64,000 nucleotides of DNA from Siniperca chuatsi (Eukaryota; Chordata; Actinopteri; Centrarchiformes; Sinipercidae), in the NCBI RefSeq assembly GCF_020085105.1, contig NC_058044.1, forward strand, positions 25,727,206 to 25,791,205, given 5' to 3'. This document shows, one piece after another, positions 1 through 64,000 of this stretch. Position numbers and translations under genes: made by a program. The notes beneath the pieces were generated by a model. It had not been told where the DNA came from and ran no database searches. It worked only from the letters and a program-made list of their open reading frames with translations. Within the stretch, counting starts at the first letter, position 1; every line of letters begins with the position of its first letter.

Positions 1-59
1 ACAAGGCCCAGGACCCCTGCTGACACTGACTCTTATCCCGCTCCACACTGCACGTTACA

Positions 60-345
60 TTTACGTAAATGCTCCACATCTAACTTGACCTGTTACATTA
101 CGCAAATCTTTGGATTTTATTTTTGCACATTGCACACGTTCTTTATACTGTGAACATTTGCACATTCTTTAGTCAGTATTTTGGACAACCCTCTTTTCAC
201 TTAAGAATATAAACTGTATATATAACGTGTTTTTAATGTAAATTTCTATTTTATATTTATGGTTGCTTGACTTTGGCCAAGTCAAATTTCCTTGTATGTG
301 AAAACCTATTTGCCAATAAACCTGTTTCTGATTCTGATATTTTTA
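60..345 (+). repeat. LINE 3'-end-like repeat with TTCTGAT tail
   Basis: An A+T-rich stretch that ends in an AATAAACCTG-like segment followed by a short TTCTGATTCTGAT tail. The same type of tail closes the two related copies near 37.7 kb and 58.26 kb, and such short tandem tails are typical of fish non-LTR retrotransposon 3' ends. It would lie in the last ptger1 intron. The family cannot be named from the sequence alone. Confidence 0.5.
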
Positions 346-732
346 ATCTGTTGCTAATTTGACACTCATTAAGTGACATAATCCTGGGGAAAAAAAGACT
401 CCAAATATTTCCATTTCCACAAGTGTGGGCAGTAAAAATACTTGAAGTCCCTGCACATCCACACAGGTGTTTTTAATTACCCTGGTTCAGTAGAACTTTG
501 GTCAGGTTGGAGCTGGGTGCAGCCATGCAGGGAATTGCATGCTGTCACCAAATAATATGCACCAATAAGAAAGGTGTAAATTTTCCTGGCCTAACAGGCG
601 CAGCAAAACTGACAAGACAGTGCGGGAGCTGTCAATCAAGCACAGTCTGTGAACACACAGTCCTGAGGAGAGCTGCCATCTCATTATGACCTGACTGTAT
701 GCTACCCTGTCATTGTACTTCCTCATACTCAC

Positions 733-1602
733 CAGAAGAGGGCTCCAGCAGATACATGAGGTGACCATGATGCCGACCAGCTGCACCACCATCTCTATGT
801 CATGGGACTTGGCCGAGTGATGGGAGCCGGGCTGCCTCCTGAGCCGAGCGAGCACCAGCGTCAGTCCACTGATGGTGTTACACACCAGCGCCACAGCTAG
901 CGAGGTCAGACCTAGTCCAGAGAACAGCACCACAAACGCCACATCCACCTCCTCAGTGTCACTGAGCACTTTAATGAAACACCAGGTCCCTGGGTCCTGA
1001 TAGGTGTAAGAGCCCAGCTGGAAGCACGGCAGCATGGCCACACACAGAGCTGCCAGCAAGATGACAGACAGGCAGATCTTTGTGCGGGTTTTGGTGACTA
1101 GGGAAGAGTGCAGCAGCGGCTTAGTGACGCCCAGGCAGCGCTCAGCAGCCATGGCACAGCCCATGAAGAGTGGGCACAGGCCAAAGAACACCATGCTGCC
1201 ACCCAGGAACTGACACATCCTATCAGAAGAGTAGAAGTCCTCGGTTTGCACACCTCCAGAGAGGTAGAGTCGGAGAACCAGGGCACCAGGGATCACGTGG
1301 CCAATGAAATCTGTGACCACCAGTGAAGTGGCAAACAGAAGGAATGTGGCTTTGGTGCGCCGGCGCTGGAGGGAGTAGGCATTGACCAGGATGAAGAGGG
1401 CCACGATGTTGGAGATGATGCCCAGTGTCATGGACAATATGACGACAATGATGCCACTGGTGGTGGGCTGCACCAAGGTGAGGTTCCCCTGCTGCGACAG
1501 CCCTTCTACCATCACCCTGGCCTCCACCTTCCCTCCACTGTCATTAGAGAAAGGAGGGAGAAGCGGGGAGGCTGAGGAGTTGTAGTGGCTCAAAGCTAAC
1601 AT
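733..1602 (-). CDS. ptger1: Prostaglandin E2 receptor EP1-like, first coding exon (partial gene)
   Basis: A rhodopsin-class prostanoid receptor that senses prostaglandin E2 at the plasma membrane; EP1 receptors couple to calcium signalling. The exon encodes 290 residues in phase 0, from an extracellular N-terminus with NxS/T sites (NSS, NDS, NLT) through TM1-TM6. Visible signatures are HVIPGALVLRLY in TM2, a CQFLGG/FFGLCPL stretch in TM3 followed by ERCLGV in place of E/DRY, the prostanoid ECL2 motif GTWCF, and CICWSPLL in TM6. The TM2, TM3 and ECL2 segments match EP1 better than other EP subtypes. The exon ends at a CTTCTG|GTGAGT donor within TM6, where prostanoid receptor genes typically have an intron. 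TM7 and the C-tail must lie beyond the left edge. The start was chosen because the upstream acceptor (CTTGCAG, exon from 1643) puts this ATG 41 nt into the exon, and the upstream in-frame methionine would lie in the intron. Which teleost ptger1 paralogue it is cannot be decided. Confidence 0.87.
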
Positions 1603-1631
1603 CACTGAACCTTGAAGGTCATGAGGTCCAT
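1602..1631 (-). other. uORF overlapping the ptger1 start (TGATG)
   Basis: A nine-codon reading frame begins with ATG at 1631-1629 and ends with TGA at 1604-1602. Its stop overlaps the presumed ptger1 start by one base (TGATG). It lies on the same exon, downstream of the acceptor at 1645-1644, so it would be in the mature mRNA. A second ATG in its frame follows three codons in. Translation of it is inference. Confidence 0.45.
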
Positions 1632-1643
1632 AGTTAAGGGAGG

Positions 1644-2956
1644 CTGCAAGAGAGAGAAGATGACATTTGTATAGAGCTGATAAGCTGTGGATCACCTAAA
1701 GTAAAATACTGTTGATTTGATGATTTGATGAAAAGAATGATTAAAAAACAATAAAAGTTACACATACATACAGGTGAAAATCAAAGGAAAAACCTGACTA
1801 CATGAGTGAAGAAACATAACGAATGCAGATGTTTCCATTAAAGGGCACAAGAGGTCACTGAATGCTTTGATGCAAAAGAACATGATATGAATCATATGCT
1901 ATGGCCGCAGTCACCAGATCTCAACCTAAATGAACATATGGGAGATTTTGGAGCGACAAGTTAGACAGCGCTCTCCACCACCGTCATCAAAACACCAAAT
2001 AAAGGAATATCATTTGAAAGAATGGTGTTCACTCCCTCCACACACTTGGAGAATCTAAACAGCTGAAGCTGTTCTGGCAGGTCGTGGCGGCCCAACACCA
2101 TACTACGAAACTTTGTGTTTTCTTTTCATTTAATTTGTAACCCATATGTAGGCTATGCTTTCTTTGTACCTTTTAAGATAAAGATTTAGGGAGGTCTAAT
2201 AACTAAAAACATTAAACATATACTGCTACTAATTCTTCATAGATTACTAAAGATCTGACTAGCCCTCGTGATGGAGAGTGGACTCACTGATCACTCAGGT
2301 TTAGTTTGGCTGGAGGTCAAACAGGACAGTCCTCCCAGCAACACACCAACAAAAAGCAATGTATTAAAACAAATTAAAGCAATATGGTATATTGTTTGAC
2401 GTCTTTCATCATAATCATATAGATGGATTTTTAATATCAAGAAAACATGCTTTTGTTGTCTAAACTGACTGTACAATGAGTTCTTAATTTTTTGAGAATA
2501 TCAACAGCTGACAAAGTTTCAGATCTGATTATAATGGAGTCCAATGTGTTGTATATCAACTAATGGAAACCTAATAGCTGCTTTGCTGTACCTAAACAGA
2601 TCACCTTATATGTAGATGTCAGAATATGGTGTCTGATTTAAAAAATAAACTTTCTGTATTTCCCATGCCTCACTGAACACTTTGTCAGTTGTGAAAGAAA
2701 TGCCATTAGATGGTGGATTTGCACTACATCGCACCCCTTTGCAGAATGTTGTGCAGTTTTGCAGTGTGTAAGAAAGTATGAACAGGAAAATTATGATCAA
2801 AGTAATAAAACAATATAAATGTTATTTATCAAATCATTGTCAGATATTTAAACAAAGATCCATCCAATTTTAAATTTTCTTCTAGTGTTCCCTTAGGAGA
2901 AAAAGTCTACCTCCTTTTTTATTTATTATTATATTTAAAATGAAGACATGGCTCAC
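1644..2956 (-). other. Intron between ptger1 5'UTR exon and coding exon
   Basis: Inferred intron with a GTGAGC donor at 2956-2951 and a pyrimidine-rich CTCTCTCTTGCAG acceptor ending at 1644. It contains a decayed Tc1/mariner-like fragment and otherwise anonymous A+T-rich sequence. Confidence 0.5.
1900..2125 (+). pseudogene. Tc1/mariner-like transposase fragment
   Basis: The plus strand reads a degenerate SPDLN-x-x-E-H motif at about 1913-1940, which corresponds to the SPDLNPIEHLW region around the last acidic residue of the DDE catalytic domain in Tc1-like transposases. Frameshifts and stops follow within 40 bp, and a tail typical of these elements runs to about 2120. It is a dead remnant with no terminal repeats seen. 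Confidence 0.6.
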
Positions 2957-3229
2957 CATTACATAGTTCAGATATCCGTCTCAGTGCAGCTGAAGAACCA
3001 GAAGATAGTTTTGCTTGTCAAACAGATATCCAGAGATAGGCTACTCCACAGACAGGGGCTATGAAACAATTTCAGGAAAGTCCAAAAACAAATGTCTTTT
3101 TCTTGAGATCAGAAATCATGTTTCCTTTTGATAAAGTCCAAGGCATCGATGTCCTTTGCGGAGTATTTTCCATGTCTGAGTCCGTGTGGCTGTTTCATGG
3201 TGGCTTGAAGGTTGTGAAGGATCCCCACT
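2957..3229 (-). other. ptger1: Putative 5' noncoding exon of ptger1
   Basis: Between a TATA box at 3259-3253 and a good splice donor (AATG|GTGAGC, exon end 2957) lies about 270 bp that would join in the same orientation to the acceptor at 1645-1644. EP1 genes usually have a noncoding first exon, which fits. The transcription start is placed about 30 bp below the TATA box and is approximate. A 40-codon frame from an ATG at 3238-3236 to a TGA near 3116 overlaps this exon; whether it is transcribed depends on the exact start. Confidence 0.45.
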
Positions 3230-3252
3230 GACACTCATATACCGAGTCACTG

Positions 3253-3259
3253 TTTTATA
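3253..3259 (-). promoter_or_regulatory. TATA box, putative ptger1 promoter
   Basis: On the minus strand CTATAAAAC lies at 3260-3252 within a locally more G+C-rich block (about 3180-3380) than its surroundings. It is correctly placed for the putative 5' exon. Confidence 0.45.
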
Positions 3260-3545
3260 GCGCGTCTCTCTGCCTCCCGTCTGTGGGCGTCTCTGCTGCT
3301 GTGCGCCCCCTGACTCAAGTTCACGTTTCATCCCTCTGCTGCACTTTCTGTCGCTTCTCTCTGTTTACGGCCAGTAAGCGCGCTTTAATGTCGTTACTCA
3401 CTTTATGTGTGTCACCTACATTTCTGAGAAATTATCTCAAATAGGCCTTCTTTTTTTTTTAAAACCTTTAGGCAGCACATTATGTAGGCTACACCAAAGC
3501 TGCTTAGATTTACATTGCTGCAGATGTTACAGCTATAACTTTGTC

Positions 3546-3584
3546 ACCTTTTAAACGTCCACAACATGCTGACGTTTAAAAGGT
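3546..3584. repeat. Perfect 14-bp inverted repeat (hairpin)
   Basis: The arm ACCTTTTAAACGTC at 3546-3559 and its exact reverse complement at 3571-3584 are separated by 11 bases. No family recognised. Confidence 0.7.
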
Positions 3585-4469
3585 ACATTTCCAGACTTGG
3601 TCATGAACCACTTCACGAGGTTAGGATTGGATTTCACTTGTGAGCAGTTGTGATAAAGACATTGTTCAGCTTTGTGTTTTCTGCAGCCTGGATCGATGTG
3701 AACAGATTCGGTTTCATTGCCTACATTAATTTTTTTGGCTGTTTAATGCGCAACTCTGTGCTCAAAATAACCTCTGAGGTATCAGTTATCCAGAAAGATC
3801 CAGTACATGGTGGATATACTGTTAGAGGGGTTTTCTGTTTCAGTTCTCTGAATAAATGACCTCAGTGCAAAGGAGGTAGGTCTATTATTTAGTTAAATAA
3901 ATAATAGTTAAATAAAAAGGTGAGATGTGGTTAAATTATGAGGTATTTGTTTTGCATTTGTGTTGTGGATCCAAACGCCTAGATGTTATGGAAACTCATA
4001 GGAAAAGTATGGAAAAGCCATATTTACCCTCATGAAAGATCCAGATATTCCTCAAGGAGTCTGACGTTAGTCGTGAGGGTTTTAGTAGCCGCATTAAGGA
4101 AAACATGTCAGTTTTTCTTCCGTTTGATTGAAGCTTGAGAGGGAAAACTATAAGGAGGCATGTTGTATCTCTGATTTTGGTCCTCTTGCTGCATACTGAG
4201 GACAGGTGGTCATATTTGTTGTAATTTCTTGTAATTTTACAGGGACCTGGCAGCCCAGCTGGACACATACTTGCACAAGTTGTGGTTTGGAAACAGGGTA
4301 ATAGTAACATCTCAAATTGGCTGCTGATTCACAGGAAAGAGGGGCACTGACACATAAATTGGTTTAATTGTTTTATTTTAAAAAGAGGCACCTGGAGGAA
4401 AGGTCCTATTGGTTGGCAACAGTGTAATAAGTCTGTGAACTGACAGCTGTCTTTTGAAGATACATTGTA

Positions 4470-5165
4470 GAATGCTTTGAGCTAAATGCTAACGTCAACA
4501 TGATGACAATGTTAATATGGTGATATTTAGCAGGTGTGATGTTTACCATGTTCACCATAGTTAGCATGCCAACATTTGCTAATTAGCACTAAACACAGTA
4601 CAGCTGAGGCTGATGGGAACGTTGCAGATCCGATGATGGCGCTGGATGAAAAGGGATCACCGAAATGATTACAATTTATCCTGAGGAACGTGAATGTTTG
4701 TACCAAATTTCACAGCAATCTGTGTCGAAACATTTCACTCAAAAATGTCAACCTCGTGGTGGCACTAGAGGAAAAAGTCAGGGGATCACCAAAGTCATTT
4801 GGATTCATCCGCTGGGCACCATGAATGTCTGTACAAAATTGTATGGCTGTCTGTCCAACAGTTGTTGAAGAATTTCACTCAAAACCCAAACTTTGTTGCA
4901 TGTCATTCCCCCATGTCCTTCATCTCTTCCCTGATTTTGCTATTGACTCTCTAATGAAGGAAGAAGAAAGAAGAAAACCTGGTGGCACTAGAGGAAAGTC
5001 AGGGGATTATCAAAGTCATTAGGATTAATTATCTGGGGACCATGAATGTCTGTACTACATTTCAAGGCAATTCATCCAATAGTTGTTGAGATATTTTAGT
5101 CAGGAGCAAAGTGGACTGACAGACCAAATGACTGATCATTGCCATCCCTGGCTTTAAGCATGGCT
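4470..5165 (+). repeat. Dispersed fish repeat with internal duplication
   Basis: Begins with a 'gctaa/atgctaac' rich segment and then carries, three times in a row, the same roughly 130-bp module: GTGGCACTAGAGGAAA, AGTCAGGGGAT, CATGAATGTCTGTAC and a segment ending in CAATAGTTGTTGA. The modules start near 4640, 4760 and 4980. A related single copy is at 57260-57600. The family is unclassified here; the repetition is seen directly. Confidence 0.7.
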
Positions 5166-5350
5166 TAAAAAAATTACTGCAAGGAAACTGTTTCCAAATT
5201 CATTTTGCTTGTATGTTTCTATAGACATATTACAGGAAAAAGACATAGCAACAGTCAAAAACAGAAGCAGCTGACTGTGAATTTATACACATTCAGTTCT
5301 GACCAGACTATTGTTGATTTCAAAGCCCACAGAATGAATTCAGATAAAAT

Positions 5351-5434
5351 ATTAATAATAATAATAATAACTGTATTTGTATAGCGTATTTCATCCAAAG
5401 ATACAGCCCAAAGTGCTTAACAAAACAAGATCAG

Positions 5435-5466
<32 letters not shown>
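5351..5466 (+). repeat. SINE-like tail flanked by (TAA)n runs
   Basis: (AAT/TAA)n runs at 5351-5370 and 5437-5466 enclose a short TGTATTTGTATAGCG...CAGCCCAAAGTGCTTAACA segment, which resembles the conserved 3' tail of several fish SINE families. Confidence 0.5.
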
Positions 5467-7993
5467 GGAAAGAACCCCAATAACAACAGGTAAAACATCA
5501 ATAACAAAGGTAGGAATAGCCATGGCATGTTGGGAAGTCAATGCTGAATTAGACGGCTTTCTATTTTATTGGCTTCATAAATCTTATTAGCAGAATAGGC
5601 ATGTTTCAGTGTGTGCTGGTCTTGGACTAAAGAGCCACTAATTTATGTCTGATTGTCTTCCTTTCCCGGTGCCCATTTAGACTTTAAGTACAACAATCAA
5701 GCGTTTGGCCGCCATGTGTGTCTTTCCTCCAGCTCTGAAAGGAGACCCTGTTGCCCCCATTTTCTCCCCTATTTTCTCTTACAAATGGTGCCATTTGGCC
5801 TCTGCAGCCCACTGGCTGTTCCAATACTAAGTCTGGGGTTTATGGGTTTGAGGCTCCTTCTACACCCTTTCCCCTTCCACTGACCACAAAGTGAAAAAAC
5901 CCGCTGACTGCATACCTGATAAACTTTGAAGCACTCTGAGATGGAGGAGCTCTTCAGCTTCAAAAAGTTTACAGTAAGATCTCTATCTTTTCTTTTGAAG
6001 TTTGAAATGTGATATTGAAGAAAAAGCAGTGAGTTTTCTTGTTGCATGTGTACATAAGTATTCCATCTGGGCTTCAAGACTCAAAACTCCCCCATCACAA
6101 CCGTTCAACGGTTCCTCTCGTCACCCAGTTTGCCAAAACGTTCTCCAGAGCACATGCCTGTATGTCAGAAAGATTGAGTAGTAATGTGCTTGTTTCAGTC
6201 AAACAATGTGACATCATGTAAATGCATTCAGTGTGGCAATGGTAATCAAGGGGTCATGTGCTTGTGCATTCCTCATTGACATTTTAAGGAGATGCTGGCT
6301 ATTATGAGTGGAAAGCCACACGCTATCTGTCTGGGCGCCTCAATAACTACTGGCCAAAAATGAAACAGTGGAATGTTTGCATGAGGATATTCAGTCGAGA
6401 GAAGAGGAGACAAACATGCTGTCAAAGACAGAAACAAGTTCAGCCACTTTACGCTGATGAAACACACACTTCTTGTAGTGTAGAATGTTTAAAAGCTGCT
6501 GTCTGACTGTCTGGTTGGAGGTCATTCGTAATATTCGGTTACTCCTTCGCCTACTGTATGTATCAAACTCTGAAAAGATGGGAGGGAGTGTTCATTCTGC
6601 CAAGAGAAATAGCAACATCTGAATATAGGGAAATCCACAAGGACTCACAGTTGTCATCCATTCTAGGCAATAGTTGTGCCTCCTTAGTACTTAGTTAATA
6701 TTATTTTGTACAACAGCTATAACAATAATGCTGGAAATATAATGATACGACAAATACGTGTCAAATAAAGCAAACAAGACTGAGGACAAGATTGGTTGTT
6801 CAGGATGAAGGACCTTGTCAGTGTTTTCTACAATAAACTAAAAGATGTTTGATACATATAATAACACCAAAAGTACTTGCACTTTAGTTTTGGAGAGACC
6901 AAAACAGAAACAAGACGCTGTCCTGTGTTGACACAGCTGAATATTTACTGGAGCATTCAATCCAATGTCCTGATGTAATTCAGCAGCTTGAAAGTCTGCA
7001 GGTGCTAGGAAGTACATCCAGTACAGGATCTCCCGACAGTTTCTCAACCAAATGTAGTTCTAAGAAGAGAAATTCTTAAAACGCGCTTTCTTTGCAAATA
7101 GCGAAACCGTAATGTTTCTGTGGCTTTTTTTTCTCTTATAGTAAAAAACAATAACCATTTTCCATATCAGTGTTTAATGGTCTGTATCAGATCAAATTCT
7201 CTCTATAATGCCTTGGCCAAACTAAACCCATATTTAGTCAATATCTGTATTAAATCTATAAGGGGACTCTGGCTGTCTCCAGCTGTGTTGGCTGATGTGC
7301 TTGGCTTGTGGTATGATTTAAATTGGATGATTATTTGCGTAGACATGGTATTTAAATGCACGAATGGCAATGAGAAACATAAATTCGGAGTTGAAGGACA
7401 TCATTTTTTTTGTGCTACTTGATAAATGTGACTTACACATTCCCATTCCAGGACCTTTAAATCAAAGAAGAGTAAAGACAAATACATTTTCAATTTAGCC
7501 AGTTTTGCCAATAAATAAGCAGACATTTTGCAGGGAGATTCAACATATCTGAATAATAATAAAACTGAAGGGCTTGCCTCTGTGTAGTGATTAATGAGAG
7601 GTCCTGTCAGTGTGAATAAAAGAGGGGAAGTGGTAATTAAAGTGGGTGTGCAGCAGAACAAGAGCCGATAATCAAATCAGCAGAGATGTTATTAATAGTT
7701 GATGGTGACACAAGCACCCAACCACCTATCAACCTACACACAAACAGTTTTAAATGTTTCCATCCAGATACAATTTGCTTGTTAATTCTTAACAAATTTT
7801 ACATTTAAATCCCAACTGTTACTATTTGCAGTGGCATTATTTACACTGTTATATTGTATTTGCAAAGACAATGTTATAAGTTTTGTCATAGTGGATTTGG
7901 ATGAGCTCAAACTGCTCTTTTATAGAACTCATAATCATGATGATCATGACAGCAACGTGCTGTATTTCTCTGATTTGAGTCATCTTAACACAT

Positions 7994-8526
7994 TAAAGGA
8001 ATAGTTTAACATTTTGGGAGATTCGCTTATTCACTTTTTTGCTGAGAGTTAGATGAGAAGATTGATACCACTTTCATGTATGTACAGTAAATATGAAGCT
8101 AGAGCCAGCAAACTGTTTGCTTAGCTTAGCACAAAGACTGGAAACAGCTAGCCTGTCTCTGTTCAAATGTACAGGGGGTTATGTGCAGGACTGTTTCTAG
8201 GCTGGGAGCAGTAGCTTCGCAGATTGCCTGGCAACTGCACAGAACCAATGAATTGTTGGGCACATAACCCCCATAAAACTGCAAATTGTACTTTTTAGAC
8301 TTCGGATTTTGTACAGATTTAACAAACGAGATATAACGTTTTAATTGATGAGCTTTAGAGGTGCTGGTAAGTGGACTTTTTTACCTTTGGACAGAGCCAG
8401 GCTAACTGTTTCCCCCTGTTTCCAGTCTTTATGCTAAGCTAAGCTAAGAGAGGTATCAATATTTTTATCTAACTCTTAGCAAGAGAGTGAATAAGCATAT
8501 TTAAAACATTTTAAACTATTCCTTTA
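7994..8526. repeat. Palindromic nonautonomous DNA transposon, copy 1
   Basis: The ends are inverted copies: TAAAGGAATAGTTTAA at 7994 onward and its complement ending at 8526. Inner arms also pair over a longer stretch (GCTTAGCTTAGCACAAAGACTGGAAA against TTTCCAGTCTTTATGCTAAGC, in part). TA at both ends would fit a TA target duplication. It is about 533 bp with no coding capacity. A second copy lies at 13036-13555. The superfamily is not decided. Confidence 0.75.
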
Positions 8527-11500
8527 TTGTAAATGCCAGATTGTTTTTCATGTGCAATTTGCTCAGTGAAGGTTGTTATTGATCATAGACAGGTGTTATT
8601 TTTCAGCTGAGGGCTCAATGATACTGTATCAACACAGAACAACCAGCAAGAGAAGCTTAGAGAACATAAAACACTATCTAATGAAGACAAACTGAATCCA
8701 GCCTGAAACAATGAAACCATTAGCTGATCCACAGAGCCGTATGGTAATGACCCATGCCAGGAAATGAAACAAGGACCATTAGTCTCTGTTGTCTTCTTTT
8801 TTTTCTATTTCTGACTTGTGCAACTGAAGTGAGAAACATTTAACTCCCATCAACCTTGTAATACAATTCTGGATGGCACTAGCTCACAATTGTTATCAGA
8901 TTGTCTACCCTGTTTGGCTGAAAGGCAATTCATGCTCTCACACTTTCATCTGTCAAAACCAAACCGTGGAAAATATGTGACCACACTAATAAAGAAATCA
9001 TTTTCCACCACCCCCATTTAATTTGGAGAAATACTGTGCCCATTTGCAACACCACATTTTTTTGTTGTGTTTTGTTTCTAAATATAAATTCAGCTGTCAA
9101 TCTTTGTGTTAGTTTTGTTTGATATTGTGATGGCAATTCTCTTTGATTATATAGGCATAAAATTGAGTTTTATATTGGATAACCATGCCACTACCATTTA
9201 AGCATTAACTGCTCCACCTTTAATAAACCTCTTTAGAACAGGTTAGATTGATTTTAATGGCAGATTGCCGTTTATGGATGGATAAAAGTGACCATTTTGG
9301 ATACAGGCAGATGGTTGATTGATCAGGTAGCAATTAACCTTAGAAACTGAGAGAGCAAAGACCACAATCATATGTCAATGTCACTCCTTTAAAATGCTCT
9401 GCACACTAAGAGATTTACAGTACCAACAATAATAGCAACAGTTATAGCTGTTGAGGGATGGTTGGGATTTCGAAGCCATCCATCTCTTTGCTCCAGCTCC
9501 CTCCCTGCATTTCATTTCCATTTCATCATCAGTCTCACAGCCTTGATGAACTGTCAGTGGCAGTACGCTGCGGCTTGAGGGCTGAAAGCCATGGGATTCA
9601 TCTGGATTCAAGTGTTTTTGTAGTAGCTCTCATCAGACAACAAAATGTGTTGGAGTGATAAAGTACTGAACTAACAAGAAAATCTTCAAAATGTTCCTCA
9701 TATTCAATAATAAATGGTCCAGTGGGGTTTGCCTAATTTGGAAAAGGTTTGCATAACAAGGACACTTGCCTCCCGTTACTTTCCCTGTATTTGTCTTCAG
9801 CCTGAAAGGTTATGCAGGGATGAGTGTACAGTACTGTATGACAGATTTAGTGCAGGCTGCACACAGCTGTGTGACGGTACAGGAGACAGTGGGGGCAGAT
9901 GGACAGATAACTCACACACACAACTTAAAACTTCTGCTGCGTTCACGACACTGAACTTACTCAGCATAGTTCTCCCCAAGGTACATACTGTACTGTGGTG
10001 ACACAGCGAAAGTAACATGCCAGCTCACTGATTTTGGTAATACTACTGATAACAATCATGCTGTGTTTACCCCCAATCTGACTTTGTCTACTTTAGTCAC
10101 AGATTGATGAACATTTTCTTTTTTCTTTTTCTTCTTTCTTTGTCAGAGGGGCTCGAAATTCTAATGACTCTAACGGCATATTTCATTTGTGAAAATAGAT
10201 CATCAGTTCAATTAAACCAAAAAGTGAGACATTTATTCTTAATAGCACAAATAAAATCTTTAACACCCCAATTTAGCATTTATAAGCACTACATAATCAA
10301 TTAATACAGTATTCATAACACATTATAACACAATTGTAAGCAGAAATACGAACATTTGCAAGTGTTTATTTATGTATTTGTCAACAATAACTTTGGTGAC
10401 GCATCAGTAACTGGTGTATAAACAGTTTATGAATGATGGATAACAGTATAACATAGCTGTAATCATGATAAATAACACTTTTTACACACATGTAATAATC
10501 ATTCACAGGCAGGTTTAAAACAGTTGTGCTCAAAACTCGTGAAAAAATGTTGAGTTCATTCTTCACCTCGGAAATGGTAAATAACAAAAATTCAATTAAT
10601 TCAAGGTCCACTAACTTGATTTGTTGTGGAGCCGCAACTCATGGCCTTTATCAGCGGACGTTTGCTCAGTTGTCTTAGAAAGAGAAGTATTTATTTACTT
10701 TGTGTGGTAATTTGGTTAAACACATGTTAATTTAGGAACATGCAAGACGGAAACGCAAAACTGAAATAATGAAGGTCTTACAACTGGATCCCCAAACAGA
10801 CTTTCAGATAATCAAATTACCACAAACCACTTGACATACTGTGAACCTGGAGCTGATGTTCTGGGGCCCAGGAATAGAGACCTGCTTTGCTTTTTCAGTA
10901 ATCCAGCAAGTAAAACCCCAAATAAAGACATATCTTCCTGACTCACCAGGAGATCTCAGCTACACCAGTACACACTGTGCGCAGATTCATTCATGCAAAG
11001 ATTCATGCAAAGCCTCTAATAGAACATCAGGTTTATTCCTTCTGATGTAGCCGCATCATTTATTAAGCATTTTACAGTGGTTTAATCAGTTTAAGGTAAA
11101 AGATAAAATTCATGGTGGGGGTAGTGCCGTTGATCTAAATCATCTGGAGTGTGAATGCGGGACATTACATCACAAACTGAACCAACACCAAACTCAGGCT
11201 GGGAATTTGTACAGAATGTTATGTGAAATTACTACTTTTCTTAGATTAGATTTAAAGTCTACTGAGGGCGTCATTTATTATACTGGATAGTAAAACTGTT
11301 TCCCCAACACTGCTGGTGCCCTACGGATCCTGTTTGTTCTCTCTGTTTCAGTCTCTCATGATGATGGAACACAAACAGCTGGGACGGAACACACGAGTGA
11401 CAGGAAAAGAATCAGCCAGTGTGCTGCCCTGATTTCAGGGACCTGTTGAGGCTTCATGAAAGGATCAAAGGCTCATCACTGAGCCTTGTTCCGACAGCAT

Positions 11501-13035
11501 CCCTACAGTCCGGGCTCAAACTGACGTGATGGCATCTTGGGTTCAAATAAAGTAAATTTAACAAAGATAAAGATGGTCTGAAGTGTGATTTGAGGAACAC
11601 AGCTGAACTGTGAAACGTCTGTTTCCAGAAACTGCATACTTTTTACAGATTGCTTTCTTACCTTCTGTCTTGTTTGTAGCAAAACATATTACACCACCCG
11701 CACTTGGACTGGTTAGTGTTCCATGTTCCCTGTATTTTATGTACAACAGACTAGAAACCACATCTTCTAAAGTTCTACTTGATTGTATCCTTGGAACATT
11801 TAAAGTAATTTATTTTAACACTTGTCTGTTGTTACCGTCATTGTTTTCACTGATGTTCTCTTTGCTTTGTTCTCATTTAACACTGATGATATGCCTTTAA
11901 ACAACATCTTCATTGCATGTGGTATGATGTGATTAAACTGTTATTGTTTTTTGCTCTATATTCATTTATTGCCCCATGTTTTATTTGTCTATATAAGTTT
12001 TGTTATGTTTATTGTAATGTAGAGCCATAAAATATAATATAAAGCCATTGTTTGTTTTTTGTTTTTTACAAAAACAGAACACAATTTTGGGGATGTTTTT
12101 CCTTCTGCTTTTTAATGGTGTGTCTACTTTAGATTTCTGACATATAGGTTATAGTTTCATAGACTCATACGCTTGTTTGCAGTGAGACACCTAAGACAAA
12201 TTCTATTTTTTTTTTTTGGAGTTTAGTTTGTTTCTACAGGGTTGAAAAATAAATGGATCAAAAAACTAAGATCTGTATGAAAAAGGGTTTTATGAGCCAA
12301 AAGGAGACACTTTGCTGATGATAAACAATGTGGTTAGACATTTCTATAAAAGGTTTTACAGCGGGAACATTATGTCATGCAGGGAATTAGGAATGATGAG
12401 ACATAACACTAATATTTAACCTGTAAATAGATCTCATAAAAACTGTTGACTAAAATTGCCAATATATATCTCATTGTTTTCACATAATCCTGTTTTATAG
12501 TCCTCTGTTCTTTATGAAACTACAAAAGGCCAAATATCATTTAGGACCTCCTAAATTTTAGGACCTAAACATGTGTTCTTGTTGGCAACATACACACAAA
12601 CAGGGTACAACCAAACACACACACCCATACAGTATATTCCTTCACACAAACTGACACATACATCCACACACTGTTTAATTGATCTTTGGCATGGCCTAAA
12701 GTACATTTGTTCCATTTCTTTGTCTGACGGAGTCAATTATGTAAATTTGCTGCAGTGTGTAATGATCACTTTGGCAAAGGGCAGACAGTTCTGTGAACGT
12801 GGCCTGAAGCAGCTTCTTACTACAATACCTACTGTAAATAATTTGAGGGCTGGAGCTTGACTGAAAAACATGGAGGAAGTTAATATGGGGTGGGTGCCAT
12901 CAAATGCATGGGAGTGTGTGCACGTGTGTGCATACGTGTGTTTGTGCATGAGTGTTGTATGTTACATGCAAGGGTGAAATTGAAAGATTCACTCCTGATT
13001 CTGTGAATTAGTAACTTTTATGTACTTGTATTTTT
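8527..13035. other. Intergenic, no gene recognised
   Basis: Open frames here are short, unspliced and show no family features. A CA-rich stretch lies near 12585-12670 and a TG-rich stretch at 12908-12955. The rest is anonymous A+T-rich DNA. Confidence 0.55.
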
Positions 13036-13555
13036 TAAAGCAATAGTTTGACATCTGTCCATTAAATATGAAGCTACAGCCAGCAGCTGGTTAGCTTAGC
13101 TTAGCACAAAGACTGGAAATGGGGGGAAACAGCTAGTCTGGCTCTGTCCAAAAGAAACAAAATCGTGGAGTCTCAGCTGGTTGCCTGGCAATCTCAATGT
13201 GACAACCAGACAACAGGAAGTCACTGCACCCGGCCAAGAAATATTCTGATACATAACCTCCCATAACACAGCAACGTGTTCTTTTTCATAATCTGGTTTT
13301 CATACAGATTAAACAAATGAGGTATTATGTGTTTATAAGTGAGCTTTAGAGGTACTGGTACGTAGGTGGATTTTGGGCCGAGCCAGGCTAGCTGATTTCC
13401 CCTGTTTCCAGTCTTAATGCTAAGCTAAGCTAAGTATCTGCTGGTGGTAGATTCTTGTTTACCATACGGGCATGAGAGTGGTATCAATCTTCCCATCTAA
13501 CTCTCTGCAAGAAAGCGAATAATTGTATTTCCTAAAATATCAAACTATTTCTTTA
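13036..13555. repeat. Palindromic nonautonomous DNA transposon, copy 2
   Basis: Same element as at 7994-8526: TAAAGCAATAGTTTGACA at the left end and its complement ending at 13555, with the shared core GCTTAGCTTAGCACAAAG and the matching AATGCTAAGCTAAGCTAAG on the right. The left arm lacks about 60 bp that copy 1 keeps, and the centres of the two copies differ more than the arms. Confidence 0.75.
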
Positions 13556-16500
13556 TAGCAGTTTCAAAGTCAGTAATTGTACTTTTAAATACATTTTTAG
13601 AATAAGTACATTTTGTACTTCCTTACATTTAAAACCACATCCATTGCAGAATAAAAAGATTTTTGCAACTTTTGCAACATAAACTCAACAGCTGTGAACT
13701 GGCCACATGTGGATCCACCGGCAATAAAAATTTAGTCAGCATAGAAGAGAAGAGTGATTTGACTTTGTGCGCTTTGTTGTAATTTCCACTTAATCCATCT
13801 GAAACAATCAAGTTTGAATTCTGTCATTTCGTCTTTCTTGGAATGGAAACTCAAAACAGCAAACTAAACTCAGTAACTCAGTAAAATATCAGTGAAAAAG
13901 GACTTCAGCAGGGCATTTAGTACTTTACAGCTACTGGTTGTATGTATGTCTGTTTTACCACTAAGTTACAGAATGTCGGTGTGGCCTGGCACCCTCACAC
14001 ACTAAACCTAAACCATGTTCGGGACAGGCTGCTGCTCACCACAACCAGACTCTGAGCCAATCACTGCTATATCCATGTAAGGGTAGTATAACACACATTT
14101 TATGTGGTTAAGAAGTGGTTTCAGCTAGGCTTAATTATGTGCTATAAGTCATAAGAGGGTAGCAAAAAAAAAAAAAAACGAAAAATGTAAATCTTAAATT
14201 ACACCAAATACCTTTCCCCATAGATCAGGATAAACACAGTATTTGAGTGGACGACAGGTGATTTTTGAAACACACAAAGGTCCGGGTCCAGGTTGTTCAA
14301 AGCAAAGAGCGGTGATCCAGACTACAAAACATCTGGAATAAATAACACTTATGTGTTCCTACAAGATCTGGGCAAGATTTGAGATTTTTCACATTTCACA
14401 CATACTGTGAGCAGGTGTCAGTGACAAATACATATTAAAGTATAAAGTAGTTCAAACACAGTCAGAAAGGTCAAAAATCAAAACATGAACTTTCGCATAT
14501 CTTAATTTACAAACCCTGACGAAGATAAATGGTGCATCAGATAACTGTAGTGTCACTCCACCAGGGGTTGGCCTCCATTTGTCCATTCTACATGCATGCG
14601 ATCTAATGGCCCTTACCTTGTACTCTGTGAATACACAGAGTACAAGTATCATTTGGCAGCATATCAAAGGAAAACACAGCTTGTATTTAATTCAGTCTGA
14701 GATGACCTTGCCTTCCTCTGCCTCAGTCCCATTACTCATTCCCTTCTTCCATCCGTACTGTTGCTATAATCCAGGCATCCTAACTAAGATGTTTTTTGTG
14801 TCTAAACCAAACCAATCCTTAACCACAGTGGTGTAAAATCAGAAAACGGTTTTATTTGTGAAACAGTTGAATTGTTGAATCTCAACTAATAAGCTGTTGA
14901 AATGTTACATATACTCTATAAACTATCTGTAGGCAGACTATCCAAATAAAGTGTTACCAAGAAGGGTAATATATAAACAAAATCAGGACTATCTTCACAA
15001 AAATGAAAAACTTTGTATAAAGCAAGCTACATGTACAAAAGAACAAGAACAAAGGAAAAGAGCACATCTGCACTGCTGACTCAGATGTAGTACAAACCAG
15101 ATAAGGCCAGTGACTTGACAGGCGCCAACTTTCTGACAGAAAATGATAATAAATGGCCCTGTTAGCATCTCTACTATTGAATTAGCAATTGTAATGAATC
15201 TGGCCATGCTGAAATGTGTTCATGCTGAAGGCCAAATGATTTTTGGAAGGAAAATATTTGCAACAACAAACATGTCATGCAAACAAACATGCCCAAATCA
15301 TATGGGCTCAAGCTTTTCTCCACATGCAGAGACATTATTTGCATTTAAACAAGTTAACCAGAAATATGAGAAGAAAATATGTGGATTCATCACAATTATC
15401 ATATCACAATCCTTTAAAAAAATAAACCTGCGTAAATAAGATTAATATGGGTTATTCCAACCAACTGTGTGGTTATGATGATTCTTTAAGCCTCAAGGTC
15501 TTCCTGGAGTTGCTTAAATGCTAATGTCTTTTGAAAAAAGCACTGAGGTGAATCTTGGTGGTGCGATATTTAATAGTTCCTGTGTGCCAGCTGTCAGTCT
15601 GTAATTCTCTGTGATGTTCAAGCCAGTCCTAAGTAGGTCAAGAGCTAATTTATACTCCTTTTGACACAGGTGAGCCAAACTAGTCTGAGTTCCTGTTAAA
15701 TGAACAATGTGTTGGCATAGAAAGTCATTTACTGTGGCTGATCAAATAGATAGATAGAGTATGGCTGAAGGCAGAAATGATTGGAGGCCAGAGCAGTAGA
15801 GGAGGTTCACATGCAGCAACAAACTGCACTCAACTCTGCCCTTTGCCAGTACTTTCTTTTAAAATCTTAATCTAAAATTTAACAACAAATGGCTTTAATA
15901 CGTTTATGGTTACTGGCAGTATTGAAATAAATACCACAGAAACATGAGCTATAATTCTCAAGAACTAGAACTGAACAATGTTGAATTTGACATTTAGCAG
16001 ACTTTTGAACTCAGCTGTGTAATATGCATCTGTACACCATTACAGCACTTTCCTACCAGACAGACTCTTTTTCCTTTGAACTCAGGTCCGTCTTGTTGCG
16101 TTATTGTCTTGTTCCGTTTGTTCTGGCGTTCAATTTTGGAAATATGGAGTGTGAAAAACCAAAAAACAAAAACAAGCCTTGGAGGGCAAACTCATCACCC
16201 GCCTAGTAATCAGCTATTAGAGCAGGAAATGACAAATAGGCCTACAGCTAATGCTGGCTATTTTTGTATGTACTTGTACCTTTCTGGTTTTATTTAAAAA
16301 CAAATCTGGAATCTAAATGAAACTAATATTAAAAGATGAATGAACCAACTGTTGGACTTTGCAGTTACAACCAATCAGGAAATGGAGTTGGTTTTTTCCC
16401 CACATTTACTGGATAGCCGAACTATTGCAAAACACTTGAAAAACCATTAGATATTTATATGATGAGTTTATCAGATGCTACATTCCTGCTGATATAAAGT

Positions 16501-17009
16501 AATTTTCACATTATGACTGTGTTGACAACCCTTGAGACTGAACTAGAAGTTAAAGATCATAACAGATGTGTCCTTATATATCTAAACCATCCTCATTATG
16601 CAACTGATCGTTCGCTAAAACCCCTCCCCCAAACAGCATTTGTCCATTCCTAATTTAGAAACTGTAGCTAGGTACGGCAGACTTGCAGTTTTGAATTTCG
16701 CCACATGCTGAGCGGGGGCTGTAGTAAGATCGACACTCGGCAGTTAAAGAGTTTGGAGGGTGTGAATAAGGAATGATTTAAACATGTTTATCTGCTCTCA
16801 TCTAAGCTGCAATCGTTAGCATGCCCAGCTAACTAGCTTACTACCTTTAGTGGTAACCCTGCATTATTTCCAAGACTAAGGAACACATCATTAACTAACT
16901 ACATCAGTTTGGGGTTACATGTTACGTTAAAAAAGCCCTGCACAACCACTCTGTAGTATTTCCTCTCTGTGTGGAAGCTGTACCTGGAAGAGTTTCGGGT
17001 AACTTTAGC
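13556..17009. other. Intergenic, no gene recognised
   Basis: Anonymous A+T-rich DNA with a poly-A run near 14164-14179, a perfect hairpin at 14617-14646 and TAG-rich repeat-like sequence near 16620-16900. No coding region could be supported. Confidence 0.55.
14617..14646. repeat. Perfect 13-bp hairpin with 4-nt loop
   Basis: CTTGTACTCTGTG at 14617-14629, loop AATA, exact complement at 14634-14646. No family recognised and no poly-T or gene end beside it. Confidence 0.7.
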
Positions 17010-18775
17010 AGTAGTGATGTGTCGGACGTGAAAGAGTCAGCTCTATGAGCCTTAAGTGAACGATGGGAGCCGGTCCCCACTCCTGTCTGAAGCTGTGTTC
17101 ACACCAAACACGAAGTGAATATTTGCCTTGCATTACTCGGCCAAGTTTGACCGCCAGATCATTTGTGTTTATTCGTGTTACTCGTGTGAGTAAGTACAAC
17201 CCGCGAATATTCACCCTGCAAAAACAACAGTGGAGGTCGGCACCTTGCTGCTGCCAACAGGTGAGTAGCGAGGTTGAAAATAAATTAACTTTTTAATCTA
17301 AAAAGTAAAAAAAACCCAAAAAACTCTGAGCTCTCCTCCCGCCGGTAAACTGCTCTGGAACAGAGCAGAATTCCGGTCTGGCTCCGGGTGTTTATTCCTC
17401 CAGAAGCTCCAGCTCTGCCCCCCGGCTCTCTCCTCAGAGCTCCTCGGCACTCAGCAGCTATCTGTTGGCCGCTGTCCCACCACTTCGTCCAGTCCTCCTC
17501 ACAAAACAAGCCCCGCGATACACGCGATTTTTCTGCTCAAGTTGAATATTTTCAATATGCAAATGATTTATTTGCCTCATTCGCGTCACCCGTCTTTGCA
17601 CTGACTATGTGATCGCCCTGTGCAAAAAATGTATTTGCATTCTATGTGAACACACCTTTAGCCCGGACCTGATAGTTCACTGAACCTCGGCATGGTCTAA
17701 ATGGAAGGAATAAAAGATTGTCTTGGATTGTGGTGCTTCAGGCGCAACACAAGTGCCTGCCTTTGTCTTATGATTTCTGGTTAGCTTACCGCTAAGCGAG
17801 AGTAAGCAAGCTCTCTCTCCTCTTGGCCTCTTCACTGCAGCCGGACAGCTGTCCTCCAGTGTGTCCTGCTTGGAGCACACAGCAGAAGTGAACTCTCTCT
17901 CTGATCTAAAACAGCACTGCAAGAGCCTGCATAAGATTTCTGTAACAAAGCTTAATTAGCGCCAATGGTTACTACACAAAGTCTGCCAAAGAACCAAGAA
18001 TGGAGTGACCAGATTCCTCTTATCTTCACAATTGCAATTTATTGCACAGGAAGGACCACAATTCTTTCTAGCTTGGCCCGTCTACAACAGATGGGCTGCC
18101 GGCTAACAAGGAGCCTACTTCAAAGAAACCTTCTTTCCCTCCATGGACTGGTAACGTAACTGGGCATTACATAGCTTTACATAGCTTAACAGTGTACTTG
18201 GCTAAGCACTGGACTGTGGATGTACTCTTGTGAATGTATATGTATTGATTTGGTTAATTGAGTTTTACTGTTGTGATGTGTTTTCATCTGTTAGGTCATT
18301 TGGTAGCCACATGTTAAGTTGATGTTAGTTAACGTTATGCTTCACATTGACACACTGAGTCTTTGCATGCTAACTAACTCTTTTAACTGGGCACTATTAT
18401 CCTTCACTATTATCACACACACATACACATCAATTTGACTCTTAGCCTAGCCACACTCTTTATCAAACATGGCTCAGTCCCCTTTTTGAGTTATTCCATT
18501 TGTCTACGCCATGATAATTCTGATGATTGATTGCAGCTACTCAATTTGGTGCCCCTTTAACCATTGTAAATACCAACATTGTCATATCACCATAACCATC
18601 AATATGACAGAACATTTCAATGTATTGCAGATGAAGAATCTTGCATTTTTATTTCTAGCAACAAATTAGAATATAATTTAGGCAGTGACCAGCAGAAGTG
18701 GTACTAAATGAAGAGCCATTTGGGAGCCGAAAGAGCTCACTAGTTGACAGCTCTCTACTGCCCTTTTTTTGGGAT
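17010..18775. repeat. hAT-like element ends around an inserted TIR element
   Basis: The left part (17010-17085) has GTGATGTGTCGGACG and GAACGATGGGAGCCGG, and the right part (about 18700-18775) has GAAGAGCCATTTGGGAGCCG and AGAGCTC. Both resemble the ends of palindromic hAT-derived fish elements rich in GAGCC. Between them, 17088-17655 looks like a separate element with inverted TGTGTTCACA ends. The outer pairing is inference; the sequence similarity of the two ends is seen. Confidence 0.4.
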
Positions 18776-21700
18776 TTGGGGAAGTTTACACTCCAACCAA
18801 AGTCAGCTGAGATAGCATTACCTTAACCCACTGTTTGAAAATATGAAAATAAGTATGTATGTTAAGGAGCCAAACAGGGTTATGTTAGAACAAAATACCA
18901 GCCTGACATTTTTTCAATGCTGATTCTTTCTACGTTTTCTACTGTATGTGGATCATCAAGTGGTAAGAATGCTACTTTTTGTCTGGACATGTGGAGTTAA
19001 TGTTAGCTTAATTAGCTAGCTAGTTACAGCTGATATGGACTGTCGGCAACTAGAAATGAAAAGCCTACTTTTGTCCACGTCTGTCTAAAATCAATGTTTC
19101 AAAAATACTAACTAAAGAGTGTGTGGATGTATGTGTAAAGAAATATGTATTTCGATGTTAAAATCTGCCACAACTTTCATTGGCCTTGTAAGAACATAAA
19201 GTTTGACAGGTGTAGCAATAGTAACTGAGGGGGGCGGGGCTTAGCAAACAGTTTAGATCACAAATCCCTTCTGAAAACATCCCAACCTCAGCTAAACTGA
19301 CATGAAAATGTGCAAGAGGTGGAACAGGGATGGAATGTACTTTGTTCCATCTTACTGGGAATTTTCAGTCCTTTGCAAATAAAACAAGAATATTTCACCC
19401 CGAGGCAGCGGCGCTGTAGTGTATTGCTCAACTACATTTATGACTTTACCCTCGACCTCGGCTCTCCATGGGCTTCTGAAATGCTTGAACCCATGAATCA
19501 CAGATCCCAGTGGAGAGGGAGAGGGGAAAAGAAGCAGAGAGGTGAAAGGGGTGATAATATCAAGAAACTACATGGAGGGTTGATCCAATGGGTGGGAAGC
19601 TGAAAATCAAGAAGTTCAAGTTAGTAAGGTACATTCATATTGGCGGTTTGTCCAACATATTGTCTGTGAGATCAGGCACATGAGATCAGCAGTATTGCAA
19701 TTTCAGATCATGTTTTCTCTCTTTTTCTTTGGGTTCTTGCTGGAATTAGTCTGGGTGGGTCAGTTTTTATAAATCATTACACATCCATATTTTTAGTCTT
19801 CGCAGGTCAGGAAGTGCAGCATGTCCTGAAGTGGTCATTGTGTGAATTTCACGGGCAAATTTAGGATACAACAAAAACATTGACTATATGCAGGCCAGAA
19901 ATGGGGTGGTTATACTTTCCAGCTCGAGGACATGATAGAAAACCCCTCGGTGCTAATGTGTTGACTGACCTCCATGTACTGTGGGTGGAGACACTGGATT
20001 ACTAGACTGGTGCCATCCAGTCACAAAGGGAGCGGGTGAAGTCTGCTGGCTGACTTCCATGACTGTCTATAAACAGCTCATGAGAGTTTTGAAGGGTAGC
20101 AGCTAAAGATGCATCACACAGAGATACAGGCAGAGGAGTATGTTTGACAGCCGTGACACAGACAGAAAATGAGACTGATTGACTTGTTAGCCACCTTGTT
20201 TGTTTGTGAATACAGTCGGGTTTCTTCTTCCTTTTACACAGTTAATACAAAGTCCATTCAGATCGATCTGTTTCTTACCATCCGCCACTGAGGCACGTCA
20301 TAAGTGACACTCCATCAACAGGCCTGCCAATATATATCTGATGTCAGGGAATAAACAAGATTCATCATGAAAAGGTCATTAGTGTTGGTCTGCAACCTCA
20401 GGGGGCTTCAAAAATGATATCTTATTGTTGGTGGCAGTGAGTTATCTATGGTATAAATTAGTGCCCCTGTGTGTTGGTTTCTACTTACATGTGGATTATC
20501 AATGGTGCACAATTGGTTTGTTTACTCATGCAGTGGTTGGTATGGAAAAATAAAGCTATTAATGGAAAAAAAAAGCTTATTCTTACAATCTTACAAAAGG
20601 GTGTTTAAACGTGTTTTTCCACTTTAACATGCTTTGATTTTCTTAAGGATCCCCTTCTGAGGTCGATCTCCGCAGAGAGCAGAAGTGGAACACGGTGAGA
20701 CAAATCAAAGAGCAGAGTGAACAATCAGTTATGAAACAACATGAGTCAACCGCTGTTCAGGAGCCAAACATTGCTTGATCCCTCAGCGGGCTGAAGACGA
20801 GGCAGGCAGCTACATTAGCTCGCGCTCACTGCTGAAGGAGCCATCAGTATAAACACCACAGAAATAAAATCATTCAGCGAGCTTTTAGAGATTTTGGTCG
20901 CTCCCCAATATTTTTGGTTCCATATTTGGAGCTTGTGCTGCCCTGTTGAGCATCAGAGCACCGTGCACGAGTCATGTGTTTATGTGACACAATGAAGACT
21001 CACTGAATGTTATGTACAAACTCCAGATGTATACTTTTACTGCTCTGCGCAGCAAATAATGTGAAACGTCCAAATATGTCACACAAAGTTATTATTCAGG
21101 AAAGTACATCTAATACGTAATTTTACAAAAGGCGACTTATCTGATGTATTATATATATAGTGCTGCATGTATTTTTGGTGTATAAGGTGTGTAAAGAATA
21201 TGGGATTACCATAACACTGTGCTGATGTTATTTTGTTTGTTGTATTTGACTTGTAAATAAAGTAGGTGTTGCATTTTGAATATAATACAGTGTTTTTTTT
21301 TAATGTTAAACATTCAGGCACCAATTATGTATGTTACTTGTTCACATTCTGAATCATTTTTCATCGTCTGAGTCTGGACCTTCTTGACTGGCTGTATGTC
21401 CCTCTGCTAACTCTCACATGAACCATACAGAAGTGTTGATAATTGAAAGAGGCAAAACTATCAGGGTTTAAACCATCACAACCCCCAAATGTACTGTATG
21501 ACTTTCCTGGAATTTACTTGCATCACTTGGTTGAGTCAGTGTGTAGAGCTCACTGCTTCTGTGGCGTTAAAGAAGCTCAGTTTGCATCAGTTACAGGCAG
21601 ATACTTCACCGTACATAACACAGCCCTGTGGATTTTAATCTACAAAGTATAAATAGCAATGCAATTGCTGTCCTAATCTTTGTGTCATCAGCTGTCTCGA

Positions 21701-22189
21701 GTTTCACTTATTTAACTTTCTCGGCTTCAGACTGGAGAACTACTGTCTTGCATTATAAGACACACACTTTACAAACTTTGGTTTAAGCTACTAACACTGC
21801 AAACACAAGACACTTTATCCACCACCCAATTTCATTCTCTCAAGTGTAAGTTTTGTATTTAATTCTTTAAATCACTTAATTTGTGACTATTTTAGTCTTA
21901 ATACATTTTATAGTTCTCTTTATAAGTACTCTTTATGTCAGCTTGTATTAATTTGTACCATTTATTTTCATTTTTTCGATGCTTCATTTAGATAGAATAC
22001 TATATATTCTGAACATCAAATTTTTAAATATTTAACAGTTACATCTCTGTTCTTGTACTTTTGCTACTTTACACTTAACTTCCCTGTAGAATCAATAAAG
22101 CCTATCTTATTTCATCTAAGACCCCTGTGATTGGTGCTGACAGTACTTTTTAATGCAGCACTAACCCTCCCAAATCCCAAATTAGTGGT
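18776..22189. other. Intergenic, no gene recognised
   Basis: No supportable gene. The stretch contains A+T-rich DNA with scattered TAGC/GCTAGC-rich repeat-like patches near 18990-19030. Confidence 0.5.
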
Positions 22190-22645
22190 CTAACAGGGTT
22201 AGAGACCTTTGTAGGATTTAAATGACCCCAAACTATCAAGATGTTGGCAAGCAGGGAACAGGGAAAAGACCCAAACGCAGACAGGTGCAGTCAGTGATTT
22301 AATATGGCTTACTGGCAGGCACACTGGTTGGCAGGCAGCAACAGGTAAGACATGCAGCTTGATAGTCACCGGTAACAGGTAGGCAGACAATAGCCAAAAC
22401 GGCAGAAGCCAACATAGCACTTGAGACGAGCTGACGAAGAACAAAGCAATCGTGGAGATTATACACAGGTGAGGGCAGGGTAACTAGACACAGGTGAACT
22501 TAAATAGGGTGCGGCAAACAATCCAAAGTGGTGGGAAAAGCAAACAAAGACAGGAAGTAAAACTACCAAATACATGAGGCAAGGAGAATATTTCAAAATA
22601 AAACAGGAAATAACCAAACACAGACCCTCAAATCATGACACAAAC
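22190..22645 (-). repeat. Unclassified dispersed repeat
   Basis: Purine-rich on the plus strand, with repeated CAGGTGA/GGCAGGCA words, ACAGGAAGTAAAACTACC and ATAAAACAGGAAATAACC near its right end, and TCATGACA after it. This word pattern is characteristic of a common fish interspersed repeat, but the ends and class cannot be fixed by eye. Confidence 0.4.
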
Positions 22646-25600
22646 ACAAGTAACATCCCTATGTAGGGTAACATACTGTACATTTCTATATCTGTGAATG
22701 AGTTTTTATCTTTTCAAGACATTGTGATTTTTAAGGTCAAGAAAATAAAAAAAGGTTAATTTTGCAATTATTATTATTTTTACACATACAGTGGGGTCTG
22801 TAGGACCCCAAACTATAAGAAAGTTAAGCCAAAGTCAACAAAACACATGGGTTAATCTCCTGTGACAGTAATAAAGTGGACTGGAAGTGAAATATCCATT
22901 TTGCATGGCTTACACCTAATTGCACACTGTTTCCCACATTACAGGAGCCACACTGGTTTGGAGGATACTGTGTTTGGCCAAGGCGCTCCTCTGTAATGAG
23001 CAGAGCTACAGTGTCTGCCTGTGTCCTGTCACAGTATCTTACCAAGTTAAAAATGGTTCATGTAAGGTTATATGGTGTTGGGAGAGCAGGCAAGGCTTTT
23101 CATTGAACTATTGGTAGTGGGTGGAAATTCAGGGACTTTGATGATTGACTTTGAATTTCAAATATCTCTCAGCTCATTCATCTGAAATGTAGTATTCTCC
23201 ATGGGCTCGTTCACACATATTGTGAAGGGGCGCTGTTAGGGGAGGAAAACTATGAATAAATCAGGAGTCCATGATTCAGAGCTGGACAGGGGGGCTGGAA
23301 AATGTCAGGGATTATGCAGAAGATATTTATTGTGTCAAAGCTGCTGGGACCTGTTGTCAGGGGGCCAAAATTTCTGGCAACACTTCTGTTTATATGGTCA
23401 ACCTTGACACTCAGAACAGTTATTAACAAGAACAACAACTAGGGCCTATACTCAATCCACAAGTCAGATGGATTTGAGTCTCTATATTCCCTTAAATATA
23501 CAGAAATGTTATAAAGGAGGAAAGCAGCAACTCCACTGAATCACCTGAAACATCTTACATATAAAAGACTTCTGCTTTCTCCTTCCTGTGGTATTTTTCT
23601 ATATTTAAGTGTGTTTTTTGCACCTATTTCTTGAAAGAAGCAGTTTGGTGCTGTGCCACATCCCTTCTCTCTATATTGAGTATGAATATGAATGTGAGTC
23701 ATAGTGTATCTGTCCATCTGTGTTAGCGCTGTGATGGACTGGCAATCTGCCCTGGCTCCATCTCATGCCTCCAATTTAATGCCACAGAATGTTTTCTTGC
23801 GTTTGCAAAGTAAAACTGTCAACATCAACCCTGGCCAGTTCTGACAGAGAGGAAATATTCTGTGGGGCAAATAATTTCACTGGCACCTTTATGTGCTGGT
23901 ATAAAGTTCATGTTCTAAACATGAAGAAAAGCAACCGTGGGCTATTTAGGCATGGCAGTTAATTTAAGAAATTCTGTTTTGGTATCATGTAGCTAGCTCA
24001 GTATTATCCTCTCCAGTGAGTGAAATAAGGCAACCAAAGCCTTAGCTGTACACACGTGTTCCTGAGAAATAACCTACAAAACTGGTTTCCTCTTAAATGA
24101 AAATGGGCAGAATGATTGATTTTGTTTGTTAAATTCCTCTCTTCAGTTAACCGTTATTGGACTACAGCCAATTCAAATCAATTGCAGTTATAGAGAAAAA
24201 AATTGATTGAGCTGCACTTTTGAGCCAATTCATCTGTGGAACCAAAACCATTCCCTGAAAGAAATATGCATGGATTAAAATGGCCCAGTGATGAAAATAT
24301 TTGCAATGCCAAATAGTTTTAGAAATAGCATGTGGTGTCAGTAGGCGTATTATGTGACAAGATAATGAAAATTACAGCCCTGTCTTCCTCCTTCTCGTCT
24401 ACCTCTGTAGAAAACACACTAACTAGTCCTCCTTCATTCCTTCAGAGTAAATTCCTAAAATTCTTGATTTCTTTATCTTTGTGTAAACGTGTTCAAGCTA
24501 CCATTCCCAACAGTTGTTGAGTGTCATTGTCGGGTAACTCAGCAGAAAAGGGCAGAAAGTTCACCTCAAGATAGATACAAGTATGTTTGAACAATTGTGC
24601 AGTTGAACAGCTGTGTATCAATGTGTATCAAAAGGTCAAGTGTTGGCCTCTAAGAGAAACAAATGTTCTGTGATGCATGAGACTGATTGAAATACAACTG
24701 ATGATTTCCACGAAGGCATTCTCTTAGCCGCCAGGTGGAGGATCCATTTGCAAATGTCTGCTTGAATATTGCAATAAAACTCTGAAAGAGCGGTTCTTGT
24801 TAAATTCACTTTATTTCAGAAATTTCTACAACAATAGCGTTCCAATTTTTTCTAACCAGAACTGAGTGTCTTAATGTCACCTAAAGCGAGGCTGACCAAA
24901 AGACCCATAATCTAGGTGATGAATAACATTCTCCCCAATGACCCATATATCACGTGACATACTGAATATACACTCCCGTGCCACATAATCCTGACTTTCA
25001 CTTTTGACTGTTGGGATTTTGCACTGCTGCAAAACTCACTGCTGCTCTGATGAAAGCTGTTTGGAAAAACACTGCAGAATCTTTTCACCTTCAGCTTGAT
25101 TTGTTCTCATTTGGTATGAGTGCCAAATGAGAACAAATCAATCTTTCTTCTTTACAGGAAATAAAGGAGGCACTTCCAGCATACTTTCCGGCTGAGTTTT
25201 TTTTTTTATAACATTGCTTTTGAGGACACTGAGTATATTTTAGGTGGGCTGACCCCTGAGCTTCAGAGTTGAATGATGTGAGGGGATTTACTGAAATGCT
25301 TCAGGAGTGATTTTCAGTAAAACTGTGAGGGGAAACACCTGGTCCCATATTAATAAATACAGAGGAAATTCTCCTTTCATTCTTGAAGTGGCTATAATTA
25401 ACATTTTTACATTAACAATGGATCAAATGACTGTCTAAGTGAAAGAGGTCACCAGCTCTGCAGTTCCCCTCAGCGCTAATGCTTATGTTGCTTGTTTCCC
25501 AAATGGCCATAAAAAAAAATCCCTAACTGGAGGTTTTATGCTCAGTGGCATATTAGAGCTCCATATCTTAATTGCTATTCATTACTGAATAATTGTTAAA

Positions 25601-28400
25601 ATCGGTCTAAATAAAATGAACAAGTGAAACCACATCATTACAATATAGATTGATAAAACTCTGAAACATAACCAAAGACATTACATTTTTGTCTGGTCTC
25701 TCCTTTCTGGGGTCCCATACATGTTGTCATACTGCTATTTCCTAAATGTCTTACTATCCAGGGGTTATGGGCACATTTTTTTGTGTGTTCAATAAAAAAT
25801 GCTTGACTGATAGCTCCAAACACACACATTTTTTTTCTTTTGAATCTCCTATAGCTGTATGGAGTGCAGTGTTTAAGGCTGCATAATCGTCCTTCCACAG
25901 CAGCTGACTGTTATATTGACCCTGCAGTGGTGCGTGCCTTCATCCACACACAACAGGACAGATTTGTCTGACACGCAGACACATAGAACACACACACAGT
26001 CATATACAGCCACACAAATATAGGCTGCTACTACACACATAAACACCTGTACGTACACAGACCAGATGTGAGCTTCACTCTGTATCCACCCAGACAAACA
26101 CAGGGCTCGAAGCTGTTGCTAGTAATCATAATGCAATGTGACGGCAATCTGTTCTGAATCTCTACAGCGGTCATATTTTCATGGTCAGGTCTGTCAGGGG
26201 GCCAAATAATGATCTAAAATACTAAAACAATCATTATCACACATCAACCTCTAGAAAATTAAAAGCAGCGCTGAAATAAATAAGCTCTGTATCTAATTTG
26301 TGACTTTGGAATACAATTACTCCATCTGACATTTTGACAAAAACAAAGCATTTATATAATGAACATAATAATGTAATGACAAAAAGGTCATCACAGAGGG
26401 TGAAAATATTATTTCTTCTCTTAAAGTAAATTTAAAGGATTGATAGTTTTATTGATGAGATGTGTAAATAGCTAATGCTCAACATCTCTGTTATGTTTGC
26501 AGAAGCAGTGTTGTAATTCCAAACACATTATATTGCATACTGCATTACATTCATGTTGTTCTGCGCTTTACTGAGGGTCAGAGATAGAGTCGCAGCCCAT
26601 CATACATCTGGTCCTGTTGCATCTGTTTAATCAGTTGGTGAGCTGGTGACTTGTTTTGTCCTCCAGCCTTGCAACAGCGTTCTCTTGTTAACTTCTTGTT
26701 TTGCTGAGTTGTGATACACAAATATGAGTGTGGGCTGGATTTCCTAACAGCATCTTGGCAGTAAGTCATGTATTTGTTTCACTGTAAATCGTTGCCGTGA
26801 TTAGCTGCTTGTGGCAAACAGGTTTCAGATTCTGTTTGACCGATCCAGGATCTGTAGTGTAGCAGGAGTTATGCAAGGTCAACTGAGCAGTCTCAAGAAG
26901 ACTGGCTTGATGACAGCAGCAGCACGGCCCCCCTGGGAAAGGCTCAAGTGCTCGTCTCTGGTGTCCAGTGTCAGTGGAGTCTGAGTGCTGCAAAATAACA
27001 CACTGCAAAACTGCAGCCAAGTGGGCTCTAATGACCCAATCATAACCTCATCAACTAAAAATGACAGCACAGTAAAATGCTGAATCAGACTGTGTGATCC
27101 AAGGGCGTGATGGCTTTTTTGCATACAATGATGTTTGCACATATCTGTGCTGAAATATATTGACCTGTGTGTGTGAACTTCTATCCTTGAAACATAGTGC
27201 AGTAATGCAGAACCAACGCCAGCTATTTATAAAAAGAAATATCAAACTACAAAACTAAAAACAACTAGAAAACAGAAACGGAAAAGTACAGATACACTGC
27301 CAGAGTTGCACAGTCTTGGGGAATCAGTCCTCTCTGAGGCATGATTGCGAAGCCACAAGTTGTGTGATAAAACTCCATCTTCTGCCAAGCCCCCAAAACA
27401 TATTATAAATCATACTGGAGATGCTGGAAGAATTTACTTCCAGACACTGAGTCATAGACAGACTCGAGGAAGAAAAGAAAGCCTTATTCCTTCTTGATCC
27501 CCTCCCTTACTTCCACCCAAATAACAAAGCAACAGTCATAAAGGTCTGCCTTTACCTCCCTTTCAAGGAGAGAACTAAAAGGATTTAATACACTGTTGTT
27601 ACACTTGATGACTGGATATTATGAGGGAATTCATGCTTAATATGTTTGCATAAAATAGCTGAGACTTATCAGGTGTTTCCTGATATCAGTATCCTTAGCA
27701 GACTTTCTGCCGGTGCGACCACATATCATCTGGTTAATGTACAACCACACTGCAGCCATCTTTCGTTAAGTTTTGATCAAACCAGACTACAGCGAGCTGT
27801 GGTCAAAGTGCAGGATTAAACATGTTTTGAATGGTGATGTGATGGACAGTTGTATACCATTAGGTGTTAGTAGGCTACCTATAGGGTTAGGGTTATGGCA
27901 GAAATAAATGTTTACAATTATTCTTATGATACGATTGTTTGTATTGTCTTCTACATTGTAAGATATTTTCAGCAAATAAAAACTATATTTAAGTATGCTT
28001 TGACTGGTGTATTATACATTGCTGCACTCTATATTACTGTACAGGGTAGACATTTTATCTCTGTTTGCATTGTTTTAGAAGATTAGCAAGACATAATTTG
28101 CTTGGTTTATGACTTTTTTTGCTTCTTTTTTTAATGTTACGCACCTGGTACTGGTTTAAAACCATAAAGTCACAGTGAAATGGAAGTTTCAGAAGTAGCT
28201 CAAGTACAGTTTTATATGATAGGCGGGGTTAGCTAGTCACCCCAAATCTACTTAAATCTAGCTATATTATTAATAATATCATTATTATTATTATGTTTTA
28301 CAGGAAGAGAAAAGAGTGGGATTTTGATATAAAAATACTACTATTGGACTATTTCGCATGTAAGAGATAAATGATTAACACAGGGACACAGGATTAGAAC
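22646..28400. other. Intergenic, possible noncoding elements only
   Basis: No gene supported. Includes a perfect hairpin at 25096-25141 and a CA-rich tract at about 25975-26060. Long stretches without recognisable repeats (for example 23150-24800 and 26100-27700) could include conserved noncoding sequence, which cannot be judged without alignment. Confidence 0.5.
25096..25141. repeat. Perfect 19-bp inverted repeat, 8-nt loop
   Basis: The left arm 25096-25114 (TTGATTTGTTCTCATTTGG) and right arm 25123-25141 are exact complements. The loop TATGAGTG can extend the stem by a G-U and an A-U pair in RNA. No flanking similarity to known transposon ends was recognised. Confidence 0.75.
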
Positions 28401-28463
28401 TTGGCATACCAGCAGAGGAGCAGACATCAGATTTATCCATCAGTGGCTGAAGGCAGACTGAAA
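28401..28463. repeat. 63-bp direct repeat, copy A
   Basis: Identical over 63 bp to 29840-29902; starts TTGGCATACCAGCAGAGG and ends GGCAGACTGAAA. The flanks of the two copies are unrelated apart from a few bases on the right. Confidence 0.85.
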
Positions 28464-29839
28464 TACTTTTTATGTTTCATGTTTAACTCTTGTGCCAACT
28501 GTTAGCTAAAATAAAATCATTAATAAATCAGGAATACCATTGTTTCCAACTAACCTTCAGTGGATAGCATTAATTGATGTTTTAGGTAACTTGGGGACAA
28601 AAGAACTCCAGAAGACGTTTTACGAACCAACAGACTGAAATCACCTTGTAAAGTTGTTATGGCTAACGTATCAGCAAACTTTTGATGATTTTACACATGC
28701 AGCAGACACAGAGCAACATTAGCATTCATTTGGAGTTGTGTTTCTGGCCACCTGACAAATTTAAGTCGAACATTCACTCTACTTTAAGCTCTGTTTTAGT
28801 GTATATCTGGTTCTTTAGCCTGCCAGATGTAGCAGCTAGTCGCTAACTTTGCCTGCTAACTTTGCCGACCGTTTGGTGCTGAGCAGGTAGAGTAACTACT
28901 ACTACTACTAGAACAGTTGGTTGCTGCTGCTGCAAACACGGTTGATAAGAGCAGTGAGATTGAAACATACAGTAGGCCTACATACAGGTTGTAAAACCAA
29001 AACAATGAGCTAAAACAGTCGTTGCTAAACTTGCTGCTGTTATTTCCCCCTTTTCGCTGTTACTTTATTGTTCCAAAATCAGAGAGATTCACAAACCTTT
29101 TTAACAGAAGACAGTTTGACTTGTCATAGCAGGAAATGCACAGCTGGAACCAATAACATTAATGAGGGCTCTGCTACAGCAATTAATGCAATGCAATGCA
29201 GCAGTTAAGACTGTTATTGGTCACCGCTGTGTTAGACGGTTTTAATGACTGCTGCGCTATTCAACTTTAATTTCAATCTGCATTTTTCAGATTCATTGAA
29301 AAATGAAAACTTTAGAGATTTAATATAATGCATTTTATGGGGCTCCTCTGCTAAAAACCTTAAAACCATCCAAACCATATAAAATCACCACAGGAAATTA
29401 TAATCCAGTCATTTCATTAAATACCCCTTAAAAACCCATATACACCACTTGTATTAAATAAGTATTAATAGGGAAATAAATGGTATTTTCAGGTTATAAA
29501 AAATAAGGTATTGCATTTCCTACTGACTCTTAAAACCTAATAAGGATTGTACTTGACTACATGAATTGAATGATTGTATTAGACTGTCCAGCTTCCAGTT
29601 TTAAAACCCATGGACCACAGTCAGAAACCCAAAGTTATTATACCAGATCTTCCTAATCCCACAGCCCTGGAAGACAGATGTGCTCCTAATTTGGGCTCTC
29701 ACTTCAATGAGTGCTTTGAAATAGCTGCTTTGAGTCCCTTGTGTCTGTGATCAAACCATCAGGTGTTGATAGCTGTGAGCAACAGCCTGCTCAGATCCTG
29801 TCAGGTGGGATCACTCCTCACTCTGTAAATGCCTTAAGG

Positions 29840-29902
29840 TTGGCATACCAGCAGAGGAGCAGACATCAGATTTATCCATCAGTGGCTGAAGGCAGACTGA
29901 AA
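29840..29902. repeat. 63-bp direct repeat, copy B
   Basis: Exact second copy of 28401-28463, 1,439 bp downstream in the same orientation. This copy sits inside a 114-codon open frame (29741-30085, plus) that shows no recognisable domain and is not called as a gene. Confidence 0.85.
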
Positions 29903-30477
29903 CACTGCCTGCCTCCCTCTGGTAATAAATTACAAACAATGAGACTGCAGGAAGAAGCAATCGGCTTGGAAGACTATGGAGAAATACGTATAGTGGATAC
30001 AATACAATTTAATTTACAGTTATTCAATACTGCTGTTCACACATTCTTTCAAGAGGAAATTACATCCTGGTTGGCCGAAGCGTGAAAGCTTGAGATGTTA
30101 AACGAGCCTGACACACAACAATGACATGTTTTTAGTTGAGAAGGAAAGTGAAAATGGAATTATGGACAACAGTATTTACTCATAAGTGGTCAGTTATGTA
30201 ACATCATAGATATACTCACACTCAGTAAATGTTTTTTTCAACCAACTTTTCGCAACATTTGCCTGTTTCCTTTTGATTTCCACTGTGCTGATGGCTGACG
30301 TTTTGATATTTTGAAAGGAAATTAATTGTAAAGAGAAAATTAGTTTTATGACTAAACAAGCTATTTATTTTCTAAATTCTAATTGTTATACAATAAATGA
30401 ATGTAGACATCCAGCGGTGAGTGTGACACAACTACAATGGCTGTCAGGACCTCAAAGCTGAACAATAAAATATGACA

Positions 30478-30630
30478 GGGCACCCTTGTGGCCTAGGGTT
30501 TAAGCATGAACTGACCATGAACTGTACATCCCGGGTTTGTGTCCGGCCTCCATCTCTCTCTCTCTCTCTCCTCATTTTCTGTCATCTCTCTACTGTACAC
30601 TCTCTAATAAAGGCATGAAATGCCCCAAAT
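30478..30630 (+). repeat. tRNA-derived SINE, family 1
   Basis: A decayed A-box (TGGCCTAGGGTTTAAGC, about 30489-30505) and B-box (GGGTTTGTGTCC, about 30533-30544) are followed by a (CT)n run and the tail TCATCTCTCTACTGTACACT...AATAAAGGCATGAAATGCCCC, which is a characteristic fish SINE tail. A related tail without the head is at 32690-32785. Confidence 0.7.
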
Positions 30631-30631
30631 T

Positions 30632-30760
30632 GGGCCCTGGTAGCTCACCTGGTAGAGCACACAGCCCATGTACTAAGGCTTAGGCCCTACCGCAGCGGCC
30701 CGGGGTTCGATTCCCCCTCTCTTCAACTGTTGCTGTCAAATAAAGGCGAAAAAAACAAAA
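30632..30760 (+). repeat. tRNA-derived SINE, family 2
   Basis: Begins GGGCCCTGGTAGCTCACCTG; the A-box TAGCTCACCTGG is at 30641-30652 and a perfect B-box GGTTCGATTCC at 30704-30714. The spacing between the boxes (about 52 bp) and the long middle arm do not fold as a normal tRNA. A short tail with AATAAAGGCGAAAAAAAC ends it. It abuts the preceding SINE almost directly. Confidence 0.75.
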
Positions 30761-31900
30761 GAAACACACAGTATATGACATCTCACAACATGATTGATGA
30801 GCAGGTGCAAAGAAATGAGTGGTGAAAGAAAGCGCTACAGTGAAATGCCAAATATTACTCTGAAAAAAAAATCTTAAATAAAAGATGACATGGTCAAGAA
30901 AGGCATGTTAGAGAATGGTGAATTTATGTGCTGAATTAATTACATGGAAACAGTGTAAAGACATGTACATCTGTTGGCAATGTTGACAAACTGTATGTGT
31001 ATTATCTGAGTCTTACAGTGAGTACTGGTGAAGTGCAGGTTGTTGTAAATTGATTTGAATGGCATTTGTAATAAGAAAACATGTTTCACACACTATGTGG
31101 TCAAATACAAGACAGAATTTAATTTACATAAGTGTTAAAAAAATAAATGCAAAAGACCAGAAACAGTACATGATTAGCAGTTATACCTGAAGGACATGGC
31201 AAGAGCGGAAACACAGTGTCTCTATGGTCAAGACGGTTGAGGCTTAGATTTTTAGGACATTACATTACTGATGACCTTTTTTTTCAAACAAGTTGTCACC
31301 AGTTGGATTCAAATTGCTGTATGTGTGTAACTTTCTGGTATCACTGTTGTGTTATTCAAAAACATTTCCAGTTGACAAAAACTTAAATCCTTCCTGATTT
31401 ATAATAAAATACTTAAAAAATAGATGTATAAAACAAGACTCCATTCAAAGGCATATAAAGGAGAGAAAGTATATCACAGTGAAATGGCGACCATACCAGT
31501 CTGCTCAGTAGGACAAAAACAAAAAGAGAAAATCATTGATCAGGATCGTTCTCTCAGTGTGGGACATGCCAACATTGAATCACACTACATATGTTCACAA
31601 CACATTGAACATCTATACAAATAGAAGGGATTATGAGCAGCAGGAGGAAAGCATTGACCATCAAAATGGGGGATGAACCAATGGATGTTTTTTTTTTCCC
31701 AAAAACATCCAGTGATCTGAGTATTGTGATCTATTGTATCTAGTGGATTTTACCAGAGTGGATTACATTCGGCTGCTTTCCTCATATGGCTCATGTTTGC
31801 CCTCTCTAGGACAAAAAGGGAACATCTAATTTTCTAATTTTGACATGACATTTCAAAATGACGACCTTGTTTAATGCAAATTACAGAAAGATTTTGTGGA
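30761..31900. other. Intergenic, downstream of wiz
   Basis: A+T-rich DNA without a supportable gene. Because wiz ends at 31901 on the minus strand, the right part of this stretch should contain its 3' UTR; an ATTAAA on the minus strand at about 31875-31870 is close to the stop, and no better polyadenylation signal was found. Confidence 0.45.
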
Positions 31901-32898
31901 CTAGACAGCTACTGGATGGACGAGTGCTGGAGCTGCCACTGGTGCAGCAGGTGGAGATGCTTTGCCTTTGTAGCCCAGTGACAGGATGTGTTTCTGCAGG
32001 TGTGTGATCCACTGCTCTTGAACAGACAGAGGTCCATGAAAGACTTCTTCACAGAACCTGAACAGCAGGACAGAGAGGGGGAGTGTGTTCTTAACTGCAT
32101 TAAATATGCATCACTGTAATTGCATCATGTTTTTTTAAGAGAGTGAATTGTGAGTCGTAGTTTTGTTGTCAAAATGTTGTGGTGTTAGCTATAGCAGCAG
32201 GAGAGTTGTGAGTATCGCTGTCTGGAGCTGGTTTGCTGGCTCTGGGAAACCGTCTCGTCCTCTCTGCATGTTAGCTTCACAGCAGCAACAGTTTGCTAAC
32301 CCACAACCTAGCTAACATTAGTTATATTACTCGCTGTGTCGTTGTTCACTCCATACATACTGTTGTTCTCTTTTGTTTCCATTTAAGTAACTTGTTGGTT
32401 GTTAAAATCATCACTTTGTCTGACAGTGTCATATATGTATATTCTGTATCTTCTTGTTCCAACTCTTCATTGACGTGTTTTTAATGGAAATATTCTAGAT
32501 GTCTTGTGCATAATTTTATGATCTTTTCCCTCAAATTCAGCCTGACATATCTGGTATCTTTGGAAAGGTTGGGATCTCCACTAGAATTTAAAATAAAGTT
32601 CTGTGGGTTTGAGCAATGACCCACCAGCAGGATGCTGCTTGTTGTGCCATTAAGAACAAAAAGCAACTTGCTAAGTCAAGAATGATTATTGAAGGGCGAC
32701 GTTGCATGTCATCCCCATCTCTTTCTCCTCTCATTTCCTGTCACCTCTCTATTGACTGCTACTTAATAATGGCAAAAATGCTCAAAAATACAGATTTTTG
32801 AATACTTAACAATGCAAGCTGCTGAAAATGATATTGTTAGGTCCAGTCTGACTGCATTAAGATACTATCCATTATGAAAGACATTACTTGATTTGATG

Positions 32899-32941
<43 letters not shown>

Positions 32942-35900
32942 TAAACCCTATAGGTCAATTACTCTAAACCCTATTATTCACTGAATGCAATGGGAATGTG
33001 ATTTTGTTTTATATTTTGTACTTTATAGACTGACCTGCACTTGAGGGAGTAGATTTTGCCCACCAGTTTGACCAGTGGTGTTAGTGGGGGCTTTGGCAGC
33101 AAAGCGGGGATGCTGCCTGACCGTGATGGTTGCTGGGAATTGGTGTCCTGATTTTTTTCCCGTGCAGTCACTACATGTTTTGGTGGATGGACCCCTGAAA
33201 CCACATAGAAAGATATTAGAGAAACATGCAGAAAGAAATCGTTCTTTATCAATTACAGGATATCTGTGTCTAGCTATCTTTCAGAGTCTTTCATATCTCA
33301 CCCCTTGGGGAGCGCACACCTGGTTCCCTGTGGACTGCAACAGTACGTGTGTGTCCTTGTGATTGTCTAGATGAGCCGGCAGTCACACCCGAGTCCTCTC
33401 TGCGCACCTTGTGCTCAGGGTGCTGCACCGAATGCCTCAGGCTGCTGCCGGGCACAGAGTCAGAGTCTGTGGACAGAGAGGGCGAAGCAGCACTTCTCTG
33501 GGACTGAAAGAAAATGAATGTACATTAGGAGGTTAATTAGAATTTACATTGCTTAATACATTGTGTGTATCCAAATCTAAATGGCAAATATTTTAGGCAT
33601 ATTTTTCGAGCACAGCCCACCTTCTTGATGTAAAGGTCTCCCATACGATAGCGCCGGGTTACTGCTGCTACCTTTTCTGGGTCCCTCCGGATCAACTCAC
33701 TGAGGAGTTCGATTGGCGAACTCGCTCCGTCTGCCTTCCATTCTATGATTCCCAGCTGTCGGAGGTGGGCCCGAGCGTGACTGGCCAGGGCCTTGCGATT
33801 TTCAAAATCAAACCCACAAAGCTCACAGGATGCATCTGACACAAAGAAGATGAGACATATTTAGACAAGCACTGGTATAGATACCAATGACAGTCATGTA
33901 ATACCAGTTCAGTGAGGTCCAGGAATAGGAAATGTTAAAAATGCGTGAGATTTGTGGTATATTTCCATGTGTTGAACCTGCTTAATCCTCTATTACCTCA
34001 GTGAGTGACTTCATCTCATCTAACAGAACGTTTTCCAAAACCTTCCATGAAATGTACATGTGGATTTTAGTGCACGCAGGTAGAATCAATAAGATAGTTA
34101 AAAGGACAGCAGAATAATGGCAAGAGTGCTGTTTTCCTGTTGAGGTAAAAGTCAAATGCTTGCCTTACTCAAAATACAGCATGTGTTGAGGCAGCACTGC
34201 ATTGTGGGATGTGTCTCACGAAGAGATAGTACGTTGAAAAGAAGCTAATCTTTAAGATCAAAGTCTAAGTTTTTAAAGGATAAGACCATAGACTGAAGTG
34301 GATGTAGCCACCATGACGCCACCCATTGGTTTGTGGACTACTGTATGGAAGCCTTGAGTTTGGCATTTTGGCTATTGCCATCTTGGTTTTTGGAGACAAA
34401 AGTGACCATATTTGGACGAGAGGGTGGAGCTAGCTAGCTTGGTTAGCAAGGTGCACCTGTAATTCACGTCAACTAGAATATTAATTGGGATGCTAATTTT
34501 GGCTAGCGAAAAACAGGCTTATACAAAATGTACTTAGCGGAAAACAATAACAGCAAACTCCTTTGAGTGTCTCTTAGTACAATTGAACGCTGAACAAGAC
34601 ATTTTTAGGCGACCAAAATGTTACAGTAAACTTTCATGAACTGAAACACACTGTGAAAGTGGCAAAGTTCTTAGATGTCTATTTTACTCTAAAAAGGGAC
34701 CATAAGGTACAAAATGAACATCATGCTGTATTGAAGAAGACTTGAAACTAGCAATTGAGACCATAAACTCATTAGGAAAGTGTTTACTGAGGTAATAAAT
34801 CAAGTGAGAAGTAGGGTCGTTTTCTCATAGACCATAAGTCATTTCCTAAAACAGCTGGCAACTGTAGTTTTTAACAAGAGTAACTACTGTATTTGTCATG
34901 GTTGTTAAACTGACATGAATAGCCTAACTATTGCTTTACAGTGGTGTTAATGTCTTACCGGTGTGTGAGGCCCCACTCTTGCCAGACAGGGATTTCTCTT
35001 TCATGGAATAATCGAGAGGTGAGGCGCAGGAGTTGGTGGCTGGTTCCTTTTTGGAGCCTTGAGGGGTCCACGTGGCTTTGCCTGATGACCCGCTGCGAGC
35101 AGACTCTTTCCTGTCTTCTTCACCATGCATCATGACCTCTTTGAGGAGATCGATTGGCGATGTTTTGATCGACCAGGTGAGGCCGAGCTGGCGCAGGTGG
35201 GCGCGGGCGTGGCATGACAGGGCTTTGCGGGTCTCAAAAAGCTGGCCACAGAAATCGCAAAGGACTGTTGGCAGGGATTGTACATCTGTGGAGGACACTT
35301 AGAAATGGAGGAGGTGAAAATAAGAGGATACATCCAAACTTTGGTGTACATACATGAACAAACAAATTAATACATGCAAAGAATAAAAGGGGTATGAAGA
35401 GAGTATGAATTAAAAATGAACTGAATTGGAGCATGTAATAACATGATATAGTACCAAACAACTAGCATTTGCCAAAAACTAATTTAGATCAGTGGTTCTC
35501 TGCTTTACCTGCATTAAAAGGCTTTGAAGCAACAGCAGCAGCAGGCGACTTCTGTTTGGGAGAGTTGCTGTTAGACACCTCGATCTCCACAGGCTCAGGC
35601 TTGGGCTTCCTGTGAAGGGGGTCCACTGCTAGCCGGAAGCCTTTCTTAGCCTTTGGGGCCCTGTTAGCAGGAATTTGAGGAGACTGAATGCACTTTGCAG
35701 GGCTTCGGGAGAGGGCTGTGGAGGGAAACGAGGTCCGCAATTGGCCTGGAGCTGGAGACAGAACCGAGGCTGCAGGAGATGCTGGGGCTGGAGATGAGCT
35801 GGTTGTACTGTTCGTTTTGGGGGGGTGTATGGCTTCCAGCATGCCACTGCTGACCAGTTCCTGGACGGTGTCAATTGCAGAGCTTTTCCCCAGCAGGTCA

Positions 35901-38292
35901 ACCACTCCGATCTGACGCAGGTGAGCACGTGCGTGGCAGGCCAGGCCTTTACGATTCTCAAACTCCTCCCCGCACAGAATACAGGTACACTCCTCCGACG
36001 TTTTAGGCTGTTTGGATGGAGGAGACGCAGGTGGAGAAGACAGACTGGAGGGACGTTTGGAGGAGGTTCTAGGGGAACTGTTTGAGGTGTGCTCCTTGTG
36101 TTGCTTGCTGCTGATGGGCTTGAGGTCCTCCTCCTCCATGATCTGGTAAAGAAGACCAATAGGGCTGCCCTTGATCTCGCTGTCAGGGATTCCAATGTGG
36201 CGCAGATGGGCCCTAGCATGACTGGCCAGGCCTTTGCGTGTCTCGTACCAGCAGCCACAAAGTTGGCAAACATGGACCTCATCGTTGGTGTCTGAAGAAA
36301 ATGAGGAGTAAAAGGGGGCCAGTCACAAGGAGACAATGCTGTCATGTTAACTTTACAAAAACAAAAATGCTACATCAATAAGTACCTGGTATGAATGGTT
36401 ATATAATCACATAATGTACCTGGGAGTTAAAGCTCTGCCTTGCACATACAGCTATTGCACTAATTACTTTCAACATTTCTTTAAAATATCTCTTCAGAAT
36501 TCAGCCATACCTAAGGTGATGGGGGCGTCAGTGTCTAGCGGCGCCCACAGTGGCTTGGTTGTGGTTTGGTGCTCTAAGGAGGATGAGCTGCTGCCTTCAC
36601 TAGCTCTAGACTCAACCAGCCTAAGACCAGAGGGGGATGATGGGAGGAGAGAGGTTGCTGCGTCTTTCAGTCTAGCTGGAGATCCCTGATGATCCATCTT
36701 TTGTGGAGTTGTCATGACCCTACTCCCTACTTTGTAGGAATCACTACTGTCCTCTGGTACTGAAGGTGTCCTGGACTCCTGCTGAGATGTTTTTTTGAGA
36801 GGGGTCAGCTCAGGTACAGCGGAGTCTGCTTTGAAATCGGGGAGGGAGCCGTCTCTCTCCTGGATGAGCTGGTAGAGGAGGTCAATGGGAGCTCCGCTGC
36901 TTTCTGACAACGTCACACCGAGCTGCCGGAGATGGAGGCGGGCGTGGCTGGATAGCCCTCGTCGTGTCTCAAAGTATGTTCCACAGACCTCACACATGAC
37001 TGGCTGTGGGGTTGCTGTGGGGAAGTTCAGATGGGAGTTTGTCATCACAAATTGAATGGGGAAACTTCAGTCAGTGTCTCTAGTCAAGAAAAAGAACAAG
37101 CCTGAAGCATGTTTTGTAATGACGTAACAAACACTAATTATGCTGACTAAGATGTTGCCATTTGCTTCCAGACTTGACAACATTTACTTATGTCGAGATT
37201 TGATAACAATATGAGTGGCAATGAACACAAGTCAGTAGGGATGCACCAATCCGACTTTTTCTCTCCCGATACAAATTCAGATACCTAAGCTCCGACTATC
37301 TTCTGATACCAAGTACCGATCCGATACCAGTTCTCTCTTTTTCCCAAATTTTAAATCTGCAGCACATCTGTATCACACTGCATGGGATTCATTGGGATCC
37401 ATTATCTGTAAGGTATATACCTCCATTACTGCTGTGCAATATCTTAATAATCTCAATAAGCTACATTTAACTCGACAGTACATGCACCACTACTTATTAC
37501 TTACTTACTTATATTATTACATTGTATTATTATACCGTATTATCATCATCAACCAGTAAACCCACTTGGTACTTCACACTTATTATATTTTATACTTATA
37601 CCCACCTGGTACTTAATTTATTTTCTGACCTGTTTTTATAGTGTATTGTATTCTATTTTTTGCTAGTACTTTCTCCTGTGTGCACTGACGTAAAGGCGAG
37701 CTGCTGTAACAAAGAGTTTCCCTTCGGGGATCAATAAAGTATTTCTGATTCTGACTCTGATTCTGTAACATGAGGCCAGAGTTTGCTGTGCCACTAAAAA
37801 CTGAGGAGGTGGCCCGCCATGACTGAAATGAAAGAATGTCCCTGAAAGCGGAAACACTTATATATAATGACATTATCAAAAAAATTGTGTTTAATGTGGA
37901 TCGTCCACGTCTGGCCAATACCGGATCCGATTATTAAGGTCAGTATCTCATATCGATCTGGTGGATCGGATTGGTGCATCCCTAGAAATCAAGCATGGAA
38001 AAGTGATATGCACAACTAACTGTATGTGGTGAAAATGAATATAATTAAATAATAAATTAAATGAAATAAGAAATAAGTCAAGTCCTGGGTTCTGTTGTAT
38101 TAAAAGTAATTATGTTGTTCAAGAATCAAATCTACTATGATGCCATCCAGGTCTAATCATGGTGATGACCAATGAAATAAAATCAACAAGGATAGTCAGC
38201 ACTAGCACACTTAGGCTCTTGTGACAATGTAACATAAGAAATAATGTAATTATTGGTAACTTATTTATAAGAGTCTTACCTTGTGAATCCAT
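31901..38292 (-). CDS. wiz: Widely interspaced zinc finger protein WIZ, short form
   Basis: WIZ is a nuclear zinc-finger subunit of the G9a/GLP histone H3K9 methyltransferase complex and links it to CtBP. Eight coding exons join in frame with canonical splice sites: 38292-38280, 37014-36511, 36291-35509, 35285-34959, 33835-33621, 33503-33302, 33194-33035 and 32057-31901, giving 786 aa. Five WIZ-type C2H2 fingers of the pattern CxxCxxxFE(T/N)RKxLxxHARxHLRQ start at C12, C181, C276, C443 and C546. Most are followed about 20 residues on by an SPI(D/E)LL-like module. The last exon supplies a sixth finger (C734, C737, H754, H758) with the family's GPLSVQEQW motif, in the region reported to bind G9a/GLP. 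PLDYS near residue 525 resembles a CtBP-binding PxDLS motif. The N-terminal finger cluster of the long mammalian isoform is absent. The start lies in a small exon whose first coding bases are ATGGATTCACAAG. Confidence 0.93.
32690..32785 (+). repeat. SINE tail fragment inside the last wiz intron
   Basis: GCATGTCATCCCCATCTC, CTCATTTCCTGTCACCTCTC and a decayed ...AATAATGGCAAAAATGC match the tail of the SINE at 30478-30630. Confidence 0.6.
32904..32934 (+). repeat. Poly-T tract (31 T)
   Basis: An uninterrupted run of T in the intron before the last wiz exon. On the wiz (minus) strand it reads poly-A, as at the 3' end of a retrotransposed sequence, although no element upstream of it was recognised. 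Confidence 0.8.
34280..34860. repeat. Dispersed fish repeat in wiz intron
   Basis: Starts near GACCATAGACTGAAGTGG, passes through CACCCATTGGTTTGTGGACT, and ends near GTCGTTTTCTCATAGACCAT, so CATAGAC occurs near both ends. The word content is typical of a widespread teleost repeat. No transposase coding was seen. Confidence 0.45.
37236..37984. mobile_element. Nonautonomous hAT-like transposon with perfect 19-bp TIRs
   Basis: The ends TAGGGATGCACCAATCCGA (37236-37254) and its exact complement (37966-37984) are perfect 19-bp inverted repeats. Possible 8-bp flanks (CAAGTCAG and GAAATCAA) match at only five positions, so the target duplication is decayed or the ends are slightly misplaced. The TIR type fits hAT elements. 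A LINE 3' end (37420-37765) is nested inside. It lies in the intron between the first two coding exons of wiz. Confidence 0.7.
37420..37765 (+). repeat. LINE 3' end, copy A (nested in hAT-like element)
   Basis: Shares more than 300 bp of near-identical sequence with 57946-58268, from CCTCCATTACTGCTGTGCAA to CTTCGGGGATCAATAAAGTA and the (TTCTGA)n tail. It is a 5'-truncated non-LTR retrotransposon copy by its structure. A small ACTT/TTAC duplication near 37493-37510 is not in copy B. Confidence 0.75.
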
Positions 38293-38352
38293 GGCTGCTG
38301 ATAATCTTGTGGGTTTATTTTTAGGGATGAGAAAGTTGACTTCCTGCGGTTC
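38280..38352 (-). other. wiz: wiz start-codon exon with 60-nt 5' UTR
   Basis: A CCTCTTCCACTCGGGTACAC-AG acceptor precedes 38352, the ATG is at 38292-38290, and the donor is CAAG|GTAAGA. Only 13 coding bases are present, so most of this exon is leader. Confidence 0.75.
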
Positions 38353-38851
38353 CTGTGTACCCGAGTGGAAGAGGATATATCAATATTATTTAGTAATGTT
38401 GAAAAATTTGAGAATCATGGATTTTTAGTTGTAATAGCTTCCAAAATGCAAAATAAGCTTCCCTGCAATACCCAGACTCGGGCAGTTATAAAATGCTCTG
38501 ACAGACAGCCAACCTAAAAATAACACCATTGTAACGTTAACCTCGCGACAAAAAGTAGCCTGTTAAGAAATATGTTTACAGCTGTGGATTGCAACTTGTA
38601 TTTCACTGTTGGAGAATCCTCCCTATGTCTAATAGTATTGTTCGCATTTTATCAAAGTATCTCTTAGACTCAATAGACTAATTATACAATTGTCTCTCTT
38701 TGTTTTGCTAACTTACGGAAGCATGCTAACGTTAGCTGCATGGTAGCTCAAATTAAATGTCATTTTAGTGAAATTGAGACTAGCTACACATTTTACGCCC
38801 TGTATTGGAAACCACACTATACTTATAAATCATAGATAAAGGTTAATTTAC

Positions 38852-39040
38852 CTAAAAGCCTGAGTAGACGGGTCCAGGACATCAGTTTTGCTCGCACTGA
38901 CAAGCTTAGCGGAAGTAATGGTCCACACCTTCCCGGTGCTGTGTCTTTTCAAAATAAAACCCCTGAAGCTATAACAACAAGCCAAATGTACTCCAGACCC
39001 TAGTGACAATCTACAAATAAAGTCAGGGGATTTCATTATT
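38852..39040 (-). other. wiz: Putative wiz 5' noncoding exon and promoter region
   Basis: A TTTTAG|GTAAAT donor ends the exon at 38852. Upstream on the minus strand are ETS-type CTTCCG and CCGGGAAG motifs without a TATA box. The 5' limit is a guess. The divergent kinase gene starts about 1.1 kb away, so the two genes may share this interval as a promoter region. Confidence 0.45.
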
Positions 39041-39315
39041 CCACTTAATATTAGGTATTACTACTTTATTTTTCAGTGACTGGTAACTATTGTGCTACAG
39101 AAAATGCACTCATTTAATGTTACTGTTACTAAACACACACTTGAGTAATGAGTAGTTAATGACTACTAATAATTATTCAAGTGTTACAAGTCATTATGTT
39201 TTATTTTTGCCAGTTGCTTTTCTGTCTCTACAGGTATAAACTGACCAGATATTTTAATTCAACTTAGGAGTAGCCTATAGGTGTCAACTTGTTTCCAATA
39301 TGCACATTTAACTAT

Positions 39316-39530
39316 ACCGTAATAAATGTCACGACATGTGGGTTTCCCCCAGCCTACATGTCGAAGTGTCCTTGGGCAAGACACTGAACCCCAAACTGCT
39401 CCCGAGGGCTGTGCCATCGCTGTGTGAATGTGTGTGAATGGGGTGAATGAGATATGTAGTTGAAGCGCTTTGAGTGGTCAGAAAGACTAGAAAGGCGCTA
39501 TTTAAGTACAGTCCATTTACCACTTTATGC
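39316..39530 (+). repeat. Fish SINE-like repeat
   Basis: TGTCCTTGGGCAAGACACTG, GGCTGTGCCATCGCTGTGTG, AGCGCTTTGAGTGGTCAGAA and GGCGCTATTTAAGTACAGTC occur in the order characteristic of a very common teleost repeat. It lies between wiz and the kinase. Confidence 0.65.
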
Positions 39531-39756
39531 TTTTTACTCCTCTGGATTCATCTACAGCTGTAGTTAATAGTTAATATCCCTGGACTAATCAGGTTGAACA
39601 TAACAGCCTCATCTGCAATGACTCTGTAGAGCAAATGCTCAGATATCAAGCTATGACATCAAACTGAACACCAGCTATCATATCAACATCCCTGCAGCAG
39701 CAGACAGAACAAAGAGTATAATGTGAAAATGTCCTTTTCTTGAGTGAAAATAGTAA

Positions 39757-39960
39757 TGGAACACTGTAAAAAATACTCCATTACAAGTAAAAGAGGTGTT
39801 TGGAAAAAGTTACTTAAGTAAAAGTACATATTATTAGCAAAATGTACATAAAGTACTAAAAATAAAAGTACTCGATGCAGAAAAATGGTCCCTGGGACTG
39901 CTTCACTATATAATAACATTACATTATTTTTACTGATAATTGTTGTAGACATTTTACATG
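39757..39960. repeat. Fragment of the 45.3-kb hAT-like element
   Basis: CACTGTAAAAAATACTCCATTACAAGTAAAAG, AGTAAAAGTAC and GCAGAAAAATGGTCCCTG recur in the same order in 45302-45811. Confidence 0.55.
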
Positions 39961-40159
39961 TAAATGAGTGACTGAGGAGCTCCATTCCAAACACAGATTG
40001 TGACCTAACGGTAGAACACACTGATGTCGTAGTATCATAGAGAGACAGACAGAGTCCACAACAGCTTCAACTCACATCGACTGAAACTACACAGAGACAC
40101 CTTTCTGTCCTTTTCCTTTGTATTTCAACACTCACATTGACTTTGTTTCAGAAAAGTCC

Positions 40160-43001
<2,842 letters not shown>

Positions 43002-43121
43002 CGGCTAAATGTCATGAATCAGCCAAACAGGTCTGGTCTACATGATCAGTCATCATTTATTATCTGTCATTGATTATTTTTCATTCATTGTATTATTTTT
43101 CACTTTTCATTGTCATTTGTC

Positions 43122-43127
43122 AATAAA
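43122..43127 (+). terminator. Polyadenylation signal of the HIPK-like gene
   Basis: AATAAA 121 bp after the stop codon, on the coding strand, preceded by a T-rich stretch. Confidence 0.6.
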
Positions 43128-43199
43128 CCTATTGACTGAATTAAGAAATGTGATCAAGATGTGTGGAGTTAAGACAAAGTAAAACAGAAATGACTGTGA

Positions 43200-44600
43200 A
43201 TAAAATATATAAATATATTGGAACATGTAGTTTTTTATACAACGCAGCATGGCACGCACCATGGCAACTGGGCAAACTCAATCTGCTGATGAGCACTGTG
43301 CGATATGGTCAAAAGCTTCAGAACAGCTGAATGGATCTTGAGGCGAGAGAGTTTTGTCAAATGTATATGTGTTTAATTTACACTGAATATTTTCTGACAT
43401 GTAATCAGAAAGACCCTGAACATCAATATATACAATATACAAAACAGTTTTTCTCGGTTGCTTTGGCACAATCGTTGAATGAAAATCTTGATTCTCAAAA
43501 CACTGATGGGGTGAAACTGAGTTTTACGCACTGTGGGTGCCACAGTTACTGAACATGGACCAGGAAGACGTCAGAGAGGGACAACAGGAAGCTTTGACAG
43601 TAATGCGATGTGCTCGGGCAGAGGGAGAGGTGGATCTGGAGGAAGAGACAGAGGGAGGACTGAGACAACATGCTGCCTGTGAGGACGTCACAGCAGAGAC
43701 ATGCAGGGGACGGTTGCACCGTGCCAAAAGATGCTTTTGTGTATTAGAAGGACAAATATCAGATGAAATGCTGTGACCAGATAAACAGGAGTGTTTGAGT
43801 GGCCAACAATGCGGTTTTAAATTTCTAAATAGTTCTTAATTTACATGAATTTGATTTATTGAGACATTTGTTTTTACTGTACTTTCTGTTTTACATCACT
43901 GTCACATATAAGGTTCTTACTGTGACTAGAGAATATACAGAAAGGTGCACAGTGACAGTGAGAAACCTGCGAACAGAAACTGTTGAAACTGGTGTTTGTA
44001 TGACACGAGTTTATTCAGTCAACTGTAGAGGATATTTGACTTTATTATTGGGTTGCTGTGTGTAAGTCCAAATGAGAAATGCCGTACATTGACAAAATTT
44101 CAATGTATACTGTCATACTGAGACAGTTCCTTACTCATTTGACTGTCTTGATCAAAACCATAATAAAGGGACATGTTATTTTGGTGACAGTGATGCAGTA
44201 GTTAATGAATTTAATTCCTTGTGACAGATGAGTTAAGTGTTTTTGAGTGATCAGTGGCCTTTTGCAGGACAAATGAAATGTTGTGGTGCTCAGTATAAAA
44301 TGATTGCTCTTAATCTTATGAGAACTGCAAGTGTTGCCCACTTTGCCCAGTTGGTGATCCAGCCTTGGGCCTACAGGACAGAAGTGGTAGCTGCTTGGCA
44401 AAGACGACTCCAACAAACACATTGAATGTAAATAAGTGTAGCAAATAATAGACTTTGAGTAAATGCAAACTGTTGTTGTAATTAGGTGGCACAGCTCCAG
44501 TATCAGCACTCTGGACAGCGCTAGTTTGGTGTAATAGCTTTAGTCCACAAAGTTTGAAAATATCCTGATACACCTTGATAAATCATACATTGCTGACACA
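43200..44600 (+). pseudogene. Tc1-like transposon remnant
   Basis: A frame at 43552-43773 begins MDQEDVREGQQ and continues with a Glu/Arg-rich stretch, GGLRQHAACEDVTAET, and HRAKRCF; after a stop at 43774, PDKQECLSG continues. The order Arg/Gly-rich linker, then R/KRFF-like, then WPDR-like residues resembles the C-terminal end of one branch of fish Tc1-like transposases, read through a damaged copy. The A+T-rich flank with TATACAGAAAGGTGCACAGT-like words continues to about 44100. No intact ends were found. No function is expected. Confidence 0.5.
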
Positions 44601-45301
44601 AGGCTTTGCACAATGTTTCCTGTCAATTAATCCCTTTTCACAGTTTGATAGTTTGAGAACAGCCTTCCCCAGTGTTTTTGTACACTTGAATTCTACTTGG
44701 GGTTGAGAATAGCTTAGAGCATGAACTCGACCTTCCTTCCAAAGTGTTTGAAAATCACTGACGTGTTAAAATCCAACAGAAATGTGTGTAAAAAGTGCTG
44801 CGTTGCCAGCTTGAAACATGTGCTGTTAGTCCTTGGTTTTAACAGGCCAAGAAGAAAAGTACCAAATTTTAGCTAAACAAAAATGTCACTGAGGTCAGAA
44901 GACATGTGAATCGGTGCATCTCAAGGAGTATTAACCAAGGCCTCTTGGGTAACAGAACTGCAATGCCACTAAGAGGACAGTCCTGAGAACCCTTCATGAA
45001 TCTGTCTTATGCACTTCAACTTTCCACCTGCACCTGACACTGTGTATGTGTTAATGCCATCCTCAGTAAGGAGTAACAATGAGCAGAGGTAGTAGCGTAA
45101 CAGTTCAAGTTAGAAGCTAGAACTAATTTGACCAAAGGAACTCAAAAAAGGAAGTTTGTTGTTAGTGAGAAAAGTTTACAACCACAAATGTGAGATGAAC
45201 TGTGGACTGATGCCGGCTACACTGATTGCTGATGCCGGCTACACTGATTGTTGTGTAGAAAAAAAACTGACCAACTGGCCCTGCTGCAAATATGTGTGTG
45301 T
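44601..45301. other. Intergenic, unclassified
   Basis: No gene recognised. Near 45209-45250 a 22-23-bp unit (GCCGGCTACACTGATTG core) occurs twice in tandem. Confidence 0.5.
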
Positions 45302-45811
45302 CAGTGTTGGAAGAAGTATTCAGATTTTTACGATTTAAAGTAAGAATACAGTACCACACAGTAGAAATACTCTGTTACAAGTAAAGGTAAAAGTACAGAA
45401 GAATTAGCAACAAAATGTATTTAAAGTGTTAAAAGTAAAAGTACTCATTAGGCAGCAGAATGGCCCCTGACACTGTTATATTACCATATACTGTATATTA
45501 TATTATCAGATTACTATTGCAATGATGCATTAACATGTAAGCAGTTACAGTAGTAAGTGGTTGACATGGAGCTTATTTGAACTAACTCACTACTACTACT
45601 GTCTTGTAGGGTATAAATCCTTAACAATGTATCATGTATCAAAAGTAACTTGTTACTACAGCAGTCAGATAAATGTGGTAAAAAAGTAGAATATTTCCTT
45701 CTGAAATGTTGTGGAGTTAAAGTATAAAGTAGAATAACATGGAAGTACGAATGTAAAGTGCCCGTACTTCAAAACTGTACTTAATAGTATTTGAGTTACT
45801 CTCCACCACTG
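45302..45811. mobile_element. Nonautonomous hAT-like element
   Basis: Begins CAGTGTTGGAAGAAGTATTC and ends ACTCTCCACCACTG, so the terminal CAGTG(T/G)TGGA is inverted at the two ends. The interior is rich in AAGTAAAAGTAC words. A clear 8-bp target duplication could not be found. A partial copy of the same family is at 39757-39960. Confidence 0.65.
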
Positions 45812-45929
45812 TCAGGTGTATGGAGTTCAGTGGCCCACGTTACGACATTATACTGTTTAAATATTAAAGACTGAAGTCAAAGTGACACAGATACACAAGC
45901 TAATGTCAATTTTTACTTTGAAAGACGTT

Positions 45930-46044
45930 ATTTTCACTTCCGGGGGCCACAGCTGGCCCTGCCTACTTCTTGCACGCAGCCGTCCCTCCTTTGAATACTC
46001 TCTCCTCCTGCTACCAACTTCTTCTCGGCTTTACATAAAGACAG
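45930..46044 (+). promoter_or_regulatory. prdx2: prdx2 promoter region and noncoding first exon
   Basis: A more G+C-rich block with CACTTCCGGGGGCC (ETS-type) leads to an exon ending at AAAGACAG|GTGAGT (46044). It would splice to the acceptor CTCTCTGTCAG at 47089, giving an 18-nt leader before the ATG in exon 2. The transcription start is not determined; no convincing TATA box was seen. Confidence 0.5.
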
Positions 46045-47089
46045 GTGAGTAAAAATGATATGTCTGTCCGGTTCTTTTCTGTCAGAAGTTCACATTATGT
46101 CTGCACGGCTCGGCCAGGAGTAGTGACTGTTTAGCCTGGGAGAGAGAGAGAGACAACAAAGAAACCGGTTTACTACATTAAGCTAACGTTAGCCAGGCAG
46201 TGCGGGTCAGTTGCTCCCCTCTTTAAGTGTTTGGGCCTCTTTCTGGTTCTTTCTTTGTCTCTGCGCTGCAGCTTGCAGGAGAGACTGGTCAGTGCCAAGG
46301 GGCTTTATTCAACCTCTGCTGCTACCACCTCATTTGACAAACGACTTTAAATATAAAGCTTTGAGCTACACCGCTGAACTTTGAGCAAGCAATGTCTGCT
46401 ACTCCCGTATTCCTCTGTAAATCATTCAAGACGACAGAGGATTGTTAGCTTTTGTTTTTGTTTTTTAAATTAGTATAAGGGCAGACAAATAAGGATTTTT
46501 CTTCTTATGCACACACCTTGCTCATTGTACCACCAAATTGTAGCTATTTAAAAAGAATAAACACCTCATGGCTGCTGTGAAGGCCTGGTTGGATCAGCAG
46601 TGTTTAGTGTGTAAAATTAAATACATTACGCATTCTGTATAACTGCAATGGTTAAAACTGCAACCTTGATTTTTTTTTTTTTTTTAAAAGCAAATAAACT
46701 ACAAATCATATGTGCATCCCTGTTATAAAAACGTGTGTGTATATATATCCCAAAAATATCCTCTTATTGGATTGTGCTTATCATGGTTATGTAAGCTTCC
46801 TAATGGGCTATTGTTTCCTGCTGGCTGAACATGACTTGCATGTGACTTTACTTCGGTTTGCCTAACTGAACAAGCTTTTCAGCAGTGCAGCAGTTATCAA
46901 AGTGCTGCAAAACCTGGGTGTCCGGTTAAGCCTTATGCATTTGGTGTTTTCAGTCTAAATGTTTTTTTGTTCTCTGGCTCATGTTGCCTGAGGGTTTTGT
47001 TGCTATCAGAGCTCCACCCGGCTGAACTTATCTATGACGGTGTATGAGTATCAGGAATGTTCTGCTAATATGTGCTATCTCTCTGTCAG
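46045..47089 (+). other. prdx2: First intron of prdx2
   Basis: GTGAGT donor and TCTCTCTGTCAG acceptor. It contains a poly-T/poly-A stretch near 46668-46690 and a short TA repeat near 46738, with no repeats recognised otherwise. Confidence 0.55.
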
Positions 47090-47107
47090 TCATTTGCCAC
47101 CAACATC

Positions 47108-47836
47108 ATGTCCTCTGGAAATGCAAAGATTGGCCAGCCTGCCCCAGACTTCACAGCCACAGCTGTAGTGGATGGACAGTTCAAGGACATCAAGCTGTCA
47201 GACTACAGAGGTAAGAGTGTTATTTCTCATAGGCTTCATACACCAATAGTAATAGAGGTGTTTGCAGTTTTTTTTAATATCGTCAGTCTAACTTTGTATG
47301 TACAGTATATGTAGACCCACTCTTCTTGAGTAACAACAACTTTTGGGGGTCATATCTAATGTGTGTTGACTAGAATCAATGCTTGTCTCATTTTCTTCCT
47401 TCTGTACTCTTCAGGGAAGTATGTGGTCTTCTTCTTCTACCCCCTGGACTTCACATTTGTGTGTCCCACTGAGATCGTGGCTTTCAGCGACAGGGCAGAG
47501 GAGTTCCGCAGTATCGGCTGTGAGGTTATCGGCTGCTCCGTAGACTCTCATTTCAGTCACTTGGCATGGTGAGAATGTCTGCTGACTTGACAGGAAATCG
47601 TGGCTTGAGTTTTACTCTAATTTGTGTGGTTGTATGCAGTGGGAACTTGATTACTTAAATGGTCCTGAGCCAACAGTTTTGAATTAACATCCTCTCAGCC
47701 AACATGTGACGTAAGAAGAGCAGCTTTAACAAAAGTTTTCTTTGTCATTATTTTGCAGTGAACTGTATTGAGGGTTGAAACTAAATATATTAATACATAA
47801 ATAATTGTATAATTAAATGAAGAAATGCTTCAATGA

Positions 47837-47872
<36 letters not shown>

Positions 47873-49888
47873 AACCTACAATGTATAATAATATATATAT
47901 AAATAAATAAAAAATAATAATAATTTTTATTTTTTTTTTAAAAAAAAGCTTAATTGTCACCATCAATAAATTACAAATTAAATGATATATTTGCACGCGC
48001 TGAGGAGAAGCTGGCAGAGCGGAGGTCTGCTGGTAGCAGGAAGAGAGACTACTGCAATTGTATCAATTACTCACTAGGCAGCTAACACACACACACACAC
48101 ACAGAATTTTTTTTTTTTACTTACAACTAAGAAAATGTATTTTAATTATTAATGGTGACAAATAAGCATTAAATGACACAATTATTTATATATTTAGTTT
48201 CGGCCCTTAAAACCCTCCATAAAACTGCCTGTTGTACTGTTGTTTTTTTTTGGGGGGGGGGGATTAATTTCAACTTTTGTATTTTTTTTTTCTTGTCACA
48301 ACAGATCTACAGCAACATGGGTGTCTCAACAAATATCATACAAAACAATTTCACTATGAAAAAGCTATTGGACTTTCTTAGGAGCTTTGAGCTACTTAGC
48401 TGTCAGATGCCTAATTATCAGATCGGGACTCCATAGAGATCGTCAGGTCATTAAATGACTGAGATCGAAATGTCCCTAGTTTGCGATTTCTAAGTACTCG
48501 TTAATAGTGAGGGTTTTTGGAAGATCTGAAACAACACCCACCCCAGTTTATCAGTTTATCTCCTGTCACTGTGCTTCTTCTGCATAGTCTTGATAAGGTT
48601 TGAGTCCTGATATACTGATAAGAGGTAACGGTCTCCTCTTAATATGAAATTTGAGTGGGATAATGAATTACCCAGCAGCAATTCTGGGTGTAGTGCATTG
48701 CTTTAGGGTTTAAATATTTATATTTGACAAATTTTGTGAGTCTTGGCTCTGTTGGAGCACGTTCTGATGTCATTGTAGGTTTTAAGAAGCATCTTCACTC
48801 GTGTTGCATTAATTGTATTTTTATTTTAGTTTTTTTTTAAAGTTAGCTCTTAGCTTTCCAAAAGGCGTTTGCAGCATGAGTTCAATTGTTTGGTCCACCC
48901 CTACCATATAGACAAATTGTTTTCTTCTGTTTAGGTACTTTTGAAGGCTACTTTGTCCTCTGTCTTTAAAACTAAAGTGATGTTACAATAAGTACGACTA
49001 CATGCACTGAATCATGATGAGGATTTTAATTTTTGTAAAATATTTAAGTACAGTATATCAAAATATGTCCTATGTGCACTTACACAGTAATTTGGTTTTG
49101 ATTTGCTAGTTATATTGTAACTTTTATCCTACAGGATCAACACACCAAGGAAGCAGGGAGGTCTGGGTAGTATGAAAATCCCCCTTGTGGCAGATCTCAC
49201 CAAGACAATCTCTAGAGACTACGGTGTGCTGAAGGAGGACGACGGCATCGCGTACAGGTCAGCCAGACTGCTTATGTCATTTATATAAAAGGTTCTATCT
49301 GAAAGGCCAGTAGTTACTGTCTGGTGGGAGCTTGGCAGAATACTCACTCTGCTCTTTAATTACTACTATAATGACGAAGTAAGCACTGACACACTAACCG
49401 AGTGTAGAGAGACTAAAGGATGTAGATGTAACAATTTTATGCAATACTGTAATCTTAATTTGTGCCTCTCAGGGGTCTATTTGTGATTGATGACAAGGGC
49501 ATCTTGAGGCAGATCACCATCAATGACTTGCCTGTGGGGCGCTCTGTGGATGAGACTCTGCGTCTGGTCCAGGCCTTCATGCACACTGACAAACATGGAG
49601 AAGGTGAGCAAATTTTAAATGCAGAAATGAGTTTCCCTTTAGCTGTAAGCTGACGTGAACTTAGTTACTTTGTGGACATAGCCTTGCATTATTAGTTTAC
49701 CCTCCCAGGTATTTACACATGCACTTTGTCCCCAGGGTATACAACGTTCAATGCGTGTCGCTTAGGCCTTGTGGTAAACTTTGTCCCTTCTCCCTCTCCA
49801 CACAGTGTGCCCTGCTGGCTGGAAACCTGGGAGCGACACCATCATCCCAGACGTTGAGAAGAGCAAAGACTTCTTCTCCAAGCAGTAA
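47108..49888 (+). CDS. prdx2: Peroxiredoxin-2, typical 2-Cys type
   Basis: A cytosolic thioredoxin-dependent peroxidase that reduces hydrogen peroxide and organic hydroperoxides. Five coding exons join in frame: 47108-47210, 47415-47568, 49135-49257, 49473-49603 and 49806-49888, giving 197 aa, the usual length. The peroxidatic cysteine is C51 in FTFVCPTE and the resolving cysteine is C172 in VCPAGW. GGLG at 94-97 and the C-terminal helix, the two elements that make eukaryotic 2-Cys peroxiredoxins sensitive to overoxidation, are present, but the C-terminal YF motif is FF (193-194). Additional cysteines are C70 and C75. The N-terminus [15 protein letters not shown] and the lack of a targeting peptide favour Prdx2 over Prdx3/4; Prdx1 is less likely given the tail DFFSKQ. 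The gene is convergent with junb, as in mammals. A possible ATTAAA signal lies at 50169-50174. Confidence 0.95.
47569..49134 (+). other. prdx2: Long prdx2 intron with simple repeats
   Basis: Holds an AT-repeat at about 47840-47867, A/T-only low-complexity sequence to 47950, an (AC)n run at 48084-48103, and a 10-12-base G run near 48251-48262. No gene or structured RNA was recognised. Confidence 0.7.
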
Positions 49889-50407
49889 ATGTGAAGGTCT
49901 TCTAGCTGACTTTGTAACTTGAGCACTTGCCTTCAGATAAGAGGTGTCCCTGTGAAGCAGTATCTCATGGTGTCCAATGTTTAAACCCCCACAAAATTTC
50001 AGAATTTAAGATAAATCCTTTGTTGCAAATCTTATCTTTGTATGTCCAGTGTACAATTGGTGGGGCAACCTCATAGTCTCAAGCACTGAAAGTATAGTTT
50101 TGTTCCTTTTTTCAGAAAAAAAGTAGATATTTTTCCTTGCTGTCATTAATAATTTGTTACCATCTTTATTAAAAGAGTGGGAAAAATTGTGACATAACTG
50201 TTTTGTCTGACAAATGAAACAGGACTGCTGTACATTGTGAACTGATTCCACTGTGACCTCTAGGTGGAGCCATAAATCTTCCTAAATCTGTTCTTGGTGC
50301 CTACTAGTTTAGTGCCTTTACAACTTGAAAGTATTGTGCCAACAGACATTTTTGGAATTAACTTGTTGTATCAGTCCTCGGCCCTGGGCCTGGCAGAGGA
50401 TCTGAGT

Positions 50408-50427
50408 ACGTCACAAAGCTGTGACGT
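50408..50427. promoter_or_regulatory. Inverted pair of CRE half-sites
   Basis: ACGTCACA at 50408-50415 and TGTGACGT at 50420-50427 are perfect inverted copies separated by four bases. Each contains a TGACGT/ACGTCA core of the type bound by CREB/ATF and AP-1-related bZIP factors. It lies about 520 bp after the prdx2 stop. Confidence 0.5.
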
Positions 50428-50885
50428 CTTTGTTAATGTTGGAGTTATTGCTGTGTTTGACTCAGCTCAACAACCCGGCACTGCAGTTCATTGGGAAATA
50501 TTGGATTGTTGCATATGATTTAACAGACCTGCATGACTGTCCCAGATACGTCAATCTATATGTGACCACAGATGTGTCACTGTTTAAGGAGAAGAGTTAT
50601 CCATATGGATCTCACTATTTTGATGACACTTGAGTAACCAGTCCATGTCTTATGTACTGAAGTAAAAACTGGGATATATGTAATCACGCTTCAGATAAAA
50701 TCAAGATTTTGTCTCAAATTCTTTAGTTTGTTACCTCTACCCCAATATTTTTCTGCCAGCTTTTTTTTTAAAGCATTAATTCTTGTCATTTCAAACTGGC
50801 TCTTTTACCCATTACAGACTATTCTGCATGTTTGTCTGGAACTTTTCAACCATTTTCCTGAACTAGTGTTCTCACGACTTGTTTT

Positions 50886-51135
50886 GGGAAACTGAAAGCC
50901 GAATGGGGAAACTCCCTTACCTCGAATAAACCACTCATTGACAAACCTCTTCATTGACACACACACATTGTGGTGTGAAGGGGAGAGCGCAGCATTTCTG
51001 ACGGGCAATGTAGGAGGGAGTTCCCGGAAACCTTTTCGTGATGTGACGTTTGCCAGCAGAATTCACCATATATGGACTGACGTATGTACGTCAATACGGA
51101 AACAATCCTACGCTGGGACGTCTCTAACGTCAAGC
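50886..51135. promoter_or_regulatory. Candidate inducible enhancer downstream of junb
   Basis: Consensus motifs seen in order: an ISRE-type GAAACTGAAA (50888-50897), a kappaB-type GGGAAACTCC (50906-50915), a STAT site TTCCCGGAA (51021-51029), TGACGT (51044-51049), a perfect CArG/SRE box CCATATATGG (51066-51075), TGACGTA and TACGTCA facing each other just after it (about 51078-51093), and ACGTCA (51127-51132). Mammalian JunB is known to have a growth-factor-responsive SRE plus CRE enhancer in its 3' flank, and this cluster is about 540-780 bp beyond the junb stop codon. An AATAAA at 50925-50930 means the left part could also be prdx2 3' UTR. Function is inference. Confidence 0.65.
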
Positions 51136-51199
51136 AACTGCTGCTGCTCTAAACTCAAACTGCTGATCAGAGATCGTTGACAACAGTGTGGTTATGTTG

Positions 51200-51668
51200 A
51201 CGAGAATTAATGAGAATTCCTGTGATAATTCTTAAGAGGTGACATTTTTTTAAAATAGCTACACAACCTCAGTAAGAAACAACACCACATTTCTCGGTTT
51301 CATAATTTCATTTACTTAAATATATACTGTACAAGTGTAAAAAAAACAACAAAAAAAAAACAAGCTCATCAGGCTCAGCCTGACAAACACATAATTTACA
51401 TAAGAATGAATCACAAATAGCAATTAAAGTAAAATGTAAACAGGCAACGCCAAGACGACACTTTCAACTAGCCTACTTGTTCAAAAATGCCCGAAGTGTT
51501 TTAGTCTTGTATTATTTCTGTGTAGGCTACTTTTCTTTCAGCCAAAAAAAAAATAAAAATAAATCAATGATCCAGTTCTCTCATACAGACAATGTAGCCT
51601 ATAAAGACATTGTTCATTGTGTTGTCAGTGCAGTTCTTGTCCAGTGTTTTTAAAAGTGCATTGTTTCT
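51200..51668 (-). other. junb: junb 3' UTR
   Basis: A+T-rich sequence downstream of the stop with ATTTA words on the minus strand (for example in GATTTATTTTTATTT near 51564-51550), as expected of an unstable immediate-early mRNA. No clear AATAAA was found on this strand before about 51200, so the end is approximate. Confidence 0.5.
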
Positions 51669-52661
51669 TCAATAAGACTTTACTTTGGGCGCTAACATGA
51701 GTTGACAGCCACTGCTCACGTGTGTCATGACTTTCTGTTTGAGTTGGGCCACCTGCTCTCGCAGTAGAGAAGCCGTGGTCGACAGTCCGGCGTTGTCTGT
51801 TTTCAACACTTTGACCTTGTCCTCCAGACGAGAGATGCGCTCCAGCTTGCGCCTCCGACACTTTGAGGCTGCGAGCCGGTTCCTCAGCCGCTTGCGCTCC
51901 GCTTTGATCCGCTCCTGGTTCTCCATATCGATGGGGGACATCGGCGGAGACCCACTGTCGCTGCTCTGCATGTCGGGGACTGTCTGAGGCTCCTCTTTCA
52001 GCCCGCCGTATCGGTGCGAGTGGATGCCGGCACCGGCCAGGGGGTGCTGGAAATGGTGAGATCCGTGCGCAACGGCCTGGGGATGCTGGTGGTACTGGTG
52101 GTGCGGCATGTAGCTGATAGTGGTGGAAGGATAGCTGGCTGCAGAGGAAAGGCTGGGGTTCGTGGTACATCCGCCCAGGGTGGTGTACTCGAGTTCTGGC
52201 TGCATGGTTGAGCCGAACACCGAGGCTGGAGCCGAGCAGGCAACCCCACCGGTACCGATGGACACGTTTGGAGGAGCCATCTGGTTCATCTTGTGTAGGT
52301 CGTCCAGCGCTTTAACAAAACCGTCAGCAAAGCCCTCCTGCTCCTCTGTGATCCCGCGGTTGTAGAGGAAATGGGTAGGTGTCGGCGTTGTAGTGATGAC
52401 CCCGTTACTGTTCTGGATGATCAGTCGCTCCAGTTCAGGAGAGGCGAGCTTCAGGGAGCCCACGTCCGCCGTCCCCGGTGAATAGAAATCACTGTCGGCG
52501 CGCAGGTGCTGTGACTTGAAGTTTGAGTTCCGATAAGACTCGGGGAAGTTCAAGTTCATATTCTGCTTTAGCAGCTTGTAGTCTGGCAGGGCTGCGCCTG
52601 GATGGCCATAAGCAGAGAGAAACGAGTCGTCATAAAAAGGCTGTTCCATTATTGTGGACAT
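51669..52661 (-). CDS. junb: Transcription factor JunB (AP-1 subunit)
   Basis: A single-exon bZIP gene of 330 aa, intronless like all Jun genes. The product dimerises with Fos, ATF and other Jun proteins in the nucleus and binds TGA(G/C)TCA and CRE sites. Visible features are the conserved N-terminus [10 protein letters not shown], a JNK-docking-like DYKLLKQ segment (about 27-33), the Jun homology block [12 protein letters not shown] and [13 protein letters not shown] (70-97), [21 protein letters not shown] (106-126), an EEPQTVP-x-SPP-MSP phospho-site region (223-243), the basic region [20 protein letters not shown] (257-275, redox cysteine C268), and a leucine zipper with L279, L286, L293, L300 and L307. 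EEPQTVP and the histidine-rich middle part fit JunB rather than c-Jun or JunD. The first of two nearby methionines was taken as start because it matches the JunB N-terminus. Whether it is junba or junbb is open. Confidence 0.95.
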
Positions 52662-52991
52662 ATTTCAAATCAGACAGTCAAATACAAGAGTGCGCTGCAA
52701 AGATGCTGCTTGGACACCGAGGCTTCAGTGTCCCAATTGATTCAATCTCCGGCACAATGTCCCGCTGTATTATTATACTGAAGATCAAATCTATCAAAAA
52801 CAGAGCAAAACTTCCAAAATAGTGTACTGTACCAAGTCGTCGATTTGTACCTTTAGTTGGATTCAAAGCGAAGTCCAGTGACTAATTCAGATGTTTTCAA
52901 TCCACTCGTGAGTAGGACAGTCTTTTCTGCTATGAATCTGAGATCCACTTCTGTTTCCTCTTTAGTGACATGCGGTCGTCGCGCTCAGCTA

Positions 52992-53092
52992 TATTTATAT
53001 GATCCGATTCTACAAGCGCTCCAACCAGCGTGCTGATTGGTTGTTTCCTCCGTGGTCCCCGCCTCCGGGATGTCAGATCGACTCGATGACGT
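52992..53092 (-). promoter_or_regulatory. junb: junb promoter: TATA, CCAAT, GC box, CRE
   Basis: On the minus strand, from distal to proximal: a CRE half-site ACGTCA (53092-53087), a GC box GGAGGCGGGG (53066-53057), a CCAAT box (53040-53036) and a TATA-like ATATAAATA (53000-52992). Transcription would start near 52965, giving a leader of about 300 nt, usual for Jun genes. Confidence 0.7.
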
Positions 53093-53149
53093 TGTTGCCA
53101 GGAACAAGGACTGTAAACAAGACGAGGCCTATTCGGCCTTTTGGAAGCT

Positions 53150-56100
53150 TAACCCAGGTAAACACATAAAATAAGTCTACCTTAAGTGCACGTCCACACT
53201 CCTTGTCATTTACAAGTCAGTGTCATTGTGTCTCTCAGCTCAAAGCCCTTTCTGGGACATTTACAACACTACAACAACCACCACTTTGCCTTTCATCCTC
53301 AACAACAGTCCCACCGGTAAGGATATATAGTCTGGTGCTGAGTCATGCGATCCAAACTGATATCGGCCAGTCCATATTTGGGTATCCTGGCGCACCAGTT
53401 CCTCCCTGACAGGAGCGGGAAGCCAATCCCATCCTGGCGCGCTTCCAGCTCTCCGGGATGTGGGAGGCGGAGGAGGCGCACTGCTGCCCTCCTTCGCCCC
53501 GCAGGCAGGGAGAGGATGGAGGTGGCGTAAACTCTTGGGCGTGATGTCTTCGAAATGCATGAAGCATAAAGAGTGTCTGGCAAAGGAAGACATACGCTCA
53601 GGGTATCAGACAGGACTATGTATTAAAAAAACAATAGCCGAGTTAAAGAGAATAATCAGACTGGCTTAATACTCAACAAACGAGTTCAGTGTTGCTCACC
53701 AAAAACTGCTGTAGTACTTCATTAATATTGTAGGGATTAACCTAAGTAGTTGTATCATTAAAACTGAATGTATTTGGCCCTGACTCCAGACAGTGGGTAT
53801 TTTGTGGTTACGGCTGGATTGGTATTCTTAATACTTTCCTATAGAAATTATGGGAGCGTAAACAAATGACGGAGCCTTTAAGGCATGTGAGAGTAAAGTC
53901 ATGTCCCACGAAGTGAACACCTGTTTGACAGAAAGACGTCTTTTTTCGTCTCTATATGGTAATGACTTCTGAATCACTTCCCAGAGGGCCACGCGCCCAC
54001 GCACGTTCGTATCTTCTAGTCCGATTTTCCAACCTTCTGCTTATCCCTATCCAGTGTGTTTGTGTTTTTTTCTCAGTATGGCAGCACCTTTGTTTCTTTT
54101 CTTTCTTTCTTTGTTTTTTTTTTGTTGTCTAGCGCTATTTTTTAAATGTAGTAATTTGACTGGAGGATACGGTTGTTCTTAATGTATCTAAAGAAAATCG
54201 CTTTATAAATTAAATTAAAGGAATAATTGAAAGTCATCATTATGTTCTCACTGCCATGTCAGCTGTCACATTAAAGAGATTGACAGAGTCTTCTGCCAGT
54301 CTGCAGTAGTGTGCATACATGAGAGATCTCAGTGAGGAAATGTGGCAGATAATTAGGTTATTACTGGATTTCTGGACTCACAGTGTGATCGTTGAGTGTG
54401 TAATTTGACTGACATTTTACAGTTTCGTCTCTAAAAAGTTGACCCTGTTAGTGTCTGTAGTTTGGGTTTTAAAGGGGTAGTCTACTCCAGCGATTTAGTA
54501 TTGCAATCCTATAAACGTAGGGGACTCACAAGAGCCAGATTAAAAAAGGATGGTCAAAACTGAGGCAGCAGAAGTCGAGATATCCAGACTTTTAGTCCCT
54601 AGTATGGATCAAACTCCATCATCACTGGATCCTACATTTCCAATAATGCATCTTCTTTTAGACCTCCAAAATACCCCCAAATTCCCTCATATAATTATCC
54701 CAGGTTGACCTTTGAACCTTTGCCATCACCTTTGCACCAATACACACCTCACATGAAATGATAGATACATTAGGGCTCACCAGACCTGCTGCATTTCTCT
54801 GTAACATTGAGCAAGTTCTTCAGAATATCTGAAGCAACATCAGCCATATCCTGTGCACTTCCTCAGTGGGAGGAAAGTGGGAGTCAAAGCTTGCAGTTTG
54901 GCAGCTGTGCTGCAGTGGTCAGTTTGGGCCGAGCTCCTCCCACTGAAACAGTGGTCTGATGTGCAGGGTCAGAGCTCCTGTCAGTGAGAAGAAATGTCAG
55001 GGGAAACAGAGAAACACAAGTAGTTTCAGGGAAACAGAGTGAAGTATCACTCAGTGGTCAGTTCCAGTTTCAGAGTGGCCTCATCTACTTATTAAAGGTC
55101 ACTATAGTCACTGCTCTGAGATATCACAAAACTGACTTCTTATCGCGTGTGGTTTGATACTGATAAATGTTTGCTTCAGATTAGATGATAAATACATGGC
55201 TTTTAGGATGACGATTCTTAGGAATAGTTCATTTGATTTACATAATTTCGGTCTCCTGTTTCTTTTCTTTTTTGGTCCCATTAAGTGGCTGAGAATCTCT
55301 TGCCTTAAGCCTGACTGAGTGAGGACGATACAAAAGTCTTCTGTGGATTGTCGTTGCTTGCATGCACTAGAAACTCTACTATGGAATATTTACATGTGAC
55401 TTTTCTATTTGAGACCCTTAATTGGCTCTGAGGCTCTGAACAATTTCTTGCTCACATGCACATGATTATATGGGGCTATGCACTGAAAATCACACACGGA
55501 CACACAGTTCAAACACCTCATACATGCAATTCTGTCACTTTCTTTGAGCGCTGGTGTGATTCAGGTTGACAGATAGGGCAATGAAGAGCAAAAGCAGCAT
55601 CAGAAATATGAAAGAAAGAAGAAAAAAAAACATGAAAGCAATAGAGGAGCACATAGGTGCAATCAGCTACAGCGGTACAGACAGCGCCTATGGCTGAGCC
55701 ATACAAAGACACTTTTTCTGTTTTTCATTGGCTATTAGTACATCACTGGTGTACATGATGTGCCCCGGAGAGCCCGCGATGTCATAGCATACATGAGAGG
55801 AAATAATAAAATTTGTCACACGGTACTGTACAAGTGTGGCATTCATCAGAAAGTCTAGAATGTCAACCACACACCTGTACTTGTTCAGTTATGAATCATG
55901 CTTCCAAATGTTTTTTTTTTTTTTTTTTACTGAGAATTCAATGATCTGGAACCAGCCAGGACTGCTGACGGAGCTGATTTATCAACAGTGTGAGGTGAAT
56001 TGCAAAATCATGAAGTAATTACCTAAGTCAGGATGAATTCAAATGAAGTTCAATCAAAAATAGTGATTTGGATTTACAAATGAAGGCTGTCTGTAAAGAA

Positions 56101-57259
56101 TTGTGATGCTTTAAATCCATTCAGCTTGCATGACTATTCACTTATCAGAAGAAAAAAAAAATCCTGTTTGGTATCGTCCTCTCTGACCATTCTCTGTAAT
56201 TAAGCTACTTCACTCACTTCACATCCAAAACTTTTGTCAGAAAAGGACAAAACCAAAGAACGCCTGAAAGCTTCTGATGTTCATTTGGCCTTCATCACGA
56301 CTTTAACTCCCTCCTTTCCTTCTTGCCTCCCACCAAAACCTCTGCAGCTTATTCAGGCACTAAAACACTGGCCAGCTTTATTAAATGAACCAGAAGTAAC
56401 GCCTCTCCTGCGTCTTTGGCAAGGTCTTCCACGCTAGAAGCTCGATGACCTGGAAGCGGCCTGTAGGTGTGGTGAGTCAGGTAGGGGTGTTCGTCAGGGC
56501 AAAAAGCTGGCTGTCCCCGCGAGGAATAGACAGCTCACTCCCAAGACTGTTAGTCAGTCCTTAAAGAGTGTGTGGGTCACTTAAATTAATGCTAACAAGG
56601 AACCCCCCCCCTCCATGAACTGAACAACATCCGTGCACCATAAGCCTTTTTCTTCTTCTCCCCCCTCATCGTTATTTGGCTGCCTGCGGGAAGTTGAGCC
56701 GCCTTGTGCATGTAATGGCTTTAATGAAGACATGTTTAATCAGCATATTGTTCGTCTGTAGCTCCCAGATAGTGCCAAAGAGCCTTGTAGCGACGAGAGA
56801 CCTTTAGCACAAGACAGGATGATTACTGGGGCCAAATGAGTGTGGCAGGAAAAGACAGTCGGACCCAGCTGTCCCCCACGGGTTGATGTAACGCATATGG
56901 AGCTGTCCTTCCTACTTCCCTTCCATCTACACGGACGTTTAAACTCCCTGTCACTCTGCCAGTCTGTAAAAAAGGCAAACAGCGGGAAGTGGGGGGTTTA
57001 ATTAGGTCTAATCTGATTTTACATGCTCATTTGGTTTATTAATTGAGCTTGGCTTTTTTTGTTTGAAGAAGACAAAAATGTGAACTTAATAATGAGTGGG
57101 GGATGAAACTGTGAGCATAATGGTGTTAACTATGAGGCTAGCTATTGTTTTGATATATTTTAGTCAATGCTACTGGAGATTGTGGCGTCCTTTGTCTTGT
57201 TCTGATTAATTACATAGCAACAAGACTAAGAGTTCACAGCCATGCTAGTGACTCTTTGA
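53150..57259. other. Intergenic, no gene recognised
   Basis: Short open frames on both strands near 53260-53670 overlap each other, have no conserved features and were not called. CT-rich and poly-T stretches occur near 54085-54125, poly-A near 55621-55630 and poly-T near 55911-55928. Sequence near 56640-57080 looks non-repetitive and homeobox-site-rich. Confidence 0.5.
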
Positions 57260-57600
57260 GGCTGTTCTTAAGCACAGCGCTGCTTTAAGCTAAATGCTAA
57301 AGCTAGCATTGCGCCATGCCCACAAAGACAAAGCTAACATGCTGATGTTTAGCGGGTATAATGTTTACTGTGTTCACTGTCTTAGTTTAGCATGGTAACA
57401 TTAGCACTAACACAGTGCAGCTGAGGCTGGTGGGAATGGCATTAGTTTTGCAGGTATAAACCAAAGTATTGGATAAATCTTAATTTTGACCTGTTAGTGG
57501 CGAGTAGAGATGAAAAGTCAGGGGATCATGAAAGTTATTAGGATTTATCCTCTGGGTGCCATGAATGTCTGTACAAAATGTCATTTATGAGGATAATGCA
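57260..57600 (+). repeat. Second copy of the 4.5-kb dispersed repeat
   Basis: Shares GCTAACATGCTGATGTTTAG, GCAGCTGAGGCTGGTGGGAA, AAGTCAGGGGATCATGAAAG and GGTGCCATGAATGTCTGTAC, in this order, with 4470-4850. It carries a single module instead of three. Confidence 0.7.
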
Positions 57601-60600
57601 GTCATTAAAGGAAACTGCTTTCTGATAAAAAAAAAAGGAGAAGTAACTTCCTTTTTCTGGCTCTTATGGAGAAAGTGTCTGATTGGATATGAACTACAAT
57701 AAAAAAAAAACACAAAAAGGTCCCAGACAGGTCATGTACTGTTTTCAAATGAGTGTAATAGCACTCCCTTTTCTGCAAACGCACCCAAACAAGACACATC
57801 ATATGTTTGCTGTAAAACTATGAGGGCTTATATACTGTAAGTGACTGAAAGGTTGCTCAAAGTGCTGTGACAGTCTAATGTAGTTTAACCAGTTTCCTGT
57901 GCAATATTTAGTTTTTCCTGTTTATTGATATTGATATTTTTCCTACCTCCATTACTGCTGTGCAATATCCACCGTCTCATAATAATCTCAATAAGCTACG
58001 CTTAACTCGACAGTACATGCACTACTACTTATTACATTGTATTATTATACCGTATTATCATCATCAACCGGTAAACCCACTTGGTACTTCACACTTATTT
58101 TATTTTATACTTATACCCACCTGGTACTTAATTTATTTTCTGACCTGTTTTTATAGTGTATTGTATTTTTTGCTAGTACTTTCTCCTGTGTGCACTGACG
58201 TAAAGGTGAGCTGCTGTAACAAAGGGTTTCCCTTCGGGGATCAATGAAATATTTCTGATTCTGATTATTACATAAGCCCATATCATTATAAATACAATAA
58301 AATACTCATATAAAACAATATATATCTTATTAGGCAGCATAGTATCATAGGGGCCTTTCTGTATTTTTTTTTACACCTCAATAAGCCACACAAAGATGAA
58401 AACTGGTTTCAGATTTTTTATAAACTGGTGGATCAGGGAGGAGCGGTGGGATGTGTTGCGGATGTTTGATTCCTCTCTCTGACGCTGGCCAGAGTTCCTC
58501 TTTGTGTGAAAATAGGAGAAGTGAATGTTAGGTGGCAGTAGGCCAGGGTGTGGAGGATTTGGGTACACCACATTTTCATTTCCTCAATAAGTTGCAGTAA
58601 TGGGCCAGTGACAGTGTGGCAACGGCAGGCTTGAAAAGGTTCACATCAGGAATCATGCTAATGGACGCAATAGATCAGCAGATATTTAGAAACAAACATA
58701 CAACCAAATGATTTCAAATATGTGTTCAGATCACAGTCACAATCGCAGTCACTTCCTGGAGTCTCCACTCACGGTGGCGACAAGACTCTGAAACTCCAGT
58801 CCCCGGTCTTTATGTTAAGCAAACGGTCTCCTCCAGTTTGCATGTGTCTTTTCAACTAATTTTTACAAGGCCCCAGGTTTTGACAAGGAAAAAGAATGCG
58901 TGGAATAAAAAAGATGATATCTCTGGTTCTGCTACATTGATTTTGGTCCCTTTTTTTCAAACTATCCACCATGAGTCTGACAGTGTTATAGGAGTGCAAT
59001 GCTAAATCGGTGGAATACTCTTTTAAGTGTTGGGTTGTTTTTCATTATCGCTCAATTCAGAGCTGCATCCATGGCCATGAAATTATCTCTGTGCAGTCTG
59101 ACCTTGTGTAAATGTCTCTCCCTCCTGCTTGGCATGTCTGCAACATTTCTCTACAAAACTCATCGCTCCTGTGAAAATAAAGAGGGAGCGAAAATACTCA
59201 TTGACCTGTGAGAAAGAGAGCTCATTCACATGAGGGTTGATTGTAACATTAATCACAGTAGCTGGTAAATGACTTGGCTTGTTTACTTTCAACGTGTAAA
59301 ATGAGAAGCTGTGGTATTGGTTTGAGGTTCGAGCCTACACAATTTCCCAGCAGGTAATTTAAATGAGAGACGGTAGCTATGTTTATCTTTCGGTGCAGAT
59401 ACAGTGTAGCTAATGGTAAATTATGTTACTGATATACAGACATAAAAAGGTTAAATGGGCACATCTGGTTTCTGTAGTAGGAGGTTGGAACCCAAACAAC
59501 ACACCCAGGAAAACAGATTTCTAAGAATCTCTAACATCTCTCTCTAGCTCTCTCTACATGTATTTATACATATTAATGTAAATATCATATACCAGTATAC
59601 CAGTCTACCACATTAGTTTGTGTGCCTTGTGTGTTTAAATCTGTCACTTTTGTTTTTTTCTTTTGTCTGCATGTCTGCTAACTGCATCCCTGCCTGCAAC
59701 TGAGAGCGCCTGCATTATGAGAAATGTTTATCAAAGAGACACATTAGTAGATACAGGGAAAGGACAGTGTGTCTAATTGCGTGGGTACTGGTGAGATCAG
59801 TGGTGCGAGTTTGGCTGAAACTGTGTAGGCGCCCGAGGCGCATTCTGATGCTCTCACTGTCGCTGATGATCATCGAGACTCAGCACTTCTACACTCCATT
59901 GCTTCCTGGAAATAAAGCAGAGAGATGTGAACAGAAGTGGATGCTGCGATATGGCTGCCTGAAAATACTTCATGAATGTCTGAGTCTTGTTTAACTGCTG
60001 TAACGGTAAGCAGATGGAGAGAATATAGAGCACTTGTTGATTTATGTAGTTGAACCATTTCAGTATTTAACTTCTGTGGTTGCCACAAGCCACAGAGGAG
60101 TTCATCATAATCGGTTTCCCACCCATTCATTCATTAGAACAGTGATTACATCACACTATACTCCACAGAGTGATGTACATTTTGATCATGTAGCAGACTG
60201 ATGATAACAACGCTGTCCCAATTTATTGGTTACATTGTTTTCTGAGAGATTTGATACTCTAAAAGCTTAAAATGTTCAAGTCCTCAGCCTTTTGATGTGT
60301 ACATTTATGTGACTTTTCCTGTCCCTTATGCAACTGCATCACAATATATCAGTGCTATAATATCAAGCACATAGCACAACACTAACATAATATTAATCTC
60401 ATAATCAAATTGCCTACAGTGAGAGGGATTACAGTCATAATACATGCTAACTCTCCTAATTAGTCATTCAAGCCCCTTAAACTTTCATCTGTATTCAGCA
60501 GTCAGAGGCGTTTCACTCAGGCTCATTATTTACTGACTGTTTCACAGCAATGTAGAGATGACACCAGCAAGTAAAGCCCACTTCTATTTTACTTACCAGA

Positions 60601-61397
60601 AGTGGTTCACCATCTTGGGTTTTTACACACACTCACTTATACGTGCACACACACAAGCACACACTCACACAGGAACTTTCCTGTCAAGTTGTTCTCGTAC
60701 TAAGAAAGCCAAGTGAGTGAGTACAAAGTTGGTTAAAGGTGATTGCTTTTCATATCTAGGTGCATTGAATGCCTCCGCTCAAAGCTATAAGTGGGATCCT
60801 AGAAAATTTGTACCAGCCTGTATACTTATATCAAACTGTGAAGAGAGGCGTTTCGGTCCTTGAATGAACAGATATTGCTTCCTTACCTCTCCTTCATTTA
60901 CTGTATCTTCTCTTTTCAAGTCCTTTTACTGACGTGTGTGATAAGTCTGTGAAGTCTTTTCTGCTGAGATGTCTTTTATCTGACGGCTCTATGATGCAAA
61001 AAGAATTTCCTGATAAATTAGTCACCATCATATTACAGCCTACAGACTTTGTAATGCAATCATGCCTAAAGGTAAACTGTATTGGTGGTAGTGTTGGCCT
61101 GCTACACATCGAACACCACAAACAGCACATAGCAAAGGGAAAGAAATGCCAATTGCCAAATTACAAATTACACACATTAGCAAGCCATTTTAGCCCATAA
61201 CATTAAACACTGCATGAAAACAACAAACACTTTTTGTAAACATGAGACTCATTTGTGTCTCTTATTCACCGTTCAGTCCCCCAGTAACATGACACATTTT
61301 GTTTTTGCATGTTTTCAGTTTTTGTAGACTCCACAGTGGTCAGTCTGGTGAGGGGTGAAACTGGAAATTGACATGTTAAAAGATGTTTTACCTTATC
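57601..61397. other. Intergenic, no gene recognised
   Basis: A LINE 3' end is at 57946-58268. The rest is anonymous; a CA-rich stretch lies at about 60625-60680. No coding region could be supported. Confidence 0.5.
57946..58268 (+). repeat. LINE 3' end, copy B
   Basis: Near-identical to 37420-37765, with CCTTCGGGGATCAATGAAAT and the TTCTGATTCTGATT tail. It lacks the extra ACTT repeats of copy A but has a few bases that copy A lacks (CCACCGTCTCATAA). Confidence 0.75.
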
Positions 61398-61769
61398 TTA
61401 AAGGTCCAGTGTGTAACATTTAGGAGGAGCTATTGGTAGAAATGGAATATAATGTATATGTATAATAAGTATGTTTTCATTAGTGTATAATCACCTGAAA
61501 ATAAGAATCATTGTGTTTTCGTTACCTTAGAATAAGCCGTTTTTATCTACATGGGAGCGGGTCCCCTTCCACGGAGGTCGCCATGTTTCTACAGTAGCCC
61601 AGAGCGGACAAACCAAACAGTGGCTCTAGATAGGGCGATTTTTGTTTCGCGGCCACCGTAGTTTCTCCTGCACGCTTGGAAGGGGAGGGTGAGGCGAGCG
61701 GTATTCAAATGGTAGCAAACTGCAATTTCACCGCTAGATGCTACTAAATCCTAGACACTGGACCTTTAA
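61398..61769. mobile_element. TTAA-flanked nonautonomous DNA transposon
   Basis: TTAAAGGTCCAGTGT at 61398-61412 and its exact complement at 61755-61769 form 15-bp ends that begin and finish with TTAA, as expected of piggyBac-type target duplication. The 372-bp body is noncoding; its right half is G+C-rich relative to the neighbourhood. Confidence 0.75.
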
Positions 61770-64000
61770 ATCTTTTATCATCAATTGACTGTTGATGAAA
61801 GTATAAGTGAATTGATAATTTAGCTCTAAAAGCTCTTAAATATAATTTTTTTTGAGATATACAAAGTTTGTTTAAAGCCAGACTAAATTACTTTTAATGG
61901 GGAAAAAACATAATCTTCCTCTTACAAGTACAAAGCTAATTCATAAGCAATAAAATTCACCTTTTCACAATTTAGCACATTCAGGGATTTTACAGCTACA
62001 ACCTCATTTGGTCTGGTATGACCAGTAGCTTATGGTGGCTAATTTTGAGAACCATCATTTACTAAAAGTGTGCTTCAGGTTTGATTCAATAAACATTTTA
62101 AACCTTCATCACAACTCTTTCATTCACGTTTCCTACTGGTGTAATTATTGTGTTTTTCATTCAACATCTGCACCATACCACCGTTTTCAGGTTGCAAGGT
62201 TTGATGACAGACTGACTTCATACATTTGTGAATAGAGACTAGCAGAGATACAATCAAGAACCAAGCAGATCATTTTATTAGACACACTGTGCACATACTG
62301 CATGATTCATCATCACCAATGAAAATGTTAAATGAATGTTTTTTTTTTCCTTTTCCTTCCTCTAATCACCATACAAGTTAAGGGCTAATTTATTAATTAA
62401 CTTATTCTTTATTCACATTTGTTTTTGAATCTAAGTATTACTTTAGCCACTGCCCTCATCTGTTTTTATCACATAATTTCCAGAGGTCCACCCCTCGTAT
62501 TTACTCCCCTTACATTCCCATGAGAGCAAAGGGGAAAGAGAAACACAGTGGGGGGAAATCGTAGAGTCATTTGTAGTCATATCTTCTATAAAAAAACATC
62601 CCCTCTGCAGAAGCACTGAAATACAGAAGTGGTGAGCGCTTAATTTTTAGCACTTCCAATGATGGCATGAACCATATGTGCTTATCTCATGAATTCAGGA
62701 GTTTTGTCAGAACATTTGGTTGCATTTCAGGAAGGTGTAGCTTGTACAGATACACACCAGCCATTAGTAATCAGAGGTAATACTTAAAGATGCCTCCTCA
62801 TAGTGCTCAGTAATCTGTCAGGTAGTGGTAGAGACAGGCGTGACTGGGAGAGGTCTTGTGACACTTTCATCAATACTCACTGCCGTGAAACCACTAATAT
62901 ATAGAGACTGGGAGAGAAGGCTTTTAGTCAGACAACCACAAGCAACTCAATTCTGTCCGGCAGTGAAACGGTTAAACTGCACTTTTGCTTTTTCTGCCTC
63001 CCAGCTGTCTGGTATTACTGGTGGAGTCTGGTGCCCAGAAATGAGGTGGAGGGTGTTATCACTGAATCAGATGTGTATGATAGTATTCATCAGGCGGTGT
63101 GTAAAAAGATCTCTGCTTGGCTTTGAGTTTTTCTCTAGAAAACAGCCTCCTTTTGTTCCATGTGTCTCATCTTCTCTCTTTATCTATCTGTCGGTCGTTC
63201 TGTCTGTCTCTTTTTCACTACCTGTGTACATGCATGCATTACGTGTGCTTTGCTGAGCATGTTGTTTGCCCTTGGGGTGTTTTTTTTATGTAAAATATGT
63301 GTATTTAAAATTCTGTCCAGAGGCAACACTTGACTCTTGTTTACTCTGCAGGAACATATAGGTGCACACACAATAATGCTGAGATAAAGTCTTCTTTTCA
63401 TGTAGTTGCTTGATGAAACCAAACACACATGCAGACACTGTTGTTCTGCAGACACTCAGCTAATTGACCCTTTGCTAAGCCCTGCTGTTCTTCCATTGTA
63501 ACCTTGCTAGATGCATTGATTTACCACTGGAGGTTCATATTATTTTTGACTCAATGAGTCTTTCATTTTAGACAGAAATAGACAAAAGCAGGCCTCTTAT
63601 TTCTAACAGACGACCGTCAATTTTGTCGGCTGAAATAACGACTGCAGCAAGCTAGCAGATTTTATCATCTGCAGCTAGCTAGCTAATTAACGCTAACTTG
63701 AAAACTTCCTCCTTCTTGTTTTAAAGGGGGAACTCTGTAAAATGCACTTAAATATGTTCATAATGGCTGCATACACGATAAAGGCCTAATCCTAAAAGAC
63801 TGAAGCTAAAGCTACATGTCCCAGAGAAACAGTCAGTATCCTTACCAGTTATTCACTCTAACCCAACCTTGTTTGGATGCCAAATGTCAAAAAGTATATT
63901 TCACTTTTACAAGAGAAATAAGGCTTTAAGGATGAGGACTAACTGATGAGTTTGACAAATGTAACGCTATCTCGGCTAACCAGTTTGGCTGAAGTTGATG
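61770..64000. other. Intergenic, no gene recognised
   Basis: A 143-codon open frame at 62825-63256 (plus) has no recognised domain and no splice support and was not called. TCTATCTGTCGG/TGTCTGTC simple sequence lies near 63181-63212, and a GCTAGCTAGC-rich patch at 63650-63690. Confidence 0.5.

Follow-up and report, generated by a model that had tools for sequence, protein, structure and literature searches.

Induction of mammalian JunB proceeds through an enhancer located downstream of the gene, in which a CRE is paired with an SRE. A related arrangement is known from c-fos, in which the SRE has an adjacent FAP/CRE-like site and lies upstream of the promoter. The primary papers on the mouse junB element are reportedly Perez-Albuerne 1993, Brown 1995, Schmidt 2007 and Lopez-Rovira 2000, and the Brown 1995 paper is said, by its title, to deal with an APRF/NF-kappaB site downstream of mouse junB. 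In the available parts of PMC3799436 the mouse element, named enhancer E, is described as a stretch of ~200 bp located 200 bp beyond the poly(A) signal; it has four kappaB sites, and three of these contribute. Enhancer E is required for LPS induction of junb, and is looped to the junb promoter with polymerase paused there; the enhancer E construct spans +2026 to +2237 (PMC3799436). Inducible binding of p65 at enhancer E on LPS was also reported (PMC2833204, in part), and junB was found to respond to serum through a downstream CArG box (PMC516031, in part). In the mouse primer table the codons of a primer antisense to junb at +4704 read GSDTIKP (PMC3799436), which is taken as the last exon of Prdx2.

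The genome of Siniperca chuatsi was searched as 719 Mb in 65 contigs, and a stretch of 64 kb of contig C3 was analyzed (C3:25727206-25791205, hereafter the window). A junb gene was recognized at 51669-52661 on the minus strand, as a single-exon coding sequence of 330 amino acids with Pfam Jun and bZIP matches. Its product contains ALDDLHKMN, the peptide encoded by the mouse JunB primers (PMC3799436). Convergent with junb, the exons of a peroxiredoxin gene lie in pieces at 47108-49888 on the plus strand, with an approximate start. The joined exons have near-equal scores with Prdx1 and Prdx2 chains, the top match being a Prdx1; they run without net gap against Prdx2 chains, whereas there is one residue more in the Prdx1 chains shown. 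The gene was named prdx2 because of this gap-free run and its place beside junb. The stretch 50886-51135, a candidate junb downstream enhancer, sits between the two genes, ~1 kb beyond the prdx2 stop. A genome search with the 301 bp around it gave one match, itself, although the absence of other matches is no proof of rarity. Viral contigs and prokaryote genome contigs were also searched with the JunB protein for vertebrate relatives, and none was confirmed. Elsewhere in the window, a long open frame at 505-1695 (minus strand) presumably encodes a prostaglandin-receptor-type GPCR, and pieces at 41858-42825 (plus strand), which we take to belong to a HIPK-type kinase, are broken up by a long tandem repeat that codes for SIYL units.

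Seven matches, all of them jun-family loci, were found when the JunB protein was compared with its own genome. The closest relative of the window junb is located at C21:17940900-17941877 and shares 76% protein identity. This identity, together with papers naming two zebrafish junb genes (PMC9922731, in part), suggests that the C21 gene is the second copy from the teleost duplication. The two copies have similar words upstream of the ATG, namely a CRE at -430, CCAAT at -379 and TATA at -338 in the window (about 52999-53091) versus -429, -382 and -335 on C21. The same 12-mer, TATTTAAGTAAA, follows the coding end at +350 in the window and at +470 on C21; its AGTAAA is the probable junb poly(A) signal (51311-51322, minus strand). 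Likeness of the two copies both before the ATG and past the poly(A) signal argues against the C21 gene being a retrocopy. No AATAAA or ATTAAA was found in either copy from the stop to beyond +1500. Because no canonical AATAAA lies between stop and interval, a longer junb 3' UTR running through the interval is possible. The CArG box of each copy lies past the putative AGTAAA signal, by 241 bp in the window and by 312 bp on C21. From the TATA box of the window junb (52992-52999, minus strand) a start site near 52969 is predicted, which places the interval at about +1834 to +2083. In neither copy does a CArG box occur in the 700 bp before the ATG, so that a perfect site for SRF input would need to lie downstream.

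The initial annotation had reported an ISRE, a kappaB site, a STAT site, a perfect CArG box and four CRE half-sites within these 250 bp, and a motif scan located all of them where they had been placed. The ISRE GAAACTGAAA is found at 50888-50897 (plus strand), followed by a first kappaB site at 50906-50916 that reads as GGGAAACTCC on the plus strand (50906-50915) and as GGGAGTTTCC on the minus strand. A second kappaB site, additional to the one of the initial annotation, is GGGAGTTCCC at 51016-51025 (plus strand); it overlaps by 5 bp with the STAT site TTCCCGGAA at 51021-51029, which is also overlapped by the ETS word CCGGAAA at 51024-51030. The window has three kappaB matches, which come from two sites since one was read on each strand, and all of them fall in the interval. 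The perfect CArG box CCATATATGG occupies 51066-51075, and two bases after it, at 51078-51093, the facing half-sites TGACGTA-TG-TACGTCA are present, again as had been claimed. The TGACGT half-sites thus are those at 51044-51049 (plus), 51078 (plus), 51088 (minus) and 51127-51132 (minus), with a fifth TGACG at 50999; a full TGACGTMA site does not occur within 50886-51135, and neither do TATA, CCAAT or GGGCGG words. The CpG observed/expected ratio is 0.89 in the interval versus 0.37 in the window, a value reached by 1.9% of 250-bp windows. A possible second module in the same intergenic region (50408-50464) consists of a palindromic CRE pair at 50408-50427 (ACGTCA...TGACGT) and an AP-1 word TGACTCA at 50458-50464. 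A 21-nt partial repeat (76%) was also observed at 50535-50555 and 51075-51095, 540 bp apart, with TACGTCAAT at the end of each copy.

That such a cluster exceeds random expectation, as had been asserted from reading the sequence, was borne out in several ways. All five motif kinds (ISRE, kappaB, STAT, CArG and CRE half-site) come together within 250 bp only at 50886-51135 in the 64 kb, and no second 250-bp stretch of the window has even four of them. In dinucleotide shuffles of the 64 kb the five kinds never met in 250 bp (0/300), and at least four kinds did so once (1/300). These shuffles understate chance somewhat, since the real window is richer in CArG (10 vs a shuffle mean of 5.2), TGACG (67 vs 43.5) and ISRE words (12 vs 4.4). 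No facing CRE pair stood after a CArG box in any of 1500 shuffles; a kappaB/STAT overlap of the form found here arose in 13, the palindromic CRE pair count of the window (at 50408 and 51078) was matched in 4, and a CArG box with TGACG within 12 bp arose in 137. Because the original motif list had been chosen after looking, a dictionary of 60 consensus words was also used, 30 of them signal-response words and the other 30 lineage or general ones. The stretch 50883-51132 ranked first with a score of 57.2, the next anywhere in the 64 kb reaching 27.9, and the interval lacked every word of the lineage or general half. By signal-word score, 50304-50553 in the same intergenic region ranked third in the 64 kb.

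Compared with the known systems, the fish interval resembles the SRE-plus-CRE pairing of the mammalian enhancer, by having a CArG box with CRE half-sites, none of them a full TGACGTMA. As in the c-fos SRE, a CArG box stands directly beside a CREB/ATF-type site in a setting of immediate-early control; the c-fos element, however, is located upstream of its promoter, whereas the fish element follows its gene and includes STAT/kappaB sites as well. The combination of STAT and kappaB sites downstream of junb is also like the APRF/NF-kappaB site that Brown 1995 reportedly names in its title. The kappaB and STAT sites of the fish fit this known design and are no addition to it, because mouse enhancer E has kappaB sites and because of that title. 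The earlier view that kappaB was added in fish was therefore mistaken, as the mouse enhancer has four such sites versus two in the fish interval (PMC3799436). Both elements are about 200-250 bp long, contain several kappaB sites, and lie downstream of a single-exon junb, the mouse one beyond the poly(A) signal and the fish one beyond a predicted signal. The position between convergent junb and prdx2, which had been said to be that of mammals, agrees with the mouse layout (PMC3799436), and the SRE part of the claimed SRE-plus-CRE pairing agrees with the downstream CArG box of mammalian junB (PMC516031). Set against the published description of the mouse element, the fish interval differs by its ISRE and its facing CRE pair. 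No mention of an ISRE in the mammalian downstream element was found in the available parts of PMC3799436, PMC2833204 and PMC516031. A literature search, judged from its listings, yielded no recognized description of a fish junb downstream element, and the parts seen of PMC4789231, PMC5513048 and PMC2785842 contain nothing on a junb downstream element.

The 3' flank of the C21 junb provided a further comparison. It harbours CCATATACGG, with one mismatch to the CArG consensus, at +788, CGTCA at +816, the STAT site TTCTGGGAA at +832 and a reverse kappaB site at +836; the corresponding words in the window are a CArG box at +597, CGTCA at +624, STAT at +643 and kappaB at +647. Order and strand of the four words are equal in both copies, with spacings of 28/16/4 bp on C21 vs 27/19/4 bp in the window. 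The second kappaB site of the interval thus has a C21 counterpart with equal offset to the STAT site, and the half-site at 51044-51049 (CGTCA in the sense of junb) is kept as well. In the C21 copy the CArG box is degenerate and the facing CRE pair is gone. None of the five other jun loci had the arrangement in its 2.6-kb 3' flank, where single words only occurred; in the 3' flank of the jun gene on C13 at 21.08 Mb, for example, a CArG and a kappaB word lie almost 1 kb apart. With one CArG mismatch allowed, 478 kb of control strand contained no instance of the motif order, and under slightly narrower limits it occurred in 0/300 shuffles of the C21 flank, the limits having been fixed after viewing both junb copies. 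Farther downstream of the C21 junb, a reverse kappaB word GGGACTTTCC at +1501 and an AP-1 word TGAGTCA at +1529 were observed, 28 bp apart.

Alignment of the two flanks depended on the scoring used. When a core of 137 bp was aligned locally to the C21 flank, none of 158 genome control pieces reached its score under two scorings; with strict gap costs 62 of the 158 did, and the top match lay elsewhere in the C21 flank. For the 250-bp query the three scorings gave 4, 2 and 129 of 158 controls. The two-copy alignment is thus significant only with lenient gap costs, in two of the three scorings for the core. In an earlier run the score was reached by shuffles in 7 and 9 of 500 and by real controls in 2/146. 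The C21 counterpart was missed by BLASTN and by a genome DNA search with the window interval, and among the loci compared by BLASTN no other good match to the interval was obtained. A MAFFT alignment of the two core stretches brought the CArG and STAT/kappaB words into line, and the CGTCA words did not line up. When 100 kb of C21 (within ~50 kb of its junb) was compared with 134 kb of C3, no shared genes were recognized except junb. Numerous short matches, spread over several frames or places, were repeat-like.

Taken together, the motifs, their excess over chance, the position and content shared with mouse enhancer E, the colinear, degenerate counterpart on C21 and the single genome match suggest that 50886-51135 corresponds in fish to the mammalian JunB downstream (E) enhancer and helps to make junb an immediate-early gene. 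We put the probability of this reading at roughly 0.78, and the candidate enhancer is probably real and old; the age of more than 400 million years suggested by the initial annotation is tentative. A true inducible enhancer may instead have arisen or been rebuilt in fishes, with sites that do not descend from those of the mammalian ancestor. The second copy already shows turnover, as it is missing the facing CRE pair and a perfect CArG box; nevertheless, we consider such rebuilding rather unlikely, because place and factor set equal those of mammals, the core order is kept between the two fish copies, and the 1995 title reportedly suggests a STAT/kappaB overlap in mouse as well. It is improbable that the interval serves prdx2, or is the promoter of an unrecognized RNA, and does not act as a junb enhancer. 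Its distance of ~1 kb from the prdx2 stop would suit that role, and CREB-type sites and high CpG are also usual for promoters, but the TATA, CCAAT and GGGCGG words are lacking, an Rfam search of the interval gave no match, and the C21 junb keeps the core while no prdx match was present on its contig among the 19 matches listed.

A chance cluster of short words, noticed since many motifs were sought, is very improbable. Single pairings are not rare, a CArG box and a kappaB site falling within 250 bp in 23/300 shuffles and a CArG box with at least three TGACG in 4/300; the full motif set, however, was never reproduced, the interval leads the 60-word dictionary by a factor of two, and the core order recurs after the C21 junb and not after the five other jun genes. 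Hardly credible is an origin of the interval as part of a dispersed repeat with motifs unrelated to junb. Transposons near the zebrafish junb genes do carry response motifs, and the elements common to regeneration genes are transposons (PMC9922731, in part); against this, the interval matched the genome once, at itself, which as said is no proof of rarity, and no other good match was present in the loci compared. Because of this single match the interval was not taken for one of the transposon elements of PMC9922731.

If 50886-51135 is the counterpart of enhancer E, the CArG box, bound by SRF and ETS partners, and the adjoining half-sites, bound by CREB/ATF, would deliver growth-factor, calcium and cAMP input. 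STAT3 and NF-kappaB may occupy the overlapping STAT/kappaB site jointly or in competition, the overlap suggesting alternative occupation under cytokine or microbial signals; together with the first kappaB site and the ISRE this site would bring in cytokine and microbial input. The element is predicted to contact the junb promoter, like the mouse loop, and this contact may release paused polymerase.

A more tentative proposal, which we hold to be possible but short of even odds, is that the two junb genes have divided an ancestral downstream enhancer, that the STAT/kappaB composite is its most constrained and perhaps oldest part, and that the element predates the split between ray-finned and lobe-finned fishes. 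The prdx2-linked copy would then have the perfect SRE, the facing CRE pair, a second kappaB site and the ISRE, for growth-factor, cAMP and interferon input. On C21 there would remain a weakened SRE, a single CRE half-site and the STAT/kappaB composite, whose 4-bp offset is fixed.

In mammals, the induction of JunB by way of an enhancer downstream of the gene has been well studied. In fish, junb copies have been linked to fin regeneration (PMC9922731, in part). Should the fish element work alike, vertebrates have probably long had SRE, CRE, STAT and kappaB sites arranged in this way behind junb, and fish would offer a whole-animal system for removing each input. The two differently decayed copies of the putative junb enhancer may in that case be regarded as a natural mutant series.
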